Assembly (NCBI RefSeq): GCF_009905605.1
Contig: NZ_JAAAKZ010000002.1
Span: forward strand, 62,001 to 126,000
DNA from: Runella sp. CRIBMP
GTDB lineage: Bacteria > Bacteroidota > Bacteroidia > Cytophagales > Spirosomataceae
Length of the DNA: 64,000 nt
Direction: 5' to 3'
Positions within the stretch are counted from its first letter, which is position 1, and each line of letters begins with the position of its first letter. The notes under the pieces are model-generated. The model was not told where the DNA came from. It searched no databases and saw only the letters and a program-made list of their open reading frames with translations. This document shows, in pieces, positions 1-64,000 of the stretch. A program made the translations under genes and the position numbers.

Positions 1-742
1 TTGTGCGGCTACCTATAAACGGGGAATTGATTTTGTGCAGATTCCTACCACCCTGCTTTCTCAGGTGGATGCCAGTGTTGGCGGGAAGCTAGGAATAGAC
101 TTTCAGGGATTTAAAAACCACTTGGGCGTTTTTACCCAACCAAAAAATGTTTTAATCGACGCATCCTTTTTGCAATCCTTATCGTATATCGAACTAAGGT
201 CTGGATTTGCCGAGATTGTGAAGCACTGTTTGATTGCCGATGCGGCTAAGTGGGAAGAAATTCGCAAAAAAGATTTTGAGGAACAGAGTTGGCCCGACCT
301 GATTGCGCATTCTGTAGAAATCAAGAAAAAAGTGGTGGCCGAAGATCCAACGGAGAAAGGCTTACGCAAGATTTTGAATTTTGGTCATACCATTGGGCAC
401 GCGGTAGAAACTTATTTTCTCAACAAGCCCCCCAAAGAACGTCTACTGCACGGAGAAGCTATTGCGGCGGGTATGGTAATGGAGGCTTACGTGGCGTACC
501 GAAAAAAAATGATTGATTTACAAACATTAGAACAGATTGAGGAGTTTATATTCTCGGTATACGGCAAAGTAGCGTTGCAAATGTCGGATGTGGCTACGGT
601 GATTCAGTTGGCGCAGCAGGATAAAAAGAACAAAGGTGGGGAGCTGCGTTTTTCATTGTTGACTGGTGTGGGGAGTTGTGGGTTTGATATTAAAGTAACA
701 CCTAGTGAAATTCAGCAGGCCATCGCGTATTACGTAGGATAA
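1..742 (+). CDS. aroB: 3-dehydroquinate synthase, 5'-truncated by window edge
   Basis: Second step of the shikimate pathway: converts DAHP to 3-dehydroquinate in the cytoplasm using NAD and a divalent metal. The frame is open from base 2, so the true start lies to the left; the GTG at 35 is internal because the codons before it (CAATYKRGIDF) already match the family. Visible signatures are the substrate/NAD segment QIPTTLLSQVDASVGGK, and the metal-ligand histidine segments NFGHTIGHAVE and LLHGEAIAAGM. The C-terminus is intact and ends at TAA. About 247 of a usual 340-360 residues are present. Identification is firm by family knowledge; only the N-terminal third is unseen. Confidence 0.95.
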   Translation, partial: CAATYKRGIDFVQIPTTLLSQVDASVGGKLGIDFQGFKNHLGVFTQPKNVLIDASFLQSLSYIELRSGFAEIVKHCLIADAAKWEEIRKKDFEEQSWPDLIAHSVEIKKKVVAEDPTEKGLRKILNFGHTIGHAVETYFLNKPPKERLLHGEAIAAGMVMEAYVAYRKKMIDLQTLEQIEEFIFSVYGKVALQMSDVATVIQLAQQDKKNKGGELRFSLLTGVGSCGFDIKVTPSEIQQAIAYYVG

Positions 743-843
743 TTTATAATTGCTAAGATTTACAATAAATAATTTGCTTTTGTAGAAAATTTCGTATTTT
801 TATCCAAACAAAAATGGTATAACACCAAACTCTAACATCCATC

Positions 844-1413
844 ATGAAGCTTGCTAAACTTTTACCTTTTGTGTGCGTCGTTGTGTGGGCGGCGGGTTGC
901 AATACCAATCGTCGAATTTTTGTGGAGCACGATTACAGTTATGAAACTAACTTTAAAGCCTACAGCACATACGCCTTTTTGGAATGTGAACGTGATACGG
1001 GTAACGTATGTACTGAAGTATACAATGCCATCCACCGACAAATGCAGGCACGCGGTTATCGCCTCAGCACAAGCAAGCCCACGCTTCTGGTAAACTACGG
1101 AATTTTCTACGACAACTTACGCTATCAGGGATACATGCAGCCCGTTATCAAAAACTGGGTTGATACAGAAGATGATTCTTTTAAATACGAGCCGATTCGC
1201 TACTCATTAGACAAAGGGACGATTATTATTTCTCTGATAGACGCCGACACCGATCAGGTGGTTTGGAGAGGTTATGCCGCGGGTATTTTCAAAAACCCCA
1301 ATGCTGCCAACAGCTACTACCGAAACGTAGTTCGGTCTATTTTTGATCAATATCCCCTCTTTGCTTCTGGCTATGACCCCCGTGGTGGTGGCCCTCAAGA
1401 AAGCGGAAGATAA
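844..1413 (+). CDS. DUF4136-type lipoprotein
   Basis: A 189-residue predicted lipoprotein. The first 19 residues form a signal peptide ending in the lipobox AAGC, so Cys19 should be acylated. The body (tyrosine-rich start 'YSYETNFKAYSTYAF', central segment 'LLVNYGIFYDN', C-terminal 'VVWRGYAAG') follows the DUF4136 pattern, a family of envelope lipoproteins of unknown function. It stands alone, 101 bases after aroB, and is followed by a strong hairpin terminator at 1446. Start is the ATG that opens the signal peptide. Function cannot be given beyond envelope location. Confidence 0.75.
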   Translation: MKLAKLLPFVCVVVWAAGCNTNRRIFVEHDYSYETNFKAYSTYAFLECERDTGNVCTEVYNAIHRQMQARGYRLSTSKPTLLVNYGIFYDNLRYQGYMQPVIKNWVDTEDDSFKYEPIRYSLDKGTIIISLIDADTDQVVWRGYAAGIFKNPNAANSYYRNVVRSIFDQYPLFASGYDPRGGGPQESGR

Positions 1414-1445
1414 AAATTACATCCCCATATTCATCAAAATAGTAA

Positions 1446-1489
1446 TTCCCTGCGTTGATTTTATCAAAATCAACGCAGGGAATTTTTTT
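1446..1489. terminator. Perfect 17-bp hairpin with T-run, probably bidirectional
   Basis: Arms 1446-1462 and 1466-1482 are perfectly complementary with a three-base loop, and are followed by seven T. It sits between the convergent DUF4136 lipoprotein gene and the GroES-like gene. The left arm starts with A/T-rich bases, so it may work in both directions. Confidence 0.85.
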
Positions 1490-1500
1490 GTTGCCCCATT

Positions 1501-1881
1501 CTAATTGAACAAATCTTCGATGCGTTCGAGCATCAGGATGGCTGATTGAGGAACGATGACGTATTTCTCGTCTCCGTACATGACGTCGATGGCGTTGCGT
1601 TGCAGATATATGGCCACATCGCCTTCCTGCGCTTGCAGCGGCATGTATTTTACCTTTTCCTCAGTTTCTTTCCAAGGCTCGTCTTCGGTAGGGGCAGGAA
1701 TCGGAAATCCAGGCCCTACTTTAATGACATACCCGGTCTGTACTTGTTCTTTTTCGGTAACGGTAGGAGGGAGATACAACCCCGTTGGCGTTTGGTCTAC
1801 GGGATTTTTGGGTTTAATCAGAACGCGGTCGCCTACCACGATGAGGCGTTTAAGCTTATTGTCTGAGGTTACTTCTAACAT
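1501..1881 (-). CDS. GroES-like co-chaperone family protein
   Basis: A 126-residue protein with the Cpn10 fold signatures: 'GDRVLIKP' at residues 17-24, 'GLYLPPT' shortly after, the glycine-rich turn 'VGPG', and a C-terminal 'GDEKYVIVPQSAILMLE' resembling the end strand of GroES. It is about 30 residues longer than classical GroES because of an insertion around 'PIPAPTEDEPWKETEEK', and no groEL lies next to it. This is the pattern of the second, divergent co-chaperone paralogue seen in Bacteroidota rather than the main groES. The mobile-loop region has diverged, so binding to GroEL is uncertain. Confidence 0.75.
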   Translation of the reverse strand: MLEVTSDNKLKRLIVVGDRVLIKPKNPVDQTPTGLYLPPTVTEKEQVQTGYVIKVGPGFPIPAPTEDEPWKETEEKVKYMPLQAQEGDVAIYLQRNAIDVMYGDEKYVIVPQSAILMLERIEDLFN

Positions 1882-1957
1882 GTTTTAAATGATTACTGAT
1901 GATAAACCTTAGGGTTCGCCATCCTTTAACGCAAACTTTTGAAAAAAAGTTGAGCAA

Positions 1958-2506
1958 TTAAAGAATCACTTTGCGACGGAAGGGGGGCAGACTAAGTACG
2001 TAGGCCGCATTTTCATCACCGAGTTCAACGGCTTTGGACAAGTCCTTTTCGGCTTGCGAAAGCTGATGTAATTTCATACGAGCAAGGGCTCGCCAACGGA
2101 GCGCTTGTGGTTCTTCTCCGCGCGAAAACCAAACGGCTTTATCGAACGATAAAAAAGCGGTTTCGTATTCTAGCAATTGATAATGGGCCATTCCTTTTTG
2201 CAAATGCACTTCTGACAGCGTATTATCAAAACTCAGGGCTTCGGCAAAATCATAGAGGGCAGAGTAGATATTTTGTTCTTTGAGGTTACACTGACCACGA
2301 TAGGCGTAAGCGATGGCTGATTTGCGGTACTCCTTAATTTTTTGGTTAAAATAATCGTGTGCTTTGGTATATTCTCCGTTGTTGTATAATTCAATACCTT
2401 CGGCTAAGCGTTTTCGCTCTTTTTCGGCAGGCGTATCGTGGTCGGTAAGATAATACCGAAGTACAAGGTAAGGAATCAGTAAAAAAATCAACAAAAACGT
2501 TTCCAC
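1958..2506 (-). CDS. TPR-repeat membrane-anchored protein
   Basis: 182 residues, reading from a GTG (no better in-frame ATG upstream). A single hydrophobic segment at residues 1-18 is followed by a charged linker and at least three tetratricopeptide repeats (for example 'GIELYNNGEYTKAHDYFNQ', 'AYAYRGQCNLKEQN', 'ALRWRALARMKLHQLSQAE'). TPRs form protein-binding superhelices, so this is probably a scaffold held at the inner membrane facing the cytoplasm. It lies alone on the minus strand, divergent from the acyl-CoA dehydrogenase. The specific partner is not visible. Confidence 0.7.
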   Translation of the reverse strand: METFLLIFLLIPYLVLRYYLTDHDTPAEKERKRLAEGIELYNNGEYTKAHDYFNQKIKEYRKSAIAYAYRGQCNLKEQNIYSALYDFAEALSFDNTLSEVHLQKGMAHYQLLEYETAFLSFDKAVWFSRGEEPQALRWRALARMKLHQLSQAEKDLSKAVELGDENAAYVLSLPPFRRKVIL

Positions 2507-2672
2507 GATGTTTGTGCGGTAATCGGTGGTAGCTAAAGTTACAATTTCATAACGTTTTGAATATGACTTTGGTTACAGGTTTCGACGAATTTTGTGAAAT
2601 TAGGCAGATTTTGTGGTAATTTTGGGCATCGTACCTACGTAATAACATTTACCGATTTACTGTCCAAAAATC

Positions 2673-3860
2673 ATGAGTACTACTTTATCAACATCGACAC
2701 GACAAACCGATTTTTATCAACTAGATGACTTGCTGACCGAAGAGCATAAGATGGTTCGGGACGCGGTTCAGCAAATGATTAACCGCGATGTGCGGCCCAT
2801 CATCGAAGAGTATGCCCAGAAGGCGGAGTTTCCTGCTCATTTGATTCAAAAGTTTGCCGAAATCGGCGCCTTTGGCCCAACCCTGCCGATTGAATACGGC
2901 GGTGGTGGACTTGATTATATTTCGTATGGTTTAATGACTCAAGAAATCGAACGATGTGATTCGGGAATGCGCTCAACCGTATCGGTGCAAAGTTCGCTCG
3001 TGATGTGGCCAATTTATGCGTACGGCTCGGAAGAACAGCGCCAGAAATACCTGCCCAAATTGGCTTCAGGTGAAATGGTGGGTTGTTTTGGCCTTACAGA
3101 GCCCAATCATGGCTCAAATCCAGGAGGAATGTTGACCTCCTTTAAGGATGCAGGCGACTACGTCGTGTTGAATGGTTCAAAATTGTGGATTACTAACTCC
3201 CCCGTGGCCGATATTGCGGTAGTATGGGCCAAAAACGAACAGGGACGGATTCGCGGATTGATTGTAGAAAAGGGAATGGAAGGCTTTTCAGCACCCGAAA
3301 TTCATAATAAATGGTCGCTGCGAGCGAGTGTTACGGGAGAACTGGTATTTGATAATGTGAGGGTGCCCAAAGAAAATATTTTGCCCAACATTGAAGGCTT
3401 ACGTGGGCCGCTTGGCTGCCTCGACAATGCCCGCTACGGCATCGCATGGGGCGCTATTGGCGCGGCTATTGACTGCTATGAAACGGCATTGAAGTATTCA
3501 TTAGAACGTGAACAATTTGGCCGACCCATTGCAGGGTTTCAATTGCAACAGAAAAAGTTGGCCGAAATGTTGACCGAAATCACCAAAGCGCAACTATTGA
3601 CTTGGCGACTAGGAACCCTCAAAAACGACGGGAAAGCCACCACCGCCCAGATTTCAATGGCCAAACGTAACAATGTCGACATGGCACTGCACATTGCGCG
3701 CGAAGCCCGACAAATGCTCGGAGGAATGGGCATCACGGGCGACTATCCCATTATGCGTCACATGATGAACCTTGAGTCGGTTATTACCTACGAAGGCACA
3801 CACGACATACATTTGTTGATTTTAGGACACGAAATTACGGGGATTCAAGCCTTTAAATAA
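2673..3860 (+). CDS. Acyl-CoA dehydrogenase, glutaryl-CoA dehydrogenase type
   Basis: A 395-residue cytoplasmic FAD enzyme. It has the full acyl-CoA dehydrogenase architecture: helical N-domain, beta domain with 'GCFGLTEPNHGSNPGG' and 'LNGSKLWITNSPVADI', and C-terminal helical domain with 'ALEYSLEREQFGRPI'-like and 'ARQMLGGMGITGDYPI' segments. The catalytic base is Glu374 in 'TYEGTHDIHLL', the position used by glutaryl-CoA and short-chain enzymes. The T-E-P-N-H-G-S stretch and the ITGDYPIMRH segment favour glutaryl-CoA dehydrogenase (oxidative decarboxylation of glutaryl-CoA to crotonyl-CoA in lysine/tryptophan breakdown). Length is complete. It is monocistronic or shares a message with the GT39 gene 63 bases downstream. 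Confidence 0.85.
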   Translation: MSTTLSTSTRQTDFYQLDDLLTEEHKMVRDAVQQMINRDVRPIIEEYAQKAEFPAHLIQKFAEIGAFGPTLPIEYGGGGLDYISYGLMTQEIERCDSGMRSTVSVQSSLVMWPIYAYGSEEQRQKYLPKLASGEMVGCFGLTEPNHGSNPGGMLTSFKDAGDYVVLNGSKLWITNSPVADIAVVWAKNEQGRIRGLIVEKGMEGFSAPEIHNKWSLRASVTGELVFDNVRVPKENILPNIEGLRGPLGCLDNARYGIAWGAIGAAIDCYETALKYSLEREQFGRPIAGFQLQQKKLAEMLTEITKAQLLTWRLGTLKNDGKATTAQISMAKRNNVDMALHIAREARQMLGGMGITGDYPIMRHMMNLESVITYEGTHDIHLLILGHEITGIQAFK

Positions 3861-3923
3861 GGTACCAAAATAGATTTGAACATTAGTCATGATCGGCAAT
3901 GCGTTGCCGTTTAAACCCACTTT

Positions 3924-5585
3924 ATGCGTTGGAATAATAAGTATTTGCCCTTTTTAGGACTCATTGTGGTCTATATTATCGGAGCCGTAAAGATTGATAT
4001 TATGGATATTGATGCGGCCCAATATGCCTCTATTGGCCGCGAAATGGCCGATAATGGTCAGTTTTTAGAAGTTCAATTTCGGGGAAAAGATTATTATCTG
4101 GACAAGCCGCCGTTGCTTTTTTGGCTTTCGGCCCTTGTATTTAAAGTGATTGGCATCTCAAATTTTTCTTATCGACTGATTCCGATTCTCTCCACGCTAT
4201 TGGGCATGTACGCCCTGTATCGGTTTTGTAAATTGTACTATTCGGAGCGTACGGCTTATATTGCTGCGTTGGTGATGGGAAGCTGTCAGGCATTCTTTCT
4301 GATGAACCATGATGTACGCTGCGATACGTTGCTCACCAATTGCGTCATGGTTTCTATTTGGCAAGTAGCTGAATACGTTAAAAGCCGAAATTGGAAAAAC
4401 TTTGTAATTGGTTTTGTCTTTGCTGGACTGGCAATGTTGGCCAAAGGGCCCATCAGTTTGATTGTGATTGGAGCCGCTTTTTTCGTTGATTTTATCTTAA
4501 AACGACAGTGGAAACAGCTCTTTGATTGGCGTTGGCTGCTTGGGCTACCAATTATCGGGTTGGTTTTATTGCCATATTGCATCGGGCTTTATCGTCAGTA
4601 CGGTTCAGATGGACTTTATTTCTATTTTTGGGAACAAAGTTTTGGACGGATTACGGGCGAGAGCGAGTGGGACAACAGCCCCGGCCTTTTTTTTCAATCG
4701 CATAATTTTCTGTGGAGTTTTTTGCCGTGGGTTCTGGCATTTATACCTGGCCTTGTGACGAGGGTACGGGACATCATCAAACAACGATTTTTGCTTCCTG
4801 TGGCCGACGAAGCGATTTCGGTAGGAGGTTTTGTTTTGCCATTTATGGCACTCTCTACGGCTCAATACCAATTGCCGCATTATACATTTGTGGTATTTCC
4901 GTTGGCGGCCGTAATGACCGCCCGTTTTTTGGATAAACTCATTGAGCATCCCGAAGCCTCGTCTTTTAGTTGGACCCGCATTGGGTTAATCGTGACTTCG
5001 TGTGTGATGCTTATTGCCATCGTTGGACTTTGTTTTTGGGCGTTTCCACTGCAAAATATCCCTTTGTTGACTGTCGCGGTTTTGTTTTTTGTTCTGATTG
5101 TGCGCCTATACAGTGGTAAGCGGCCTGGCTTTTCTCAATTGGTTTTTGCTCCATTTCTGACGGGCCTTGGCATCAATCTGCTGATGAACGCCCATTTTTA
5201 CCCAAGTATATTGAAATATCAGGCTGGGTCGGTGATAGGGCAGAAAGTAGCAGAAGATTACTCCGCAAATGTTTCGGACTTTTATATTTATGAATTGGCA
5301 CCTGCCGATGAATACAATATTTTTCACAGTGCCTTGGATTATTATACCCAACGTACTACGCCCGTTTTACGCTCTCTAAACGAAGTAAAACAGCATTTTA
5401 AGCCTAAAAGTACCCTTATTTACACCGACGAGCAAGGCTTGAAATCGCTAAATAAGGCGGGACTTCGGTTTAAGGAAGTGCACAAGGTCCAAAATTTCCA
5501 CGTAACGGGGTTAACATTGCCCTTTTTGAATCCTGCTTTACGCGCCACCGAAACTCACCCTCGGTATTTGTTAATGGCCGATTGA
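3924..5585 (+). CDS. GT39/ArnT-like glycosyltransferase, integral membrane
   Basis: 553 residues with about 11-12 predicted membrane helices. The N-terminal periplasmic loop carries the ArnT/PMT signature: 'DIDAAQYASIGREM' with acidic residues after the first helix, then 'YYLDKPPLLFWL'. These enzymes transfer a sugar from a polyprenyl-phosphate donor to lipid A, protein or another acceptor on the outer face of the inner membrane. The C-terminal about 100 residues form a soluble domain ('FYIYELAPADEYNIFHSALDY'), as in ArnT. Donor and acceptor cannot be told from sequence. It ends in front of a shared hairpin terminator with the convergent NUDIX gene. Confidence 0.8.
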   Translation: MRWNNKYLPFLGLIVVYIIGAVKIDIMDIDAAQYASIGREMADNGQFLEVQFRGKDYYLDKPPLLFWLSALVFKVIGISNFSYRLIPILSTLLGMYALYRFCKLYYSERTAYIAALVMGSCQAFFLMNHDVRCDTLLTNCVMVSIWQVAEYVKSRNWKNFVIGFVFAGLAMLAKGPISLIVIGAAFFVDFILKRQWKQLFDWRWLLGLPIIGLVLLPYCIGLYRQYGSDGLYFYFWEQSFGRITGESEWDNSPGLFFQSHNFLWSFLPWVLAFIPGLVTRVRDIIKQRFLLPVADEAISVGGFVLPFMALSTAQYQLPHYTFVVFPLAAVMTARFLDKLIEHPEASSFSWTRIGLIVTSCVMLIAIVGLCFWAFPLQNIPLLTVAVLFFVLIVRLYSGKRPGFSQLVFAPFLTGLGINLLMNAHFYPSILKYQAGSVIGQKVAEDYSANVSDFYIYELAPADEYNIFHSALDYYTQRTTPVLRSLNEVKQHFKPKSTLIYTDEQGLKSLNKAGLRFKEVHKVQNFHVTGLTLPFLNPALRATETHPRYLLMAD

Positions 5586-5617
5586 AAAAGAAGCCTACCG
5601 TGATAAATAAACTTGCA

Positions 5618-5656
5618 CGAAGCAGTCTCTTAATTTTAAGGGACTGCTTCGTTGTT
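5618..5656. terminator. Hairpin between convergent GT39 and NUDIX genes
   Basis: Arms 5618-5631 and 5638-5651 pair over 14 positions with one G-U pair and a six-base loop. The tract after it (GTTGTTTT) is a modest T-run. Position between two convergent genes supports a shared terminator. Confidence 0.7.
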
Positions 5657-6109
5657 TTAGCGAATAAAAACCTGACTTGTTTGACTCAGGGCATCTCGCA
5701 ACCAATACGGATTCATTAGGGCAAGGTTATCTGGCAGTTGGTCAGTTTTGAAAAATTGGAGTTCTAAAGTCTCCTCTCTTGAATAGTCTTTACTTATCAT
5801 TTCCGTCAATTGGGCTTCAAAGTAAGTCGTCACGTATTGGATTGACCTGTCAGGATAATGGTACGTTTGAGACGCGGGAGCTGAATAAACGCCAATTAAG
5901 CGTTTGATGTGTGCTTCTCTATTTGTTTCTTCCCTGATTTCTCGAAGAATGGCACTTTCGACTGTTTCGCCAAATTCAACATGTCCCGATATAACACCCC
6001 ATTGGCCGACATCTCTTCGCCTTTGAAGCAGAATCTCTCCCTGCTCGTTAAATATTGCGGCTGCCACGGCGGGAAATAGGGTTTGTTTTTGTTCAACGGT
6101 TGGATTCAT
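5657..6109 (-). CDS. NUDIX hydrolase
   Basis: 150-residue hydrolase of nucleoside diphosphates linked to another moiety. The NUDIX box runs from Gly42 to residue 64 (G42-x5-E48-x7-R56-E-I-R-E-E). The metal-binding glutamates of REIREE are all present, but the usual glycine three positions after EE is Asn63, a minor departure. The preceding 'LLQRRRDVGQWGVISGHVE' strand is typical of MutT/8-oxo-dGTP or ADP-ribose type members. Substrate cannot be decided. Monocistronic; start ATG at 6109. Confidence 0.85.
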   Translation of the reverse strand: MNPTVEQKQTLFPAVAAAIFNEQGEILLQRRRDVGQWGVISGHVEFGETVESAILREIREETNREAHIKRLIGVYSAPASQTYHYPDRSIQYVTTYFEAQLTEMISKDYSREETLELQFFKTDQLPDNLALMNPYWLRDALSQTSQVFIR

Positions 6110-6377
6110 AGCATGTTTTGAAAATAGAACGTTAAAAAATGGGTTTGGATATATTACTCAAAAATATCAATAGTGGCAAGCCTCCCAGTTATTTCCCCAT
6201 ATAACCCCAATATGCTTTCTAAGTAACTGCTTGACCATACCCCGGCATGAAGTTTTAATGCTTTTTAAAGTAAATCTAATTAGGTGCTTCTATCGGTTCA
6301 AAAATAACCCATAGGTTAAAAGAGTTTTTTTTGATTCTGGTAAGGCCGTTTTATAAAAGTAAATTATTTATTCAAAC

Positions 6378-6830
6378 ATGAAAACCTTAGATATTTTAAG
6401 TTTATTAACGCTCAGCGTTTTAGTAGCTTGCACGACCCAAGGCAGTGAAGGCACGGCGGCTAATAATGAAGGGGTTGAGATGACTTCAAACTGTTATATG
6501 TATACCAGTAAAAAAGATACCATTCAGATGAACTTGCTTCGGCTGGGCAATAAGGTAAGCGGTGATTTGGCTTATAAATTGTATGAAAAAGACCTCAATC
6601 AAGGCACCATTGAGGGGGAGGTAAGGGGAGATACCCTACTCGTTAATTATATCTTTAATTCAGAAGGTACAAACTCAATTCGGCAAATAGTATTTCTCAA
6701 ACAAGGCGATAATTGGGTGGAAGGCTACGGGGATATTGAAGTAACTGATGAAAAAGTGAACTTTAAAAACCCAAAAGCGTTAAATTTTAATAGTACTTTA
6801 ATTTTAAAAAAAGCAACTTGCGGGAAATAA
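6378..6830 (+). CDS. Small lipoprotein, unknown function
   Basis: 150 residues. Signal peptide with lipobox LVAC (Cys18) shows a lipid-anchored envelope protein. The mature part is beta-rich and contains alternating 'DTIQMNLLRLGNKVSGDLAYKL' and 'GTIEGEVRGDTLLVNYIF' strands, resembling small Bacteroidota lipoproteins with an up-down beta sheet. No enzyme motif is visible. It stands alone after a 268-base non-coding stretch and 109 bases before the next secreted-protein gene. Confidence 0.6.
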   Translation: MKTLDILSLLTLSVLVACTTQGSEGTAANNEGVEMTSNCYMYTSKKDTIQMNLLRLGNKVSGDLAYKLYEKDLNQGTIEGEVRGDTLLVNYIFNSEGTNSIRQIVFLKQGDNWVEGYGDIEVTDEKVNFKNPKALNFNSTLILKKATCGK

Positions 6831-6939
6831 AAAGTGGCTTTTCTTAAGTACTTTCGTCAAAAGAAAAAGTCGTTTTAAGTGTGTATCGGCACAATTAACG
6901 CAAAATGCTATCGTTGAATTACAAAATTTAAAATCAAGT

Positions 6940-7665
6940 ATGGTTCGTTTTTGGGGATTAGTAATTGTTATATCAGGGTTGGCAATGGGGGCTGCCCAGG
7001 CGCAGGATTACGACCGATTTTCGATAAATATTGCGGGGGGCAAAAGCCTTTCTGTGCGCGAGTTGGCTACCAAAGTCTTTGGAAGAACAAGAGGAGGTGA
7101 GCTTGCCGACGATGGAATCGGTGCTCAGTTGGTGTTGGCATATTATCCCACCCGCCGATTGGGGTTGGCTACCCGTTTTTCATACAATCAAAACCGAACC
7201 CGCGAGGAAGGAATAAAATTGATTGCCTCAGCAAACTATGGAGTAGAAAATCCCGTGGTTGAATCTACCGAAGGTTGGAACGCCACGAGTGCCATGATTG
7301 GCCCTTCTCTGCGATTGGGGGGGCGAAGATTGGGCTTGGAAGGGCGCTTGCTGGTGGGTTACGCCGTGGTCAACAGCCCAATGTTTGTGACTACAGGGTC
7401 CTACCAAAAATACAATATAACGGTAAGTACCCAAACGCAAAACTCGGCTGATTGGGCGTATGGGGCAGGTGCAACGCTTAATATTGGCCTCATTGGTGGC
7501 CTTTCGATGGTGGTTAATACCGATGCTACTTTAATCAGCACAACTTTTAGAAACGTTAGTAATCAAATCACCACGGCGGGTTTTCCTACTGTCAATCAGC
7601 TTGTTGATATTGAGCAGCACGTTGGCGTTCTCAATGTGACGGGCGGCCTGCGATTTGCTTTCTGA
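6940..7665 (+). CDS. Secreted outer-membrane beta-barrel-like protein
   Basis: 241 residues. A cleavable signal peptide (residues 1-21, ending AAQAQ) is followed by alternating-hydrophobicity strands separated by glycine-rich turns: 'GAQLVLAYYPTRRLGLATRFSYNQ', 'AMIGPSLRLGGRRLGLEGRLLVGYAVV', 'DWAYGAGATLNIGLIGGLSMVV'. The protein ends in 'GGLRFAF' with a terminal Phe, the outer-membrane barrel insertion signal. I infer an 8-10 stranded barrel of unknown role. A hairpin terminator follows at 7707. Confidence 0.65.
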   Translation: MVRFWGLVIVISGLAMGAAQAQDYDRFSINIAGGKSLSVRELATKVFGRTRGGELADDGIGAQLVLAYYPTRRLGLATRFSYNQNRTREEGIKLIASANYGVENPVVESTEGWNATSAMIGPSLRLGGRRLGLEGRLLVGYAVVNSPMFVTTGSYQKYNITVSTQTQNSADWAYGAGATLNIGLIGGLSMVVNTDATLISTTFRNVSNQITTAGFPTVNQLVDIEQHVGVLNVTGGLRFAF

Positions 7666-7706
7666 TTTTTTTAAATCTTTTTTGTTTTACATTTGTTATA
7701 ACTAAA

Positions 7707-7741
7707 GAGCCGATGAGAGAAAACCCCTCGTCGGCCTTTTG
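7707..7741 (+). terminator. Rho-independent terminator after barrel gene
   Basis: Arms 7709-7717 and 7727-7735 pair over nine positions (one G-U) around a nine-base loop and are followed by TTTT. It is correctly placed 42 bases after the stop of the preceding gene. Confidence 0.75.
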
Positions 7742-7887
7742 CTGTTTGATGGTGTTTGTCTATTTGGCGGAAATTTTAAGCATCGTTTGCTGCAAAAAAA
7801 GTCTCTTAACTAACTGATTATTAGTAATATAAAGTTGCCACTTAACAATTAACTGCGCGGCTCAACCCTTCGCGCTTCAGTACATAA

Positions 7888-10800
7888 ATGCTTTCAACTC
7901 AAGACTTTCTTAAATTATATTCGGACGATGCCCTCGTTCAGATGATTATCAATCAGATTTCTGGTAAACAACCCCACGTTCAGGTCAAAGGTTTGGCGGG
8001 GAGCTTAGATGCGGTGTTGCCAGCGGTAGTATATCAACACCTGCCAAGGCTGTGCTTGTTGGTGGCCAGCGACCGCGAAGAAGCCTCCTACTTTCAAAAT
8101 GACCTGCAAAATCTGTTGGGGCGTGAAGTGCTGTATTATCCCACTTCTTACAAACGACCGTATCACTACGAAGAAATTGAGAATGCAAATGTTTTGATGC
8201 GGGCTGAAATTCTGAATAAACTCAACGTGACAGCGCCGCAAGAATTGGTGATTGTGACCTATCCAGAAGCATTGTTTGAAAAAGTAATCAACAAACGTTC
8301 GTTGTTGTCCAATACCTTTTCGGTGAAAGTGGGCGAGCGGTTGGATGCGCAGTTTTTGCGCGAATTTTTATTGGGCTATGACTTCGAGATTACAGATTTT
8401 GTGTACGAAGCGGGGCAGTTTTCGGTGCGTGGGGGAATTATTGACGTGTTTTCGTACGCGAGTGAGTATCCTTACCGGATTGAATTATTTGGCGACGAGG
8501 TGGAAAGCATTCGTTCTTTTAATCCCGAAACCCAGCTCTCAGTGGAGAGTGTCAACCAAGTAAATATCATCCCCGATATTCAGAATAAACTCACGCTCGA
8601 AACCCGTGAGTCTTTCCTTAACTTTCTGCCTAACAACGCGTTATTGTGGTTTAAGGACGTGGAGTTGACATTGGAAGTGATTGAAGAATGTTACGAAAAA
8701 GCCGAAAAAGCCTTTGAAACAGTCAAAAGCGGTGACATTCAAATGGTAGCCGACCCCAATCAGATTTTTGAGACTAGGCGTGGTTTTCTGAATCAGATTA
8801 AGACATTTAAAACGATCGAATTCGGAAAGCGTTTTTATTTTAAAGATACCAACTCCAAAAGCGAAGACGAATCTGGGCCCTCCAACGGCCAACGGAATGA
8901 GACCAAAATTCTGTATTCGTCCAAGCCACAGCCTTCTTTTAACAAAGATTATAAACGACTTATTGACGATTTGTCGGAGCGGCAGCACCAAGGTTATACC
9001 AACATCATTGCGGCCGAGTCGCCCAAGCAATTGGAGCGTTTGGAGCGAATTTTTGAAGAGCTAGACCCCTACGTGAGGTTTAGACCCATGAATGTGTCAT
9101 TGCGCGAAGGGTTTATTGATGAGCAACTCAAAATCGTCTGTTACACTGATCACCAAATCTTTGTAAGGTTTCACAAATACCACGTCAAAGAAAAGTTTAG
9201 TAAGTCTAAAGCGTTGACGTTGAAAGAGTTAAAGTCTTTAAAGTCAGGCGATTATGTTACGCATGTCGACTATGGTATCGGACGATTTGCGGGTATGGAA
9301 AAAGTAGATGTGGGCGGTCGAGAGCAGGAGGCGATTCGGCTCATTTACCGCGACAACGACATCCTGTTTGTGAGCATCCATAGCTTGCACAAAATTGCCA
9401 AATATACGGGCAAAGAAGGCACCGCCATTACGATGAGCAAACTGGGCTCGCCCGAATGGGAGAATAAAAAATCGAAGGTAAAACGCCAGTTGAAAGACAT
9501 TGCGCAGGAATTGATTGCGTTGTATGCCAAACGTCGCTCGGCCAACGGATTTGCGTTCTCCCGCGATACTTACTTGCAGGCAGAACTAGAATCGTCGTTT
9601 TTGTACGAAGATACCCCCGACCAAGCCAAATCAACCCAGGATGTAAAGGACGACATGGAAAAACCGCATCCTATGGATCGTTTGGTGTGCGGAGATGTGG
9701 GTTTCGGGAAAACTGAAGTCGCCATTCGGGCCGCTTTCAAGGCCGTTACCGATAGCAAACAAGTGGCCGTACTGGTGCCCACGACGATTTTGGCGATGCA
9801 ACATTACAAAACGTTCAGCGAGCGTTTGGCCGATTTTCCAGCGCGGGTCGAGTATATCAACCGATTCAAATCCGACAAGCAAATCAAAGAAATACTGAAA
9901 GAAGTGGAAGCGGGGAGGATTGATATTTTGATTGGTACCCACCGAATTGTGAATAAAGACATCAAATTCAAGGACTTAGGGCTGCTGGTGATTGATGAAG
10001 AACAAAAATTTGGGGTAAAAGTAAAAGACCGATTGAAGGAAATGCGGGTTAATATTGACGTTCTGACGTTGACCGCCACGCCTATTCCGCGTACGTTGCA
10101 TTTCTCGCTCATGGGCGCGCGCGATTTGTCGGTGATTGGTACGCCACCGCCCAACCGTCAACCAGTTACGACGGAAGTTCACGTTTTTAATGAAGTATTT
10201 ATTCGGGATGCCGTCAGTTATGAGTTGAATCGGGGCGGACAGGTGTTTTTTGTCCATAATCGAGTAAACGACATTGACACCATCGGTAATATTATCATGC
10301 GATTGGTGCCCGAAGCCCGTATCGGGGTGGCACACGGTCAGATGGAAGGCGAAAAGCTTGAAAAGGTGATGATGAAGTTTATTGAAGGCGAATACGATGT
10401 GTTGGTCAGTACTAATATCATAGAGTCGGGGATTGATATTCCCAATGCCAACACCATCATTATCAATTCGGCGCATTATTTTGGAATGTCGGATTTGCAC
10501 CAAATGCGCGGTCGGGTAGGGCGGAGCAATCGCAAAGCTTTTTGTTATTTATTGACCCCCCAAATATCCCATTTAACCTCCGACGCCCGCAAGCGTTTGC
10601 AGACCTTGGAGGAGTTTTCGGAGCTTGGCGACGGTTTCAAAGTAGCCATGCGCGACTTGGACATTCGCGGGGCGGGAAACCTCTTGGGAGCCGAACAAAG
10701 CGGTTTTGTCAATGACCTTGGCTATGAGATGTACCACAAGATTTTGGACGAAGCTGTGCAGGAGTTGAAGCAAACGACCTTCAAAGATTTGTTTGATTTG

Positions 10801-11277
10801 GGAGAGATTGCAGAGGTGGTCAGAACCGACTGCCAGATTGAAACTGACTTGGCAATTTTAATTCCGGACTATTATGTGAAAAATATTTCGGAACGTTTGT
10901 CGTTATATACTCGTCTGGACAACATCAGTAGTGAAGATGAGTTAAGTGCGTTTGGTGATGAGGTTACAGACCGCTTCGGTCCGCTCCCTGAGGAAGTGAA
11001 AGGTTTGATAGAGATGGTGAGAATCAGGTGGATGGCCGAAGCGCTTTTTATGGAAAAATTGACGCTGAAAAATAATACGTTGAAGGGATACTTTCTCACA
11101 ACAGGCAACGACGCCTTCTTCCAGTCCGATAAATTTGGCCATATCATTAGCCACATTCAGCGAAATCCAAAACGTTTTTCTTTAAAAGACCTCAAAAACA
11201 GGTTGTTAGTGACTTGTTCAGAGGTGAAAAACATCTCCGAAATGCGAAAGATTATGGAAGAGCTGACGATTGTATAA
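7888..11277 (+). CDS. mfd: Transcription-repair coupling factor Mfd
   Basis: 1129-residue translocase that removes RNA polymerase stalled at DNA lesions and recruits UvrA. Order of parts: UvrB-like N-terminal module (residues 1-330), RNA-polymerase-interacting CarD-like Tudor domain around residue 450 ('SGDYVTHVDYGIGRFAGMEK'), then a RecG-type helicase core. Helicase motifs: Walker A 'GDVGFGKTE' near 604, 'VIDEEQKFG' near 703, 'LTATPIPRTL' near 730, 'IESGIDIPNANT' near 850, 'QMRGRVGRS' near 873. The C-terminal TRCF domain follows. Length is normal for the family. A 222-base leader lies in front; monocistronic. Confidence 0.97.
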   Translation: MLSTQDFLKLYSDDALVQMIINQISGKQPHVQVKGLAGSLDAVLPAVVYQHLPRLCLLVASDREEASYFQNDLQNLLGREVLYYPTSYKRPYHYEEIENANVLMRAEILNKLNVTAPQELVIVTYPEALFEKVINKRSLLSNTFSVKVGERLDAQFLREFLLGYDFEITDFVYEAGQFSVRGGIIDVFSYASEYPYRIELFGDEVESIRSFNPETQLSVESVNQVNIIPDIQNKLTLETRESFLNFLPNNALLWFKDVELTLEVIEECYEKAEKAFETVKSGDIQMVADPNQIFETRRGFLNQIKTFKTIEFGKRFYFKDTNSKSEDESGPSNGQRNETKILYSSKPQPSFNKDYKRLIDDLSERQHQGYTNIIAAESPKQLERLERIFEELDPYVRFRPMNVSLREGFIDEQLKIVCYTDHQIFVRFHKYHVKEKFSKSKALTLKELKSLKSGDYVTHVDYGIGRFAGMEKVDVGGREQEAIRLIYRDNDILFVSIHSLHKIAKYTGKEGTAITMSKLGSPEWENKKSKVKRQLKDIAQELIALYAKRRSANGFAFSRDTYLQAELESSFLYEDTPDQAKSTQDVKDDMEKPHPMDRLVCGDVGFGKTEVAIRAAFKAVTDSKQVAVLVPTTILAMQHYKTFSERLADFPARVEYINRFKSDKQIKEILKEVEAGRIDILIGTHRIVNKDIKFKDLGLLVIDEEQKFGVKVKDRLKEMRVNIDVLTLTATPIPRTLHFSLMGARDLSVIGTPPPNRQPVTTEVHVFNEVFIRDAVSYELNRGGQVFFVHNRVNDIDTIGNIIMRLVPEARIGVAHGQMEGEKLEKVMMKFIEGEYDVLVSTNIIESGIDIPNANTIIINSAHYFGMSDLHQMRGRVGRSNRKAFCYLLTPQISHLTSDARKRLQTLEEFSELGDGFKVAMRDLDIRGAGNLLGAEQSGFVNDLGYEMYHKILDEAVQELKQTTFKDLFDLGEIAEVVRTDCQIETDLAILIPDYYVKNISERLSLYTRLDNISSEDELSAFGDEVTDRFGPLPEEVKGLIEMVRIRWMAEALFMEKLTLKNNTLKGYFLTTGNDAFFQSDKFGHIISHIQRNPKRFSLKDLKNRLLVTCSEVKNISEMRKIMEELTIV

Positions 11278-11400
11278 TCCATTAATCGTTTTTTCTTACA
11301 TCTCCAGTAGACATTATAAAAAAAAGAGGAATTTATTCCAATTGTTATCTCCAAAATGGTTTGTAATCTTGGAATGAATAATTCGGAAGACTGTAACAAA

Positions 11401-12195
11401 TTATTCAATCTTCGAAACCACCACATAATTGTCATTTCGGGTAATACCATAAAATATAACAGCATTTTTAGCACTTTGGTCAAAAGCAAACGCTTGTCCT
11501 TCGCTGATGGTGGGGATGGTCTTTAGATAGCGCAGAGTAGGCCCCCGCTTGGGCAGTTGAAGCACGTACATTTCGGGCTTGTCGTGGCCCGTACAATACA
11601 ACAGTCCGTCTTTTCCCCATGCGCCGCCCGAAGTACTTTTGGGGGCAAATGATGTTAAGACCTCTTGCGGAAAGGCCCACGACTCCACTTGCTGCCATTG
11701 CGCCGTGAATTTTACCAAAGTCGTCCACCGATTGTCGCGTCCGCTGTCCATGTTTTTATCAGAATAGTTGGCAAACGCCACCCACCAATGGCCCTGATGA
11801 AAATCAATCCACGTGGCCGAGCCCGGAAACAACCCAAAACTGTGGGTATCTATGTGATTGAGCGTGGCCGCGTCAAATATTTCAATGGAACTCGCCATGG
11901 GTTTGTCGGGGTAATTGGAGTTGGCGCAGTAGAGTTTATTACCTATAATGATACCGCTGTTGAGGTGCTTGAATATCCCCGTTGTGTCCTTCCAATAAGC
12001 TACCTGTTTCCCGTCGGTTTTGGTATGTTTGGTAATGGAACTGTTGTTGATAACGTAAAAATGAACAGCATCCACAGCTACGCCCTGTTTTACTTCTTTC
12101 AATTGAAAACGCCTGATTTCTTTGGCTTGCTGGGCTTGGACGGTGGCTGAAAAGAGCACCATAAAAAAGACGAAAGCACAATAGGATTTATTCAT
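11401..12195 (-). CDS. Secreted protein, probable beta-propeller-like, unknown function
   Basis: 264 residues with a signal peptide (1-21, cut after VQAQ). The mature part is a series of short beta segments: 'AVHFYVINNSSITKHTK', 'GNKLYCANSNYP', 'HWWVAFANYS', 'DGLLYCTGHDKPEMYVLQLP'. The regular readout-like pattern suggests a small beta-propeller, as in periplasmic YncE-like or cyclase-like proteins. No catalytic residues stand out. It is divergent from the DUF6265 gene and convergent with mfd. Confidence 0.6.
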   Translation of the reverse strand: MNKSYCAFVFFMVLFSATVQAQQAKEIRRFQLKEVKQGVAVDAVHFYVINNSSITKHTKTDGKQVAYWKDTTGIFKHLNSGIIIGNKLYCANSNYPDKPMASSIEIFDAATLNHIDTHSFGLFPGSATWIDFHQGHWWVAFANYSDKNMDSGRDNRWTTLVKFTAQWQQVESWAFPQEVLTSFAPKSTSGGAWGKDGLLYCTGHDKPEMYVLQLPKRGPTLRYLKTIPTISEGQAFAFDQSAKNAVIFYGITRNDNYVVVSKIE

Positions 12196-12285
12196 AAGGC
12201 AGTAGTTTGCCGTAAAGGTAAAAGTAATTTTTAGCGTTGGCCGTCTTATAGAGGCAATTTAACTACTAAAAGTCACATAACTTAA

Positions 12286-12795
12286 ATGATCTCTTTGACA
12301 CGCATCCGTACCAAATCTTTCATTTTTATTTTGGTAACTCTTTTTCAATTTTCTGGCCATTCGCAATCAAAAACGGCATCTTTACAAGACGTGGCCTTTA
12401 TGCAGGGTCATTGGTTAGGAAACTTCAATGGCGGGCCGATTGAAGCCTTTTGGGCGGCTCCTGCGGGCGACAATCTCACGGGTTTTATGCGGATGATGAA
12501 GGAAGACAAAGTCACGATGTACGAAATGTTGGTTTTTGAACAAACCGCCAATGGTCCCATCGTCTTGGTTAAACACTTCAAACCTGGCCTCATTGCGTTG
12601 GAAGAAAAAGAGATTTCTGACCGTTATAGTTTTATAGAGGCCAAAAAGGGTCAGGCGCTTTTTGAAAAACAAGACGGCTCGGTGCGGATTATTTACGAAA
12701 AACGCAGCGAAAACCAATTGGTCATCCAACGCGGCAAACAGGAAGGCGGAAAATGGGTATTTGTTGACTTGTTTGTTTTTAATCGGGTGAAGTAA
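12286..12795 (+). CDS. DUF6265-type secreted protein
   Basis: 169 residues with an N-terminal hydrophobic export signal (about residues 11-26). The mature part starts with 'FMQGHWLGNFNGGPIEAFW' and 'DNLTGFMRMMKEDKVTMYEMLVFEQ', which I recognise as the DUF6265 family, a lipocalin-like fold of unknown function common in Bacteroidota. No partner genes. A long GC-rich hairpin terminator follows at 12829. Confidence 0.7.
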   Translation: MISLTRIRTKSFIFILVTLFQFSGHSQSKTASLQDVAFMQGHWLGNFNGGPIEAFWAAPAGDNLTGFMRMMKEDKVTMYEMLVFEQTANGPIVLVKHFKPGLIALEEKEISDRYSFIEAKKGQALFEKQDGSVRIIYEKRSENQLVIQRGKQEGGKWVFVDLFVFNRVK

Positions 12796-12828
12796 CTGAT
12801 TTTTTTAGAAATCACCTGAATCAGCATA

Positions 12829-12870
12829 AAATCGCACCGGAGGATGTATCTCCTCCGGGGCGATTTATTT
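12829..12870 (+). terminator. Two-part GC-rich hairpin terminator
   Basis: Outer stem 12829-12835/12860-12866 and inner stem 12837-12844/12851-12858 are perfect, interrupted by one A-G mismatch, followed by an A/T tract. Lies between convergent genes. Confidence 0.75.
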
Positions 12871-12913
12871 TATAGCCATTGAAATCACAAAGAAGTTTCC
12901 TATCAGCGGAACA

Positions 12914-14014
12914 CTACAAGCCTTGCGTACAAATAGCGGTATTGTTTTTAAACGTATTGCTTAACAGATCCGTGGCTAGATTGACAATATCACAAAATAC
13001 ATTACCCTGCGCAGTGTTATTAAAAATAGTATTACTTGTTGCAGGCCCGCTGATGTAGAAGCCATATGTCTGATTGTTATTAAAGGTGTTGTATGGCCCT
13101 ATTTTGTTATTCGTGCCACTGTTAAAAACCCAGGCACCCAAGTAGCCGTTAGAGCTTATGTTATTTTTAACAACATTATTATCACAATACCCATTTACAT
13201 TTGCGCCAGAATAGAGCATGACGCCCGCGTTGCTAACTGTTGGATTGTCTTCCATTGTATTTTCATTGATGAAATTATTATCACAGTTTCCCTGTAATCC
13301 AATAACACTTCCAAATGTCATCCCAGTAATATGATTATTTGAAATGGTATTGTTATGGCTACTACCGTCAACCCCTGTGCTACCAAAAAATACCCCCCAA
13401 CCAGTTCCGGAAATATTGTTTCCATGCACAGTAACCTCACTACCGTTGTAATAGCGAACGGCTGTACCTCCTTTATGCGCTGGGTCTGAAATGGTATTCT
13501 GGAAGATTTTACCCCCTGTAACATTTCTGGCGTTTATGGCGTGGACATTACCTGCTCCTACCACAATCGTAAATTGCTGTATAGTAATATCATCAGCCCC
13601 TTCATTTAGCACAAACCCACCAATCAGGGTTACGTCCCCATTGGCTTTGAACTTGATACCCGGCTTTTCCACCACCACAACTTCGGTGTAGGTACCAGAT
13701 TTTACTGTAATCACTGCGCCGTCGCAAGCATTGTCTACCGCCTCCTGAATAGTAGCAAAATCTGCGGGAACCTGAAGATTGTTCGTACAGGATTTTTTGG
13801 CTCGGTTCGTTTTAGCGAGACGGGCTCGTTCCGCCATTAGTATTTGTTGAAACTCCGCCATTGCTTTGGTAACATCATCGAAGATGGGCTTTCCTATGTT
13901 CTGTATTCGTTCAGTCTCCACAGAATTTAGAGCGGACTGTTGGGTAGTTACTTCATCTTTCGAGCAGCCGATGAGAAGTAAAAAAGTGAGTAGAGGAAGA
14001 ATTAAGTTTTTCAT
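12914..14014 (-). CDS. Right-handed parallel beta-helix lipoprotein
   Basis: 366 residues from the preferred start at 14014 (an in-frame ATG at 14026 adds four residues before the signal peptide). Lipobox LIGC gives a lipid anchor. A coiled stretch 'RIQNIGKPIFDDVTKAMAEFQQ' precedes a run of beta-helix rungs: 'IQEAVDNACDGAVITVKSGTY', then repeated asparagine-ladder segments ('ISNNHITGM', 'NFINENTMEDN', 'NVVKNNISSNG', 'NTIFNNTAQGN'). These match NosD/Pbl-type parallel beta-helix proteins, usually carbohydrate-binding or -cleaving. No clear catalytic acid set is visible, so binding or adhesion is equally possible. Confidence 0.75.
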   Translation of the reverse strand: MKNLILPLLTFLLLIGCSKDEVTTQQSALNSVETERIQNIGKPIFDDVTKAMAEFQQILMAERARLAKTNRAKKSCTNNLQVPADFATIQEAVDNACDGAVITVKSGTYTEVVVVEKPGIKFKANGDVTLIGGFVLNEGADDITIQQFTIVVGAGNVHAINARNVTGGKIFQNTISDPAHKGGTAVRYYNGSEVTVHGNNISGTGWGVFFGSTGVDGSSHNNTISNNHITGMTFGSVIGLQGNCDNNFINENTMEDNPTVSNAGVMLYSGANVNGYCDNNVVKNNISSNGYLGAWVFNSGTNNKIGPYNTFNNNQTYGFYISGPATSNTIFNNTAQGNVFCDIVNLATDLLSNTFKNNTAICTQGL

Positions 14015-14357
14015 GAAAATAATCATTTAAGTGTAAGGTAAAGTGAATAGAAAATGTATTCTTTAACAGCGGGTAAAGACAGCGTAAGAATCAACAAAAA
14101 AGTACTATAAAACCAGATTTCGTAGGTCCGAAACCTAAATACTATATACGTCGTCCATTAGTTAAACTTAGAACACTAAGGTAGCTCGACCACGAAGTAT
14201 TGGAAATGTTGCAGGTGAAGAATAGCCAGTCTATAAATATATTAATAAAAATAATATAAATTATTATTGATAAATTATTATTTCAAGTAATCTTATTAAG
14301 CGGTAAGTGTGAATAGAAAAATGGAGTATTGAGATTTTTTTCAATTACTTCTTCGGG
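14015..14357. other. Non-coding gap, nothing recognised
   Basis: About 340 A/T-rich bases upstream of the beta-helix lipoprotein. It presumably holds its promoter. I see no RNA gene, repeat or conserved ORF. Confidence 0.4.
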
Positions 14358-15236
14358 TCACCTCCGCTTCACCACCAACGCATTACTGACGGCTCGTTCG
14401 CCTTCGTGGTCAAACTTTTTGTTGTCGCTGGGATAGTTTACCACGCCCTTGCCCTCAATCCATAAAGTGGTGGAGCCGCCACCGTCGAGGTTGAGGGCAT
14501 TGCGGCAGCCGAGTTGACGGGCCAAAAAAGTAAGTTCTGCCAAATTCATTCCGTAAGATTCTGCCGAACGGCCGTCTACTGTAATCAGCAACACCTTTTT
14601 TTTGTTGGTAATGCAGGCGCAACTTCGCGGATGGCGATTGTCATTAAAGGCATTCTTAGGGAGTACTTCATTGGTACCGTTCAACCGCAATAAAGGCCCC
14701 GACAGCATAACATTTTGGTACGGAAGTGTATATTCCCAGCCTACGGTAGATGCCCCTTTGATGATACGTAATCGATTTCGGTGGATGACGATGGCGGCTT
14801 GTCCATGAAAAGCGGCTTGGTTGCCAATGCCCAAACGGGTGGTATCCACTACCTTTCCATTCACCTTTATAAAATCAACCGAGCCACCGTTTTTTACGTC
14901 AAAAAAGCCGCCGTTGATGGCAAGCAGGGCTTGGTTTTCCTTGGCTAAGGTACTCGTGGGGCGTAATTGGCCCTGGGCTTTGTTCTTTTTGTCTAATGAA
15001 TCGGCGGTGACGATGGCCCAACGATGCTTTCGACTTTTGACGGGTATTTCTAAAATATTAATGCTTTGATTGGCGTTGAAAAGCTGTTTTTCGTTGAAAT
15101 GCGTTTTACGCCATTTTATTCCCCTGTCAATTTCTTGAATATCCCATTTTGCATTAAAGAGTGCAACCGAATCGGCGGCTGTTTGGGCGTGAATAGTTGT
15201 GAGGGTTGCAAACAATAAAAAGACAATGGGTTTCAT
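14358..15236 (-). CDS. Phosphodiester glycosidase family (NAGPA/DUF2233) protein
   Basis: 292 residues with signal peptide (1-17, cut after IHAQ), so periplasmic or secreted. The core has the NAGPA-type signatures: 'ALLAINGGFFDVKNGGSVDF' and the C-terminal 'ALNLDGGGSTTLWIEGKG', plus 'KVLLITVDGRSAESYGMNLAEL'. Members cleave sugar-1-phosphodiester links such as in mannose-6-phosphate uncovering or exopolysaccharide/lipid-linked sugars. The conserved Asp of LDGGGS is present. Monocistronic. Confidence 0.85.
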   Translation of the reverse strand: MKPIVFLLFATLTTIHAQTAADSVALFNAKWDIQEIDRGIKWRKTHFNEKQLFNANQSINILEIPVKSRKHRWAIVTADSLDKKNKAQGQLRPTSTLAKENQALLAINGGFFDVKNGGSVDFIKVNGKVVDTTRLGIGNQAAFHGQAAIVIHRNRLRIIKGASTVGWEYTLPYQNVMLSGPLLRLNGTNEVLPKNAFNDNRHPRSCACITNKKKVLLITVDGRSAESYGMNLAELTFLARQLGCRNALNLDGGGSTTLWIEGKGVVNYPSDNKKFDHEGERAVSNALVVKRR

Positions 15237-15340
15237 TTTATTTTCTAATTTTGTGCGTTGATTTAAATAAAATCAATTTTAAAGGGTATCTATTTCAACG
15301 GAGTAAAGTTCGCAATAAAAACGACAAATAGCTGTGACAA

Positions 15341-15426
15341 CGGCGAACCGTTGCTACGGCGAACCGTTGCTACGGCGAACCGTTGCTACGGCGAACCGTC
15401 GCTACGGCGAACCGTTGCTACGGCGA
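15341..15426. repeat. Five tandem copies of a 16-bp hairpin-forming unit
   Basis: Units CGGCGAACCGTTGCTA at 15341, 15357, 15373, 15389 and 15405, the fourth with one change (T to C), plus a six-base partial unit. Within each unit ACGG-CGAA-CCGT can fold into a four-base-pair stem with a CGAA loop. The array lies 36 bases in front of the gene at 15462 in an otherwise A/T-rich gap. Either a polymorphic simple repeat or a regulatory array. Confidence 0.9.
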
Positions 15427-15461
15427 CCACAATTTAATAATCAGTTAACAAAAAAACATCG

Positions 15462-16031
15462 ATGGCAAAAGTTCCGGTAAACAAACATCAGCCTGTCTAT
15501 CAAATGCCTACTTCACCGTTGGCGGTGAAGACCAAAAAATTTGCGTTGGATAAAAAGAAGTACGTCAACATTGCAATGGGTCAATTGTGGGAGCAACAAA
15601 AAATGTGGACGCTTGTACCTTTAGGCTTACTTTTAGTGAATGCTATCTTGGGGATTACGGGTGTTTATCCTAACATTTGGGCTTACATTGTCATTATCTT
15701 AGGTGCGTTGTTGTACGTTGGTTTTTGGTGGGTGCAATTCACAGGCGTTACGCAGTTAGAGCAATATAAGCAGTTGTTTGATAAGTACTTGTATGAGATT
15801 GATAGCCGTCAAATTTTGGTTAAAACCAACCCAAAAGAAGGCGGAATTATGCAGTGGGAGCAAATCAAGAGCGCTTATAGAACCAAAGATGCGTATATTT
15901 TAATGATGGCGCGCGGTCAGTTTTTACATTTTCCGCACTCTGTTTTTAATTCAGAACACGACCTTCGACTTTTTGAGCGTATTCTGAAACAGAAAAACCT
16001 GCTTCCTGATGTCAAAGAGGTGGCAAAATAA
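15462..16031 (+). CDS. YcxB-like membrane protein
   Basis: 189 residues. Two adjacent membrane helices near residues 50-67 and 74-94 separate a basic N-terminal tail from a cytoplasmic C-terminal domain with 'DSRQILVKTNPKEGGIMQWEQIKSAY' and 'MMARGQFLHFPHSVF'. This arrangement (helix pair, then a PH-like beta domain) matches YcxB-like proteins of unknown function. Start ATG at 15462. A perfect hairpin terminator follows. Confidence 0.65.
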   Translation: MAKVPVNKHQPVYQMPTSPLAVKTKKFALDKKKYVNIAMGQLWEQQKMWTLVPLGLLLVNAILGITGVYPNIWAYIVIILGALLYVGFWWVQFTGVTQLEQYKQLFDKYLYEIDSRQILVKTNPKEGGIMQWEQIKSAYRTKDAYILMMARGQFLHFPHSVFNSEHDLRLFERILKQKNLLPDVKEVAK

Positions 16032-16057
16032 ATTTTTATCTCATTTTAAGATTTTGA

Positions 16058-16089
16058 AGTGGCGGTGTTTTCACCGCCACTTTTTTATT
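16058..16089 (+). terminator. Perfect 10-bp hairpin with T-run
   Basis: Arms 16058-16067 and 16072-16081 (AGTGGCGGTG and complement) with a four-base loop, then TTTTTATTT. Correctly placed after the YcxB-like gene. Confidence 0.9.
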
Positions 16090-16360
16090 TTCCTAGTGTA
16101 CCCTTTGGGGAGGTAATCGCTGTATGTAGTATGTACATCAACCCTTAAATAGTCTATGTTTCTGTAAGTTATCTAGTAAAAAATATTTTTTAAGATTTTG
16201 GAATAAAAAAAGTACAATTTTAGTATGTTTGCATACAGATAGAATATTTGCTTTAAAAGCTTTATACACAAATAGTTGTAAAATTTGACTTTCGTTTAGA
16301 AAGTGTGGTATTATTCCCTGTTTAACGAAAATATCATAAAAAGGTTGATTTTAAATTAAC

Positions 16361-16368
16361 TATATTTG
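16361..16368 (+). promoter_or_regulatory. Probable -7 box (TATATTTG)
   Basis: Matches the Bacteroidota -7 consensus TAnnTTTG, 83 bases ahead of the alpha/beta hydrolase start. A second match, TATGTTTG, is at 16224-16231. The rest of the 412-base gap 16032-16444 is A/T-rich with nothing else recognised. The -33 element is weak in both cases. Confidence 0.45.
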
Positions 16369-16450
16369 TGTGTAAGTCGTCGGGAAAACAAAAGAAAACT
16401 TTAATTTCCCCTTTGATTTATCCCATATTTTTGAAACTTATTCCTTGATT

Positions 16451-17224
16451 ATGAGCTACTTGGTAAAAGAATCTAATGGCTATCGCTACATAGATGAAGG
16501 GCAGGGAGAGGTGCTGTTGCTGCTGCATGGTTTGTTTGGTGCATTGAGCAACTGGGACGGCGTCATTAATTATTTCAAAAAAGATTACCGCATCATTATC
16601 CCGATGCTCCCCATTTATGAAATGAGTCCCCGTGAAGCGGGTCTGGAGGCATTAGTGACTTTTACGGAAGGATTTGTGGCTTCGCAGGAATTGAAAGACA
16701 TGACGCTCATCGGAAACTCGTTGGGAGGGCATATTGCCATTCTTTATACACTTACGCATCCTGAGCAGGTCAGACGATTGGTATTGACGGGTAGTTCGGG
16801 TTTGTTTGAAAATGGTATGGGGGGCTCGTATCCAAAGCGCGGCAGTTATGAGTATATTTCTGAGCGTGTTGCGTATACTTTCTACGACCCCAAAGTGGCC
16901 ACCAAAGAGCTGATTGACGAAGTATTTGAGACTACGTCAAGCATTCCGAAATGCATGAGCATTGTTGGAATCGCCAAGTCGGCACAGCGCAATAATGTTG
17001 CCAAGGAATTACACAAAATCGAGGCGCCGACCTTATTGGTTTGGGGACTGAATGATACCATTACGCCGCCTCACGTCGGCCATGAATTCAATCGCTTGAT
17101 TTCCAATTCTGAATTATACTTCATCGATAAATGTTGCCACGCGCCCATGATGGAACATCCTGAGCGTTTTAACGAGTTGCTTGACCGTTTTTTGGTCAAA
17201 CATGCTATTGCTGAATTGGCGTAG
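16451..17224 (+). CDS. Alpha/beta hydrolase
   Basis: 257 residues from ATG at 16451 (an in-frame TTG two codons earlier is less likely). Catalytic triad visible: nucleophile Ser in 'IGNSLGGHIA', Asp in 'WGLNDTITPPH', His in 'CCHAPMMEHPERF'. The oxyanion segment 'LLLHGLFGALSNW' precedes. Cytoplasmic esterase/lyase-type hydrolase with a lid ('GGSYPKRGSYEYISER'). The substrate is not evident; some close relatives are annotated as 2-hydroxy-6-oxo-dienoate hydrolases. It precedes the acyltransferase gene, separated by a long hairpin. Confidence 0.85.
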   Translation: MSYLVKESNGYRYIDEGQGEVLLLLHGLFGALSNWDGVINYFKKDYRIIIPMLPIYEMSPREAGLEALVTFTEGFVASQELKDMTLIGNSLGGHIAILYTLTHPEQVRRLVLTGSSGLFENGMGGSYPKRGSYEYISERVAYTFYDPKVATKELIDEVFETTSSIPKCMSIVGIAKSAQRNNVAKELHKIEAPTLLVWGLNDTITPPHVGHEFNRLISNSELYFIDKCCHAPMMEHPERFNELLDRFLVKHAIAELA

Positions 17225-17229
17225 CTGCA

Positions 17230-17277
17230 TTGCCGTAGAATAATTTTCGAGAAGAACGGAAAATTATTCTACGGCAA
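17230..17277. terminator. Perfect 19-bp inverted repeat
   Basis: Arms 17230-17248 and 17259-17277 are perfectly complementary with a ten-base loop, just after the hydrolase stop. The T-tract after it is short, so it may stabilise the 3' end or stop transcription in part. Confidence 0.6.
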
Positions 17278-17362
17278 TTGATACTCAAAACAGGCTTTTA
17301 CTTGCAAATTTACGGGGTTCTATTACTTTTACGTAGTTGATAGTATTCCAACCCCGTACTCT

Positions 17363-18187
17363 ATGACCTCCAACCGACCCCTTACTCGGTTTAGTTATCT
17401 TCCTAAATGGCTCGCATGGCTTGATTTTCTAGGCCTTCTCGAACGCGACCCCTTCGGTAATTCTTTGTTTATCAAACGAATAATGATTTCCGTTATCGGC
17501 TGGTTTACGTATTGGCGTTTTACGGTCGTGAACAAAACCAAAATTGAAGGGATTGAACACCTCGAAGACCTGCCTGAAAACGGGGTGCTGTTTTTGTCCA
17601 ATCACCAAACTTATTTTGCGGACGTGATTTCGTTTTACCACATTTTTTCAAGCGTAAAATGGGGTTTTAAGAGTACCATTGTGCCTCCGTTGTATTTGTT
17701 GGCGCCCCGGGCGCGGAGCTATTACGTGGCGGCGAGCGAAACCATGAAAGCTGGGATTGTGCCTAAGTTGTTTGGCTTGGGAGGGGCGCTGACCGTCGAA
17801 CGCTCGTGGCGGGCTGAAGGTCAAAACGTAAAGCGGGAGCGTGATACATCGGCTGCCAATAAGGTTTCGCAGGCGCTGGACCACGGGTGGGTGGTGAGCT
17901 TCCCGCAGGGAACGACGAGCCCTTATGCGCCCATTCGTAAAGGAACGGGTCATTTGGTGTTGGAAAATCAACCGATTGTGGTACCCGTGGTTATCAATGG
18001 GTTTCGCCGGGCGTTTGACAAAAAAGGACTTCGTTTTAAAAAAAGAAATACGACGCTAAGCATACGGTTCAAAGCACCGATTAAGTTCGACGATTCAATG
18101 AGCGTAGAAGAAATTGTGGAATGGGTCCGTAAAGAAATCGAACAGGATATACCCGAAAAAATGATTTGGATGAAGAAAGAAGAGTAG
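17363..18187 (+). CDS. Lysophospholipid acyltransferase (PlsC-like)
   Basis: 274 residues. Acyltransferase block I reads 'FLSNHQTYFADVISF', with the catalytic His and an Asp spaced H-x5-D rather than the common H-x4-D. Block III-like 'VVSFPQGTTSPYAPIRKGTGHL' and block IV-like 'PIVVPVVINGF' follow in order. It should acylate a lysophosphatidate or a related glycerolipid at the inner membrane (hydrophobic residues near 45-60). Whether it is the main plsC or an aminolipid (ornithine/glycine lipid) acyltransferase cannot be told. Confidence 0.75.
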   Translation: MTSNRPLTRFSYLPKWLAWLDFLGLLERDPFGNSLFIKRIMISVIGWFTYWRFTVVNKTKIEGIEHLEDLPENGVLFLSNHQTYFADVISFYHIFSSVKWGFKSTIVPPLYLLAPRARSYYVAASETMKAGIVPKLFGLGGALTVERSWRAEGQNVKRERDTSAANKVSQALDHGWVVSFPQGTTSPYAPIRKGTGHLVLENQPIVVPVVINGFRRAFDKKGLRFKKRNTTLSIRFKAPIKFDDSMSVEEIVEWVRKEIEQDIPEKMIWMKKEE

Positions 18188-18201
18188 GACTTTCGAGTTT
18201 T

Positions 18202-18765
18202 CTAGTTTATCGTTCCTTTTACCAAAAAAGTCTTTTTATCGGTGATGGTTAAATGCTGAAATCCGTTGATTTCGTAAGTCTTGATGAGCCAAACACCTTC
18301 GGGCCGCATCGTACAGGTTAATTGGAGCTTCTTTTCGGAATCGTATAACCTATTTTCTTCCTGTAATAAAGCCTCAACCAGTTTGGGCTGCTTAGAAACT
18401 TCGTCTAAAACAATTTTTAATGATTTTACGGGAAGTTTCTCGCCACTTTTTAAGGTATAGAGGAAAGTAGACGAGCTAGGTTGGGAAATGGTATAGCTGA
18501 GTTGGTAGGCCTGTTTATTAAGGTCAGCTTGGGTAAACAATTCTAATTCTTGCCGCCAGTCAATTTCATTGGTTTGCTTATTTTCGTTTTTGTCACCCAA
18601 AGCCATTTCTTTGTTTACCAAAGGCTTACGTTTGTTCAATTCGGTGATTTGGTTTTCAATAAACCCTTTGAGGTTAAAGTAATTCTGAACCGACGCCGTA
18701 TCTGTTGGATTGGTGCAGCTGGTGATTAATAATAAGCTGAAAATGAATAATAGGAGGTGCTTCAT
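18202..18765 (-). CDS. Small lipoprotein, unknown function
   Basis: 187 residues from the ATG at 18765, chosen because it opens a signal peptide with lipobox LITSC; the longer frame to 18801 adds 12 non-signal residues. The mature part starts with a helix 'LKGFIENQITELNKRKPLV' followed by beta strands. No known domain. Probably last gene of the eno-gpmI strand group, 68 bases after gpmI. Confidence 0.65.
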   Translation of the reverse strand: MKHLLLFIFSLLLITSCTNPTDTASVQNYFNLKGFIENQITELNKRKPLVNKEMALGDKNENKQTNEIDWRQELELFTQADLNKQAYQLSYTISQPSSSTFLYTLKSGEKLPVKSLKIVLDEVSKQPKLVEALLQEENRLYDSEKKLQLTCTMRPEGVWLIKTYEINGFQHLTITDKKTFLVKGTIN

Positions 18766-18832
18766 ACAAAAAATGCTTCTTGGAATTAACCCAAGAAGCA
18801 CGTAAAAAGTTCTAATGAAAATCCAGACGGAA

Positions 18833-20371
18833 TTATAACAAGCTCACACCCGTCATTTCGGCGGGCTGAGGAATTTCCATCAACGCCAAAATAGTCGGGG
18901 CAATATCTGCCAGTTTGCCATCTTTGGGTTGGCCTTTGTATTCATTCCCGACAAAAACGCAAGGAACCAAATTGGTACTGTGGGCGGTATTAGGGGTGCC
19001 GTCGTCATTGCGCATATAATCGGAGTTTCCGTGGTCGGCAATAATGATTGATGTATATCCGTGGGCCATTCCCGCCGTGGCAACGGCCTCGGTACATTGA
19101 TCAACGGTTTCGCAGGCATTTACCACTGCTTCAAAAACGCCCGTATGGCCCACCATGTCTGGATTGGCAAAGTTGAGGCAAATAAAATCGGCCGTTTCGG
19201 CTTCGATTTCGGGAATAATGGCGTCACGGATGTCAAACGCGGCCATTTCGGGTTTTAAATCGTAGGTTTTTACATCTTTTGGCGACGGGCATAAAAGCCT
19301 TTTTTCACCATCAAAAGGCAATTCTCGGCCTCCTGAAAAGAAAAATGTAACGTGCGGGTATTTTTCAGTTTCGGCAATGCGAATCTGCGTTTTTCCCGCT
19401 TTTGACACCACTTCTCCGAGGGTATTTTCTAAATTGTCTTTGTCATAAATGACCTTTACCCCCACAAATGCGTCGTCGTAATTGGTTAATGTCAGGTAAT
19501 ACAGATTCAACTTTTGGGTGCCTTGTTCTGGAAAATCCTGCTGGGTCAACATTTCCGTAATTTCACGTCCGCGGTCGGTACGGAAGTTGAAACATAGCAC
19601 CACATCGCCTTCGTCGATGGTTGCTACGGGAGAGCCATCTTCTTTTACGACCACGATGGGCTCGATAAATTCGTCGGTGACACCCGCATCGTAGGCTTCC
19701 TGTACGGAAGTCAAAACATGGTCGGCGGTACATTGTGCAGTACCGACTCCTTTAACCATTGCGTTGTAGGCCTTTGCCACACGTTCCCAGCGTTTATCGC
19801 GATCCATGGCGTAAAAACGACCCGTTACGCTGGCGATTTGCCCCGTTGTTTTGGCCAAATGCTGTTCTAAATCAGTCAAAAATCCGAGGCCGCTTTTGGG
19901 GTCACAATCACGTCCATCGGTAAAGGCATGAACATAGACATCGCTCAGTCCGAAATTTTGCGCGGTGGTACACAGGCCTTTCAGGTGGTTGATATGCGAG
20001 TGAACCCCACCATCAGAGACCAGACCGATAAAATGCACTTTTTTGCCGCTGTTTTTGGCATACGTAAACGCTTCCACCAACGTGGGCTCTTGGGCCAAGG
20101 TGCCCGTTTCTACGGCCAAATTGATTTTTACTAAATCTTGATATACCACGCGACCCGCGCCGAGGTTGGTGTGTCCTACTTCCGAGTTTCCCATTTGCCC
20201 ATCGGGCAAACCTACTGCTAAGCCACTGGCTTCCAGCTTACTATGAGGATATTGTTCGAGAATACGGTCGTAAAAAGGCGTATTTGCTGCGATGACAGCT
20301 GAGCGGTTTTCTTCACCGTTTTTAGCGATGCCCCAACCGTCCATGATGATTAAAATTACTTTTTGACTCAT
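18833..20371 (-). CDS. gpmI: Cofactor-independent phosphoglycerate mutase
   Basis: 512 residues, usual length. Interconverts 3- and 2-phosphoglycerate with two Mn ions and a serine phosphoenzyme. Metal ligand Asp11 in 'IIMDGWG', catalytic Ser63 in 'MGNSEVGHTNLGAG', and the C-terminal metal motifs 'FANPDMVGHTG' and 'IIIADHGNSDYM' are all present. It lies 17 bases downstream of the tyrosine phosphatase gene, on the strand of enolase, so two consecutive glycolytic steps (to phosphoenolpyruvate) are co-located. Confidence 0.97.
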   Translation of the reverse strand: MSQKVILIIMDGWGIAKNGEENRSAVIAANTPFYDRILEQYPHSKLEASGLAVGLPDGQMGNSEVGHTNLGAGRVVYQDLVKINLAVETGTLAQEPTLVEAFTYAKNSGKKVHFIGLVSDGGVHSHINHLKGLCTTAQNFGLSDVYVHAFTDGRDCDPKSGLGFLTDLEQHLAKTTGQIASVTGRFYAMDRDKRWERVAKAYNAMVKGVGTAQCTADHVLTSVQEAYDAGVTDEFIEPIVVVKEDGSPVATIDEGDVVLCFNFRTDRGREITEMLTQQDFPEQGTQKLNLYYLTLTNYDDAFVGVKVIYDKDNLENTLGEVVSKAGKTQIRIAETEKYPHVTFFFSGGRELPFDGEKRLLCPSPKDVKTYDLKPEMAAFDIRDAIIPEIEAETADFICLNFANPDMVGHTGVFEAVVNACETVDQCTEAVATAGMAHGYTSIIIADHGNSDYMRNDDGTPNTAHSTNLVPCVFVGNEYKGQPKDGKLADIAPTILALMEIPQPAEMTGVSLL

Positions 20372-20388
20372 TGTCGTGGGTTATAATT

Positions 20389-20880
20389 TTAGGCTAATTT
20401 ATGTTCTTTGATCAAGTACTCCAAAAATTGCTCTCCGCAACGCGTTACGATTTGATAGACATTTTCAAATGCGGCAATGTCTTCGTAATAAGGGTCCGGA
20501 ACGCCGCTTTCGTCGGCCTGATGGTCAAAATTGCGGTAAGTAAAAATGCGGCCTTCTTCGAGATAAAAACCCGTAGAACGATAGCTTTGGGTTTGTATAT
20601 GTTCGAGGTTGGATTCATCCATGGCCACGATGTAGTCAAAATTGGCAAAATCATCGCTGGATAACTTACGGGCAGTATGCGTGAGCTGAATTCCGTAGTC
20701 GGCAGCTACACGTCGGGCGCGGCGGTCGGGGAGGGCCCCGATGTGGTAGCCGTGGGTGCCTGCCGAATCGCAATTGATTTTTTCGGTAAGGCCCTGTTGA
20801 GCCACTAGTGCTTTGAATACACCTTCGGCAAGCGGAGAACGGCAAATGTTGCCGAGGCAAACGAATAAAACATTAATCAT
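20389..20880 (-). CDS. Low-molecular-weight protein tyrosine phosphatase
   Basis: 163 residues. P-loop 'VCLGNICRSPLAEG' with nucleophile Cys8 and Arg14 (C-x5-R), and the general-acid loop 'VPDPYYED' near the C-terminal third. Cytoplasmic phosphatase acting on phosphotyrosine or arginine-phosphate. In Bacteroidota such proteins often control capsule tyrosine kinases, but no kinase is near. Co-directional with gpmI (17-base gap), suggesting shared transcription. Confidence 0.9.
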   Translation of the reverse strand: MINVLFVCLGNICRSPLAEGVFKALVAQQGLTEKINCDSAGTHGYHIGALPDRRARRVAADYGIQLTHTARKLSSDDFANFDYIVAMDESNLEHIQTQSYRSTGFYLEEGRIFTYRNFDHQADESGVPDPYYEDIAAFENVYQIVTRCGEQFLEYLIKEHKLA

Positions 20881-20974
20881 AAGAGGTAGGAGTCAGTACA
20901 GAGTAGTGAGTATAGAGTAGTGAAAAATGTAAATGCTACTTGCTGTTTCCTACGGTTTTCTCACTCCTTATTTG

Positions 20975-21289
20975 TTACTTCTCAAAAGGTTCCCCTTTTT
21001 CATCCACAAGCACAAACACATCTTCGCTGTCTTTTTTCATGAAGTACTTTTCCCGGGCATATTTTTCCATGAGTTTATCATTGCCCAGCGTAGTGGCTTG
21101 TTCTTTTTTCAATAACTCAATTTGCTCTACATAATACTCTTTTTGGTCTTCCAACTTCTGTAATTTCCACCAATTTTTGATTTGTTCGGGAATACTGTTC
21201 ATTTCAAAAAAAAGTAACCAAACCAACAGTCCTACGGCGCTGGCGAGGTAAAAGTTTTTGAGAAACCGGAAGCGGGACAAAAAATTCAT
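20975..21289 (-). CDS. FtsB/DivIC-family septum formation protein
   Basis: 104 residues from the ATG at 21289 (a TTG at 21298 would add three residues). One membrane helix (about residues 14-31) followed by a coiled coil ('LQKLEDQKEYYVEQIELLKKE') and the family end 'MEKYAREKYFMKKDSEDVF'. These bitopic proteins form the FtsQ-B-L subcomplex of the divisome. It follows enolase by 67 bases, an arrangement known from several bacteria in which eno and ftsB are adjacent. Confidence 0.85.
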   Translation of the reverse strand: MNFLSRFRFLKNFYLASAVGLLVWLLFFEMNSIPEQIKNWWKLQKLEDQKEYYVEQIELLKKEQATTLGNDKLMEKYAREKYFMKKDSEDVFVLVDEKGEPFEK

Positions 21290-21356
21290 GTTTTGCAAAG
21301 GGGAAAAGAAAGAAAGGGTGAATCCTTGCGGAATTCACCCTTTGCGATGTTGAAAA

Positions 21357-23141
<1,785 letters not shown>

Positions 23142-23795
23142 ATGAAAAAATTTCTACTAAGCCTAGGCTTGGGGTGGATGGTATTGTCTACACATGCCCA
23201 ATTGAAAGAACCTTGGTACAAAGGACAGGTCGTATTGACCACTGGAGAGCACTTGGAAGGAGAGATTATATTTGCGGCTGACGTCGAGGTGGTATCCTTA
23301 AAAATGCCCAACGGTACCCTAAAGGCGTTTAATGCTTCGCAGGTTGAATCGTTTGTTTTTTGGGACAATCGTCAAAATTTTAATCGACGTTTCAAAACGA
23401 GTGTATTGCCTGATAGTAAACGCGAGGAGATTGTCGAGGTGGTTTTTGATGGACCGCTTGAAGTGCTAAGGTGCATTAAATACAGCAAAAACAATCGCGG
23501 TCGACAATTTTATAACTTTTTTCCTGAAGAAAGAGTGGACCACAATGCCTATCGTTACTATGTCCACAACGGGCTTTATCAGTCTACGATGGAGGAGTTT
23601 CTCAGGAAATCATTTCATCAGAAAACAATCCTTTGGCGTAACCAACTTGAAGTATTTAGAGCCCGCAACGGATTAGACAACAGTACCGAAAGCTGGCTAC
23701 GCCTATTTGAGTTCTTCAACGCGTTGGAAGAAGAACGGATATTACGGCAATTACCGTTTGAAAAAGGGGAACAAACGGAGTTAGTTATGCTTTAA
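23142..23795 (+). CDS. Secreted protein, unknown function
   Basis: 217 residues with a signal peptide (1-19, cut after THAQ). The first mature part has an SH3/PRC-like strand pattern: 'YKGQVVLTTGEHLEGEIIF' and 'VVSLKMPNGTLKAFNASQVESF', as often seen in Bacteroidota proteins of unknown function. The rest is helical and charged. Its last 11 bases overlap the 3' end of the convergent aminotransferase gene. No function can be given. Confidence 0.6.
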   Translation: MKKFLLSLGLGWMVLSTHAQLKEPWYKGQVVLTTGEHLEGEIIFAADVEVVSLKMPNGTLKAFNASQVESFVFWDNRQNFNRRFKTSVLPDSKREEIVEVVFDGPLEVLRCIKYSKNNRGRQFYNFFPEERVDHNAYRYYVHNGLYQSTMEEFLRKSFHQKTILWRNQLEVFRARNGLDNSTESWLRLFEFFNALEEERILRQLPFEKGEQTELVML

Positions 23796-24942
23796 GGCGC
23801 TGAACAGCCTGCCAGATTCGTTCGGCCGACATGCACAGCGACAAGCGTATATAGCGTTGACCTTTAGGACCGAAAATAAAGCCTGGTGCAATAAAAATGT
23901 ATTTTTGGTATAACAAGTCATCGACTAACTGTTCGGCCGAGGCGATGGTTTCGGGTAGTTTTGCCCACAAAAACATACCTTCTTGGCTTTCGTCATAGGT
24001 ACAATTCAGGGCATCTAAAAAGGCTTTTGCGGCATCTAGTCGACTGCGGTAGAGCTCGTTTTGAGCTTGATGCCATTGGTCGGTATTTTGGAGGGCAGCG
24101 GCAGCGGCTTGTTGAATTCCCAAAAACATACCCGAATCCACGTTGCTTTTGATGGTTAATATCGCATCAATGTAAGCTTTTGCGCCCGATAGCCAGCCCA
24201 CGCGCCAGCCCGCCATGTTGTGCGATTTGGACATGGAATTGAGCTCAATGGCCACTTCTTTAGCGCCTTCAATGGAAAGAAGGCTAATGGGAGGTTTCTG
24301 ATTGAGAATCAGACTGTACGGGTTGTCGTGACAGAGCAGTATTTTGTGTTGGTGCGCAAACCTTACGGCATTTTCAAACAATTCGTGGGTGGCCGGGGCA
24401 CCCGTTGGCATGTGCGGGTAGTTGAGCCAAAGCAGTTTGGTTTGTGGGCCAACCTGCGAATGCATGATTTCCCAATCGGGCTGCCAGCCTTGGTCTTCGA
24501 GCAGTGGGTATTCGATGACTTTGGCCCCCACCATTTGACTCACGGCGCGGTAGGCAGGATAGCCAAGTTCGGGGACCAAGACCTCATCGCCTGCGTCTAA
24601 AAACGTCATGCTGATGTGAGTGATGCCTTCTTTGGAGCCAATCAAAGGCAAAATCTCGGTTTCGGGGTCTAATGTAACCCCGTAGATTCTTTGGTACCAC
24701 TGGGCAATTCCTTGGCGCAAGGCTGGAATTCCTTTATAAGATTGATACCCGTGACTGCCTGCCTGTAAAGCCGAACGATGAAGGGCCTCGATGGTGGCTT
24801 CAGAAGGCGATTGGTCGGGGTTACCGATACCCATATTAATAACATCATGCCCCGCCGAGATGAGCTTACGGACTTCGGCGAGTTTGACTGAAAAATAATA
24901 TTCTTGCGCTTGGGTAGCGCGTTGGGCGAGCGAAATAATCAT
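23785..24942 (-). CDS. PLP-dependent aminotransferase class I/II
   Basis: 385 residues, fold-type I. Signatures: 'VINMGIGNPDQSPS' at the start, 'YPHMPTGAPA' (the N-P-T-G region reads P-H-M-P-T-G), and the Schiff-base lysine in 'NSMSKSHNMAGWRVGW'. The C-terminal 'FIFGPKGQRYIRLSLC' contains the carboxylate-binding Arg. Closest to the LL-diaminopimelate/aspartate aminotransferase branch; the substrate cannot be fixed. The Asn of the NYPH segment that contacts PLP is retained. Followed upstream by the site-2 protease gene, 58 bases apart. Confidence 0.85.
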   Translation of the reverse strand: MIISLAQRATQAQEYYFSVKLAEVRKLISAGHDVINMGIGNPDQSPSEATIEALHRSALQAGSHGYQSYKGIPALRQGIAQWYQRIYGVTLDPETEILPLIGSKEGITHISMTFLDAGDEVLVPELGYPAYRAVSQMVGAKVIEYPLLEDQGWQPDWEIMHSQVGPQTKLLWLNYPHMPTGAPATHELFENAVRFAHQHKILLCHDNPYSLILNQKPPISLLSIEGAKEVAIELNSMSKSHNMAGWRVGWLSGAKAYIDAILTIKSNVDSGMFLGIQQAAAAALQNTDQWHQAQNELYRSRLDAAKAFLDALNCTYDESQEGMFLWAKLPETIASAEQLVDDLLYQKYIFIAPGFIFGPKGQRYIRLSLCMSAERIWQAVQRLKA

Positions 24943-25000
24943 TGATGTGACGTTGGACGATAGACCATAAGCTTATGGAAGCTTTGTGCTAAGCCCCAAT

Positions 25001-26158
25001 TTACATGATAACAAACGGCTTTGGACTGAAACAAAGCACAAAGATAAGTAAAGTCAGCCAACCTAAAATTTGACGAGTACGATTTAACGGTAGAATATCT
25101 TCGGTGGGAGGGTGATGAACGCCTAAAATACGCCCCAATAAAAACCCAAAAACCAAAAATCCAGAATATCCTTCCCAAGTGGGAAAGAGCATTGAAGTGC
25201 CAAATTGAATGGCGACCGACAACAACGCCAACATCCAGCTAGTAAGCGGGTTTTCGTCGGTAATGCGACTGAAACAGATTTGTAGAAAGAGAATGTACAG
25301 GCCCAATGAACCGATTTTTTGCCAAAAAGCGCCGTCATCGGCAATGGCAAATTCGTCGGGGCGGTACGAACCTAAACCCGCATACGTGATAAAAACAAAG
25401 AAAAGGATTGGCGCAACAATTTTGAAATTCTTGCCGCCAATGAGTCCGTACAACACGTGCCCGCCGTCTAATTGACCAATTGGGATGAGGTTGAGTGAAG
25501 TAAAAAACAGCGCCAAATATCCCGCCAGAATCAGCGGATAGTGCATGATTTCTTGCGGTGGAGGCAAACGAGTAGGGTCAGCGACGTAGTTTTTAAAGAA
25601 GGAAAACAATAGGTTGTCACCCAATAAGATGTTGCCCGTCATGTTTTGATTGGCATACACCACGCGGGCAAAACCCATTCCAAATTTTTGGTATTCGGGG
25701 TGGATTTTGAAAATATAATCCAGCGTTGGGAGGGTGGCAAATCCATACCATAAAACCCCCACCGCAACCACGAAACCTGCCAACGGGCCCGCAATGCCGA
25801 TGTCAAAGTATTTTACCCGGGAGCGAATAAACTCTTTTATACGAATAAATGCGCCCAAAGTTCCGATGGTTTGCCCAAAACCAAGCCAGAGCGGGATATA
25901 ATAGGGCAGGGTGACGCGTACATGATGGCGTTTTGCAGCAAAATAATGCCCGAATTCGTGCACGGTCAAAATACCAAGAAAAGGAATAGAGAATCGAAAT
26001 CCTTGCCAAAATTCAGACCACCCAAGCGGATTTTCAATTTTGAAAAAAGGTAAATCAAACGGCCGCCCAAACATCCATTCCGCGCCCGACAACGAGGTCG
26101 TTGCCAGTGTAACAATGAAAAGGGAAATTTGCAGGAACAGAGTGCGTTGATTTTTCAT
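25001..26158 (-). CDS. Site-2 protease family intramembrane metalloprotease
   Basis: 385 residues, about 8-10 membrane helices. Zinc site: 'HEFGHYFAAKRH' (HExxH) and the second motif 'NLIPIGQLDGGHVLYGL' (the distant Asp ligand). Belongs to the M50B branch without a PDZ domain, like plant EGY proteases and their Bacteroidota relatives, rather than RseP. It cuts membrane-bound substrates, often anti-sigma factors, but no target is near. Same strand as the HAD phosphatase and accA. Confidence 0.85.
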   Translation of the reverse strand: MKNQRTLFLQISLFIVTLATTSLSGAEWMFGRPFDLPFFKIENPLGWSEFWQGFRFSIPFLGILTVHEFGHYFAAKRHHVRVTLPYYIPLWLGFGQTIGTLGAFIRIKEFIRSRVKYFDIGIAGPLAGFVVAVGVLWYGFATLPTLDYIFKIHPEYQKFGMGFARVVYANQNMTGNILLGDNLLFSFFKNYVADPTRLPPPQEIMHYPLILAGYLALFFTSLNLIPIGQLDGGHVLYGLIGGKNFKIVAPILFFVFITYAGLGSYRPDEFAIADDGAFWQKIGSLGLYILFLQICFSRITDENPLTSWMLALLSVAIQFGTSMLFPTWEGYSGFLVFGFLLGRILGVHHPPTEDILPLNRTRQILGWLTLLIFVLCFSPKPFVIM

Positions 26159-26191
26159 AATGCTTTATTAAAAAGGGAAAGGGGCAACGCA

Positions 26192-26812
26192 TTAATAATC
26201 ACGCAGATATTCCACGATGGAGGTGGGTTTTTGAACGTGGATGGTTTGAATGCCGCATTCGGCCGCGGCGCGAATGTTGTCGAGGTTGTCGTCCAGAAAA
26301 AGGGTTTCGTTGGCTTCGATACCCGCGTTGCTTAAAACCTGTCGGTAGATGTCATGATGGGGTTTCATGATGCCCATTTCGTAAGAGAGAAACAGTTTTT
26401 CGAACAAATGGCTCAAATGTTCTATTTCGGCCGTACGATGCAAAATAGCGTTTACCTCATCAATATGAATCGCGCTTGTGTTGCTCAATAGAAACAATCG
26501 GTAGCCCTTTTGAGCAAGTTCCTGAATCTTTTGAATACGTTCAATGGGGATATCAAGCAACAGGGAGTTCCAAGCCGTATCAATTTCGGCGTCAGTCCAT
26601 TCGGGGGTTTGAAACAAATCCCTTACAAAACTGCGAAAGGCGAGAGGGGTTAAATTGCCCGTTTCGAATTTCTTAAAAACGTCGTTTTGTTGGATAAGTG
26701 AGTGGACGTTATCCAACGATTGATTGCTTAACGCCGCAAATGAACTTGCAGCCCTTGGCACATCAATGTTAATGATAACGTCCCCTAAATCGAAAATAAT
26801 ATTCTTGATCAT
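26192..26812 (-). CDS. HAD-superfamily phosphatase
   Basis: 206 residues from ATG at 26812 (the longer frame overlaps accA and lacks the motif at its start). HAD motif I 'IIFDLGDVIINID' has the nucleophile Asp and the second Asp replaced by Gly-Asp-Val ordering typical of the YihX/epoxide-hydrolase-N branch. Motif II 'LFLLSNTSAIH', motif III Lys in 'GIMKPHHDIY', motif IV 'LFLDDNLDNI'. Likely a small-molecule (sugar phosphate) phosphatase. It follows accA by 13 bases, so co-transcription is probable. Confidence 0.85.
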   Translation of the reverse strand: MIKNIIFDLGDVIINIDVPRAASSFAALSNQSLDNVHSLIQQNDVFKKFETGNLTPLAFRSFVRDLFQTPEWTDAEIDTAWNSLLLDIPIERIQKIQELAQKGYRLFLLSNTSAIHIDEVNAILHRTAEIEHLSHLFEKLFLSYEMGIMKPHHDIYRQVLSNAGIEANETLFLDDNLDNIRAAAECGIQTIHVQKPTSIVEYLRDY

Positions 26813-26825
26813 AAAGCGTACTTGC

Positions 26826-27779
26826 TTACTCACTGAAAACGCCCATGGCGCAAAACTTGTCAATGCGTTGGTTGATGCGTTCTTCGGGTGTTAATTGCTG
26901 GAGTTCTTTAATATGCCCTAAAATAGTTTTTTTGAGCGTTTCGGCCATCGTTTTATGGTCCAAATGGGCACCGCCAAGCGGCTCTTCCACAATACCATCG
27001 ACCAGACGGGCCATTTGCATGTCCTTGGCTGTTATTTTCATGGCTTCGGCGGCTTGTTCTTTAAAATTCCAGCTACGCCAAAGAATGGTAGAGCAGTTTT
27101 CGGGCGAAATGACCGAGTACCACGTGTTTTCGAGCATCAATACCCGGTCACCGATGGCAATGCCCAGCGCACCACCCGATGCACCTTCGCCAATGACGAC
27201 GCATACCACGGGCACTTTGAGCATAAACATTTCTTTGAGGTTACGCGCAATGGCTTCACCCTGTCCGCGCTCCTCAGCTTCGAGTCCTGGAAAAGCACCT
27301 GGGGTATCAATCAACGTTACAATAGGCTTATTGAATTTTTGGGCCAACAACATGAGCCGTAGGGCTTTGCGGTATCCTTCTGGATTCGCCATTCCGAAGT
27401 TACGCTGTTGCCGTTGCTTGGTATTACGTCCTTTTTGTTGACCAATCACCATCACCGTTTGACCATCCATGTTACAGAATCCACCCACCATTGCAGGATC
27501 ATCGCGGACGGTACGGTCGCCATGAAGTTCAATAAATTCCTCACACATCAGCTCAATATAATCGAGCGTATACGGTCGGTCGGGGTGGCGCGAAAGTTGC
27601 ACCCGTTGCCACCGAGTAAGGTTGTGGGCGGTATCTTGCCGCAGTTGTATGATGCTGTCTTCGAGTCGGGCTACCGCTTCCGAGACATCTACTTGTGTTG
27701 TTTCGGCCAATTTTTTGAGCTCTATAAGCTTTGATTCAAGGTCAGCCACCGGTTTTTCAAAATCTAAATAAGTTGGCAT
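26826..27779 (-). CDS. accA: Acetyl-CoA carboxylase carboxyltransferase subunit alpha
   Basis: 317 residues, normal length. With AccD it transfers the carboxyl group from biotin to acetyl-CoA, giving malonyl-CoA for fatty-acid synthesis. Signatures: '[12 protein letters not shown]', '[19 protein letters not shown]', '[18 protein letters not shown]', '[18 protein letters not shown]', and '[16 protein letters not shown]'. Between the beta-CASP hydrolase (8 bases upstream) and the HAD phosphatase, all minus strand. Confidence 0.97.
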
Positions 27780-27787
27780 AGAGTTGC

Positions 27788-29230
27788 TTACAATTCAAAT
27801 GTTTGTCCCTTTTGGGGAATCTCAATGTTTTTGTAACCGACTGATTCTAGGGTTTCCTTAAACGCCTCCATACTTGGCGTTTCTCCGTGAACAAGGAATA
27901 CTCTTTTTAAGTGGTCGGGCGATTGCTTTTGGACAAATTCGACCAAGTCGTCGCGGTCTCCGTGACCGCTAAATACGTCAATTTTTTCGATATTGGCCAA
28001 TACTTGTTCGTCTTTCCCACGGATTCGTAGCGTGGTTTGACCATTCATCAGGCGCCAACCAAGGGTTCCTTCGGCGCAATATCCAATCAGCAAAATAGTG
28101 CAGTAAGGATTGCTAATGTTCTGAGCTACATGGTATTCCACCCGTCCGCCCTGTATCATTCCCGAAGATGAAATGATAATACAAGGCTCGGCATGATTAG
28201 AAATACTACGGCTTACTTCCGTTTTTTCGACGTAAATTAAATTTTCAAAATCAAACAGCGATTCGTTCTCTTCCTGAAACTCGCGGGCCTCCCGATTGAG
28301 CATCCGGATGTTTCGTTGATACACCCTCGAACTCTCAAAAGCTAGGGGGCTATCGGCAAAAACTTTGATGGGAGGGAGGTTATGTTCGTTGTAAAGTTTG
28401 TTGAGCGTGTAGAGCAACGCCTGCGTTCTACCAACACTAAAGGAGGGTATAATAAGCCGCCCGGGAATATCCACGCACGTACGCTTTATGACATCGGCCA
28501 ATGCGGCTTCGGGACTGAGGTGGTTTTCATGCACGCGATTTCCGTAAGTGGACTCGCACACGAGGTAGTCTACGGGTGGAAGAACGCCCGGGTCAATTAA
28601 CAAAGGATAGCCTTTTCGACCAATATCTCCTGAGAAACCGATGGTTTTCTTTTGGCCATTTTCCCACACTTCAATCAAGATATGAGCCGCACCCAATAAA
28701 TGCCCTGCTGGAACAAACGTAACAAAACACTGATCGGCGACTTTGAACCGGCGATTAAACGCCAGTGGTACGAAGTTTTCGAGCGCGTCTTTTACTTGTT
28801 TTTCCAAGTATAAATCTTTGGGCAATTCTTTTTTCTTACGCCCTTTTCGGTATTTTTTTTGGTTGTCTGCACTGTTGATTTCGTTTAGCCGCTTTTGATT
28901 AAGCATTGCGGCATCTTTCAGCAGTATGGCCGTTAACCCATAGGTAGGGTCGGTACAAAGCACTTGACCTTCGTATCCGTCGCGGTACAGGTTAGGGATA
29001 TTTCCTGAATGGTCAATGTGGGCGTGGGTGAGCAATACAAGATTGATGACTGAGGCATCAAACGGGAACAAGGCATTGGGAAATGGGCTGGCTTCTTTGG
29101 TGTTACGCTTACGATCACCGCTCTCAAAATCGGAACCACAATCAATCAAAATCCGATAATCATCATCTAATTCGAGGAGGTACATGCTGCCCGTCACTTG
29201 TTGGGCAGCCCCCCAAAACGTTAATTTCAT
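27788..29230 (-). CDS. MBL-fold beta-CASP metallo-hydrolase (RNA-processing type)
   Basis: 480 residues from the ATG at 29230, where the typical '[15 protein letters not shown]' begins; the frame continues upstream to 29281 without conserved residues. Zinc motifs: '[12 protein letters not shown]' (HxHxDH), '[15 protein letters not shown]' and '[11 protein letters not shown]'. Beta-CASP motifs: '[15 protein letters not shown]', 'ADSPLAFE', and C-terminal 'VFLVHGE' with the last His. The C-terminal RMMBL part is present. Such proteins act as RNA endo/exonucleases (YSH1/CPSF73 relatives). Ends eight bases from accA. Confidence 0.88.
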
Positions 29231-29476
29231 ATATGTCAGATGCCCCGATCCCAAGGGGAGTTTTGTTTCATTCTTCAACATAATGGGACAGGCCTATTGC
29301 ATGAGGCATTGAAGAATGGATTACGCAAATGTATCAAAAACTACGTAATTTTGGTATTTTACCAATAGAACCGCCTCGGATTTCTTACAGCACCAACAAT
29401 TAACCATCTGAGACGGAGAAGTGTTCAGAAGACTAAAGAAAAGGAAGAGAATATGTACTAACTGGGCTATTTGATT

Positions 29477-29953
29477 TTATACATCCAACGGAATGGAGCG
29501 CGCAATGCGCTCTTCGAGAGAGATAAACGTTTCGGTGCGTTGAATACCACTGACTTTTTGAATCTTATCGTGTAATACCTGCCGAAGGTGCTGGGTATCT
29601 CGACAAACAATCTTGGCAAAGATACTGTAAATGCCTGTTGTATAGTGTATATTGACTACTTCTGGGATTTTTTCGAGCTGCACAGCCACGTCTTCGTACA
29701 TCGAGCTTTTATCAAGGTAAATTCCTAAAAATGCGCTGATGTCCCAGCCTAACTTTGTTTGGTCTACCAAAAGTTGTGCTCCTTTGACAATGCCTAGTTG
29801 CTCCAATTTTTTCATGCGCACGTGCACGGTGCCTCCAGATACGTGTACGCGCTTGCCTATTTCGGTGTATGGAAGATGGGCGTCGTCGAGTAAAATTGCA
29901 AGAATTTTAAGGTCGGTTCCGTCAATTTTATCAATTTCTAAATTTTTGTCCAT
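29477..29953 (-). CDS. Lrp/AsnC-family transcriptional regulator
   Basis: 158 residues from ATG at 29953 (a TTG frame to 30013 would run through a perfect inverted repeat). N-terminal winged helix: 'DGTDLKILAILLDDAHLPYTEIGKRVHVSGGTVHVRMKKLE' pattern, residues 8-50; C-terminal RAM ligand-binding domain with 'AFLGIYLDKSSMYED' and 'VNIHYTTGIYSIFAKIVC'. Usually senses an amino acid and forms octameric discs. A perfect 24-bp inverted repeat 12 bases before the start suggests autoregulation or an RNA hairpin. Confidence 0.88.
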   Translation of the reverse strand: MDKNLEIDKIDGTDLKILAILLDDAHLPYTEIGKRVHVSGGTVHVRMKKLEQLGIVKGAQLLVDQTKLGWDISAFLGIYLDKSSMYEDVAVQLEKIPEVVNIHYTTGIYSIFAKIVCRDTQHLRQVLHDKIQKVSGIQRTETFISLEERIARSIPLDV

Positions 29954-29964
29954 GATGAAGTGAT

Positions 29965-30018
29965 AAATTTTGATTTCTTTCAACAAAAATGCCGTTTTGT
30001 TGAAAGAAATCAAAATTT
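29965..30018. promoter_or_regulatory. Perfect 24-bp inverted repeat before the Lrp-type gene
   Basis: Arms 29965-29988 and 29995-30018 are fully complementary with a six-base spacer (ATGCCG). The centre reads TTTCAACAAAA-ATGCCG-TTTTGTTGAAA. It ends 12 bases before the regulator's ATG. It could be the operator of the Lrp-type protein itself or a strong 5'-UTR hairpin. Confidence 0.75.
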
Positions 30019-30133
30019 TTAAAAATATTTATGTAAAATTTGCAAAAAATAAGAAACTCTACTAATTTTGCATTGTCAATTTACTGAAAAGCAGCGCTTA
30101 GTTAGTAAATTCAAAAAGTAAAGTTCTTTTATA

Positions 30134-30295
30134 CTGTAGGATGATGAAACTTGGCAGCCATGCCCTCCTGTCTCGGGGGTGGTGACAACAGGACAAACAC
30201 GATATAATGCCGGCACTCTAGTCGACTGGGGTAGACCACCAAACTTTGTATCGCGGCTAACTGCACCGTGGGCGGTTCGAATCCCCCTCCTACAG
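30134..30295 (+). ncRNA. Candidate 162-nt structured RNA with tRNA-like ends
   Basis: The ends pair over eight bases (30134-30141 CTGTAGGA with 30288-30295). Just inside the 3' end lies a T-arm-like stem around the loop TTCGAAT (30276-30282; one C-C mismatch). Just inside the 5' end lies a class-II-tRNA-like D-arm (ATG...CAT with GG in the loop), then a CCCTC/GGGGG stem around a seven-base loop (30168-30174, possible anticodon GUC). But about 90 bases, containing further stems (30178-30183/30235-30240; 30252-30256/30266-30270), replace a normal variable loop. Not a standard tRNA. Downstream a terminator hairpin lies at 30467. I do not recognise a named family. Confidence 0.4.
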
Positions 30296-30466
30296 CAAGC
30301 AAACTCAGGCAGTGCCAACTGACTGAATCGTATTGAAGGATAGCTTGTTGGATTATATCTATTTCCACTTGTTATCCTTTTAAAATATAAAGTGACGTGT
30401 CGTTTTGACACAATCTCTAAAAATAAAACTATTTGGTTTTTAGTTTGTTGATGAAGTGTAATTGCG

Positions 30467-30504
30467 ACACGCAGGCTCAACTTTGAGGCCTGTGTGTTTT
30501 TTTT
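30467..30504 (+). terminator. Hairpin with eight-T tract ahead of DUF819 gene
   Basis: A stem ACACGCAGG.../...CCTGTGTGT with inner CTCAA/TTGAG pairing (30467-30498), followed by TTTTTTTT. It lies 84 bases before the DUF819 start, so it either ends the upstream structured RNA or acts as an attenuator of the transporter gene. Confidence 0.65.
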
Positions 30505-30587
30505 GTGCCCAACAAAGACCGCTGAGATTGGGACGACTGCAAAAGTTTGCTTTGCTTTGCATTTCATTTTCCTAACCTCTTATTCTC

Positions 30588-31820
30588 ATGATCCATTCCG
30601 ACGCGGCAGTGCTTGGTCTTCTTTTTGTAGTTTTGGCACTTATTTTTCACACCGCTTCGCTCAAACATCCCTTCTGGCAAAAATTTTATGGAATTGTACC
30701 GCCCTTATTGCTCTGTTATTTTGTGCCAGGGCTTTTAAATACCTTTGGGGTAATATCAGGGGAAGAATCAAAACTTTATCCTGTGGTTTCACAGTACTTG
30801 TTACCCGCTTGTTTGGTTTATTTTACGCTCGGAATGGATTTTAAGGCCGTCATGAAACTTGGCCCGAAGGCATTGATGGTGTTTCTGGCGGGAACATTGG
30901 GAGTTATGGTGGGTGGGCCTGTGGCGGTTGGGCTGGTGAAAATCATAAACCCAGAGATAGTGGGAGGTGAAGGCGCCAATGCGGTTTGGCGCGGATTGGC
31001 CACCATTGCTGGAAGTTGGATTGGGGGAGGGGCCAATCAAACGGCGTTGAAAGAAGTGTTTCAGCCCAGCGACCGTTTGTTCTCGCAGGTCATTGCGGTA
31101 GATGTCATTACGGCCGAAATCTGGATGGCGGTATTGATTTACGGAGTTGGTTTTTCGGCACGCATCGACCAGGCCTTTAAGGCGGATGTTTCGGCCATTG
31201 ATGAATTGAGACACCGGCTAGATAGTGAACAGAAAGCCTCTCAGCGGATTTTTAGCCTGCGCGATATCGTCTTGATTGCGGCAGTCGGATTCGGTGCAAC
31301 GGGTTTGTCTCACCTTTTGGCCGATTTTATTGCTCCTTTTATCAAAACTAACTATCCTTCACTTGAAAAATTGAGCCTGACTTCTACTTTCTTCTGGATA
31401 GTCTCAATTGTTACGTTAATAGGTATTCTTTTGTCATTTACGCCGCTTCGCAAACTTGAATTTGCGGGGGCTTCAAAAATAGGCTCCCTGTTTTTGTATC
31501 TTTTGGTCGCAACCATCGGAATGAAAATGGATTTGTTTGCGGTAGCCGAAAATCCTGGGCTATTTTTAGTGGGTATTATTTGGATGTCGGTTCATATAAT
31601 CATCACGCTTAGCGTGGCAAAGCTGGTGAAAGCGCCTTTTTTCTTCACGGCGGTGGGTTCACAGGCTAATATTGGTGGAGCAGCTTCAGCACCTGTAGTG
31701 GCGGCGGCTTTTCATGCTTCATTGGCTCCTGTTGGGGTTTTGCTCTCAATTTTGGGCTATGCCTTAGGGACTTATTGTGGATATTTAACGGGTCTTATGA
31801 TGCAATGGGTTGCGTCATAA
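30588..31820 (+). CDS. DUF819 family membrane protein (YjcL-like)
   Basis: 410 residues, about 11 membrane helices. Family segments: N-terminal 'LGLLFVVLALIFHTASLKHPFW', 'GTLGVMVGGPVAVGLV', 'GSWIGGGANQTALKEVF', and C-terminal 'GSQANIGGAASAPVVAAAF'. DUF819 proteins are predicted transporters (keto-acid or organic-anion, still unproven). The glycine-rich re-entrant-like motifs GGGAN and GGAASAP are duplicated halves of the protein. Standing next to an Lrp-type regulator is consistent with an amino-acid or keto-acid transporter under its control; this is inference. Confidence 0.8.
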   Translation: MIHSDAAVLGLLFVVLALIFHTASLKHPFWQKFYGIVPPLLLCYFVPGLLNTFGVISGEESKLYPVVSQYLLPACLVYFTLGMDFKAVMKLGPKALMVFLAGTLGVMVGGPVAVGLVKIINPEIVGGEGANAVWRGLATIAGSWIGGGANQTALKEVFQPSDRLFSQVIAVDVITAEIWMAVLIYGVGFSARIDQAFKADVSAIDELRHRLDSEQKASQRIFSLRDIVLIAAVGFGATGLSHLLADFIAPFIKTNYPSLEKLSLTSTFFWIVSIVTLIGILLSFTPLRKLEFAGASKIGSLFLYLLVATIGMKMDLFAVAENPGLFLVGIIWMSVHIIITLSVAKLVKAPFFFTAVGSQANIGGAASAPVVAAAFHASLAPVGVLLSILGYALGTYCGYLTGLMMQWVAS

Positions 31821-31827
31821 GACCCGT
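31788..31827. repeat. Perfect 13-bp inverted repeat across the DUF819 stop codon
   Basis: Arms 31788-31800 and 31815-31827 (ACGGGTCTTATGA and complement), 14-base loop; the last codons and stop lie in the stem. No T-tract follows, so it may protect the 3' end of the message. Confidence 0.7.
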
Positions 31828-31864
31828 GAGGGAATTACTTATGGGCTAGGAGCGTGGGCCAACA

Positions 31865-32035
31865 TCAATTAAAAAGATAGAAACGCCGCTGGCAACTATC
31901 GCATCGGTAGTATTTTAAGGGCAAAAAGAACAAAACACTTCGTACAAAAAGAGGGCGTCTTCGTCGGTCAATGGCCACAGATTTACAATAAGGGCATTTC
32001 TGCTCTTTAGTAGGGGTTAAAATGGGCGATTCCAT
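31865..32035 (-). CDS. Small zinc-ribbon protein, 56 aa
   Basis: Short ORF of 56 codons from ATG at 32035 to TGA at 31865. Sequence features: 'KCPYCKSVAIDRRRRP' near residue 13 and 'YYRCDSCQRRFYLF' near residue 43. The two CxxC knuckles (CPYC, CDSC) about 27 residues apart can bind one zinc. The basic linker suggests nucleic-acid contact. Convergent with the DUF819 gene. Too short for domain assignment, but the paired knuckles and clean start and stop support a real gene. Confidence 0.6.
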   Translation of the reverse strand: MESPILTPTKEQKCPYCKSVAIDRRRRPLFVRSVLFFLPLKYYRCDSCQRRFYLFN

Positions 32036-32998
32036 AATGTTGAGTTAGGTTATTGGTACTTTTATTTAAGGAACGTATATAGCTATAACGATACTTTCAA
32101 TTTATCGTACTACTCAAGGCTGCTCTTTATTTATTATTCTGGAAATTTGGTGAAATAAGATATTTCTAAAATACTGTCAAGGATATTTTTGGGTGCTATA
32201 AAAACGGTTCAGGAATATATATTACAAATTTACAGTTTAATATGACATTTTGCAAGTGTATTCTTTTTTTTAATATCCTTCTCGGTAAGATATTGTTAGG
32301 GTTAAGTTTTGATGATAAGCCCTCTTATTTTGATTGTTTTAAGGTTTTTAGGTCTTGATAATGCCAAATAAATGTACCCATTTACTTTAATATTATTATT
32401 TTCATATTTTATTGACTCTATTTGAGTGTGTGTTTAAAATATGCTTTTTAGCACCTTGTTTTCAATACCTTTTGATGAAAATAGGTGGTGAATAGTTGGT
32501 TGCTTTTGATGTTGCGGGGTTAAAAAAATGAAGAACAACATCTGAAATTGGAAATCATTCGTATATATGTCATATTTCATAACGTTGAGTAATACTTCCA
32601 AACCTGCATGACTATGTCGTGCAGGTTTTTTATTAAAATGAAAAATGCCTATACGCTGCCGTTTTACTTCCTGATCATCTCATCAAAAGCATATCTTCTA
32701 AAATTAATGTATACCAATAGGTCAATATGTGAATACTTGAATGACGAGAAATAAAACAGGTTGATTAACTTGGGTTAAGTATTGTAAAGTGTTGACTATT
32801 AAAGGTAAAGGATGCTATTTTGTCCCTTTTGGGGCGTTTGTATCACTTTATTTTTAGAACACTGACTTTTGTCAGTAAAGTTGGCATGTCTGTTTTGGAT
32901 ATTTATTGCGATTCTAATTCGGTATATAAATTAGAGTTTCCTCAGGTAATTTATCTTAAGTACTGAATTGTGACACAATCCATGATTAACTTAACCTC
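32036..32998. other. Long A/T-rich intergenic region with one candidate sRNA
   Basis: 963 bases without a credible ORF. A candidate small RNA with its terminator is at 32575-32633. A palindromic 13-mer ATTGTGACACAAT lies at 32967-32979, 19 bases before the receiver-Crp gene, and could be its operator. Otherwise nothing recognised. Confidence 0.5.
32575..32633 (+). ncRNA. Candidate sRNA with intrinsic terminator, copy A
   Basis: Block TTTCATAACGTTGAGTA at 32575-32591, then a 12-bp hairpin (32601-32612/32616-32627, three-base loop, one G-U pair) and a T-rich tail. The same 17-mer lies at 42371 at the same 26-base distance from another 12-bp, three-base-loop hairpin. Neither lies near a gene on its strand, so these look like two members of one small-RNA family. 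Confidence 0.5.
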
Positions 32999-34048
32999 AT
33001 GAAAACTATTCTCTTAATTGAAGACAACCCAGGGATTCGTGAAAATACAGCTGAGATTTTGGAAATGGTTGGATATAATGTTCAAACTGCCGAAAATGGG
33101 AAGATTGGGGTAGAAAAGTCGTTGATAAATAAACCAGATTTGGTCATTTGTGATGTTATGATGCCCATTTTGGATGGTTATGGAGTGCTCCAAATTTTTA
33201 ATACTAATCCTAAACTTTGCTGTGTGCCTTTTATATTTCTGACCGCCAAAACGGATCGTAATGATTTTCGAAAAGGAATGGATTTGGGGGCAGATGATTA
33301 CATTACGAAGCCCTTTGAAGAAAGTGAGTTGCTTAGTGCCATCGACAGCCGGCTAAAACGAGTATCTCATCTAAAGGCCAACAATGAGGCTTCAGAGCTG
33401 ACAATTTCGAATAATGTCTCAGAAAAATCTTCCAAAAAGGGGAATCTACAACGTATTTTATCTGAACGAAAAATTCATGCCGTTCAAAAAAAGCAATACG
33501 TATATTTAGAAGGTGATGATTCAGTGCGGTTGTTTTATGTCAAATCGGGCCAAGTTAAAACGATACGGGCCAATGCCGATGGAAAAGAGTTTATTACAGG
33601 CATTTACAATGCGGGTGACTTTTTGGGCTATACTGCACTTTTGGAGGGTTGTGACTACATGGACTCGGCCGTGGCGTTGGTAAATTCCGAATTAATTTAT
33701 ATCCCTAAAACCGAATTTCAACAATTGCTTCTGTCCGACCACGAGGTGAGTGAACTGTTTGTTAAATTATTGGCCTGCCAGCTAGAACAGCGGGAACAAC
33801 AACTGTTGTTAATGGCGTATAACTCCCTACGTAGACGAGTAGCTGATACTTTACTGCGTATGCAAAACCTTGATTCTGCCAAAGCAATTCAGCTTTCGCG
33901 TGATGACTTGGCGGCCATGGTGGGTACGGCTACGGAGTCGCTGATTCGGACTTTAAGTGAATTTAAGCAAGATGGGCTGATTGAGATGTCAACCTCTGGT
34001 GGTATCCAAATTTTACATCCTGATAAACTACGTCGGGCCCATTGGTAG
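32999..34048 (+). CDS. Response regulator: receiver domain fused to Crp/Fnr regulator
   Basis: 349 residues. Residues 1-120 form a CheY-like receiver: acidic pocket E8/D9, phospho-acceptor Asp52 in 'LVICDVMMPILDG', Thr in 'FLTAKTD', Lys in 'YITKPFEE'. After a linker, residues about 150-270 form a cyclic-nucleotide-binding-like beta roll ('VYLEGDDSVRLFYVKSGQVK', 'AGDFLGYTALL'). A Crp-type HTH ('LSRDDLAAMVGTATESLIRTLSEFK') ends the protein. It would be switched by a histidine kinase not present here, with a possible ligand or redox input. No Fnr cysteines seen. Confidence 0.88.
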   Translation: MKTILLIEDNPGIRENTAEILEMVGYNVQTAENGKIGVEKSLINKPDLVICDVMMPILDGYGVLQIFNTNPKLCCVPFIFLTAKTDRNDFRKGMDLGADDYITKPFEESELLSAIDSRLKRVSHLKANNEASELTISNNVSEKSSKKGNLQRILSERKIHAVQKKQYVYLEGDDSVRLFYVKSGQVKTIRANADGKEFITGIYNAGDFLGYTALLEGCDYMDSAVALVNSELIYIPKTEFQQLLLSDHEVSELFVKLLACQLEQREQQLLLMAYNSLRRRVADTLLRMQNLDSAKAIQLSRDDLAAMVGTATESLIRTLSEFKQDGLIEMSTSGGIQILHPDKLRRAHW

Positions 34049-34059
34049 GTTTTGTTTTT

Positions 34060-36828
34060 TTATGGAAATTGAGGAACGATGATCAAATCATCAAAGAAAG
34101 CAGTGCCTTCAGAGTCAGCATTGGCGTAGCCCAGACGGCAGGCAATGGTAACAGTGCCTGTTGCCCCCGAATTGAACGAGAGCGATAGCCGAGTCCAATC
34201 ATTTGTGCCTTTTAAATGGCTACTTATCGGGGGCCAGTTATTGCCCGCAATAATCAAGCTAAGGCAAGCACCTACTCCATTTGGATTGGAATTGGTGGTT
34301 ACATTTTCTGTTTTTACCCAGCCGTGTACTGAATAGTTGGTATTGGGGGCCAATGTTACCGCCTGATATACGAACACATCATTGCTTACGACGGGCCCAG
34401 CAGGAGGTCCTGAATAAATCTTGATGCCATGTGAGCCGTTTCGTCCCTGACCAGATAGCCATGAAAATACTGCCTGATAGGTTTTCCAGCCACCTTTTTG
34501 CCAAGGAGGATTATTGAAGGTGACTGTCGTTTCAAAACCCGCGTTGACGACGGGGTTTAGGTAGTTTAAGTCGATGTTCACCTGAGCATTGGCACAAAAA
34601 GACGGTGCAAATTTATTGCACAATGAATAGACAAGGGAGTCGGTGCCGCTGGCGTTTTCGTTTGGCGTATAAGTGAAAGTCCCGTTGGGGTTGATCGTAA
34701 CCGTGCCTTTTGTGGGTTGTGCGAGGATGTCGGGTAGTAATACTTCCGAAAAATTTGAAACGGGTATGCCATCAGGAGTAAAATCATTGGATAATACGTT
34801 CAATGTTCGGGCGAAGCCTGGTACAGCACTAAAAGAATCATTGTTGGCCAAAGGTGTATTACAACCCTTTATCAGCGCGGTAAAAACGCTACTATTGGCC
34901 CCATAAAATCCTGGCAAAAGTTCGATACTGTTGCCAGCAAAGTAAGATACAGTAGTGCTCGCGAGTATTTGCTGGGTTGAAATTAGTGTTTGGGGAGCAA
35001 TTTGAGGGCCTGGAGTGGAGATATTTGATAACGTAACAGTATTGGGAGTGACTTCGACCGTGAAGGGCAGGCTTGTTTGAGCCAAACATCCATAACTGCA
35101 ACTAACGCTATAAACCGTTGTGGTAGTTGGCGTAACGACTATGGAAGAAGTAGTTTCGCCATTTGACCACAACAATGTACCATAACAACCATAAACGGTG
35201 AGTTGTACGGGAGAGCTAGGACACACTTTATTTTTGCCAGTGATTTTTGGTGGATCAACGCCGCATGTATTGCCAAAATTTCCGCTGATTGGGCTTGAAA
35301 CCGAGAAAGCCCCTGCGGCGTCAGTTACTCTGATTCGAGCCATGTAGGGGCCCGTTTGGGTAAGCTCATGGGAATATTCGTTGGCAGTGAGTGGAGGAGT
35401 ATCGTAGGTGCCGTCGTTGTTTATATCAAATTCGGTGGTGTAAGTACCTTTCTCGAAGTCATCCGAACCTTTGCTATTAAAAACAGTACTATTGCCTTGA
35501 GACGGAGCATTGGGATACAAAATCTTTAAAAATGGTTTGGGGGCTTGGTTACTGCCCGCGTTGACGAAGATGTTGAATTTTGGACTTAATTTTCGATTAC
35601 CTTGTTTATCACCCACCGAAATATAAAATTCATTATTGACGCCTGCGGTGTAGTAAGGGGTTTGTAAAGTGAGTCCAATACTAGTATAGTTGACCGACAC
35701 TTCATTAATCACCTCACCATTTTTATCGTACAACAAAACATACGAGAGGGTGTCAATATCATACGCGGCCATTTGAATATTTAATTGTCCGTTGATGGGA
35801 GTGACTGTACCTGTGGTGATATAGAGCGTAGGAACTGTTGTAATGTTTTTATTTCGGTTAAAATAATGGCTCACGTTTAATTGTAGCGAAGAGCCGTATT
35901 CTAAACGGGTGTAGTTGTTGGGAAAAAGTGTCGGAAAAAAACTGCCCCTGATTCCCCTTAAACCATTGTACATCAGGCCCCCAAAAAAATTGGCATCTTG
36001 TCGTGCATCATGATTAAGGCCAAAAGCATGGCCCATTTCATGGCATAGTGCTCCCAAATAGGAAGAGGCAATTGTACTGAAGGTGTGGTCTTCAAACCAA
36101 ACAAACGAACTGTCTTGCACCAAAGGATAAGGTCCTAATTCGGGAATTATATGTCCTGCGTAGGGGGTATCATCTATCAATCTTTGAGGGTCAAAAAGTG
36201 GAATGACAGTGCTTCCTAGTTGAGCAACGCCTGAGTTATTGCCGCTTCCGCCTCCACCGCCCAAGGCAAGTGTGCCATAAAAACTCCCACTAGGCCTTTG
36301 TACGTGGGTCTCTGGAATCAATATCCATACCTCCCCGTCAGCATCTACGCTAAGACCTGCATTTTTGGCTGCTGCTTTTGTTCTGTCAAATAATCCGTAC
36401 CCATCGTTTTCAGCACCTCTTAAAACGCTATCTGTTTCGGGTACATTTACGAGGTGTATTTTTGGCCTTGGAGAATCTTCTTCCGGTTCGTAGATAAACG
36501 TTTTTGGTCCAAATCCATTCTGATTCATTGCATTTCGGTACCACATTTGGGCCATTTCAATGGCAAACTGAAGGTTCTTCTTATAATTCGGTTGAGGAGT
36601 TCGATTGGATGGAACAATATAAGCAATTCGCACCCTTGGAGGGTTTGAAGATGCCGTCTGAGCCGTAGATTTCGGGAGAAAGTTAGAATGGGTACCGGTG
36701 GGATAAATGTCGCTTTGACTGTTTTCGGCGGTTAAATACGGGATTTGAGCAATAAGTACAATAGGATGCGCAAGAAATAAAATTAGAACCCAAAAGTACA
36801 TTTGGGTGAAAACTATCTTGGGTTTCAT
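34060..36828 (-). CDS. Secreted multidomain zinc metalloprotease
   Basis: 922 residues from ATG at 36828 (36834 also possible). Signal peptide ends near residue 28 (VLIAQ). A metzincin-type site 'HEMGHAFGLNHD' (HExxHxxGxxHD) lies near residue 262, with 'GGLMYNGLRG' after it as Met-turn candidate. Next come an Ig/PKD-like domain ('FNSKGSDDFEKGTYTTEFDI'), a cysteine-rich Ig-like domain ('CPSSPVQLTVYGCYGTLLW'), a 3-coathanger-like module ('NSIELLPGFYGANSSVFTA'), a cadherin-like 'VLSNDFTPDG' domain, and a C-terminal carbohydrate-binding-like jelly roll. Probably acts on a surface or environmental substrate. Confidence 0.8.
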   Translation of the reverse strand: MKPKIVFTQMYFWVLILFLAHPIVLIAQIPYLTAENSQSDIYPTGTHSNFLPKSTAQTASSNPPRVRIAYIVPSNRTPQPNYKKNLQFAIEMAQMWYRNAMNQNGFGPKTFIYEPEEDSPRPKIHLVNVPETDSVLRGAENDGYGLFDRTKAAAKNAGLSVDADGEVWILIPETHVQRPSGSFYGTLALGGGGGSGNNSGVAQLGSTVIPLFDPQRLIDDTPYAGHIIPELGPYPLVQDSSFVWFEDHTFSTIASSYLGALCHEMGHAFGLNHDARQDANFFGGLMYNGLRGIRGSFFPTLFPNNYTRLEYGSSLQLNVSHYFNRNKNITTVPTLYITTGTVTPINGQLNIQMAAYDIDTLSYVLLYDKNGEVINEVSVNYTSIGLTLQTPYYTAGVNNEFYISVGDKQGNRKLSPKFNIFVNAGSNQAPKPFLKILYPNAPSQGNSTVFNSKGSDDFEKGTYTTEFDINNDGTYDTPPLTANEYSHELTQTGPYMARIRVTDAAGAFSVSSPISGNFGNTCGVDPPKITGKNKVCPSSPVQLTVYGCYGTLLWSNGETTSSIVVTPTTTTVYSVSCSYGCLAQTSLPFTVEVTPNTVTLSNISTPGPQIAPQTLISTQQILASTTVSYFAGNSIELLPGFYGANSSVFTALIKGCNTPLANNDSFSAVPGFARTLNVLSNDFTPDGIPVSNFSEVLLPDILAQPTKGTVTINPNGTFTYTPNENASGTDSLVYSLCNKFAPSFCANAQVNIDLNYLNPVVNAGFETTVTFNNPPWQKGGWKTYQAVFSWLSGQGRNGSHGIKIYSGPPAGPVVSNDVFVYQAVTLAPNTNYSVHGWVKTENVTTNSNPNGVGACLSLIIAGNNWPPISSHLKGTNDWTRLSLSFNSGATGTVTIACRLGYANADSEGTAFFDDLIIVPQFP

Positions 36829-37068
36829 GCTCATTGGATTAAAGATGTCTCATTCTTATTGCTATTTTGCAATCTCAGACCAACAAATTTATACTTTTGA
36901 TGGCAGGTTAAACATGATATTACTCAGGTTAATGATTGATATTCAGAGAAATGCGCTATTTTGGCTTGTAAACTTCTTATGCTAGTGGCTGCTAATCCTA
37001 TAATGCTTTCAGGCGTTTAGGAAAATGTTGGTTTTTATGCCTTAATTATAACAAACCTTGCAAGCATT

Positions 37069-38646
37069 ATGGCTTCTGTTCCTGCACTTGTTGATTTTAT
37101 CAAGTTTTTGTCAGACAAAACTTCTTATGACACTCCTACGGATGAGGTCTCAATACTTCAAACCCACATTTCGGTAGTATCCCTAACGGGCCAGTTTGTG
37201 TATAAATTAAAAAAAAGTGTTTTATTCAACTTTCTGGATTTTTCCACTCTCCAAAAACGCTTATTTTATTGTCAAGAAGAAATTCGACTGAACCAACGGC
37301 TCAGTACGGATTTGTATTTAGGAATTTTGCCCATTTATTGGGATGGGCACAAACTGAGTTTTCAAGCGGAGGGTGATGTGGTTGAATATGTGATTAAAAT
37401 GCGAGGGCTTTCTGACGAAAATTTATTGATAAATCGTCTAAAATCGCCTGATTTTCCCATGTCCCAAATGGATTTATTGGCCAATCGCCTGCTTACGTTT
37501 TATCAAAATACGCCTACTTCACCCGAAATTTCGGCCTTCGCAAGCATTGAATCCATTAAAACAACAATGCTGGAAATTACGTCTGATTTTAACGATGCCA
37601 CCAGACAAACACTGAGTCCGTTGGCGGCTCGATGGATTCAAACGGCTTTGTTTCAGTTCATTGAAAGTAATAAAGGTATTTTGGAAGCGCGTATACAGCT
37701 GGGTAAAATCATTGAAGGGCACGGAGATTTACGCTCAGAACATGTTCATATTGAGCACAATACCGTGACAGTTTATGATTGTATTGAATTTAGTCAGCGG
37801 TTGAGGTGCCTCGACTGGCTCAATGATTTGGCCTTTCTTTTGATGGATTTGGAATATCGGCACTGCTATCCGCAGGCGGCTTATCTTCACCATAAACTGC
37901 TGGCGGTGTTGGAAAAAGACGATGTGAGTTTGTTGTTGAATTTTTACAAAATTTATAGGGCCTGTGTTCGGGGCAAGGTCGATACCATCAAATATAGAGA
38001 GTTTGAAGTGCCGTTGGAGATACGGCTAGAGAGTCAACAAAAAGCGGTTCGCTATTTCCAACTGGCTTTTCGGTACGCTGTTTTGGGTTCGATGTCGACG
38101 GTGATTGTATGTATGGGGGGCGGTGCTACGGGAAAATCAACGTTGGCCACTGCGCTCGCCAACGAGTTTGGCCTTTCGGTTTTGAGTTCGGATGTAATAC
38201 GAAAACAGCGGGCAGGCATCGACCTTTACGAACGCTTGCCCGATGCTGAACGTGCACACTTATACGAAGCACAAGTGACCGAGGGTGTTTATCAAGAATT
38301 GGCAGAGAATGGTTTAGCTGAAACCGACAAATTTGGGGCTGTGATTTTGGATGCAACCTATCGTAACAAAGAATACTTGAAGCAGCTACGAGTGGTTTGT
38401 GAGCAAAAAGGGGTTCGTTTGGTAGTGATTCAAACCATGGCTACGGAGAAAACAATCAGAGAACGGCTGAAAAAACGGGAGGCCGAACCCACCATTTCTG
38501 ATTTAAGAAACAGTGATTACGTCTCCACTCGTTTTGAAATTGAGTATTCAATAGCCGACTACGTTGACTTTTCAATCAAAGTTGATACCCAGTACAGCAT
38601 CGAAACGTTAATTAATGACGACATTATACCCTATCTTATGGGCTGA
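37069..38646 (+). CDS. Aminoglycoside-phosphotransferase-like domain fused to P-loop kinase
   Basis: 525 residues. Residues 1-330 resemble the APH/choline-kinase fold: 'ILEARIQLGKIIEGHGDLRSEHVHIE' carries the catalytic-loop H-G-D-L-R, followed by 'VTVYDCIEFSQRLRCLDWLNDLAFLLMDLEY', with D-x-x-x-D metal residues. Residues 340-525 are a zeta-toxin/AAA_33-like P-loop domain with Walker A 'GGGATGKST' near residue 350 and 'LSSDVIRKQ' after it. The pair is known as a bifunctional APH/ATP-binding protein in many bacteria; the substrate is unknown, and drug resistance should not be assumed. Monocistronic. Confidence 0.8.
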   Translation: MASVPALVDFIKFLSDKTSYDTPTDEVSILQTHISVVSLTGQFVYKLKKSVLFNFLDFSTLQKRLFYCQEEIRLNQRLSTDLYLGILPIYWDGHKLSFQAEGDVVEYVIKMRGLSDENLLINRLKSPDFPMSQMDLLANRLLTFYQNTPTSPEISAFASIESIKTTMLEITSDFNDATRQTLSPLAARWIQTALFQFIESNKGILEARIQLGKIIEGHGDLRSEHVHIEHNTVTVYDCIEFSQRLRCLDWLNDLAFLLMDLEYRHCYPQAAYLHHKLLAVLEKDDVSLLLNFYKIYRACVRGKVDTIKYREFEVPLEIRLESQQKAVRYFQLAFRYAVLGSMSTVIVCMGGGATGKSTLATALANEFGLSVLSSDVIRKQRAGIDLYERLPDAERAHLYEAQVTEGVYQELAENGLAETDKFGAVILDATYRNKEYLKQLRVVCEQKGVRLVVIQTMATEKTIRERLKKREAEPTISDLRNSDYVSTRFEIEYSIADYVDFSIKVDTQYSIETLINDDIIPYLMG

Positions 38647-38677
38647 TTTTTAGGTGTTTAGTGTGTTTTAACTTCCG

Positions 38678-39049
38678 TTAGGATTCTTTTGTGCGGTAAA
38701 TCTGAGATTGCTCTTTGCCCTTTTGGTTTTGCTCCGTTAATGTCCAAAAGTCGGTATTCTCGGTTTCATCCCACGAATAACCCGAATGACGAAGCACTTC
38801 CGCCCGTAGTCCGAAAGTATTTTGGAAGGCTTCAACAAACAAACGAACGCTCATGTTGGGGTCAACTTGGAGTTCTGTTTGATGCTCAGCAGTTGATGAA
38901 AGCGCTTGTAAAGAAACTTGGGAAGTATTTTCATCCATCAGTTGATGGGAGGGGGAGTAAATCCGTAATTTTAGAAATGGGAAATGCCGTTCCCACTGTT
39001 GATAAAGCTGATGAACGGTAGCAAGGGGATTGAGGAAGAACGGTTTCAT
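38678..39049 (-). CDS. Hypothetical protein, 123 aa
   Basis: Cytoplasmic, no signal or membrane segment. It looks like two beta-alpha units: 'HQLYQQWERHFPFLKLRIYS' and 'MSVRLFVEAFQNTFGLRAEVLRHSG', ending in a charged tail 'LTEQNQKGKEQSQIYRTKES'. I do not recognise the family. It is 20 bases upstream of the alginate-export gene on the same strand... the reading order is this gene after the porin's 5' side, so it sits immediately 3' of that gene and may share its message. Confidence 0.5.
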   Translation of the reverse strand: MKPFFLNPLATVHQLYQQWERHFPFLKLRIYSPSHQLMDENTSQVSLQALSSTAEHQTELQVDPNMSVRLFVEAFQNTFGLRAEVLRHSGYSWDETENTDFWTLTEQNQKGKEQSQIYRTKES

Positions 39050-39068
39050 CGAAATTTTTCCAAAGAGT

Positions 39069-40466
39069 TTAAAATCTAAAATTTAGGGTTGTCACGTTGT
39101 AAGTTATATTTTCGGAACCCCCGCTATCTTCGAGGTACTTACCAGCTATATAATAGGCAAATTCGTTGGAAAAAGTAACATTTTTACTCAAATCCCATTC
39201 AAATGAAGCCCCCAACTGCGTACCGATGTAACTATCCTGCGTATTTTTTCCAGCTCTGATGTTGGCCAACGACGGGGCATACAGTCCGTCATTTTTGTTT
39301 GCTCTCCAGTAAAAATTGGCTTCAGCCTTAACCCTCAACGTGGGTTTGAGATTCATTTGAAAAGAAGGATGAATGCCTTTTAAATTCATAGAAGTCATCT
39401 TGTTCAACAAACCAAAATAGGAGGGGTTGTTAAACATGGGGTTAAACGTATTTAATTGTTGATCGGAGGCATTTTTGTCGCCCGTTACGTACTCCAATTT
39501 GAGTCCTAGATTGGGTTTGTAGCGGGCTTCACTCCATATATAATGCATGTCGGATTGAAACGACCACGCACTGATGGCGGACTTGTCGATGCTGCCAAAC
39601 TGGTAAATAATACCCGAGTTATGGTTAAAGTGTTTGCCGTTTTCAATGGAGGCCCTAAATGCCAGTGAATGACGTGTTTCAAGGCCAGCCGCATTTTGGA
39701 ATTTGGCGTTAATCCGTTGATAACCATAATAGTACAGTTCTAAGTTTCCCAGTTTTTTGGGCAACGCAAAAGCGAAATTTACTCCCCAAAACTTAGGCGC
39801 ATGACGAGAACTATTGTTGAAAGGGTCGAATTGAGGGATGACTTCTAGTGCATAAAATCCCTCAATTTTTAATTTATGGGATTTCGAAATTACTCTCGCT
39901 CCGTCAAAACTCCGGCGCATATTCAGCGCTTCGCGGAGGGAAACTATCCGACCCGTACCCCAGTTGAATTCTTGCCGCCCAGCGATTAACTTCAATTGGG
40001 TGGTTTCCAACGGCAACGTAAACTCGGCCAATGCTTGATGCAGGTCTAGTTTTTCGTATTGAGAAAAAACTTTTTGCCCGTAAAAGCCGTGGTATAATTC
40101 GCCGAAAACCCGCAAGTGTTTGCCTAATTGTAAGCCCGTATGAAGGGCAAGTCGGTGCCCGTAGATACCCTTGTCTTGCTTAGGATTGTCTGACCATGTA
40201 TCGTTTTGGAAAACTTCATAACGGGTTCGTATTTGGCCGCCAATCGTAAAATTAACGCTGTGGGCAGGGTTGAGTGGTATTAGTTTTAATTGGTATAACA
40301 AGGGTTTTGTTGGCTTGTTTTTTCGCCAAAAGTCCTCATTTTCATCGCTTCGCATCAATTTGTATCCTTCAAATACGGGTTTTATTTCTTGGGCTTTTGC
40401 GATTTTAAATAGAAAAAAAATGGCGAAGTAGGGCAATAGCTTTCTTGTGATTTTAAAGCGGTTCAT
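39069..40466 (-). CDS. Alginate-export (AlgE-like) outer-membrane porin
   Basis: 465 residues; signal peptide 1-25 (ending AKAQ). The barrel starts with 'IGGQIRTRYEVFQNDTWSD', contains 'LIAGRQEFNWGTGRIVSLREALNMRRSFDGARV' pattern typical of the alginate_exp family, and ends with 'YNVTTLNFRF' (terminal Phe barrel signal). Predicted 18-stranded outer-membrane barrel passing anionic polysaccharide or other organic solutes. No polysaccharide synthesis genes are close, so substrate is open. Monocistronic or with the 123-residue gene 19 bases downstream. Confidence 0.82.
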   Translation of the reverse strand: MNRFKITRKLLPYFAIFFLFKIAKAQEIKPVFEGYKLMRSDENEDFWRKNKPTKPLLYQLKLIPLNPAHSVNFTIGGQIRTRYEVFQNDTWSDNPKQDKGIYGHRLALHTGLQLGKHLRVFGELYHGFYGQKVFSQYEKLDLHQALAEFTLPLETTQLKLIAGRQEFNWGTGRIVSLREALNMRRSFDGARVISKSHKLKIEGFYALEVIPQFDPFNNSSRHAPKFWGVNFAFALPKKLGNLELYYYGYQRINAKFQNAAGLETRHSLAFRASIENGKHFNHNSGIIYQFGSIDKSAISAWSFQSDMHYIWSEARYKPNLGLKLEYVTGDKNASDQQLNTFNPMFNNPSYFGLLNKMTSMNLKGIHPSFQMNLKPTLRVKAEANFYWRANKNDGLYAPSLANIRAGKNTQDSYIGTQLGASFEWDLSKNVTFSNEFAYYIAGKYLEDSGGSENITYNVTTLNFRF

Positions 40467-40720
40467 GGTAGAGGTTTATCAAACGTTATCGGGTCAAAGA
40501 CATACGAAATACATATAAAGATATTGACAAAACCGCAATAAATCACACCCTTTGGCTGGGTAAAAATAGAAATTTCAAAACAATGTAAAGCACAAAGCCC
40601 TGAACAAAAGCCTCATTCAGGCAGAAGTAGTATTGCCGATAAGTTAGGTGTTTAAGATGACAAGTAGGTTTGGGATAGGGCTGATTAGGTAGTTGTAGGG
40701 ACCATTTTTAACGGATAGAT

Positions 40721-41665
40721 TTAAAACAGATCAACCGTTTTTATAAAAAATAACGTTGGATGTTCCCCCTCGTTTTCATCTGTTATAATTCCTTCCCATT
40801 CTTCTCCGCTAAATTCAATGGCGCAATATTGTTCATAAAATATAGCGGGATTGGAGTAATTCATCAGAGCTAAAACAATCAGCGGAAATAAAAGGGGCCT
40901 CTCTAATGAACACGCCGAGGATGCACAAGATTTTATCCCTTGATAACTTGTTTTGAATGAGCTAAAATTATCAAGAAATTTTTGCTGGGCTAAATGGTCT
41001 ATTTTTAAGCGCTCTTCATGGGGTAAATGCTGTCGAAAGATTTCTAATTCTTGTTGTAATTTGGCCAATAGGGTTTGCTTGTCGACTTTTATTCCTTCAA
41101 AAACGGCATTCCAAATGCTTTCGTCAGTTGTTTTACGGAGGTGTTGATAAGCACGATTCTGAATTAACGAAGTCAAGCGATTGGTAAGTCCTGGGTAGGT
41201 ATCAATCGTGTATATGCTATTTTCGTTGGTGCGAAAATATACCTTGTCTTCTTTTTCTATGGTCCTGAATTCTCCTTTTTTCAGTCCTGAATAGCGTTGG
41301 AAGGCAAGTTCAAAGTGACTGATTGGAGGAATCTCGGTTTGGTTTGGTCCTTTTTTGCCCATTGTATTAGAAATACTTTCGATGCCCTTCACGTCAATAA
41401 GGGTCTTGACATTTGTTTTTAGCATTTTAAGTACGCCCTGATTTTCGGTTTTTTTCAATTCACTGTACTTTGTTAACAGGTATTTGTTGAGGTTAGTGAG
41501 CATTACAAAGTAAGACTCAGTGTGGGGGCTTCTTTCTTTTGAAGAATGCCATTCTTCCTCAATAATCGTTTGATTCAGTGAAAAGGAAACTTTATCAGTA
41601 TCGTCAATGATCTGGCAGTATAGATTTTTTTGCCTTCCTTGATTTAGGTAATAGGCTATTTTCAT
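40721..41665 (-). CDS. Hypothetical protein with integrase-arm-like N-terminus
   Basis: 314 residues. The first about 90 ('IAYYLNQGRQKNLYCQIIDD', 'VSFSLNQTIIEEEWHS', 'NLNKYLLTKYSEL') resemble the arm-type DNA-binding domain of Bacteroidota tyrosine recombinases, but no catalytic R-H-R-Y follows. The rest is helical ('LLAKLQQELEIFRQHLPHEERLKIDHLAQQKF') with an unusual CASSACS cluster. Perhaps a recombinase derivative or a regulator; I do not assign a function. It opens the variable zone of the window. Confidence 0.45.
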   Translation of the reverse strand: MKIAYYLNQGRQKNLYCQIIDDTDKVSFSLNQTIIEEEWHSSKERSPHTESYFVMLTNLNKYLLTKYSELKKTENQGVLKMLKTNVKTLIDVKGIESISNTMGKKGPNQTEIPPISHFELAFQRYSGLKKGEFRTIEKEDKVYFRTNENSIYTIDTYPGLTNRLTSLIQNRAYQHLRKTTDESIWNAVFEGIKVDKQTLLAKLQQELEIFRQHLPHEERLKIDHLAQQKFLDNFSSFKTSYQGIKSCASSACSLERPLLFPLIVLALMNYSNPAIFYEQYCAIEFSGEEWEGIITDENEGEHPTLFFIKTVDLF

Positions 41666-41781
41666 AAGGGGGTAACTTTAGTATACTTTTGTAAGCAATG
41701 GTTGTTGAAACAGTGGCAATTTTTGTGCCAAAAAGTGGATAAATAGTCATATAGGTGTATTTATACCTGAAAGTGAGTGAG

Positions 41782-41979
41782 TTACCGAGTTAATTTTAAA
41801 ATTTTCAATATAGGATATGCGCTGTTAGGGGAATCTATAGGCCGTAATTCAACCGAAATGTATTGGGCATTAGTAACATTAGTAGCTTGAATTTTCTTAT
41901 TGGTATATAAAATATACTTTTGGTATCTATTTTTGGTTCTTTCTTGTGAGGTAATTACTACTTGCCTATTACGCAGCAT
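41782..41979 (-). CDS. Small hypothetical ORF, 65 aa
   Basis: Starts with ATG and is basic and beta-prone ('YQKYILYTNKKIQATNVTNAQYISVELRPID'). No recognised family; could be a fragment of a longer surface-protein gene. Kept as doubtful because it fills an otherwise empty interval. Confidence 0.25.
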   Translation of the reverse strand: MLRNRQVVITSQERTKNRYQKYILYTNKKIQATNVTNAQYISVELRPIDSPNSAYPILKILKLTR

Positions 41980-42338
41980 TTTTTTGGTAAAAAAACTGTC
42001 ATCTATAAGGATGTTTCAATATCCTAAATGTATATACAAATGCTGGGGCATCTTTGCCTGCCCGTCTGCATAATAAAGCTCAACTTTGGGAGATTTTGCA
42101 TGAATACGAAGCTGGTTATGGGAAACGAAAGACGATTTTGTAGAGAAATTACAATTCTACTTTAACGGAGTATGGTCCTTTAAGGACTATAAAAATTTTA
42201 CTTTTGGCTAGATGTATTAGGCATAAAATAATGCGAGTGGTAGGGCGCTATACGTTAGAAAATCAACGAAATAGGTGTAAAAATGCAGTAGCTAAAAATT
42301 TCGTTAAAGATTTTTTTTACATTTTAGGTATAATTCAC

Positions 42339-42346
42339 TATATTTG
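42339..42346 (+). promoter_or_regulatory. Probable -7 box TATATTTG ahead of candidate sRNA B
   Basis: Matches TAnnTTTG and lies 25 bases before the 17-mer block at 42371, so a transcript starting a few bases after it and ending at the hairpin would be about 75-80 bases long. Confidence 0.4.
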
Positions 42347-42370
42347 AATAAGTGAAATAATTTATTTTAT

Positions 42371-42430
42371 TTTCATAACGTTGAGTATATTAAAGAAACC
42401 CGTGTGGCGATGCCATACGGGTTCTTTCAT
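42371..42430 (+). ncRNA. Candidate sRNA with hairpin, copy B
   Basis: TTTCATAACGTTGAGTA at 42371-42387 is identical to copy A at 32575. The hairpin 42397-42408/42412-42423 has 12 pairs, one G-U and a three-base loop, again 26 bases from the block start. Tail CTTTCATTT is less T-rich than in copy A. A fitting -7 box is upstream. Confidence 0.5.
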
Positions 42431-42641
42431 TTCTGATGAGCGTATTTTTTGCTTCGAAAACTGACGGGATTTATCTGGGAGGTATTTTAGCAATCCCGTT
42501 CTTTAATTTACAAAGGCATGGGTAATTAGCTTGAAAAATTACAATGTTAGATTGTTAATAATCATATAATTATGTGGTCTAAGGCCTGATTTTTGGTACT
42601 TAAAAATGTTGATTTGATTTCAGGTATAATCCTAATAAAGT

Positions 42642-43467
42642 CTAAAAATCGTTCAGCATTTTTGATTTCAATTCTTTATCAGCCCATTTCCAAGCATCAT
42701 TCAAAAATGTTCGTGTTTTTTTTGCCTCTTCAACGGCTCCCATATTGATCTGTGCCTCATGAAGTCCCGCCAACGCCCAACCATTGCGCGGAAATACCAC
42801 TAAATCATCATTATATACGTTTGCCGCCTCATCGTAACTTTTGGCTTTTAGAAGCGCCGCACCCAAATGATGGCGAACCGAAAAGAACCAATCTGGGGGT
42901 TCTTGATAATTCAAGGCATCTTCCATCACGACGGCTTCTCGTAACATTTTGATGGCCGAAGCAAGTTGCCCTTCCTGCACCAAAATTTCTGCTTTCAAGA
43001 CTTGACGGGCTATTTTGAGGATGGCAGTCATGTGATTGATTCCACTAATGGTCAGTTTGGCGATGTCAGGGTCAGCCATTTGTTTTTCGAGTTGTTGGAG
43101 TTCTGTTTTCGCCTGTACCAGTTGGTGTTTGCTAGCCAAAGCCATTCCCCGGGCGTAGTGACGAATAGCGGTCGGATATTTGAGCCGAACGGTGTCGGAC
43201 TGACACATGCGGAGTAGCTCATCCCATTTTGAAAATTTGATTGCCACATGATAAGGAACGCTATAGTAATGCTGAAGTGTAGCCCAGGCGGGATCAGCCA
43301 TCAATTTTTTGTGGGTGTTTTCTGCCACCTTCCGCGCCGACTTCATGGCCCATTGGTAGTTGCCTTCGAGGGTAGCGATGGCCACCAATAAGTGATTTTG
43401 TGCGGAAAGTAATACAAGGGAAAAGCGCCTTGGGCGTGGCTTTGCATCAGGTAAAGGCTATCGACAC
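42642..43467 (-). pseudogene. TPR-protein pseudogene (frameshifted and 5'-truncated)
   Basis: The 248-codon open part (42642-43388) reads TPR-like helices: 'YHVAIKFSKWDELLRMCQ', 'AIRHYARGMALASKHQLVQA', 'SVRHHLGAALLKAKSYDEAANVY'. Upstream, a different frame encodes 'SLYLMQSHAQGAFPLYYFPH', which fits the N-terminal side of the same family (typical motif AQG..P..YYPHN.HFL) and joins 'AQNHLLVAIATLEGNY' only after a one-base frame change near 43400. Upstream of about 43467 homology stops at the IS21 remnant. So the gene is both truncated and frameshifted. Confidence 0.65.
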
Positions 43468-43746
43468 CTTTTGAAACTCTTTTTGGTAAAGGGGAAAAAG
43501 CAACTCTAATTCCTGATGAGTGGTCGGGCTGTCCAGACGTTTAACTAAACGGAAAAGGGCCTCTTCATCCCAGATCAATAACTCGCTTAGATCAGATCCT
43601 ATTTCTGAATGCAAATATCCCAAATAGGTGTCTACCGTTTTAGGCGATATCCCTAAGCTGCGAGCTATCCATCGCTTGCTCCGGCCGCTTACTAGGTAGG
43701 TAATGAGTGTATGAAGTTGTTTCATTCTGATGCGATTATTGGCCAT
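43447..43746 (-). pseudogene. IS21-family transposase (istA) N-terminal remnant
   Basis: 99 residues. The start 'MANNRIRMKQLHTLITYLVSG' plus 'SKRWIARSLGISPKTVDTYLGYL' is the N-terminal HTH of IS21 IstA, and 'LELLFPLYQKEFQKV' is the next conserved stretch, after which the frame leaves homology. The DDE catalytic domain and istB are missing. The cut coincides with the beginning of the TPR pseudogene, so insertion and deletion joined the two. Confidence 0.65.
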
Positions 43747-44038
43747 GTTTGTAAGAGTTTTTATTCCCTACAAACTTCCCATTTTTATCGCTCTGAACTT
43801 ATCCACACTTGGACTACTTTGTCATCATTCGGTGGCTCTTTTTGCATCATTTTACACTGGTAAAGAAACCTGGGCCGAGCTGTTTTTGTCGATACCAAAG
43901 ACCCTGTTTCGTCTATCATGGTTAACAACACCACTTTGGAAGAATTACGAAAAATGTCCGTTCCGTTTACCGTTTTCATTGTACATTTTCCGGGTGTCCC
44001 ATTCTTCATTCTCCGTATTCCATTGCCCGTCCAAACTC
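43747..44038. other. Gap between IS21 remnant and repeat-protein gene
   Basis: 292 bases. Open frames exist on both strands, but none is recognisable; probably eroded material or the 3' flank of the repeat-protein gene. Confidence 0.35.
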
Positions 44039-47000
44039 TCAATTACAACCACCTCCAATCTGTGCCTTGAAGGTATTTCCTGTGACCTGAAAACCTGGCA
44101 GCAGCGTCACCGATAGCCCTGCGTTGTAGGTCACATTGGCATTGGAGATTTGGTTAGTAGCCGTGATTTGATTGGCCGTAATGACCACCGTTCCCGATGT
44201 GATATTGCTTGTCACTGTTTGAGAGAGTTGAAATACCACTCCAGTCGCTGCGACGATTTGGGTAGTAGCCCCGCTGGAAGTACAGGTCACATTACCCGAA
44301 GGAGAGCCGGTTGCAGTTGAAGCCAAACGGACATAAATTGTAGTGGTGCTGACTGTACCAGAAGTTGGCGTTAAAGAAACGCTACTTCCATAGCTACTTC
44401 CTAATGCGGTAGAAACCTCAAATCCCGTTGGGCCCGTTAGCACAAGGTTTGCGGTTAGATTTGCTCCACTAACGGTAAAACTCTGTGCTGCCGAGGCTGT
44501 ACCCGCACAGGTGGTAAAAGCCGTAAGCGTGCCAGCGGCAGTGATAGTAGGGGGTGGGGTAATAAACACCCATGCCGCACCTCGAAAGCTGTTATCTCCT
44601 CTTCCCCCTACCATCGCGGTATTACCATCGGCAGAAAGGGCTACTGAAATACCTTGGAAGACCCAGCTGCCAACCGCCCCCGTTCCTACTAACTTGTTGC
44701 CTCGTTGTGTCCAAGTGCCGCCACTACGGGTGTACACCCATGCCGCACCTTTATTGTCGTTATCCGTCCATCCCCCCACCATCGCCGTATTGCCATCGGC
44801 AGAAAGGGCCACTGAAGAACCTTGTTGGGCACCACCAACCGCACCCGTACCAACCAACTTGTTGCCTTGTTGTGTCCAAGTGCCGCCACTGCGGGTGTAC
44901 ACCCATGCCGCCCCTTGGTTGCTGTTATCCCCCAATCCCCCCACTATCACCGTATTGCCATCGGCAGAAACGGCAACAGACTCACCTTGTTGGACGTTAC
45001 TACCAACCGCCCCCGTTCCCACCAACTTGCCGCCCTGTTGGGTCCAAGTGCCGTCAGAGCGGGTGTAAACCCATACTGCGCCTTGACCGCTGTTATCGTT
45101 ATTTCCCCCTACCAAGGCCGTATTGCCATCGGCAGAAAGGGCCACTGAAGAACCTTGTTGGGCACCACCAACCGCACCCGTACCAACCAACTTGTTACCT
45201 TGTTGGGCCCAAGTGCTGCCACTACGAGTGTACACCCATGCCGCACCTTGAAGGCTGTTATCCCTATATCCCCCCACAATCGCCGTATTGCCATCGGCAG
45301 AAAGAGCAACTGACCAACCTTGTTGGGAGTTATCACCAACCGCCTCCGCTCCTTCCAACTTGCTTCCCTGTTGGGAGCTAGGGAAAGGCGTAGGCGTTAC
45401 CGTAAAATTGCTGCCACTGGTGGCACTACCCCCTGCGGTGGTTAAAGAGACCGTACCCGTGGTTGCCCCGGGCATGACTATGGCTGCTAAGGTCGTGCCA
45501 TTATTAGAAACAGGAATAGCGGCCACGCCTCCTATGCTGAGGGCAGTAGAAGAGCTAAGGTTGGTGCCGGTGATGGTTACTAATGTACCTACCGAACCAG
45601 AGGCGGGCGTAAAGGTGGTGAGGGTAGGTGGAGACGGCGGGGCAGGTACAAACACCCATGCCGCACCTTGTTGGCTGTTATCCCCAAATCCCCCCACCAT
45701 CGCCGTATTGCCATTGGCAGAAAGAGCAACTGACCAACCTTGTTGGGCATCATTTGAACCACCCGTTCCTACCATCTTGCTCCCCTGTTGTGTCCAAGTG
45801 CCGGCAGAGCGGGTGTACACCCATACCGCACCTTGACTGCTGTTATCCCCATATCCCCCCACCATCGCCGTATTGCCATCGGCTGAAAGGGCAACTGAAC
45901 TACCTTGGGCAGCACCTGAACCACCCGTTCCTACTAATTTATTGCCTTGTTGTGTCCATGCCCCGCCACTACGGGTGTAAACCCATGCCGCACCTTGACT
46001 GCTGTTATCCCAAATTCCCCCCACGATCGCCGTATTGCCATCGGCTGAAAGGGCAACTGAAGAACCTTGTAATTGTAAGCCTGAACCTGTACCTACTAAT
46101 TTATTGCCTTGTTGTGTCCATGCCCCGCCATTACGGGTGTAAACCCATGCCGCACCTTTATTGCTGTTATCCCCATCTCCCCCCACGATGGCCGTATTGC
46201 CATCGGCAGAAAGGGCAACTGAATTACCTTGTCGGCCAGCACCTGAACCTGTACCTACTAATTTATTGCCTTGTTGTGTCCATGCCCCGCCACTACGGGT
46301 GTAAACCCATGCCGCACCTTGATTGCTGTTATCCCCTTTTCCCCCCACGATCGCCGTATTACCATCGGCAGAAAGGGCAACTGAATTACCTTGGGAGGCA
46401 CCATAGTCGCCATTTTGCGCCCCCGTACCAACCAACTTGCTCCCCTGTTGAGTCCATGTGCCGCCAGAGCGGGCGAAAACCCACGATGCCCCTCGACCGC
46501 TGTTATCGTTATTTCCCCCCACGATCGCCGTATTGCCATCAGCAGAAATAGCAACTGAAAAACCTTGTTGGGCATTACTTGAACCACCCGTTCCTACCAA
46601 CTTGCTCCCTTGTTGTGTCCATACCCCACCAGAGCGGGTGTAAACCCATACTGCGCCTTGACCGCTGTTATCGATAATTCCCCCTACCAAGGCCGTATTG
46701 CCATCGGCAGAAAGGGCAACTGAAATACCTTGTCGGGCAGCACCTGAACCACCCGTTCCCACCAACTTACTTCCCTGTTGTGTGCTGGGGTAAGGGGTAG
46801 GCGTTACCGTAAAACTGCTGCCACTGGTGGCGCTACCCCCTGCGGTGGTCACAGAAACTGAGCCAGTTTGTGCACCAGGCATGACCATCGCTACTAGGGT
46901 AGTGCCATCGTTGGAAACAGGAATGGCAGCCACACCTCCTATGCTGAGGGCAGTGGGTGTGCTGAGGTTGGTACCGGTGATGGTGACCAATGTACCTACC

Positions 47001-48484
47001 GAACCAGATACAGGCGTAAAGGAGGTGATGGTGGGAGGAGGTATAAATACCCATGCCGCACCTTGACCACTGTTATCCTGAAATCCCCCCACGATAGCTG
47101 TATTTCCATCGGCAGAAAGGGCAACTGAATTACCTTGGTAGGCAGAACCTGTATTACCCGTTCCAACTAACTTACTCCCCTGTTGTGTCCATGTGCTGCC
47201 AGAGCGGGTGAAAGCCCATGCCGCACCTTTAAAGCTGTTATCCCCATATCCCCCCACCATTGCTTTATTGCCATCGGCAGAGAGAGATACTGAACAACCT
47301 TGTAGGGCAGCACCTGTATTATCCGTTCCTACCAACTTGTTGCCTTGTTGAGTCCATGCCCCGCCACTACGGGTGTAAACCCATGCTGCACCTTGAAGGC
47401 TGTTATCCCCATATCCCCCCACAATAGCCGTGTTGCCATCGGCTGAAAGAGCAACTGAAATACCTTGTTGTGCAGCACCTGAACTACCCGTTCCAACCAA
47501 CTTACTTTCTTGTTGTGTCCATGTACTACCACTGCGGGTGTACACCCATGCCGAACCTTGAAAGCTGTTATCCACATTCCCCCCCACAATAGCCGTGTTG
47601 CCATCGGCTGAAAGAGCAACTGAAATACCTTGTTGTGCAGCACCTGAACTACCCGTTCCTACCAACTTGTTACCTTGTTGAGTCCATGTGCCGCCAGAGC
47701 GGGTGTACACCCATGCCGCTCCTTGGGTACCGTTATCTCTATATCCCCCCACCATGGCCGTATTGCCATCGGCAGAAAGGGCAACTGAAACACCTTGTTG
47801 GGCATTACTTGAACCACCCGTTCCTACCAACTTGCTTCCCTGTTGAGTCCATGTGCTGCCAGAGCGGGTGTACACCCATGCTGCACCTTGATTGCTGTTA
47901 TCCGTATACCCCCCCACCATGGCCGTATTGCCATCGGCAGAAAGGGCAACTGAAACACCTTGTTGGGCATTATTTGAACCACCCGTTCCTACCAACTTGC
48001 TTCCCTGTTGTGTCCATGTGCTGCCAGAGCGGGTGTACACCCATACTGCACCTTGATTGCTGTTATCCGTATCCCCCCCCACAATCGCCGTATTGCCATC
48101 GGCAGAAAGGGCAACTGAATAACCTTGCCGGGCAGCACCTGAGTTACTCGTTCCTACCAACTTGTTTCCCTGTTGTGTGCCGGGGAAAGGCGTAGACGTT
48201 ACCGTAAAACTGCTGCCACTAGTGGCAGTGCCCCCCGCGGTGGTCACAGAAATTGAGGAAGTACTTGCACCGGGCATGACCATGGCTACTAAGGTAGTGC
48301 CATTGTTGGAAACAGGAATGGCGACAACGCCTCCTATGCTGAGAACAGTAGGCGAGCTGAGGTTGGTACCGGTGATGGTGACCAATGTACCTATCGAACC
48401 AGAAACGGGCGTAAAGGAGGTGATGGTAGGTGTTTGTGCATGCCCCAGCATCACCCAAAATATGAGAAAGAAAATACTGGCCAT
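44039..48484 (-). CDS. Giant secreted repeat protein with IPT/TIG domains
   Basis: 1481 residues from ATG at 48484, where the signal peptide 'MASIFFLIFWVMLGHAQ' begins (the frame continues to 48568). Architecture: IPT/TIG domain ('PTITSFTPVSGSIGTLVTITG'), seven repeats of about 55 residues, a second IPT/TIG, seven repeats, a third IPT/TIG, five repeats, then an Ig-like domain and a C-terminal 3-coathanger-like module ('AGLSVTLLPGFQVTG'). Each repeat reads 'SVALSADGNTAIVGG..DNS.QGAAWVYTRSG.TWTQQG.KLVGTG', FG-GAP/beta-propeller-like blades, 19 in all. Likely an adhesin or cell-surface/secreted structural protein. Confidence 0.85.
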   Translation of the reverse strand: MASIFFLIFWVMLGHAQTPTITSFTPVSGSIGTLVTITGTNLSSPTVLSIGGVVAIPVSNNGTTLVAMVMPGASTSSISVTTAGGTATSGSSFTVTSTPFPGTQQGNKLVGTSNSGAARQGYSVALSADGNTAIVGGDTDNSNQGAVWVYTRSGSTWTQQGSKLVGTGGSNNAQQGVSVALSADGNTAMVGGYTDNSNQGAAWVYTRSGSTWTQQGSKLVGTGGSSNAQQGVSVALSADGNTAMVGGYRDNGTQGAAWVYTRSGGTWTQQGNKLVGTGSSGAAQQGISVALSADGNTAIVGGNVDNSFQGSAWVYTRSGSTWTQQESKLVGTGSSGAAQQGISVALSADGNTAIVGGYGDNSLQGAAWVYTRSGGAWTQQGNKLVGTDNTGAALQGCSVSLSADGNKAMVGGYGDNSFKGAAWAFTRSGSTWTQQGSKLVGTGNTGSAYQGNSVALSADGNTAIVGGFQDNSGQGAAWVFIPPPTITSFTPVSGSVGTLVTITGTNLSTPTALSIGGVAAIPVSNDGTTLVAMVMPGAQTGSVSVTTAGGSATSGSSFTVTPTPYPSTQQGSKLVGTGGSGAARQGISVALSADGNTALVGGIIDNSGQGAVWVYTRSGGVWTQQGSKLVGTGGSSNAQQGFSVAISADGNTAIVGGNNDNSGRGASWVFARSGGTWTQQGSKLVGTGAQNGDYGASQGNSVALSADGNTAIVGGKGDNSNQGAAWVYTRSGGAWTQQGNKLVGTGSGAGRQGNSVALSADGNTAIVGGDGDNSNKGAAWVYTRNGGAWTQQGNKLVGTGSGLQLQGSSVALSADGNTAIVGGIWDNSSQGAAWVYTRSGGAWTQQGNKLVGTGGSGAAQGSSVALSADGNTAMVGGYGDNSSQGAVWVYTRSAGTWTQQGSKMVGTGGSNDAQQGWSVALSANGNTAMVGGFGDNSQQGAAWVFVPAPPSPPTLTTFTPASGSVGTLVTITGTNLSSSTALSIGGVAAIPVSNNGTTLAAIVMPGATTGTVSLTTAGGSATSGSNFTVTPTPFPSSQQGSKLEGAEAVGDNSQQGWSVALSADGNTAIVGGYRDNSLQGAAWVYTRSGSTWAQQGNKLVGTGAVGGAQQGSSVALSADGNTALVGGNNDNSGQGAVWVYTRSDGTWTQQGGKLVGTGAVGSNVQQGESVAVSADGNTVIVGGLGDNSNQGAAWVYTRSGGTWTQQGNKLVGTGAVGGAQQGSSVALSADGNTAMVGGWTDNDNKGAAWVYTRSGGTWTQRGNKLVGTGAVGSWVFQGISVALSADGNTAMVGGRGDNSFRGAAWVFITPPPTITAAGTLTAFTTCAGTASAAQSFTVSGANLTANLVLTGPTGFEVSTALGSSYGSSVSLTPTSGTVSTTTIYVRLASTATGSPSGNVTCTSSGATTQIVAATGVVFQLSQTVTSNITSGTVVITANQITATNQISNANVTYNAGLSVTLLPGFQVTGNTFKAQIGGGCN
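44560..48170. repeat. 19 near-identical about 165-bp tandem repeats in three blocks
   Basis: DNA-level repeats encoding the blades of the giant protein, in blocks of 7, 7 and 5, separated by IPT/TIG units that are themselves nearly identical. Phrases such as 'ATTGCCATCGGCAGAAAG' recur in almost every unit. The array should be prone to expansion and contraction. Confidence 0.9.
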
Positions 48485-48858
48485 TTGTTGGAGCCAGTGG
48501 TTGGGGCGAAATGTTTCTTTGTAGACAGTGAGTTCTACACAACACGTTGAGTAAAGATGTGATTGCATGAATTTAAACAGGGTAGTCTGGTTTGGGTGTA
48601 CGAACGTATGTAGAATAGCTGCCTAAGCGGCCATTCTGACCAATTGAATTGCCTCATCCGAGAGTTTTCACTGAACTGTGTCAGCATTTAATTTCAAGTT
48701 TGTCAATCTGAATTCTCTCCCCAAATGTAATCAACAATTCAGATTAAATAGATTTCCAGCGGTCCGATTTCTATGATTTAAACAAGAGTAGTCATATAAT
48801 TTTCGTTATATTTTTGCTTTTTATTAACGCAGGCAAAAATTCTTAAGATAAGCTATGG
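48485..48858. other. Upstream region of the repeat-protein gene
   Basis: About 370 bases. Nothing recognised beyond the presumed promoter; the next feature is the IS3 terminal sequence at 48859. Confidence 0.35.
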
Positions 48859-48884
48859 TGTACCCCATTAACTGGACAAAATAG
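48859..48884. repeat. Probable IS3-family terminal inverted repeat
   Basis: Starts TGTACCCCATTAACTGGACA, the form of IS3-group ends (TGTACCCC...GGACA), and lies just beyond the 3' end of the transposase remnant at the expected side. No partner end was found in the window. Confidence 0.55.
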
Positions 48885-48902
48885 CTAATATGTATAAGTG
48901 TA

Positions 48903-49262
48903 CTACATTTTGTTCAATTTTGTACTATTTTTAGTTATCGGTAATCGTTCATTGAAGACTTGATTAGGTGTTAAATAAAGCAATGATTGATGCTTTCGCT
49001 CAAAGTTATAGAATTGTATAAATTCAAGGAGGCCTTCAAATAGAGTTTTTCCGTCATTAAATTCATGCAGATAAATGTATTCGTTTGGCTCCGGCCACCC
49101 GGTTAATGGTTCTCCAAAATCTTTCAACAAAAACATTATCTAAAGCCCGTCCTTTTCCATCCATTGAAACCAAAATTTCTTTCTTAATCAATACTTCAGT
49201 AAAGTCATTTGAGGTAAATTGGCTGCCTTGATCGGTATTGAAAATTTCAGGCTTTACCCCAG
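48903..49262 (-). pseudogene. IS3-family transposase (orfB) C-terminal remnant
   Basis: Two frames are needed. One (about 49140-49262) reads 'PEIFNTDQGSQFTSNDFTE' and 'MDGKGRALDNVFVERFWRTI', the second DDE aspartate (TDQGSQFTS) and the E motif region. The other (48903-49136) reads 'NEYIYLHEFNDGKTLFEGL', 'FYNFERKHQSLLYLTP', the C-terminal end. An extra GC-rich stretch near 49100 breaks the frame. The N-terminal half is absent; it stops at the truncated integrase. Inactive. Confidence 0.8.
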
Positions 49263-49263
49263 C

Positions 49264-49800
49264 TTAGCGGTCAGCACAGGTATTAACCCCGTTGCCGAGC
49301 TTTTTAAGGTACCGCTCGTAGTTCTTCAGAAACTTATAAGTGACCTCTGGAAACAGCAGATCATTCTGACGCCCATCACGGCTCTTGCCCAGATGCTCCT
49401 TGAGTTTGTTAATCATGCTTTCGCGGCTGAGGATAGTGCCGCCGTTTGCAAGATTCTTGATGTAGTTATCAGCATAGTCCAGAAAACTGTCACCGACGAG
49501 CTCCCGTTTCAACGTGCGCTTAATCTCTTTTGAGGTAATTGGTAGATCCTGGCTTTTGGATTTAAGATAGGTTTGTTTGGCTTCGATGAGCCTGGCATCC
49601 ATGACCATTTTGATTTCTGCGGAAAGCCGGTGGCTTTTTCTTACCTCCTTTTTTTCTTTGTTCCACTCTTCGGCTTTAATGGAATAACCTATATCTACAT
49701 ATTTATGGGTACGATTCTGAGTAATACGGAGAAGGATTTTTTGGGTCCCGTCAGCCAATACATGACTGTGCAATACATAGGAGAAGGTTATACTGTCCAT
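49264..49800 (-). pseudogene. Truncated tyrosine recombinase/integrase
   Basis: 178 residues: arm-type DNA-binding domain ('ITFSYVLHSHVLADGTQKILLRIT' pattern, residues 3-90) and the SAM-like core-binding domain ('SFLDYADNYIKNLA', 'YKFLKNYERYLKKLGNGVNT'). The usual continuation into the R-H-R-Y catalytic domain is missing; after NGVNT the frame reads CADR and stops, exactly where the IS3 remnant begins. This is the phage-type integrase of the element to its right, cut by an IS3-associated deletion, so it cannot be active by itself. Confidence 0.8.
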
Positions 49801-49802
49801 TT

Positions 49803-50160
49803 GTGTAACTTTCTGTGTAACATTTTCTGATTCGTGGCGACGCGTGGCGATACGTAAATATACAAAAAGTGCCTTTAATTGATTTTAAAGGCACTTTTTA
49901 AATCGTAATGAATCGTAACGAGTCAGAAATGTGATCCCATTTGGACTACAAAACTATCTTCATAAGTATCTAATTACCTGTATATTAAGTAAGTTTGAAA
50001 AAATATCTCTGTAACTTCTCTGTAACATTCGAAGCCAAAATGAATCGTAGCGAGTCAGAAAAGTGATTCCATTTGGACTACAAGAAAGCATATGTAAGTA
50101 GCTAATTAACTGGTATTTAATAATTTTAATTTAAAATTGTGTGTAACGTCTGTGTAACAA
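49803..50160. repeat. Integrase-side direct repeats (probable arm sites / att region)
   Basis: A unit at about 49903-50030 is repeated at about 50035-50160 (132-base period). The best-conserved parts are 49908-49951 and 50040-50083, 44 bases with three differences. Each unit ends in a doubled box: CTGTAACTTCTCTGTAAC (50009 region) and TGTAACGTCTGTGTAAC (50143 region); a third, GTAACTTTCTGTGTAAC, lies at 49805, beside the integrase start. Such repeated boxes beside int are typical of arm-type binding sites. Confidence 0.65.
49864..49899. terminator. Perfect 15-bp inverted repeat with A and T ends
   Basis: Arms 49864-49878 and 49885-49899 with a six-base loop; A-run on one side and T-run on the other, so it may terminate from both sides. 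Confidence 0.65.
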
Positions 50161-50165
50161 TTCTT

Positions 50166-51020
50166 TTAAATTGAATACTTTATTGCTAGTCTTTGAGCTA
50201 CATTAAAATCTTCTATATCCTTAAATTTCACCAAAATAGTATTTTGGTTACCTGAATTTGAAATTCTATGGATTGTTAAACCTGAAATTCCTTTTAGTAA
50301 CTCAATAAATTCAAAATATTCATTTGAAATAGGGTCACAATGTATAATAATTTGTCCAACCCTATTCCTATCACTTTCCTTTGTTGTTTCTATTTGCTGA
50401 ATGGGTTTGTTGATATTTAGTATTAATTCAGTTAAATTTTTCACCTGTTCAATTAGGTAATCGTCTTTAGAAACTTCTTGGGTATCAATTTTAGGTACTT
50501 TGAAGGCTCCGAAATGTTTTAAAAAAGTGCTATAATCAGGGTCATTATTTGCTTTTTTGATGGTTTGAACTATTTTATCGGTTAATTGTCGCTTGAATTC
50601 CACAATTCTACTAAACCTCAAATCCCTTGGATAGGTAAGGTGTTCAATAGGAGAAGTATCAAAGCTATAGTTTGTTTTGTCATCCTTTACAATAATAGTA
50701 GGCTTATCGAAGGCTAAACGAAGCCCTAGCTCAAACATTACATTGGCATTTTTAGCGCTCACATCACACACAACAATAGGGTTACTGTAAAGATTTTCAA
50801 TGATTCTCTTTTGAATTACGCCAATATCTTCTGCATTGCTCACTAAGTTAGCCCTAAAACCAGCACCTTCTATAGCTTCAGTCAAGATACTTCTAACCTC
50901 CAGCCAGTGATTTTCAGAGCAGCCGTCCAATTCAGCAATTGGCATGATGATGCCACAAACTTGGTTAAATATTTTTGTTTCTTGAGGTGCAGGGATTTCT
51001 TCTTCTTTAACTTTTGTCAT
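50166..51020 (-). CDS. Nucleoside 2-deoxyribosyltransferase/TIR-like effector candidate
   Basis: 284 residues. The N-terminal half has the NDT/TIR-like pattern: 'CGIIMPIAELDGCSENHWLEV', then 'VVCDVSAKNANVMFELGLRLAF' with the D-x-S...N-x-N-V-x-x-E-L-G signature in which the Glu is the usual catalytic residue, then 'KPTIIVKDD'. The C-terminal third (after about residue 185) is a separate helical/beta domain with no clear match. Such domains degrade nucleotides or NAD in many anti-phage systems. Third gene of a minus-strand cassette with an unknown protein and an Mrr-type nuclease; 102 bases after the former. Confidence 0.6.
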   Translation of the reverse strand: MTKVKEEEIPAPQETKIFNQVCGIIMPIAELDGCSENHWLEVRSILTEAIEGAGFRANLVSNAEDIGVIQKRIIENLYSNPIVVCDVSAKNANVMFELGLRLAFDKPTIIVKDDKTNYSFDTSPIEHLTYPRDLRFSRIVEFKRQLTDKIVQTIKKANNDPDYSTFLKHFGAFKVPKIDTQEVSKDDYLIEQVKNLTELILNINKPIQQIETTKESDRNRVGQIIIHCDPISNEYFEFIELLKGISGLTIHRISNSGNQNTILVKFKDIEDFNVAQRLAIKYSI

Positions 51021-51122
51021 GGTTTTAGGCTAGTGATAAGTTGGTTTGTAGTAGTCAAAGGAGAAATCCTTTAAGACTTGCAGAATAATTGTAAATTATT
51101 CTAGTCAAGAGATCAATTTGAT

Positions 51123-51743
51123 TTATGGAACATTTCCCAAAGCTTTTAATATCCGAAACTTAATTGAAGCTAATTTTGTGTTTTGAGGGTTCAATCTACT
51201 TAGTTCATCTAGGATAAATTCAACGTTATTTTTTGTTAGATAGTTAAAACCCTGTTTACCCTGTTCCTTATCCTTGGGAAGAACTTTCTGAATTTGTGGG
51301 TGTGCTGAGAGGTTTATATAATTTTCAAGTAAAAGAATGTCTTTTGGAAGAGCTTTGATATTAGTTTCAAAATCATAAGATATTTCTATTAATGGGGATT
51401 TTTTCTTTCCTTTTTTTAAAATTGGAAATGCATAGAAGCCGATTAGGTAGATAATGCCGTCCTCCCAATTTTTTGATTTTAGAAATACTATCTTAACATC
51501 TTTTGAATTTTCAGTATTAGCCGGTCTTGAGTATGTGTGAGGCAGTAATCCTGAGTAGAAACCATCGGCGTCTGTAGGGAAAATATCCTGCCCAAAATTA
51601 AGGCAAGTGTAGGTGAAGCCGAATTCATTAACAAATCCAAAGTCAGAATTATTGAGATCATTTAAGGTAGAAGGGGCCTTCCAAAGATTTGAATTCCAAT
51701 CTAAAGAAGCAAGCATTCCGTAATTCCTTTGAGTTTTTGCCAT
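51123..51743 (-). CDS. Hypothetical protein, middle gene of defence-like cassette
   Basis: 206 residues, soluble. Aromatic-rich N-terminal half ('LASLDWNSNLWKAPSTLNDL', 'FGFVNEFGFTYTCLNFGQD', 'NWEDGIIYLIGFYAFP') looks like a small beta fold with an aromatic pocket, reminiscent of but not assignable to EVE/PUA base-reading domains. The C-terminal part is helical. It starts 14 bases after the nuclease gene, so the two are almost certainly co-transcribed. Function unknown; a modified-base or nucleotide sensor would fit the context. Confidence 0.5.
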   Translation of the reverse strand: MAKTQRNYGMLASLDWNSNLWKAPSTLNDLNNSDFGFVNEFGFTYTCLNFGQDIFPTDADGFYSGLLPHTYSRPANTENSKDVKIVFLKSKNWEDGIIYLIGFYAFPILKKGKKKSPLIEISYDFETNIKALPKDILLLENYINLSAHPQIQKVLPKDKEQGKQGFNYLTKNNVEFILDELSRLNPQNTKLASIKFRILKALGNVP

Positions 51744-51757
51744 ACATTTAAAAATTA

Positions 51758-53530
51758 TTACTTTAAAAGTTTTTTGGCTTCTTTAATATCAATCTTTGCT
51801 TTGTGACCATGCTTCTCAAGTAAATAAAGAAGATTGGCACCATTCATTAATGTCAGTGGTTTTCCTTTTACGAAATCATATGCATCAGGCCCATAGTCAG
51901 CCGTGGTTACTAGGATACCTTTGGTCGCTCCCTCATTCATTACAGTTCCATAAAGATCCCGGACCGCGGAGACTCCAACAGTGTTTGTATATCTTTTTGC
52001 CTGAATTACAATTTTTCCGCCTCTGATTGGATCGGGATCAAACGCGATTGCGTCAACGCCTCCATCTTTGCTGGCCTGAGTAACTTTTACTTCTCCACCA
52101 TTTGAATTAAACTCTTTAGAAAATATTTCCCGTATTAAATGTTCAAAGTCTTCCCAATCCATTGCTGCTAAATTCGTAGAGTCATCTATACTTCCGGCTA
52201 CATCATAGTGATGGATGAATCTCTTATCGCTCCGATTAATTTGCATGATGGGTTGAACGGCAGTAAGCCCGCTTAGCTTACTGCTCCCCACACCTTTGAG
52301 GTTTTTAAAACATGCTTTCGGGTCAACCAGGGATAAGTCGATTTGTTGAAATTCAGATTTTTTCGCCTGGATTGACAAAATACAGTTGTTCTCAACTTTA
52401 CCCGTTGCTTTATTTATCGCATTTACCCATCCGTTAAATGATATAGCTTCAATTGCCCCGATAACATCAGCTTCAAAGAGTTCATGCAATGTTCGTAATG
52501 TTATATTATACATGGTAACATCAAACATTTTCAGCAACTGGGTTTCGGAAATAAAGTATTCCTTTAGTTCATTACGAAGAAACTTTACCTCACTTAAAGT
52601 AGGAAGGTTTTCAATCGATGGTAATGTATACTCAACAATCAATATTTTATTTTCTCCATTGTAGTCCAATTCAAAAGACTTGGGGAACTCATCAGGATAT
52701 TGAGAATTATTCAACACTAACTCACAGTATTCATGTATAGCCTCTTCGTCAGCCTTAAAGTAATTTTCTTTTAGTATGTCTACTTTTGAATTTTTTAGGC
52801 TTTGTATTTCATAGAATACATCCTTTTCTTTTTCCCACTCTATAGTTTTTTTTGAAAATTCATTTTTTAGGGTTTCAACTTTTGAGTTGTAAGCGTTTAA
52901 AGCTCTTTGATAGTCTCTTTTTAAAGCCTCATTTTTTTCGGAAATCCGTTGGTATTCAATATTCCTCTGAACCATTGCTGCCTCAAAAAGCTCATTTGCT
53001 TTTTGAATTTTCTTCTCTTTTCTAGATTTAAAGAGGTTATCAAGAAAGGTGAGCTGAGGGCTAAATGATTCTACAATAGGTATCCGTGGAAAGTTTGTTT
53101 GATAAATGGGCTCATCAGGGGCTTTTACTTTAGCTAATTGTGCCTTTAGCTCATGTTTGGGGTGAGGCTTTTTAAACTCTGAATTATCCTTTATTTGTTC
53201 CCAGTCTACAGCGTCATTGATATTTAGGGTATACTTTAGTAGGTTTTCAATCCTTTTTAAATTATTGACAGCATCTTTAGTCCTGATTTCAGCTTCTAAT
53301 ATGTTAGCTTCTTTGGTTGATAGTAACTTTTGTTTTGTACTGACAATGTTCCATCTTTCAGTAAGCTTTTCCACATAGGCCTCCACCTTACTGTCAAGTA
53401 TGTACCGTTCATCAGCAGTAATTCTTTTAAATTCCTTTAAGCCTTTATGGTATATCTCGGCTATATGCTTGATTTTCCAACTACGTAGTTCTTCAGTACT
53501 GTATAAAATTTGTACAAGCTCAGTATTCAT
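51758..53530 (-). CDS. Mrr-type restriction endonuclease with coiled-coil N-terminus
   Basis: 590 residues. Residues 1-270 are rich in long charged helices ('EILEAEIRTKDAVNNLKRIE' type; 'EKKIQKANELFEAAMVQRN'). The C-terminal about 135 residues form the Mrr_cat PD-(D/E)xK fold: 'WEDFEHLIREIF', 'ASKDGGVDAIAFDPDP' (metal Asp near 491) and 'KIVIQAKRYTNT' (Q-x-K near 509), then 'VRDLYGTVMNEGATKGILVTT'. All catalytic residues are present. Type IV restriction enzymes of this class cut modified or foreign DNA. First gene of a three-gene cassette carried next to the prophage repressor. Confidence 0.8.
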   Translation of the reverse strand: MNTELVQILYSTEELRSWKIKHIAEIYHKGLKEFKRITADERYILDSKVEAYVEKLTERWNIVSTKQKLLSTKEANILEAEIRTKDAVNNLKRIENLLKYTLNINDAVDWEQIKDNSEFKKPHPKHELKAQLAKVKAPDEPIYQTNFPRIPIVESFSPQLTFLDNLFKSRKEKKIQKANELFEAAMVQRNIEYQRISEKNEALKRDYQRALNAYNSKVETLKNEFSKKTIEWEKEKDVFYEIQSLKNSKVDILKENYFKADEEAIHEYCELVLNNSQYPDEFPKSFELDYNGENKILIVEYTLPSIENLPTLSEVKFLRNELKEYFISETQLLKMFDVTMYNITLRTLHELFEADVIGAIEAISFNGWVNAINKATGKVENNCILSIQAKKSEFQQIDLSLVDPKACFKNLKGVGSSKLSGLTAVQPIMQINRSDKRFIHHYDVAGSIDDSTNLAAMDWEDFEHLIREIFSKEFNSNGGEVKVTQASKDGGVDAIAFDPDPIRGGKIVIQAKRYTNTVGVSAVRDLYGTVMNEGATKGILVTTADYGPDAYDFVKGKPLTLMNGANLLYLLEKHGHKAKIDIKEAKKLLK

Positions 53531-53876
53531 AAGGTTGAAGTATAGGTAATAACGAATTAAAATTCTAGTAATGAGTTTGTTAAAGTCGATTTAGCAAACT
53601 CATGAAGTAAGTGAAATACTTATCCAAACTACGCATCAAATATCGAAAAGTTATCAAACGGTAGATTCAACATAATTTGTTGCGAGATAACTTCCTTATT
53701 TTTTTTCTTAAGATAAGAGTCAATGGCTTTAACTATATAACTGTTAGTATGATTTTATATAAAATACTAATGGGTATATGTTTAGATACCGTTTGATAAC
53801 TTTTTGGTTCGTTTAGGTAGTATTTTTAGGTATATTTTTGTATTTAGGTATATTTTAAAATTACGTTTAGTTGGGC
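53531..53876. promoter_or_regulatory. Cassette promoter region with an 18-bp inverted repeat
   Basis: 346 bases between the nuclease start and the repressor stop. Perfect 18-bp inverted repeats lie at 53646-53663 and 53787-53804 (core TACCGTTTGATAA). The core is present again at 61395-61407 near the other accessory cassettes. They may be operators of a shared regulator or edges of mobile cargo. Confidence 0.6.
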
Positions 53877-54254
53877 CTAGTCAACAACACCTTCAATATT
53901 TTTTGCCGATTCTACCTGCTTTAGGAGTTGATTAATCTGTTCGTCTTTGTTTCTTAAAGCTTGTTGCTGTAGCAAAATCAAATCATCTTTTCTTATTTTA
54001 ATAAATTCATTATCCGCTTCCTGAACTTTTGGCTCAGCGGAAACTTCCCTTGTGCCAACCCCTCTAATTAACCAATCCATAGTACAATTGTATAAATCAC
54101 AAATGCGCTCAGCCAACTCGAAAGACATTTTGCTTCGGCCTGTTTCGATGGCCGATATTTGAGAACCCCCAACTCCTAGATTTTCGGCAAACTCTGCTAA
54201 GGTTTTTCGACCTCTCAAGCTTCTTACCCGATCTCCGATTGTGTTATTATCCAT
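53877..54254 (-). CDS. XRE-family repressor (CI-like)
   Basis: 125 residues. HTH_3 domain at 8-62: 'VRSLRGRKTLAEFAENLGVGGSQISAIETGRSKMS' pattern, then 'ICDLYNCTMDWLIRGVG', as in phage lysogeny repressors. The tail 'DDLILLQQQALRNKDEQINQLLKQ' is a coiled coil for oligomerisation. Divergent from the early operon with a 190-base operator region between them, which is the usual CI/Cro arrangement. No peptidase domain, so control would not be by self-cleavage. Confidence 0.85.
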   Translation of the reverse strand: MDNNTIGDRVRSLRGRKTLAEFAENLGVGGSQISAIETGRSKMSFELAERICDLYNCTMDWLIRGVGTREVSAEPKVQEADNEFIKIRKDDLILLQQQALRNKDEQINQLLKQVESAKNIEGVVD

Positions 54255-54444
54255 TTAATGAAATTAGAATTATTCTAAATAGTATTATTAGTAGAAAATA
54301 TTCCTTTTGTTATTAGGAATATTCTTTTGTTATTGGAATATTTGTAATGATATTTGTTAATGAAATATTTCATTGAATATTATCATCGAAAATAGAGAAA
54401 ATTAGGGGGTGTGTCAAGACATTTCCTAACAAACGGTTTTTGTC
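54255..54444. promoter_or_regulatory. Divergent immunity/operator region
   Basis: Contains a palindrome TTAGAA-TTA-TTCTAA at 54264-54278 and direct repeats of TTTTGTTATT(A)GGAATATT at 54305-54323 and 54325-54342. AATATTCC/GGAATATT inverted pairs overlap them. These are good candidate binding sites for the XRE repressor. Confidence 0.6.
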
Positions 54445-54732
54445 ATGGATACACAAGGAAAAATCAGGCCTGGACGGCAAGCGCGCATATTTCGGAAGGA
54501 AAGAATAAAAGAGCTTTTATCGGTTGTAAAAGGTCTATGGGGTTGGAGAAGCGCTTTTCTTGTAGCATATCCAGAGTTTGATTCTGCCGAGGGGGGCTCT
54601 CTATTGACAATGGGAGTCTTGGGTAGAACCGATGACCCTGATTTATTGGCGGCATTGGAAATTTGGATTCCTAAAATTCAAAAAGAGCAACCCGATTGGT
54701 TCACTAAATCCGAAACCTTACCACAGTCATGA
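54445..54732 (+). CDS. Early phage protein, 95 aa, unknown
   Basis: First gene after the operator region. Soluble, with 'IKELLSVVKGLWGWRSAFLVAYPEFD' and a C-terminal acidic helix. No family recognised. Its stop codon overlaps the next start (ATGA at 54729), so translation is coupled. Confidence 0.65.
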   Translation: MDTQGKIRPGRQARIFRKERIKELLSVVKGLWGWRSAFLVAYPEFDSAEGGSLLTMGVLGRTDDPDLLAALEIWIPKIQKEQPDWFTKSETLPQS

Positions 54733-54929
54733 TTAAAGCAACCTTTGTCACCCTATTAAACATGGGAAAATTGGAAGGCATTGATGTAACGGTTAATGTC
54801 AATTACAATTCCAGCTGTGTGGAAAGTGCAAACTTCGAATTCATTTTGGAGGATCACCTCAATGCCGTTAGAGCCCAGATTCTGAATCAACGTAATGCGG
54901 CCCTACAGGCGAAACAGAAACAGTCATGA
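54729..54929 (+). CDS. Early phage protein, 66 aa, unknown
   Basis: Short protein with a beta hairpin ('GIDVTVNVNYNSSCVESANFEF') and a C-terminal helix rich in Gln/Ala. Overlaps both neighbours by ATGA (54729 and 54926). No family recognised; reality is supported by the coupled layout. Confidence 0.6.
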   Translation: MIKATFVTLLNMGKLEGIDVTVNVNYNSSCVESANFEFILEDHLNAVRAQILNQRNAALQAKQKQS

Positions 54930-55252
54930 CACAGCTTACCGCTACTCTGGCCATACCCTCCGAAGACATTGACCTCATGCAGGCCATGTTTGAGGAAATG
55001 AAACAACTGCGCGCGGCCTTGCGAGAAGATGATATTTTGACCGAGGAGGAGGCCGCCGCAGTTTTAAAAGTAGGACTCACTACTCTACGTAACTGGCGAA
55101 AGGAAGGCTGGCTACCCTTCTTTTCGGAAGGTAAACTCATTAAGCATGAGCGAAAAGCCCTGCTTCGGGCCTATAAAATCCGTTTTGGGAAAGTTACTCA
55201 TTACGAAAAGCTTCAGGACATTGAATCTGGTTCAAAACGTCGTATCGCATGA
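54926..55252 (+). CDS. Excisionase-type helix-turn-helix protein
   Basis: 108 residues. Residues about 45-90 form a MerR-like wHTH of the HTH_17/excisionase type: 'LTEEEAAAVLKVGLTTLRNW' pattern (here ILTEEEAAAVLKVGLTTLRN) followed by 'KEGWLPFFSEGKLIKHERKALL'. Bends DNA for excision or regulates early genes. Overlaps the next small gene by ATGA at 55249. Confidence 0.75.
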   Translation: MTQLTATLAIPSEDIDLMQAMFEEMKQLRAALREDDILTEEEAAAVLKVGLTTLRNWRKEGWLPFFSEGKLIKHERKALLRAYKIRFGKVTHYEKLQDIESGSKRRIA

Positions 55253-55416
55253 TCTTCACCTTACAGTTTATCGCTTTTAGCCTGCTCATTGTGCTGCTCA
55301 TCACTGCCTGCTATTTGTTGGGAGACCTCTATCGCGATTTTCGGCGGTTTTTGAAACTGTGTTGGAAAAACTCAAAATCTAAAAACAGCTATGAGCAATC
55401 TCATACCCATCAATAA
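55249..55416 (+). CDS. Small membrane protein, 55 aa
   Basis: ATG at 55249 overlaps the previous stop; TAA at 55414. One membrane helix ('FIAFSLLIVLLITACYLLG', about residues 7-26) followed by a basic cytoplasmic tail ('YRDFRRFLKLCWKNSKSK'). Its 3' end overlaps the next gene by 26 bases. Below the usual ORF length cutoff but clearly part of the compact operon. Might be an accessory of lysis or superinfection exclusion; function unknown. Confidence 0.6.
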   Translation: MIFTLQFIAFSLLIVLLITACYLLGDLYRDFRRFLKLCWKNSKSKNSYEQSHTHQ

Positions 55417-55696
55417 TCGCCTTACGCGCAGGCTGGAAGAGGCCCGCAATTGCATGGAAGAGATGATGAAGTACCCAGGTGATGCTCATCTAAACCGTAC
55501 CATGACCCGAATCCTGGGCAACCATTTGGATGCCGTTGGCATGACCATGGCGCAGTTTCTTCAGATGTATTTTGCACCTAAAGCCCAAGTAACTCTCAAA
55601 CCGCAATTTGAGTGCAGTTGTGGCCGCCGTTTTGGCACCTCTCAGGCCCTCAGTGGCCATAAGCGCACCTGCAAGAAAGGAGGGGATGAATTATGA
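55391..55696 (+). CDS. Small protein with C2H2/C2HC-like zinc finger
   Basis: 101 residues. The C-terminus has 'CSCGRRFGTSQALSGHKRTC': a C-x-C pair, then H-x4-C after 12 residues, with the hydrophobic spacing of a classical zinc finger (F and L at the core positions). Bacterial fingers of this form (Ros/MucR-related or phage-borne) bind DNA. The N-terminal half is a helical region 'EARNCMEEMMKYPGDAHLNRT'. Overlaps the next gene by ATGA at 55693. Confidence 0.7.
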   Translation: MSNLIPINNRLTRRLEEARNCMEEMMKYPGDAHLNRTMTRILGNHLDAVGMTMAQFLQMYFAPKAQVTLKPQFECSCGRRFGTSQALSGHKRTCKKGGDEL

Positions 55697-55941
55697 AGCA
55701 CTGGTTTAAATCCGAAATCAACCACGAGTTTTACTTGCTGGTAGAGCTCACCGAGGTAAAAAACGCTGATGGTATGCCCCGACTGGAGCCAGAGCTAAAA
55801 GGCTTTATTCATGTGCGACAATCGCGGGTTTGGTATGGGGCTGCCTTTGTGCCCGAGCCCAGATACATTGCTATTACGCCCACGATGCGGGTGTTTGAAG
55901 CCAAAAAAGCAGTAGAAGCCGCCACTAAAAACCAATCCTGA
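55693..55941 (+). CDS. Early phage protein, 82 aa, unknown
   Basis: Starts inside the previous stop. Short beta-rich protein ('EINHEFYLLVELTEVKNADG', 'GFIHVRQSRVWYGAAFVPE') with a C-terminal helix. No family recognised. Coupled layout supports it. Confidence 0.6.
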   Translation: MKHWFKSEINHEFYLLVELTEVKNADGMPRLEPELKGFIHVRQSRVWYGAAFVPEPRYIAITPTMRVFEAKKAVEAATKNQS

Positions 55942-55942
55942 T

Positions 55943-56170
55943 ATGAAGCAAGTTTCCGCGCATACTGTATGGGCGCAGACCATCATCGTACGGCTCAATT
56001 CGGCCCTTGGTCGTATGGGCTACTGGAGTGTAAAAATTTGGCATTATGATAATGCTCCGCGTTGGAAAAAGTACCTCATGGGCGGTGCCCTGTACCGAGC
56101 ATTCCTGCGTCAGCAATACGAAGCGGCGCTGGATAGCTACATGGCGCTGGACCTTCACGTGAAAGATTAA
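55943..56170 (+). CDS. Early phage protein, 75 aa, unknown
   Basis: Last gene of the overlapping early operon, one base after the previous stop. Basic, tryptophan-rich ('GYWSVKIWHYDNAPRWKKYL'), helical end 'FLRQQYEAALDSYMAL'. No family recognised. The large non-coding region begins directly after its stop. Confidence 0.55.
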   Translation: MKQVSAHTVWAQTIIVRLNSALGRMGYWSVKIWHYDNAPRWKKYLMGGALYRAFLRQQYEAALDSYMALDLHVKD

Positions 56171-56804
56171 TGCGCTGTAATTGCGGGTATATATATAAGG
56201 TAGAAAATTAGCTGATACATGCAACATCTACTTGAGATAGGGATAATAGTGATCGCATTTTTGGCGTTGGCTCCGCTCTTTCGCGGACGTGGTAAATAAC
56301 TGACTGTCGGGCGCTCATCAAAGTAGAGGGTTTAGGACGGTGACACTCGCCCTGCCGCTTTGTGCAGGGATGAGTGCCCGGCAAAATACTTTTCGAAAAG
56401 TAGTATTTGGGCGGTTCGACTCCGCTCCGAAGAGCAACCCGTATCAAAAAGGCTGTAAAGGCAGCTGCACTGTGGGTTTCAGGGGGGATGAGTCCGAGGA
56501 AATCCCCCAATGGGCAGGTCATGCGTGACCAAACCCCCTGAGTTGTGGTAAACTCTTGGAAATGCTAAGTCGGACCTGTGCAGTTGCGCCCTGAGCGAAG
56601 GATTCAGGTAGTTGGCCGTCAACGAAGATCGCCCTGCCAAGGGCACCAACCCCCAACCACGCGGATACCCTCCGCGTGGGTAAGGGAAACTGTACTCTGT
56701 CGGAGGTTCCCCCAACGGGGGCAGGAATCGTATTATCATATGTAAACAATAGTGGATTATAGACAAAGCCGGTTAGGGGTTTAGGAGAACGAGATAACCG
56801 GAAT
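56171..56804 (+). ncRNA. Large ornate structured RNA candidate (about 630 nt), prophage-borne
   Basis: No credible protein gene; many strong hairpins in a G/C-rich stretch inside an A/T-rich element. Examples: 56309-56319 with 56367-56377 region (GGGCGCTCATC/GATGAGTGCCC, one G-U); CCCTGC/GCAGGG at 56350-56370; 56385-56405 palindromic ACTTTTCGAAAAGT; GGGGGAT/ATCCCCC around 56482-56507; GGTCA-TGCG-TGACC at 56517-56530; GAGTT...AACTC at 56540; GCCC/GGGC at 56630; CCACGCGGA/TCCGCGTGG at 56657-56679; CCGGTTA/TAACCGG at 56768-56800. A T-arm-like GGCGG-TTCGACT-CCGCT is at 56411. An initiator-type tRNA follows at once. The context fits the GOLLD/ROOL type of giant phage RNA. Confidence 0.55.
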
Positions 56805-56876
56805 CGCGGGGTAGAGCAGTGGTAGCTCGCCGGGCTCATAACCCGGAGGTCGTCGGTTCGAGTCCGACTCCCGCCA
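56805..56876 (+). tRNA. Initiator-type tRNA-Met (CAT)
   Basis: Complete cloverleaf: acceptor 56805-56811/56869-56875, D stem GAGC/GCTC, anticodon stem CCGGG/CCCGG with loop CTCATAA (anticodon 56837-56839), T arm GTCGG-TTCGAGT-CCGAC. The three G-C pairs next to the anticodon loop and the unpaired first base pair (C1 against C72) are initiator hallmarks; classical bacterial initiators have C1-A72. CCA is not encoded. Located inside the prophage, directly behind the structured RNA. Confidence 0.92.
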
Positions 56877-56965
56877 CAACAAGGACGCCAGCCGTCAGTT
56901 GAGTGGCCGCAAAGCGGGGTAACGCCCGCTCTGCGAGTCGCATGGAATTTTATTGCTTAAAAAAA

Positions 56966-58354
56966 ATGGACATTAAGCCGCAAATCAATTATCACGATGC
57001 CGTTACGCTTTGGTGTCGGCGCGTGGATGAGTACAACGAACAGTGCCCAGTAGTTGAGAAAAAGACCACCAGACACTTACCTAATGGCACTGTCGAAGAA
57101 GTTTCGACCTTCAGGAAGGTAGGCACGATCAAGGGCTCTGTCAAAACGACTGGGATGCACTTGATACGTCGGTACGTGGAAGCCTGGGCGGCTGCGAATC
57201 TCACCACCAAGGAGATTCCTAGCCCCGCTGACGTGTACATTTCGACCAACCGGGTGGAGCTCGCCGAGCGCCTTAGCCGCTCCCATCGGAGCGTCTATGA
57301 CCATATCAGAAAGCTGCGCCAGGTGGGCCTTGTGGATAACTACCAATTTTGCGGGCGTCACAACGATTTTAAGGTGTGGATAAGTCCTGAAATTCTGTTT
57401 GGTGGGGTGGAGCGAGCAAAGTCGAAACCTGCCCAAAAAGCCCAAAAAACGGCTTTAAAATCTTCAGTACGGCAAAATTTGCCGCCTTTAGATATATCAC
57501 TTAAACAACAATCAACTACAATAAGTAAGGTTGATTGTGGACAAACACCGAAACAAAATCACGGAGACAACAAGGATCCGCACAACCCTGCCTTCGAAGG
57601 CAACGCCCCGACCAAGCAGGCTTTGTGGGCCACGGAGACAAGAGGAGGGGGGCGGGGCGCGGCCGAGTACGAAAAGCTGTTTAAGAGCTTTAATCGGCTA
57701 CCTAAAGCCCTGAAGGAGATTGTGCTTAACCTTTGGCTGGTAATCAGAACCTCACTTTATAGCCGGCATGAGTGGTCAAATGAGGAAAATCACATGGCTG
57801 TTTTGGAGCTTTACGACCATCTTTTTGGTCGTTTTACAACCACACAATCGGAGAAAGCCTGGAAAGACTACGCTGTTGAGCTCAGCGAACGGGTGGAAAT
57901 GGCCAAGGCTTGGTTTGATAAAAACGCTCAAAGACACCCCGATTATCCCTTCCAGCGCGGTAAAAAAATGGGGTATTTTGACCCAAAAAACAACTTCGGA
58001 TTTGCCGTAACGGCCCTGTGGCTGGCCAAAGATAAGCTTCGAAAGCGCCAAAATAGGGTAGAATACCTACTGAATCAAGCCCGAATAGATTTTGAAAAAC
58101 TCGCAGCGGGTAAACCTCGCCCCAAAGTGATGGAGAAGAACGAGTTGCAGCTTTTTGTCTACTACCAAAACTGGGCAAAAACCTACGGAAAAGAGGTAGA
58201 AGAGAGATTCTGCCAGCAATACCTATCCCAAAAAGCCCGAAAATTTGCCCCTGCCAGACCCCAACGACTCACCATACGTGCCCAAAAAGCGGCCGACAAA
58301 GCTGCACAAGTAGTGTATGTGGAGCCGTGGATGGAAATGGGAGAATATTATTAA
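56966..58354 (+). CDS. Phage replication/DNA-binding protein with winged helix
   Basis: 462 residues from ATG at 56966; longer frames to GTG 56903 would run through structured RNA and lack typical sequence. A wHTH lies at about residues 100-150 ('NRVELAERLSRSHRSVYDHIRKLRQVGLVD' pattern), then a phage replication-initiator-like linker with low complexity and basic patches ('KPAQKAQKTALKSS', 'TRGGGRGAAEYEKLFKSF'). The C-terminal half is helical with 'GYFDPKNNFGFAVTALWLAKDKL'. Position after the early operon fits a replication organiser; no helicase or primase motif is visible, so this is inference. Confidence 0.6.
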   Translation: MDIKPQINYHDAVTLWCRRVDEYNEQCPVVEKKTTRHLPNGTVEEVSTFRKVGTIKGSVKTTGMHLIRRYVEAWAAANLTTKEIPSPADVYISTNRVELAERLSRSHRSVYDHIRKLRQVGLVDNYQFCGRHNDFKVWISPEILFGGVERAKSKPAQKAQKTALKSSVRQNLPPLDISLKQQSTTISKVDCGQTPKQNHGDNKDPHNPAFEGNAPTKQALWATETRGGGRGAAEYEKLFKSFNRLPKALKEIVLNLWLVIRTSLYSRHEWSNEENHMAVLELYDHLFGRFTTTQSEKAWKDYAVELSERVEMAKAWFDKNAQRHPDYPFQRGKKMGYFDPKNNFGFAVTALWLAKDKLRKRQNRVEYLLNQARIDFEKLAAGKPRPKVMEKNELQLFVYYQNWAKTYGKEVEERFCQQYLSQKARKFAPARPQRLTIRAQKAADKAAQVVYVEPWMEMGEYY

Positions 58355-58371
58355 CCAAAAACTCTCTTACT

Positions 58372-58677
58372 ATGCAACTCTCAGAAGACAAGCGCAAAGC
58401 TCAACAATTCTACGCCACTCGTGCGGTCGTAATTCGGTTTGCGAATCAACAACCCAATGATCCGCCCATTAGGATGTTTGATAACCAGTATGTCTATAAA
58501 CTCAAGCGATTGAAAGGCTACACGCCTCAGTACTGGGAAGCGCATTTTAAGGCCTACCTCAAGAAGCATGTCGGCAATGTATTGGAAGCCTCGATACACG
58601 ATGTAAGTAGGAGTTCAACTTTGTCGGCCGACAATAGAATTGCACAGCTAGTGACGAACGGACATTTTCTATATTAG
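58372..58677 (+). CDS. Phage protein, 101 aa, unknown
   Basis: Start ATG 58372 (an upstream ATG at 58327 lies inside the previous gene). Basic, soluble: 'AVVIRFANQQPNDPPIRMFD' and 'YTPQYWEAHFKAYLKKHVGNV'. No family recognised. 17 bases after the preceding stop, same strand. Confidence 0.6.
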   Translation: MQLSEDKRKAQQFYATRAVVIRFANQQPNDPPIRMFDNQYVYKLKRLKGYTPQYWEAHFKAYLKKHVGNVLEASIHDVSRSSTLSADNRIAQLVTNGHFLY

Positions 58678-58713
58678 TCTATTTCTTCAGATCAACTTAA
58701 TCAAAACAAAATC

Positions 58714-59079
58714 ATGACTCTTAATACAATCTTCACGGGCCACACCCTGGACTTAATGGATATTGTGGCTATTGGACCGCCTATGAGCATAAAGCAGGGG
58801 AGGGCTGCAACCCTTTATCTCGAAATTCACTTGCACAGCAGTGAAAAGATTAAATTCATCGCCTGTGAAGTGGCCGATTTTGAGTATGAACAAAATCGCT
58901 GGGATAAAGCACTGGATGATTTGATTGATAAGCGTGACGGGCTGCTTGCGGATTGGCAAAGGGCGCGCTACAATTTAACCCTGATGCAGACCGAGGATCC
59001 GCAGGTTGACTATCAGAGAACGGAAGTGCAACACAATGACCGTATTTCACCCATCATTACTGAATTTTGGAATACGTAA
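58714..59079 (+). CDS. Phage protein, 121 aa, unknown
   Basis: Soluble; beta N-terminus ('TLDLMDIVAIGPPMSI', 'LYLEIHLHSSEKIKFIACEV') and a C-terminal helix ('ALDDLIDKRDGLLADWQRARYN'). The stop overlaps the next start (TAATG at 59077-59081). No family recognised. Confidence 0.6.
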   Translation: MTLNTIFTGHTLDLMDIVAIGPPMSIKQGRAATLYLEIHLHSSEKIKFIACEVADFEYEQNRWDKALDDLIDKRDGLLADWQRARYNLTLMQTEDPQVDYQRTEVQHNDRISPIITEFWNT

Positions 59080-59411
59080 TGGAGCCCATTAACCTTAAAT
59101 TATACCCAACCGAAGCTATGCTCCTTCGTGAGTTTCTCATCGACATCGGCCGCAATGCCTTAGCCCTCAAGGCTCAGGCACCAGCGGCTCACTTTGTTCT
59201 TTTCGACTGGTTGGATAAGAGTTTTGGGGCGGCAAGCATCCGCATTGAGCACGGAAGTGCCAAATCAGCGCGGACGGTGAAAATACCTATGGGAGTGGCA
59301 CTGCTGCTCCTGCGGGAGATGCAGTTAGTAAGTATACATCCATTATTGCAGAGTGTGGTGGGGGGCTTGCATAAAGGACTTGTAAATCGTGGATATTTGT
59401 TAAATGATTAA
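59079..59411 (+). CDS. Phage protein, 110 aa, unknown
   Basis: Start ATG 59079 in the overlap with the previous gene. Leucine-rich helices 'EAMLLREFLIDIGRNALALK' and 'GVALLLLREMQLVSIHP'. No family recognised. Ends before an A-rich promoter region. Confidence 0.6.
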   Translation: MEPINLKLYPTEAMLLREFLIDIGRNALALKAQAPAAHFVLFDWLDKSFGAASIRIEHGSAKSARTVKIPMGVALLLLREMQLVSIHPLLQSVVGGLHKGLVNRGYLLND

Positions 59412-59514
59412 AAACTTAGTTAAGCTAAATACGCTTTTGAATATGCTTGTAGGAATATTTTTTTAAAAAAAAGAAAAAAAAGGAATAAAAAATTAAGAAA
59501 AAGAAAATTTTTGC

Positions 59515-59522
59515 TACCTTTG
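59515..59522 (+). promoter_or_regulatory. Probable -7 box TACCTTTG
   Basis: Matches TAnnTTTG 36 bases before the gene at 59558 in an A-rich leader (59450-59510). It likely drives the 59558-61251 gene pair separately from the early operon. Confidence 0.5.
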
Positions 59523-59557
59523 CTACACGCTAATTCTAAATTAAACCAAAATAAAGT

Positions 59558-60190
59558 ATGCGCAATATTTTGCCGGACGATGAAAAAGAATCAATAGCTT
59601 CTCAGTATTACCAACGATTGGTCGTTGCGATTGAGAAAGCGTTCAATGATTACAAAGATGTTGTCTCTCTCAAGGGTGGTAACATCCAACATTTGGATTT
59701 TAAAGCACGTACGATTTGCTCAATGGTCCATGATTTTATTCGTGCTCGTATTGCGGAAGAGTTCTCAGACGATTCTTCAGTTAAATACGGCGAATCCGGC
59801 GGTATTTTTTTTCTTATTATCCAGAATAAAATTCTGATCAGATTTAAAAAAATGACAAAAAAACTCGCTATATCTCATATAGATACACGCCAAGCTGTAA
59901 AGTTCAAATGGCAGGAGAAACTAACTGCATTTCCTGATGATTTGACTTTATTTTATGCTGGATATATCCCAGATAAGGCGTGGATGGGCCTAGTCAATGT
60001 TCCTCTTGTTTGCAGAAGGGGTGAAACAGTTCTTTGGCAAAAAGATATGAGGCAGGAATTTAAGCAATTTTCTATTTTCGGAGATTCTGCAAAAGACGGT
60101 GGAAGTCAAGCAGATATTCAACCGAAGAAGACAGGTCGCGCAAGACCAAGGAAAGATAATTCAGATGATAAAACAGGTACAAACGATTAG
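59558..60190 (+). CDS. Hypothetical partner of XRE-ImmA/IrrE protein
   Basis: 210 residues. Helical N-terminus ('EKESIASQYYQRLVVAIEKAFNDYKDV'), a central alpha/beta part ('GGIFFLIIQNKILIRFKKM', 'DDLTLFYAGYIPDKAWMGLV'), and a low-complexity basic tail ('PKKTGRARPRKDNSDDKTG'). It stops three bases before the XRE-ImmA gene, so the pair is one operon. Unknown family. In analogous pairs the ImmA/IrrE protein is the antitoxin-like or regulatory partner, so this could be the toxin. Confidence 0.55.
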   Translation: MRNILPDDEKESIASQYYQRLVVAIEKAFNDYKDVVSLKGGNIQHLDFKARTICSMVHDFIRARIAEEFSDDSSVKYGESGGIFFLIIQNKILIRFKKMTKKLAISHIDTRQAVKFKWQEKLTAFPDDLTLFYAGYIPDKAWMGLVNVPLVCRRGETVLWQKDMRQEFKQFSIFGDSAKDGGSQADIQPKKTGRARPRKDNSDDKTGTND

Positions 60191-60192
60191 CC

Positions 60193-61251
60193 ATGGCATC
60201 CTTTGTTTACAATCCAAAGATGATACAACTTGCCCGTGAATCACGTGGATTGACGCAAATTGAACTGTGCCGCTTAATGAATGTTGCACAGGGTACAGTT
60301 TCAAAATTAGAGAATGAGGATATTTATTTTTCTGATGAATACGCTTTTAAGCTATCAGAGATACTTAATTATCCTCTTTCTTTTTTCTCACAAAAGGATG
60401 ATATTTATCCTATAAGTATGATTTATTATCGTAAGAAGGCTAAAATTCCAGGGAAAATACAAAGCAAGTTTGAAGCTACAATAAATATTTTGAGAATAAA
60501 TATTGAGCGTCTTTTAAAACGAGTAGAGTTAGTTGAACCCAATCTGATTAATTGGGATGTTGAAAAAAATGGAAGCCCAGAACATGCTGCAATGTATTTA
60601 AGGGAGGTTTGGAAGGTGCCGAAAGGTAGGATTGAGAACCTAACTGAATTGATTGAAGATAATGGTATTTTTGTAATCCAAGTTGATTTTGGAACTGAAG
60701 CTATTGATGGTGTGAGTTTATTTACATCCAAAGGTCAACCTGTTATTTTTGTTAACTCAGGATTTTCTGCTGATAGACAAAGGCTTACAGTAGCTCATGA
60801 GCTTGGCCATCTGATTTTGCATTTTACCAAACTACCCGATAATTTCCGAGATTTGGAAAAGGAAGCTTTTAGATTTGCTAACGAATTTCTGTTTCCTGAA
60901 ATTGAGTTTAGAAGAAGCTTTGCCAAACTTAATTTGAAAGTACTAGCTAATATGAAAAGATACTGGAAAGTATCAATGGCCTCTATGATTATGAGAGCTC
61001 ATAATCTCGAAATGCTTACTTCAAATGAAGAAAAATATTTATGGCAACAAATGGTCCCTTTCCGTACCCGAGAGCCAGAAGAGTTAGACTTTCCCAAAGA
61101 ACAACCGACTTTACTGAAAGAGGTAATAGAAATCCATAAAAATGAATTTAATTTCACTAATGAAGATTTATCAATATTGCTTTCTTTAAGCTCTGATGAC
61201 TATCGTACTTATTATGAATTTGAAGGTAGAAAGCTTTTCAGAGTTGCATAG
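60193..61251 (+). CDS. XRE HTH plus ImmA/IrrE metallopeptidase
   Basis: 352 residues. Residues 5-60: 'LARESRGLTQIELCRLMNVAQGTVSKLENE' pattern HTH_3. Residues about 190-240: zinc site 'VAHELGHLILHF' with H202, E203, H206, and a further acidic ligand in 'LEKEAFRFANEFLFPE' (third ligand region of COG2856). Such proteins cleave a repressor or regulator on signals like DNA damage, or act as antitoxins. Here, in the middle of a prophage with a CI-like protein at 53877, ImmA/ImmR-type control is possible. Terminator follows at 61285. Confidence 0.85.
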   Translation: MASFVYNPKMIQLARESRGLTQIELCRLMNVAQGTVSKLENEDIYFSDEYAFKLSEILNYPLSFFSQKDDIYPISMIYYRKKAKIPGKIQSKFEATINILRINIERLLKRVELVEPNLINWDVEKNGSPEHAAMYLREVWKVPKGRIENLTELIEDNGIFVIQVDFGTEAIDGVSLFTSKGQPVIFVNSGFSADRQRLTVAHELGHLILHFTKLPDNFRDLEKEAFRFANEFLFPEIEFRRSFAKLNLKVLANMKRYWKVSMASMIMRAHNLEMLTSNEEKYLWQQMVPFRTREPEELDFPKEQPTLLKEVIEIHKNEFNFTNEDLSILLSLSSDDYRTYYEFEGRKLFRVA

Positions 61252-61284
61252 GATTTGTTTAATAATATTTATTGAAATATATAT

Positions 61285-61312
61285 ACACGCTCTCACAAAG
61301 CGTGTTTTTTTG
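61285..61312 (+). terminator. Hairpin terminator after XRE-ImmA gene
   Basis: ACACGCT (61285-61291) and AGCGTGT (61299-61305) pair around a seven-base loop, then TTTTTTTGCC. Very similar in form to the terminator at 62990. Confidence 0.85.
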
Positions 61313-61498
61313 CCTTATTGCCTTAAATAGGCATAGCTTAACGATTTTCTGCTATCTCCAAACTCTATGGACAGGGCTGAACGGTTACATGTACTACCGT
61401 TTGATAATTATTTCATAGGTTCTACTTAAATGATGAATAACTATACTTTATTTACCAGCTGAATCTTTATTACATCAATTATCTCCCCTTTGCCCATT

Positions 61499-62419
61499 AT
61501 GGAATATACAAAAAGAACCATTCATTATTATGAATTAGAATTATCTCCTAGTCCTATAAAAACAGTAGACATTCTTATCCATGAAATTTTCAGGCATATT
61601 ATTGAACTGAATACACAAAGAGCACGGGAAAGATTTCTTAGTGGCCCTGGATATTTGTCTTGTACAAGGGAGGTCACTTTTCGGACTAATCAAAATATAA
61701 TACAAGGTAAATTACTTCGAATCAGGATGGATTCTTTCCCTGAACTTATGGATGTAGCGGAAGATATAGTTAAAGATATAGTTAAAGGAGAAGATGATGG
61801 CGTTGTAGAATCTACGCATTTTATGATTAAATATACAAAAAAATCAGTAACCATTGCGATGGAATTTAATCAGTTTGGTGCAAAAATAAATGAGCTTAAA
61901 TGGTATGTTGACCATTTTTTAAAGAAATTAGAGTTTGACTGTATTTTACAATATAAACCTATTGTGCAGGATGATATAGGTACTTTTTTCGATAGAATTA
62001 ATAGGTGTTCCAGCCTTACTATGAAAGTACATAAAGATAATGTTAGAAGGGTTCAAGAAGTAAGTCCAGAACTTTTTAGTGCTGCCAACGCTGCTTTGGA
62101 GGTTGGTGAAAGTGAGTATGTTGAACTTTTTATCAAATTTGATTATCAAAAAAGAACTGATACTCCTGAAATTACGGGCAAAGTAAAGACATGGCTTAGC
62201 TTTTTTTACAGGAACAAGGAATCAAGTAAGTCAATTTTTGATGAATTTACTGTTAAAGCGGAAGATATTGATAAAAACTATCGGCTTGAATACTTTGATT
62301 TTATATCAGATAAAATAAAAAGTTATGTTAATGTGCAAATGCGCCCTCAAAGTCGTTCAATTGTTAGTTTAGATATGTTTGAAAAGATTGAAAATGAATT
62401 TAATGCCAAATCACTATGA
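61499..62419 (+). CDS. Hypothetical protein, first gene of two-gene cassette
   Basis: 306 residues from ATG 61499. Soluble alpha/beta protein: 'RTIHYYELELSPSPIKTVDI', 'LELNTQRARERFLSGPGYLS' type segment, 'IKYTKKSVTIAMEFNQFGAKI', 'ELFIKFDYQKRTDTPEITGKVK'. The opening (a beta strand with Y-Y-E-L followed by a helix) recalls DUF4747-like phage-defence accessory proteins, but I cannot assign it. The stop overlaps the start of the membrane-protein gene (ATGA, 62416). Base use is A/T-rich compared with the phage genes around it. Confidence 0.6.
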   Translation: MEYTKRTIHYYELELSPSPIKTVDILIHEIFRHIIELNTQRARERFLSGPGYLSCTREVTFRTNQNIIQGKLLRIRMDSFPELMDVAEDIVKDIVKGEDDGVVESTHFMIKYTKKSVTIAMEFNQFGAKINELKWYVDHFLKKLEFDCILQYKPIVQDDIGTFFDRINRCSSLTMKVHKDNVRRVQEVSPELFSAANAALEVGESEYVELFIKFDYQKRTDTPEITGKVKTWLSFFYRNKESSKSIFDEFTVKAEDIDKNYRLEYFDFISDKIKSYVNVQMRPQSRSIVSLDMFEKIENEFNAKSL

Positions 62420-62955
62420 AAATTCCCAAGACACTAATTGCTCCGTTAGACGCGTATATAAAGCTCCCCTTTATATACGATAGTGCTTTTATGGGAGTAT
62501 TTGTTGGGGTTAACGAGTTGATTATAAAATATGTTAAGTGTTATTTTTTATTAGGTGTAGATACCCTCGGTAACCTTCTTAATGAACTGGTGTCCTCTTC
62601 AATTTCGATTGGTGGATTTGTGATAGCAGCCTTAACTATTATTTTAACACTTAAAGATAACCTTAAAGCTAAAGAAGATTCGTACCCTATATCCGCACTG
62701 GAAATTTTGTTCAACAGCAGGCATTATAAGAGGTTAGTAAGAGTCTTTTATTGGTCATCTTTTGTATGTGTGTTTACATTTTTTTATTTTAGTTTACTGG
62801 AGATAGTTTATCTCAACTTTTCACCGAAAGTTTTTATGTATTTTACAGTCTATGGTTTGATACTTACTGTTTTAGCTGTTGTTAGATGTTTGTTTATTTT
62901 ACTGCTTATCATTGAAATACAACTGAAGGGGACCGAATTTGTGGATAATAAATAA
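62416..62955 (+). CDS. Integral membrane protein, second gene of cassette
   Basis: 179 residues, three to four membrane helices: around 45-75 ('SSSISIGGFVIAALTIILTL'), 105-130 ('FYWSSFVCVFTFFYFSLLEI') and 135-170 ('VYGLILTVLAVVRCLFILLLIIEI'). A short basic loop lies between the first and second. Start overlaps the preceding gene's stop, so it is translated with it. A membrane effector paired with a soluble sensor is the usual layout of abortive-infection systems; I do not recognise either as a named system (order and lengths do not match Kiwa). Confidence 0.6.
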   Translation: MKIPKTLIAPLDAYIKLPFIYDSAFMGVFVGVNELIIKYVKCYFLLGVDTLGNLLNELVSSSISIGGFVIAALTIILTLKDNLKAKEDSYPISALEILFNSRHYKRLVRVFYWSSFVCVFTFFYFSLLEIVYLNFSPKVFMYFTVYGLILTVLAVVRCLFILLLIIEIQLKGTEFVDNK

Positions 62956-62989
62956 TCATTATACTTGAATAAGTGAATTTCTTATAAAA

Positions 62990-63018
62990 GCGCGTCCCTC
63001 CAGGGCGCGTTTTTTTTT
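62990..63018 (+). terminator. GC-rich hairpin terminator, right edge of cassette
   Basis: Stem CGCG/CGCG plus CCC/GGG with a one-base bulge (62991-62998/63003-63009), loop TCCA, then a nine-T run. Directly after it a second hairpin (63018-63040, TGCCTTTTT/AAAAAAGGCA) ends one base before the ATG at 63041 and may lower its translation or stop read-through. Confidence 0.8.
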
Positions 63019-63040
63019 GCCTTTTTGTGGAAAAAAGGCA

Positions 63041-63526
63041 ATGTTGAATGATTTGTTGCTGACTTATGACCCCTGCGTGCGGGGGCTTGGCGGCATTGTA
63101 CAGATGCAGTTCATTCCCCGCGCGGCCATCGCTTCCATGGGCGTTCCTTCAGGGTTGAACTTTACGGGGCCCCTTACCCTGAAAGCTGGTTGGCGGTGGT
63201 TTACGGTGGAGATGATGGATAAGACCAACTTCTACAATGAGGAATTTCGCGAAACCCAAAACGGAGCTCTCTACGATATTACGGTGGGGGGATTCTATCC
63301 TGATGACTCCTTGGCCACGCTGGAGCTACTGGAGAAAATGTCGCTGTATTATTACCTGGTACGGGCCATGGATTACGAGGGCCGTTGGCGGCTAATAGGC
63401 AACCCCCGCGAAACCCTCAAGATGACCAAGCGCTCTTATTCTTCGACAACGCCCGATACGCGGGTGGGCTTCATGATTGAGTTTACGGGTAGTTTTCTAC
63501 GCCCTGGACTGATCGACGCACGCTAA
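63041..63526 (+). CDS. Probable phage structural (head/tail) protein
   Basis: 161 residues from ATG 63041 (the frame opens at 63017 inside the hairpin). Soluble, beta-rich: 'GGIVQMQFIPRAAIASMG', 'LKAGWRWFTVEMMDKTNFYN', 'FTGSFLRPGLID'. It precedes an S49 peptidase gene by 43 bases, as do small head proteins in Bacteroidota phages. Codon usage is G/C-richer than the A/T-rich cassettes before it. No exact family. Confidence 0.55.
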   Translation: MLNDLLLTYDPCVRGLGGIVQMQFIPRAAIASMGVPSGLNFTGPLTLKAGWRWFTVEMMDKTNFYNEEFRETQNGALYDITVGGFYPDDSLATLELLEKMSLYYYLVRAMDYEGRWRLIGNPRETLKMTKRSYSSTTPDTRVGFMIEFTGSFLRPGLIDAR

Positions 63527-63569
63527 TTCTGTCCTGTGTGCGTGCGCGTTAGCCGTGTAAGTTTGGAGT

Positions 63570-64000
63570 ATGGACAAACGCTTGGAAAGTAATCTGCTGG
63601 GCCTCATGTCGGGAGACTGGTTAATAGATCCCCGTTGGGCAATTGCACATCTGGAGGAACTGGATGCCGTTCGCTCGGCTTCGGGCAATACAGAAAAGCC
63701 CGTCAAAAAACCTATGCTGAGCCTGATGGCCATGCAAGACGGCGTTTTGGCGGCGCAAAATTCGGGCGAAAATCTTCCCTCTGAAACGGTGGCCATTGTA
63801 CATATCCGTCAGGTTATCACCAAATACAGCAGTTGGTATTCGGTAGGCAGCAAAGACTATGCAAGCCTGCTGGCCAGTCTGTATGCCAACGAAAAAATAG
63901 CGGGCATCATACTCGCAGTGGATACCCCAGGCGGGCAAGCTTCAGGAACGCAGGAGGTCTATAAAATGGTGGCGCAAGCCCCCAAAAGTGTTATAACGCT
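63570..64000 (+). CDS. S49-family peptidase (ClpP-like prohead protease), 3' end outside
   Basis: 143 codons visible, running off the window. Opens 'MDKRLESNLLGLMSGDWLID', a typical phage S49 N-terminus. The SppA/ClpP-like fold is visible in 'VAIVHIRQVITKYSSWYS', 'YASLLASLYANEKIAGIILA' and 'VDTPGGQASG', the strand just before the nucleophile-Ser region (not yet reached). In phages this protease processes the capsid scaffold. It supports a complete structural module to the right. Confidence 0.8.
   Translation, partial: MDKRLESNLLGLMSGDWLIDPRWAIAHLEELDAVRSASGNTEKPVKKPMLSLMAMQDGVLAAQNSGENLPSETVAIVHIRQVITKYSSWYSVGSKDYASLLASLYANEKIAGIILAVDTPGGQASGTQEVYKMVAQAPKSVIT

Follow-up and report, generated by a model that had tools for sequence, protein, structure and literature searches.

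We found that the stretch ahead of the putative replication gene (rep) of a Runella prophage belongs to a family of tRNA-like leaders that, on sequence comparison, is well supported upstream of rep in the Spirosomataceae, of which Runella is a member. The core of the family would be a slot that holds a tRNA or a tRNA-like fold, with a structured leader immediately after it. Directly observed are the modules and their locations, the order and strand in which relatives carry them, and the covariation of the T arm and one leader, C1. We give an even chance to the reading that the stretch as a whole serves a prophage replication operon as its intergenic leader, assembled from RNA modules that can be exchanged, and that the tRNA fold in it is processed. 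The window, that is the whole stretch of DNA analysed, comprises 64,000 nucleotides of Runella sp. CRIBMP (contig NZ_JAAAKZ010000002.1), and positions given without a locus number are those of the window.

Prophage setting and noncoding character

The rep gene (56966-58354, plus strand, 462 aa) encodes a putative replication initiator with weak resemblance to O-type replication initiators (phrog_345, E 0.0036). An identical gene lies on a 56 kb IMG/VR viral contig, and a head maturation protease is encoded downstream of rep, so the prophage context proposed in the first-pass annotation holds. A row of small early ORFs precedes 56171-56965, the last of them at 55943-56170 (plus strand, 75 aa, without a family match); a repressor-like gene lies on the opposite strand and an excisionase-like gene further upstream. 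The plus strand of 55900-57000 contained no intrinsic-terminator pattern, and no promoter was found in a scan for the E. coli type, whose scope leaves out the promoters of Bacteroidota.

Three other genes were recorded. A small ORF at 55391-55696 has a C2H2-like zinc finger (sub-threshold in Pfam), with similar small proteins upstream in several relatives by eye. The C-terminal part of a 590-aa protein encoded at 51758-53530 resembles, by eye, an Mrr-type restriction domain. An anti-restriction protein is encoded in the late part of the prophage (L306, 8475-9368; phrog_7245, E 1.1e-67).

The stretch had been described as holding no credible gene, and five small ORFs over it indeed had no Pfam match at E<=1, on which ground a decayed gene was rejected. 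The plus strand of 56171-56804 (634 bases) folded 5.3 S.D. better than 20 shuffles, and the minus strand 2.3 S.D. better. When the stretch was folded piece by piece against 200 shuffles each, 56301-56390 (z -4.3) and 56769-56804 (z -4.4) were the clearest structured pieces. Moderate values were obtained for 56391-56605 (z -2.2), 56606-56700 (z -2.7) and 56878-56950 (z -2.5), while the first 130 bases (56171-56300) and 56701-56768, both at z 0.2, stood at the level of shuffled sequence. The description of about 630 bases filled with many strong stems therefore had to be trimmed: the predicted structure is confined to 56301-56700, 56769-56804 and 56877-56945, the last of which covers the segment 56880-56940 correctly called structured before, and 56171-56300 and 56701-56768 are predicted to be unstructured. 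In several pieces the antisense z was nearly equal to the sense z, so folding energy alone is no proof of an RNA. What may be taken as proved to be RNA, by comparison among relatives, is the tRNA-like and leader modules only.

A tRNA-like slot upstream of rep in relatives

Homologues of rep were present in 26 of 222 family genomes, that of the window included, and 37 upstream stretches were taken. ARAGORN reported a tRNA, often of an odd kind, in 23 of these 37 loci, and the Rfam tRNA model matched 19 of 36 (41.6 to 69.3 bits). A strict test, which required a five-pair T stem with the T-loop consensus and at least six Watson-Crick acceptor pairs, picked out an element of acceptor plus T arm at 28 of the 37 loci. 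Such counts are not independent, since many loci are near copies (L038/L039, L040/L042/L043, L059-L062, L064/L066). Within the 97.6 kb examined, 33 elements were sense and one was antisense. Control viral DNA gave 15 elements in 1.99 Mb (both strands, real tRNAs included), and the density upstream of rep was 45 times that of the control. Nine of the 37 loci failed the strict test; relaxed versions were seen by eye in five of them, and L054, L056, L057 and L058 showed no element by eye even when relaxed.

The anticodon arm is the variable part. It was swapped for one long hairpin in L257 and L032, with acceptor and T arm kept, replaced by a GAGA tetraloop in L052 and by a longer stem in L041 and L055, and missing altogether from L036, L043 and L045. 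In a lenient test of 25 elements (which leaves out L040, L052, L036, L038, L053, L059-L064 and L066), a seven-base anticodon loop was found in eight, four of them spurious by eye (L042, L043, L047 and L055), and 17 had no usable anticodon arm. That relatives keep the tRNA fold but often lose this arm suggests a signal residing in the shape of the tRNA. Two units in tandem, as in the window, also occur in L050 and L261.

Some elements of these loci have unusual anticodons or anticodon loops. In two different phages, L053 (733-821) and L063 (516-604), a minus-strand initiator-type tRNA has its anticodon loop interrupted, at one and the same position just ahead of TCATAA, by a hairpin and about five further bases. 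On the minus strand of L046 (343-413), a tRNA-like element with a CTA anticodon (the amber-suppressor form) and four of five stem pairs is joined to a C1 leader.

These data bear on another account, in which the element is an ordinary phage tRNA that serves translation or replaces host initiator tRNA cut by defences, the leader structures being unrelated. The window holds a complete initiator tRNA, complete tRNAs are likewise joined to the leader in L050 (initiator) and L272 (phenylalanine), and L032 and L257 have a separate complete initiator tRNA besides the tRNA-like element. Altered anticodon loops in phage tRNAs have also been proposed to resist anticodon nucleases (PMC10264068). However, the account does not fit the 17 of 25 elements that lack a usable anticodon arm, nor those elements that consist of acceptor and T arm alone and still keep the leader junction, and we consider it unlikely.

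Leaders C1, C2 and C3, and covariation in C1

Three kinds of leader follow the slot. In C1, one base after the acceptor 3' strand is followed by a CAGGGTA-type sequence (14/14 loci), then in most loci by a GTAG/CTAC hairpin, and then by a long hairpin flanked by CCC on one side and GTAA-GGG on the other. In C2, the acceptor 3' strand is followed by RCCA and CCGAAGTAGGC (6/6 loci). The host's own initiator tRNA gene, which is intact (L301), has no encoded CCA, which makes it noteworthy that C2 loci do encode RCCA. C3, found in the window, L030, L031, L032 and L257, places AACRAGGACGCCAG and a stem-loop after the tRNA fold.

A model of the T arm plus C1 (R1) was built from 10 sequences. In its alignment 96.6% of cells paired, and 11 of 18 pairs had changes on both sides, a number reached by none of 500 shuffles; slid versions of the alignment paired in 30 to 55% of cells. 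Seven loci outside the model paired in 108 of 114 cells, with new pair types present, in an alignment fitted to R1 and with part of the long hairpin lacking from two of the seven. When the 222 family genomes were searched with stricter filters, all 17 R1 matches at E<1e-6 fell within 600 bases upstream of rep, 10 of them being the sequences from which R1 was built and at least two others near copies. Covarying stems, which had been suggested as a check in related prophages, were thus found in the T arm and C1, but the ornate domain in the middle of the window's stretch (described below) has no relative to compare.

The leaders could alternatively be a cis-acting antitermination or translation-control region, in which a protein reads the tRNA-like fold and hairpins without any cutting. 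The present stretch lies between early regulators and the replication gene, a position comparable to that of antitermination sites in lambdoid phages, and one hairpin loop, GGGGTAACGCCC, is common to the window's C3 and to C1 loci. Such a reading leaves the hallmarks of tRNA processing unexplained, namely the seven-pair acceptor, the T loop and the RCCA of C2, and we regard it as quite unlikely.

The initiator tRNA of the window and its leader

The initiator-type tRNA predicted by the first-pass annotation is present at 56805-56876, or 56877 (plus strand, CAT anticodon, no encoded CCA), and scores 64.3 bits against the 29-bit gathering score of RF00005. Bacterial initiator tRNAs are marked by a CAT anticodon, a 1:72 mismatch, an A11-U24 pair and three G-C pairs by the anticodon loop; read from its sequence, the window tRNA has the mismatch, A11-U24 and the three G-C pairs, and hence the complete initiator set. 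Its 3' end is abutted by the C3 leader (56877-56945, plus strand), which consists of the AACRAGGACGCCAG hairpin and a GTGGC/GTCGC stem with loop GGGGTAACGCCC. The two-hairpin fold recurred in all five phages with C3, whose leaders amount to only three really distinct sequences, those of L031, L032 and L257 being almost one sequence.

R1 matched the window's T arm and C3 at 56852-56946 with 33.3 bits; the E value was 4.6e-7 in 14 kb and 2.3e-4 over the whole genome. This score is close to the 30.8 to 32.5 bits of ordinary tRNAs elsewhere (L286, L287 and L300) and below the 35.7 bits of a chance match inside a gene (L299). Because the score lies within the range of ordinary tRNAs, membership of the family is argued from position and from the relatives with C3: the window has a tRNA fold joined to a C3 leader upstream of rep, and C3 is common to four relatives. 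The first-pass annotation had suggested that the tRNA may be embedded rather than merely adjacent. It does look embedded in a structured RNA, as judged from relatives, which retain at the corresponding site a tRNA fold that passes directly into a structured leader.

A second ATG occurs at 56942, within GCATGGA at the end of C3, in frame with rep (56966). The ATG of this motif is in frame in L032, opens a seven-codon frame in L257, is out of frame in L031, and is absent from L030.

Modules upstream of the tRNA

Module A (56306-56382, plus strand) is a 14-bp stem, GTCGGGCGCTCATC/GATGAGTGCCCGGC, enclosing AGAGGGTTTAGG (56325-56336) and an inner hairpin. Similar elements were seen by eye in L030, L039 and L056. 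The motif GGGTTTASG occurred in the sense direction in 6 of the 37 relatives' loci and in the antisense direction in none, and 632 kb of control DNA contained one (both strands). A second, short A-like hairpin, CCGGTTA/TAACCGG enclosing GGGGTTTAGG, lies at 56769-56801 on the plus strand, within the well-structured piece 56769-56804.

Between module A and the tRNA, a possible minimal tRNA-like element (56389-56434, plus strand) combines the acceptor CTTTTCG/CGAAGAG with a T arm, GCGG-TTCGACT-CCGC (56411-56425). It is a weak candidate: R1 gave 11.5 bits (E 0.077), a competing hairpin is present, and the T hairpin folded in the isolated 46-base piece without two acceptor bases and was absent from longer folds. 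Further downstream, a C1-like leader (56605-56690, plus strand) has CAGG, a GGTAG/CTGCC hairpin and then CCC-AA-CCACGCGGA/TCCGCGTGG-GTAA-GGG, and no clear T arm lies immediately 5' to it. R1 recognised no more of it than the last hairpin, at 56651-56686, with 19.1 bits (E 0.0011 in 14 kb).

An orphan domain of about 170 nt (56436-56605, plus strand) separates these two elements. It contains a GGGGGAT/ATCCCCC hairpin and the complementary CTGCAC (56465) and GTGCAG (56578). GTCCGA and TCGGAC, pointed out earlier as a pair, are indeed exact complements, at 56492 and 56570, and since GTCCGA lies in the loop of the GGGGGAT/ATCCCCC hairpin, a pseudoknot could form in the predicted fold. A search of 221 other genomes and of 39 loci with a single-sequence model of the domain returned no relative, so the structure given here for it is a prediction. 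An exact pattern of this central domain had zero matches on viral contigs, a scan that perhaps did not include the window's own genome. The sequence GATGAGTCCGAGGAAA at 56488 suggested a self-cleaving ribozyme, a candidate dropped when Rfam gave no match.

A further account is a self-contained noncoding RNA of the GOLLD or ROOL kind with a tRNA built in, expressed in the lytic phase and acting in trans. The size of the stretch, the pseudoknot-like pairing, the prophage and the built-in tRNA are all in keeping with such an RNA. Rfam searched over 55900-57300 at E<=10 had no match to either model, however, so membership of those classes was not borne out; only tRNA reached threshold, the other two matches being far below their gathering scores, and no family besides tRNA fits. 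Against it stand also the lack of relatives of the central domain and the fact that the conserved modules adjoin one gene, as cis elements do. We hold this account to be very unlikely. The suggestion of a new class is borne out in part: the tRNA-like fold and its leaders are what is conserved, and the searches gave no relative of 56436-56605, the most ornate part.

Distribution of the element

In 13 rep-homologue loci of Hymenobacteraceae (Pontibacter and Hymenobacter), ARAGORN found no tRNA within about 1.5 kb. The strict test applied to 3.5 kb upstream gave one doubtful match (L247) in 15 Hymenobacter and Pontibacter loci, and one match (L267) in 13 further viral contigs. On account of these two, the slot may rarely reach beyond the Spirosomataceae. 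The L267 element (2980-3120), which lies outside Spirosomataceae-type loci, is a tRNA-like fold upstream of a rep homologue, with a very long helix in place of the anticodon domain.

R1 covers C1 only; beyond the family, its matches did not exceed 33.6 bits in 390 genomes of the order and 395 of the class (E limits 0.001 and 0.0005; the samples overlap with the family). Four weak matches were obtained there (L286, L287, L304 and L305), and the two that were inspected, L286 and L287, are tRNAs. In L287 (1476-1560, a genome of another family), an ordinary proline tRNA is followed by the C1-like CAGGGTAGGAAACTAC, with no second hairpin. Two DNA similarity searches with the whole stretch, one against 99 other genomes and one with 20 of 616 records listed, returned among the matches listed only the tRNA part and a few adjoining bases.

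On viral contigs, a T arm lay near the exact C1 pattern in 4 of 5 stretches and near the exact C2 pattern in 1 of 36. The module A pattern matched 81 stretches, and of the 80 loci listed, three have a T arm or tRNA close by. Two of these, L149 and L118, look real, the latter having a seven-pair acceptor by eye, and the third, L119, is an ordinary tRNA array. The remaining module A matches were set aside as chance by appearance. With up to one mismatch, the C3 motif occurred at 23 places in 13 Runella genomes, three of which are the known loci; of the other 20, the eight inspected resemble ordinary genes. Among the open-licence papers listed on GOLLD and ROOL, tRNA-like phage RNAs, phage tRNA defence and the host genera, we recognised nothing as this element.

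A proposed processed leader of the replication operon

The acceptor and T arm are the parts of a tRNA read by RNase P, RNase Z and the CCA-adding enzyme, and an encoded CCA commonly blocks RNase Z. From the sequences we infer that RNase P and RNase Z process the operon transcript at its tRNA fold. A single transcript would extend from the early regulators across the leader and on into rep. In the window it would include the C1-like leader (56605-56690), placed after a poorly understood insert, and the C3 leader (56877-56945) fused to the complete initiator tRNA. RNase P, reading the acceptor and T arm, would cut at the 5' end of the tRNA fold, and RNase Z could cut after the discriminator base where CCA is not encoded, as in C1 and C3. 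The cuts would separate two messages, and the downstream one would gain a defined, structured 5' region that may serve its stability or translation. A passage of PMC4919922 states that bacterial RNase P tolerates extensive truncation of the tRNA, and one of PMC11143913 that the enzyme also processes phage C4 and M3 RNA as well as mRNAs.

Two observations argue against processing: the operon can lack the element, as in the 13 Hymenobacteraceae homologues without a tRNA by ARAGORN, and C2 encodes CCA. The proposal also leaves unexplained the complete initiator tRNA in the window, L032, L050 and L257, and the orphan domain. It is exceedingly improbable that the phage tRNA instead makes up for the loss of a host tRNA gene through integration, the tRNA-dependent lysogeny that a part of PMC10865867 reports for mycobacteriophages, since the intact host initiator tRNA gene largely refutes it and the relatives have non-decoding forms.

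The proposal of a processed leader can be widened. We think it possible, while leaning against it, that one lineage of Cytophagales phages, chiefly of Spirosomataceae, has made tRNA genes serve as a structural slot without identity. Whatever tRNA fold stands there, decoding or not, would stay fused to a structured leader because the host's enzymes of tRNA maturation cut the replication message at that point or cap it, and further domains, among them the window's possibly pseudoknotted insert, would have been grafted in. If so, the tRNA fold would serve these phages as a signal in an operon without regard to decoding, and the loci would form a natural series that begins with a complete tRNA and ends with no more than acceptor and T arm. 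Some annotated phage tRNAs would then perhaps not be for translation.

Comparison with known RNA systems

Like GOLLD and ROOL, the stretch is a large structured prophage RNA near or containing tRNAs, and the window has the GOLLD-type setting of a prophage with a tRNA beside or inside the RNA. Unlike them, its conserved parts are a tRNA-like fold and leaders upstream of one gene, with no Rfam match. A likeness in shape is found in mascRNA and menRNA, cut by RNase P and RNase Z from the MALAT1 and MEN beta transcripts, in which acceptor and T arm are kept and the anticodon arm is reduced (for mascRNA, a passage of PMC4919922 names both enzymes). The L043 element scored best as mascRNA, below threshold (29.6 bits against 42.5, E 0.051). 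These are animal RNAs and no common descent is implied, whereas the element described here is a phage operon leader that sometimes holds a complete tRNA. The C4 antisense RNA of phages P1 and P7 is likewise a phage RNA and an RNase P substrate, according to a section of PMC11143913, but the present element has no Rfam match to it and is not antisense as far as seen. Transfer-messenger RNA shares a tRNA-like domain in which another helix replaces the anticodon arm; ARAGORN found none in the window or the 37 loci and Rfam none in the window, and in L048 an 18-position match to the Rfam tmRNA model stayed below threshold. Finally, phage tRNAs with changes in the anticodon loop resemble our elements in that the loop is altered. 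There, according to PMC10264068, the tRNAs are regarded as functional and the mutations stay inside the loop, whereas in the loci studied here whole arms are lost or replaced and a leader is fused to the fold.
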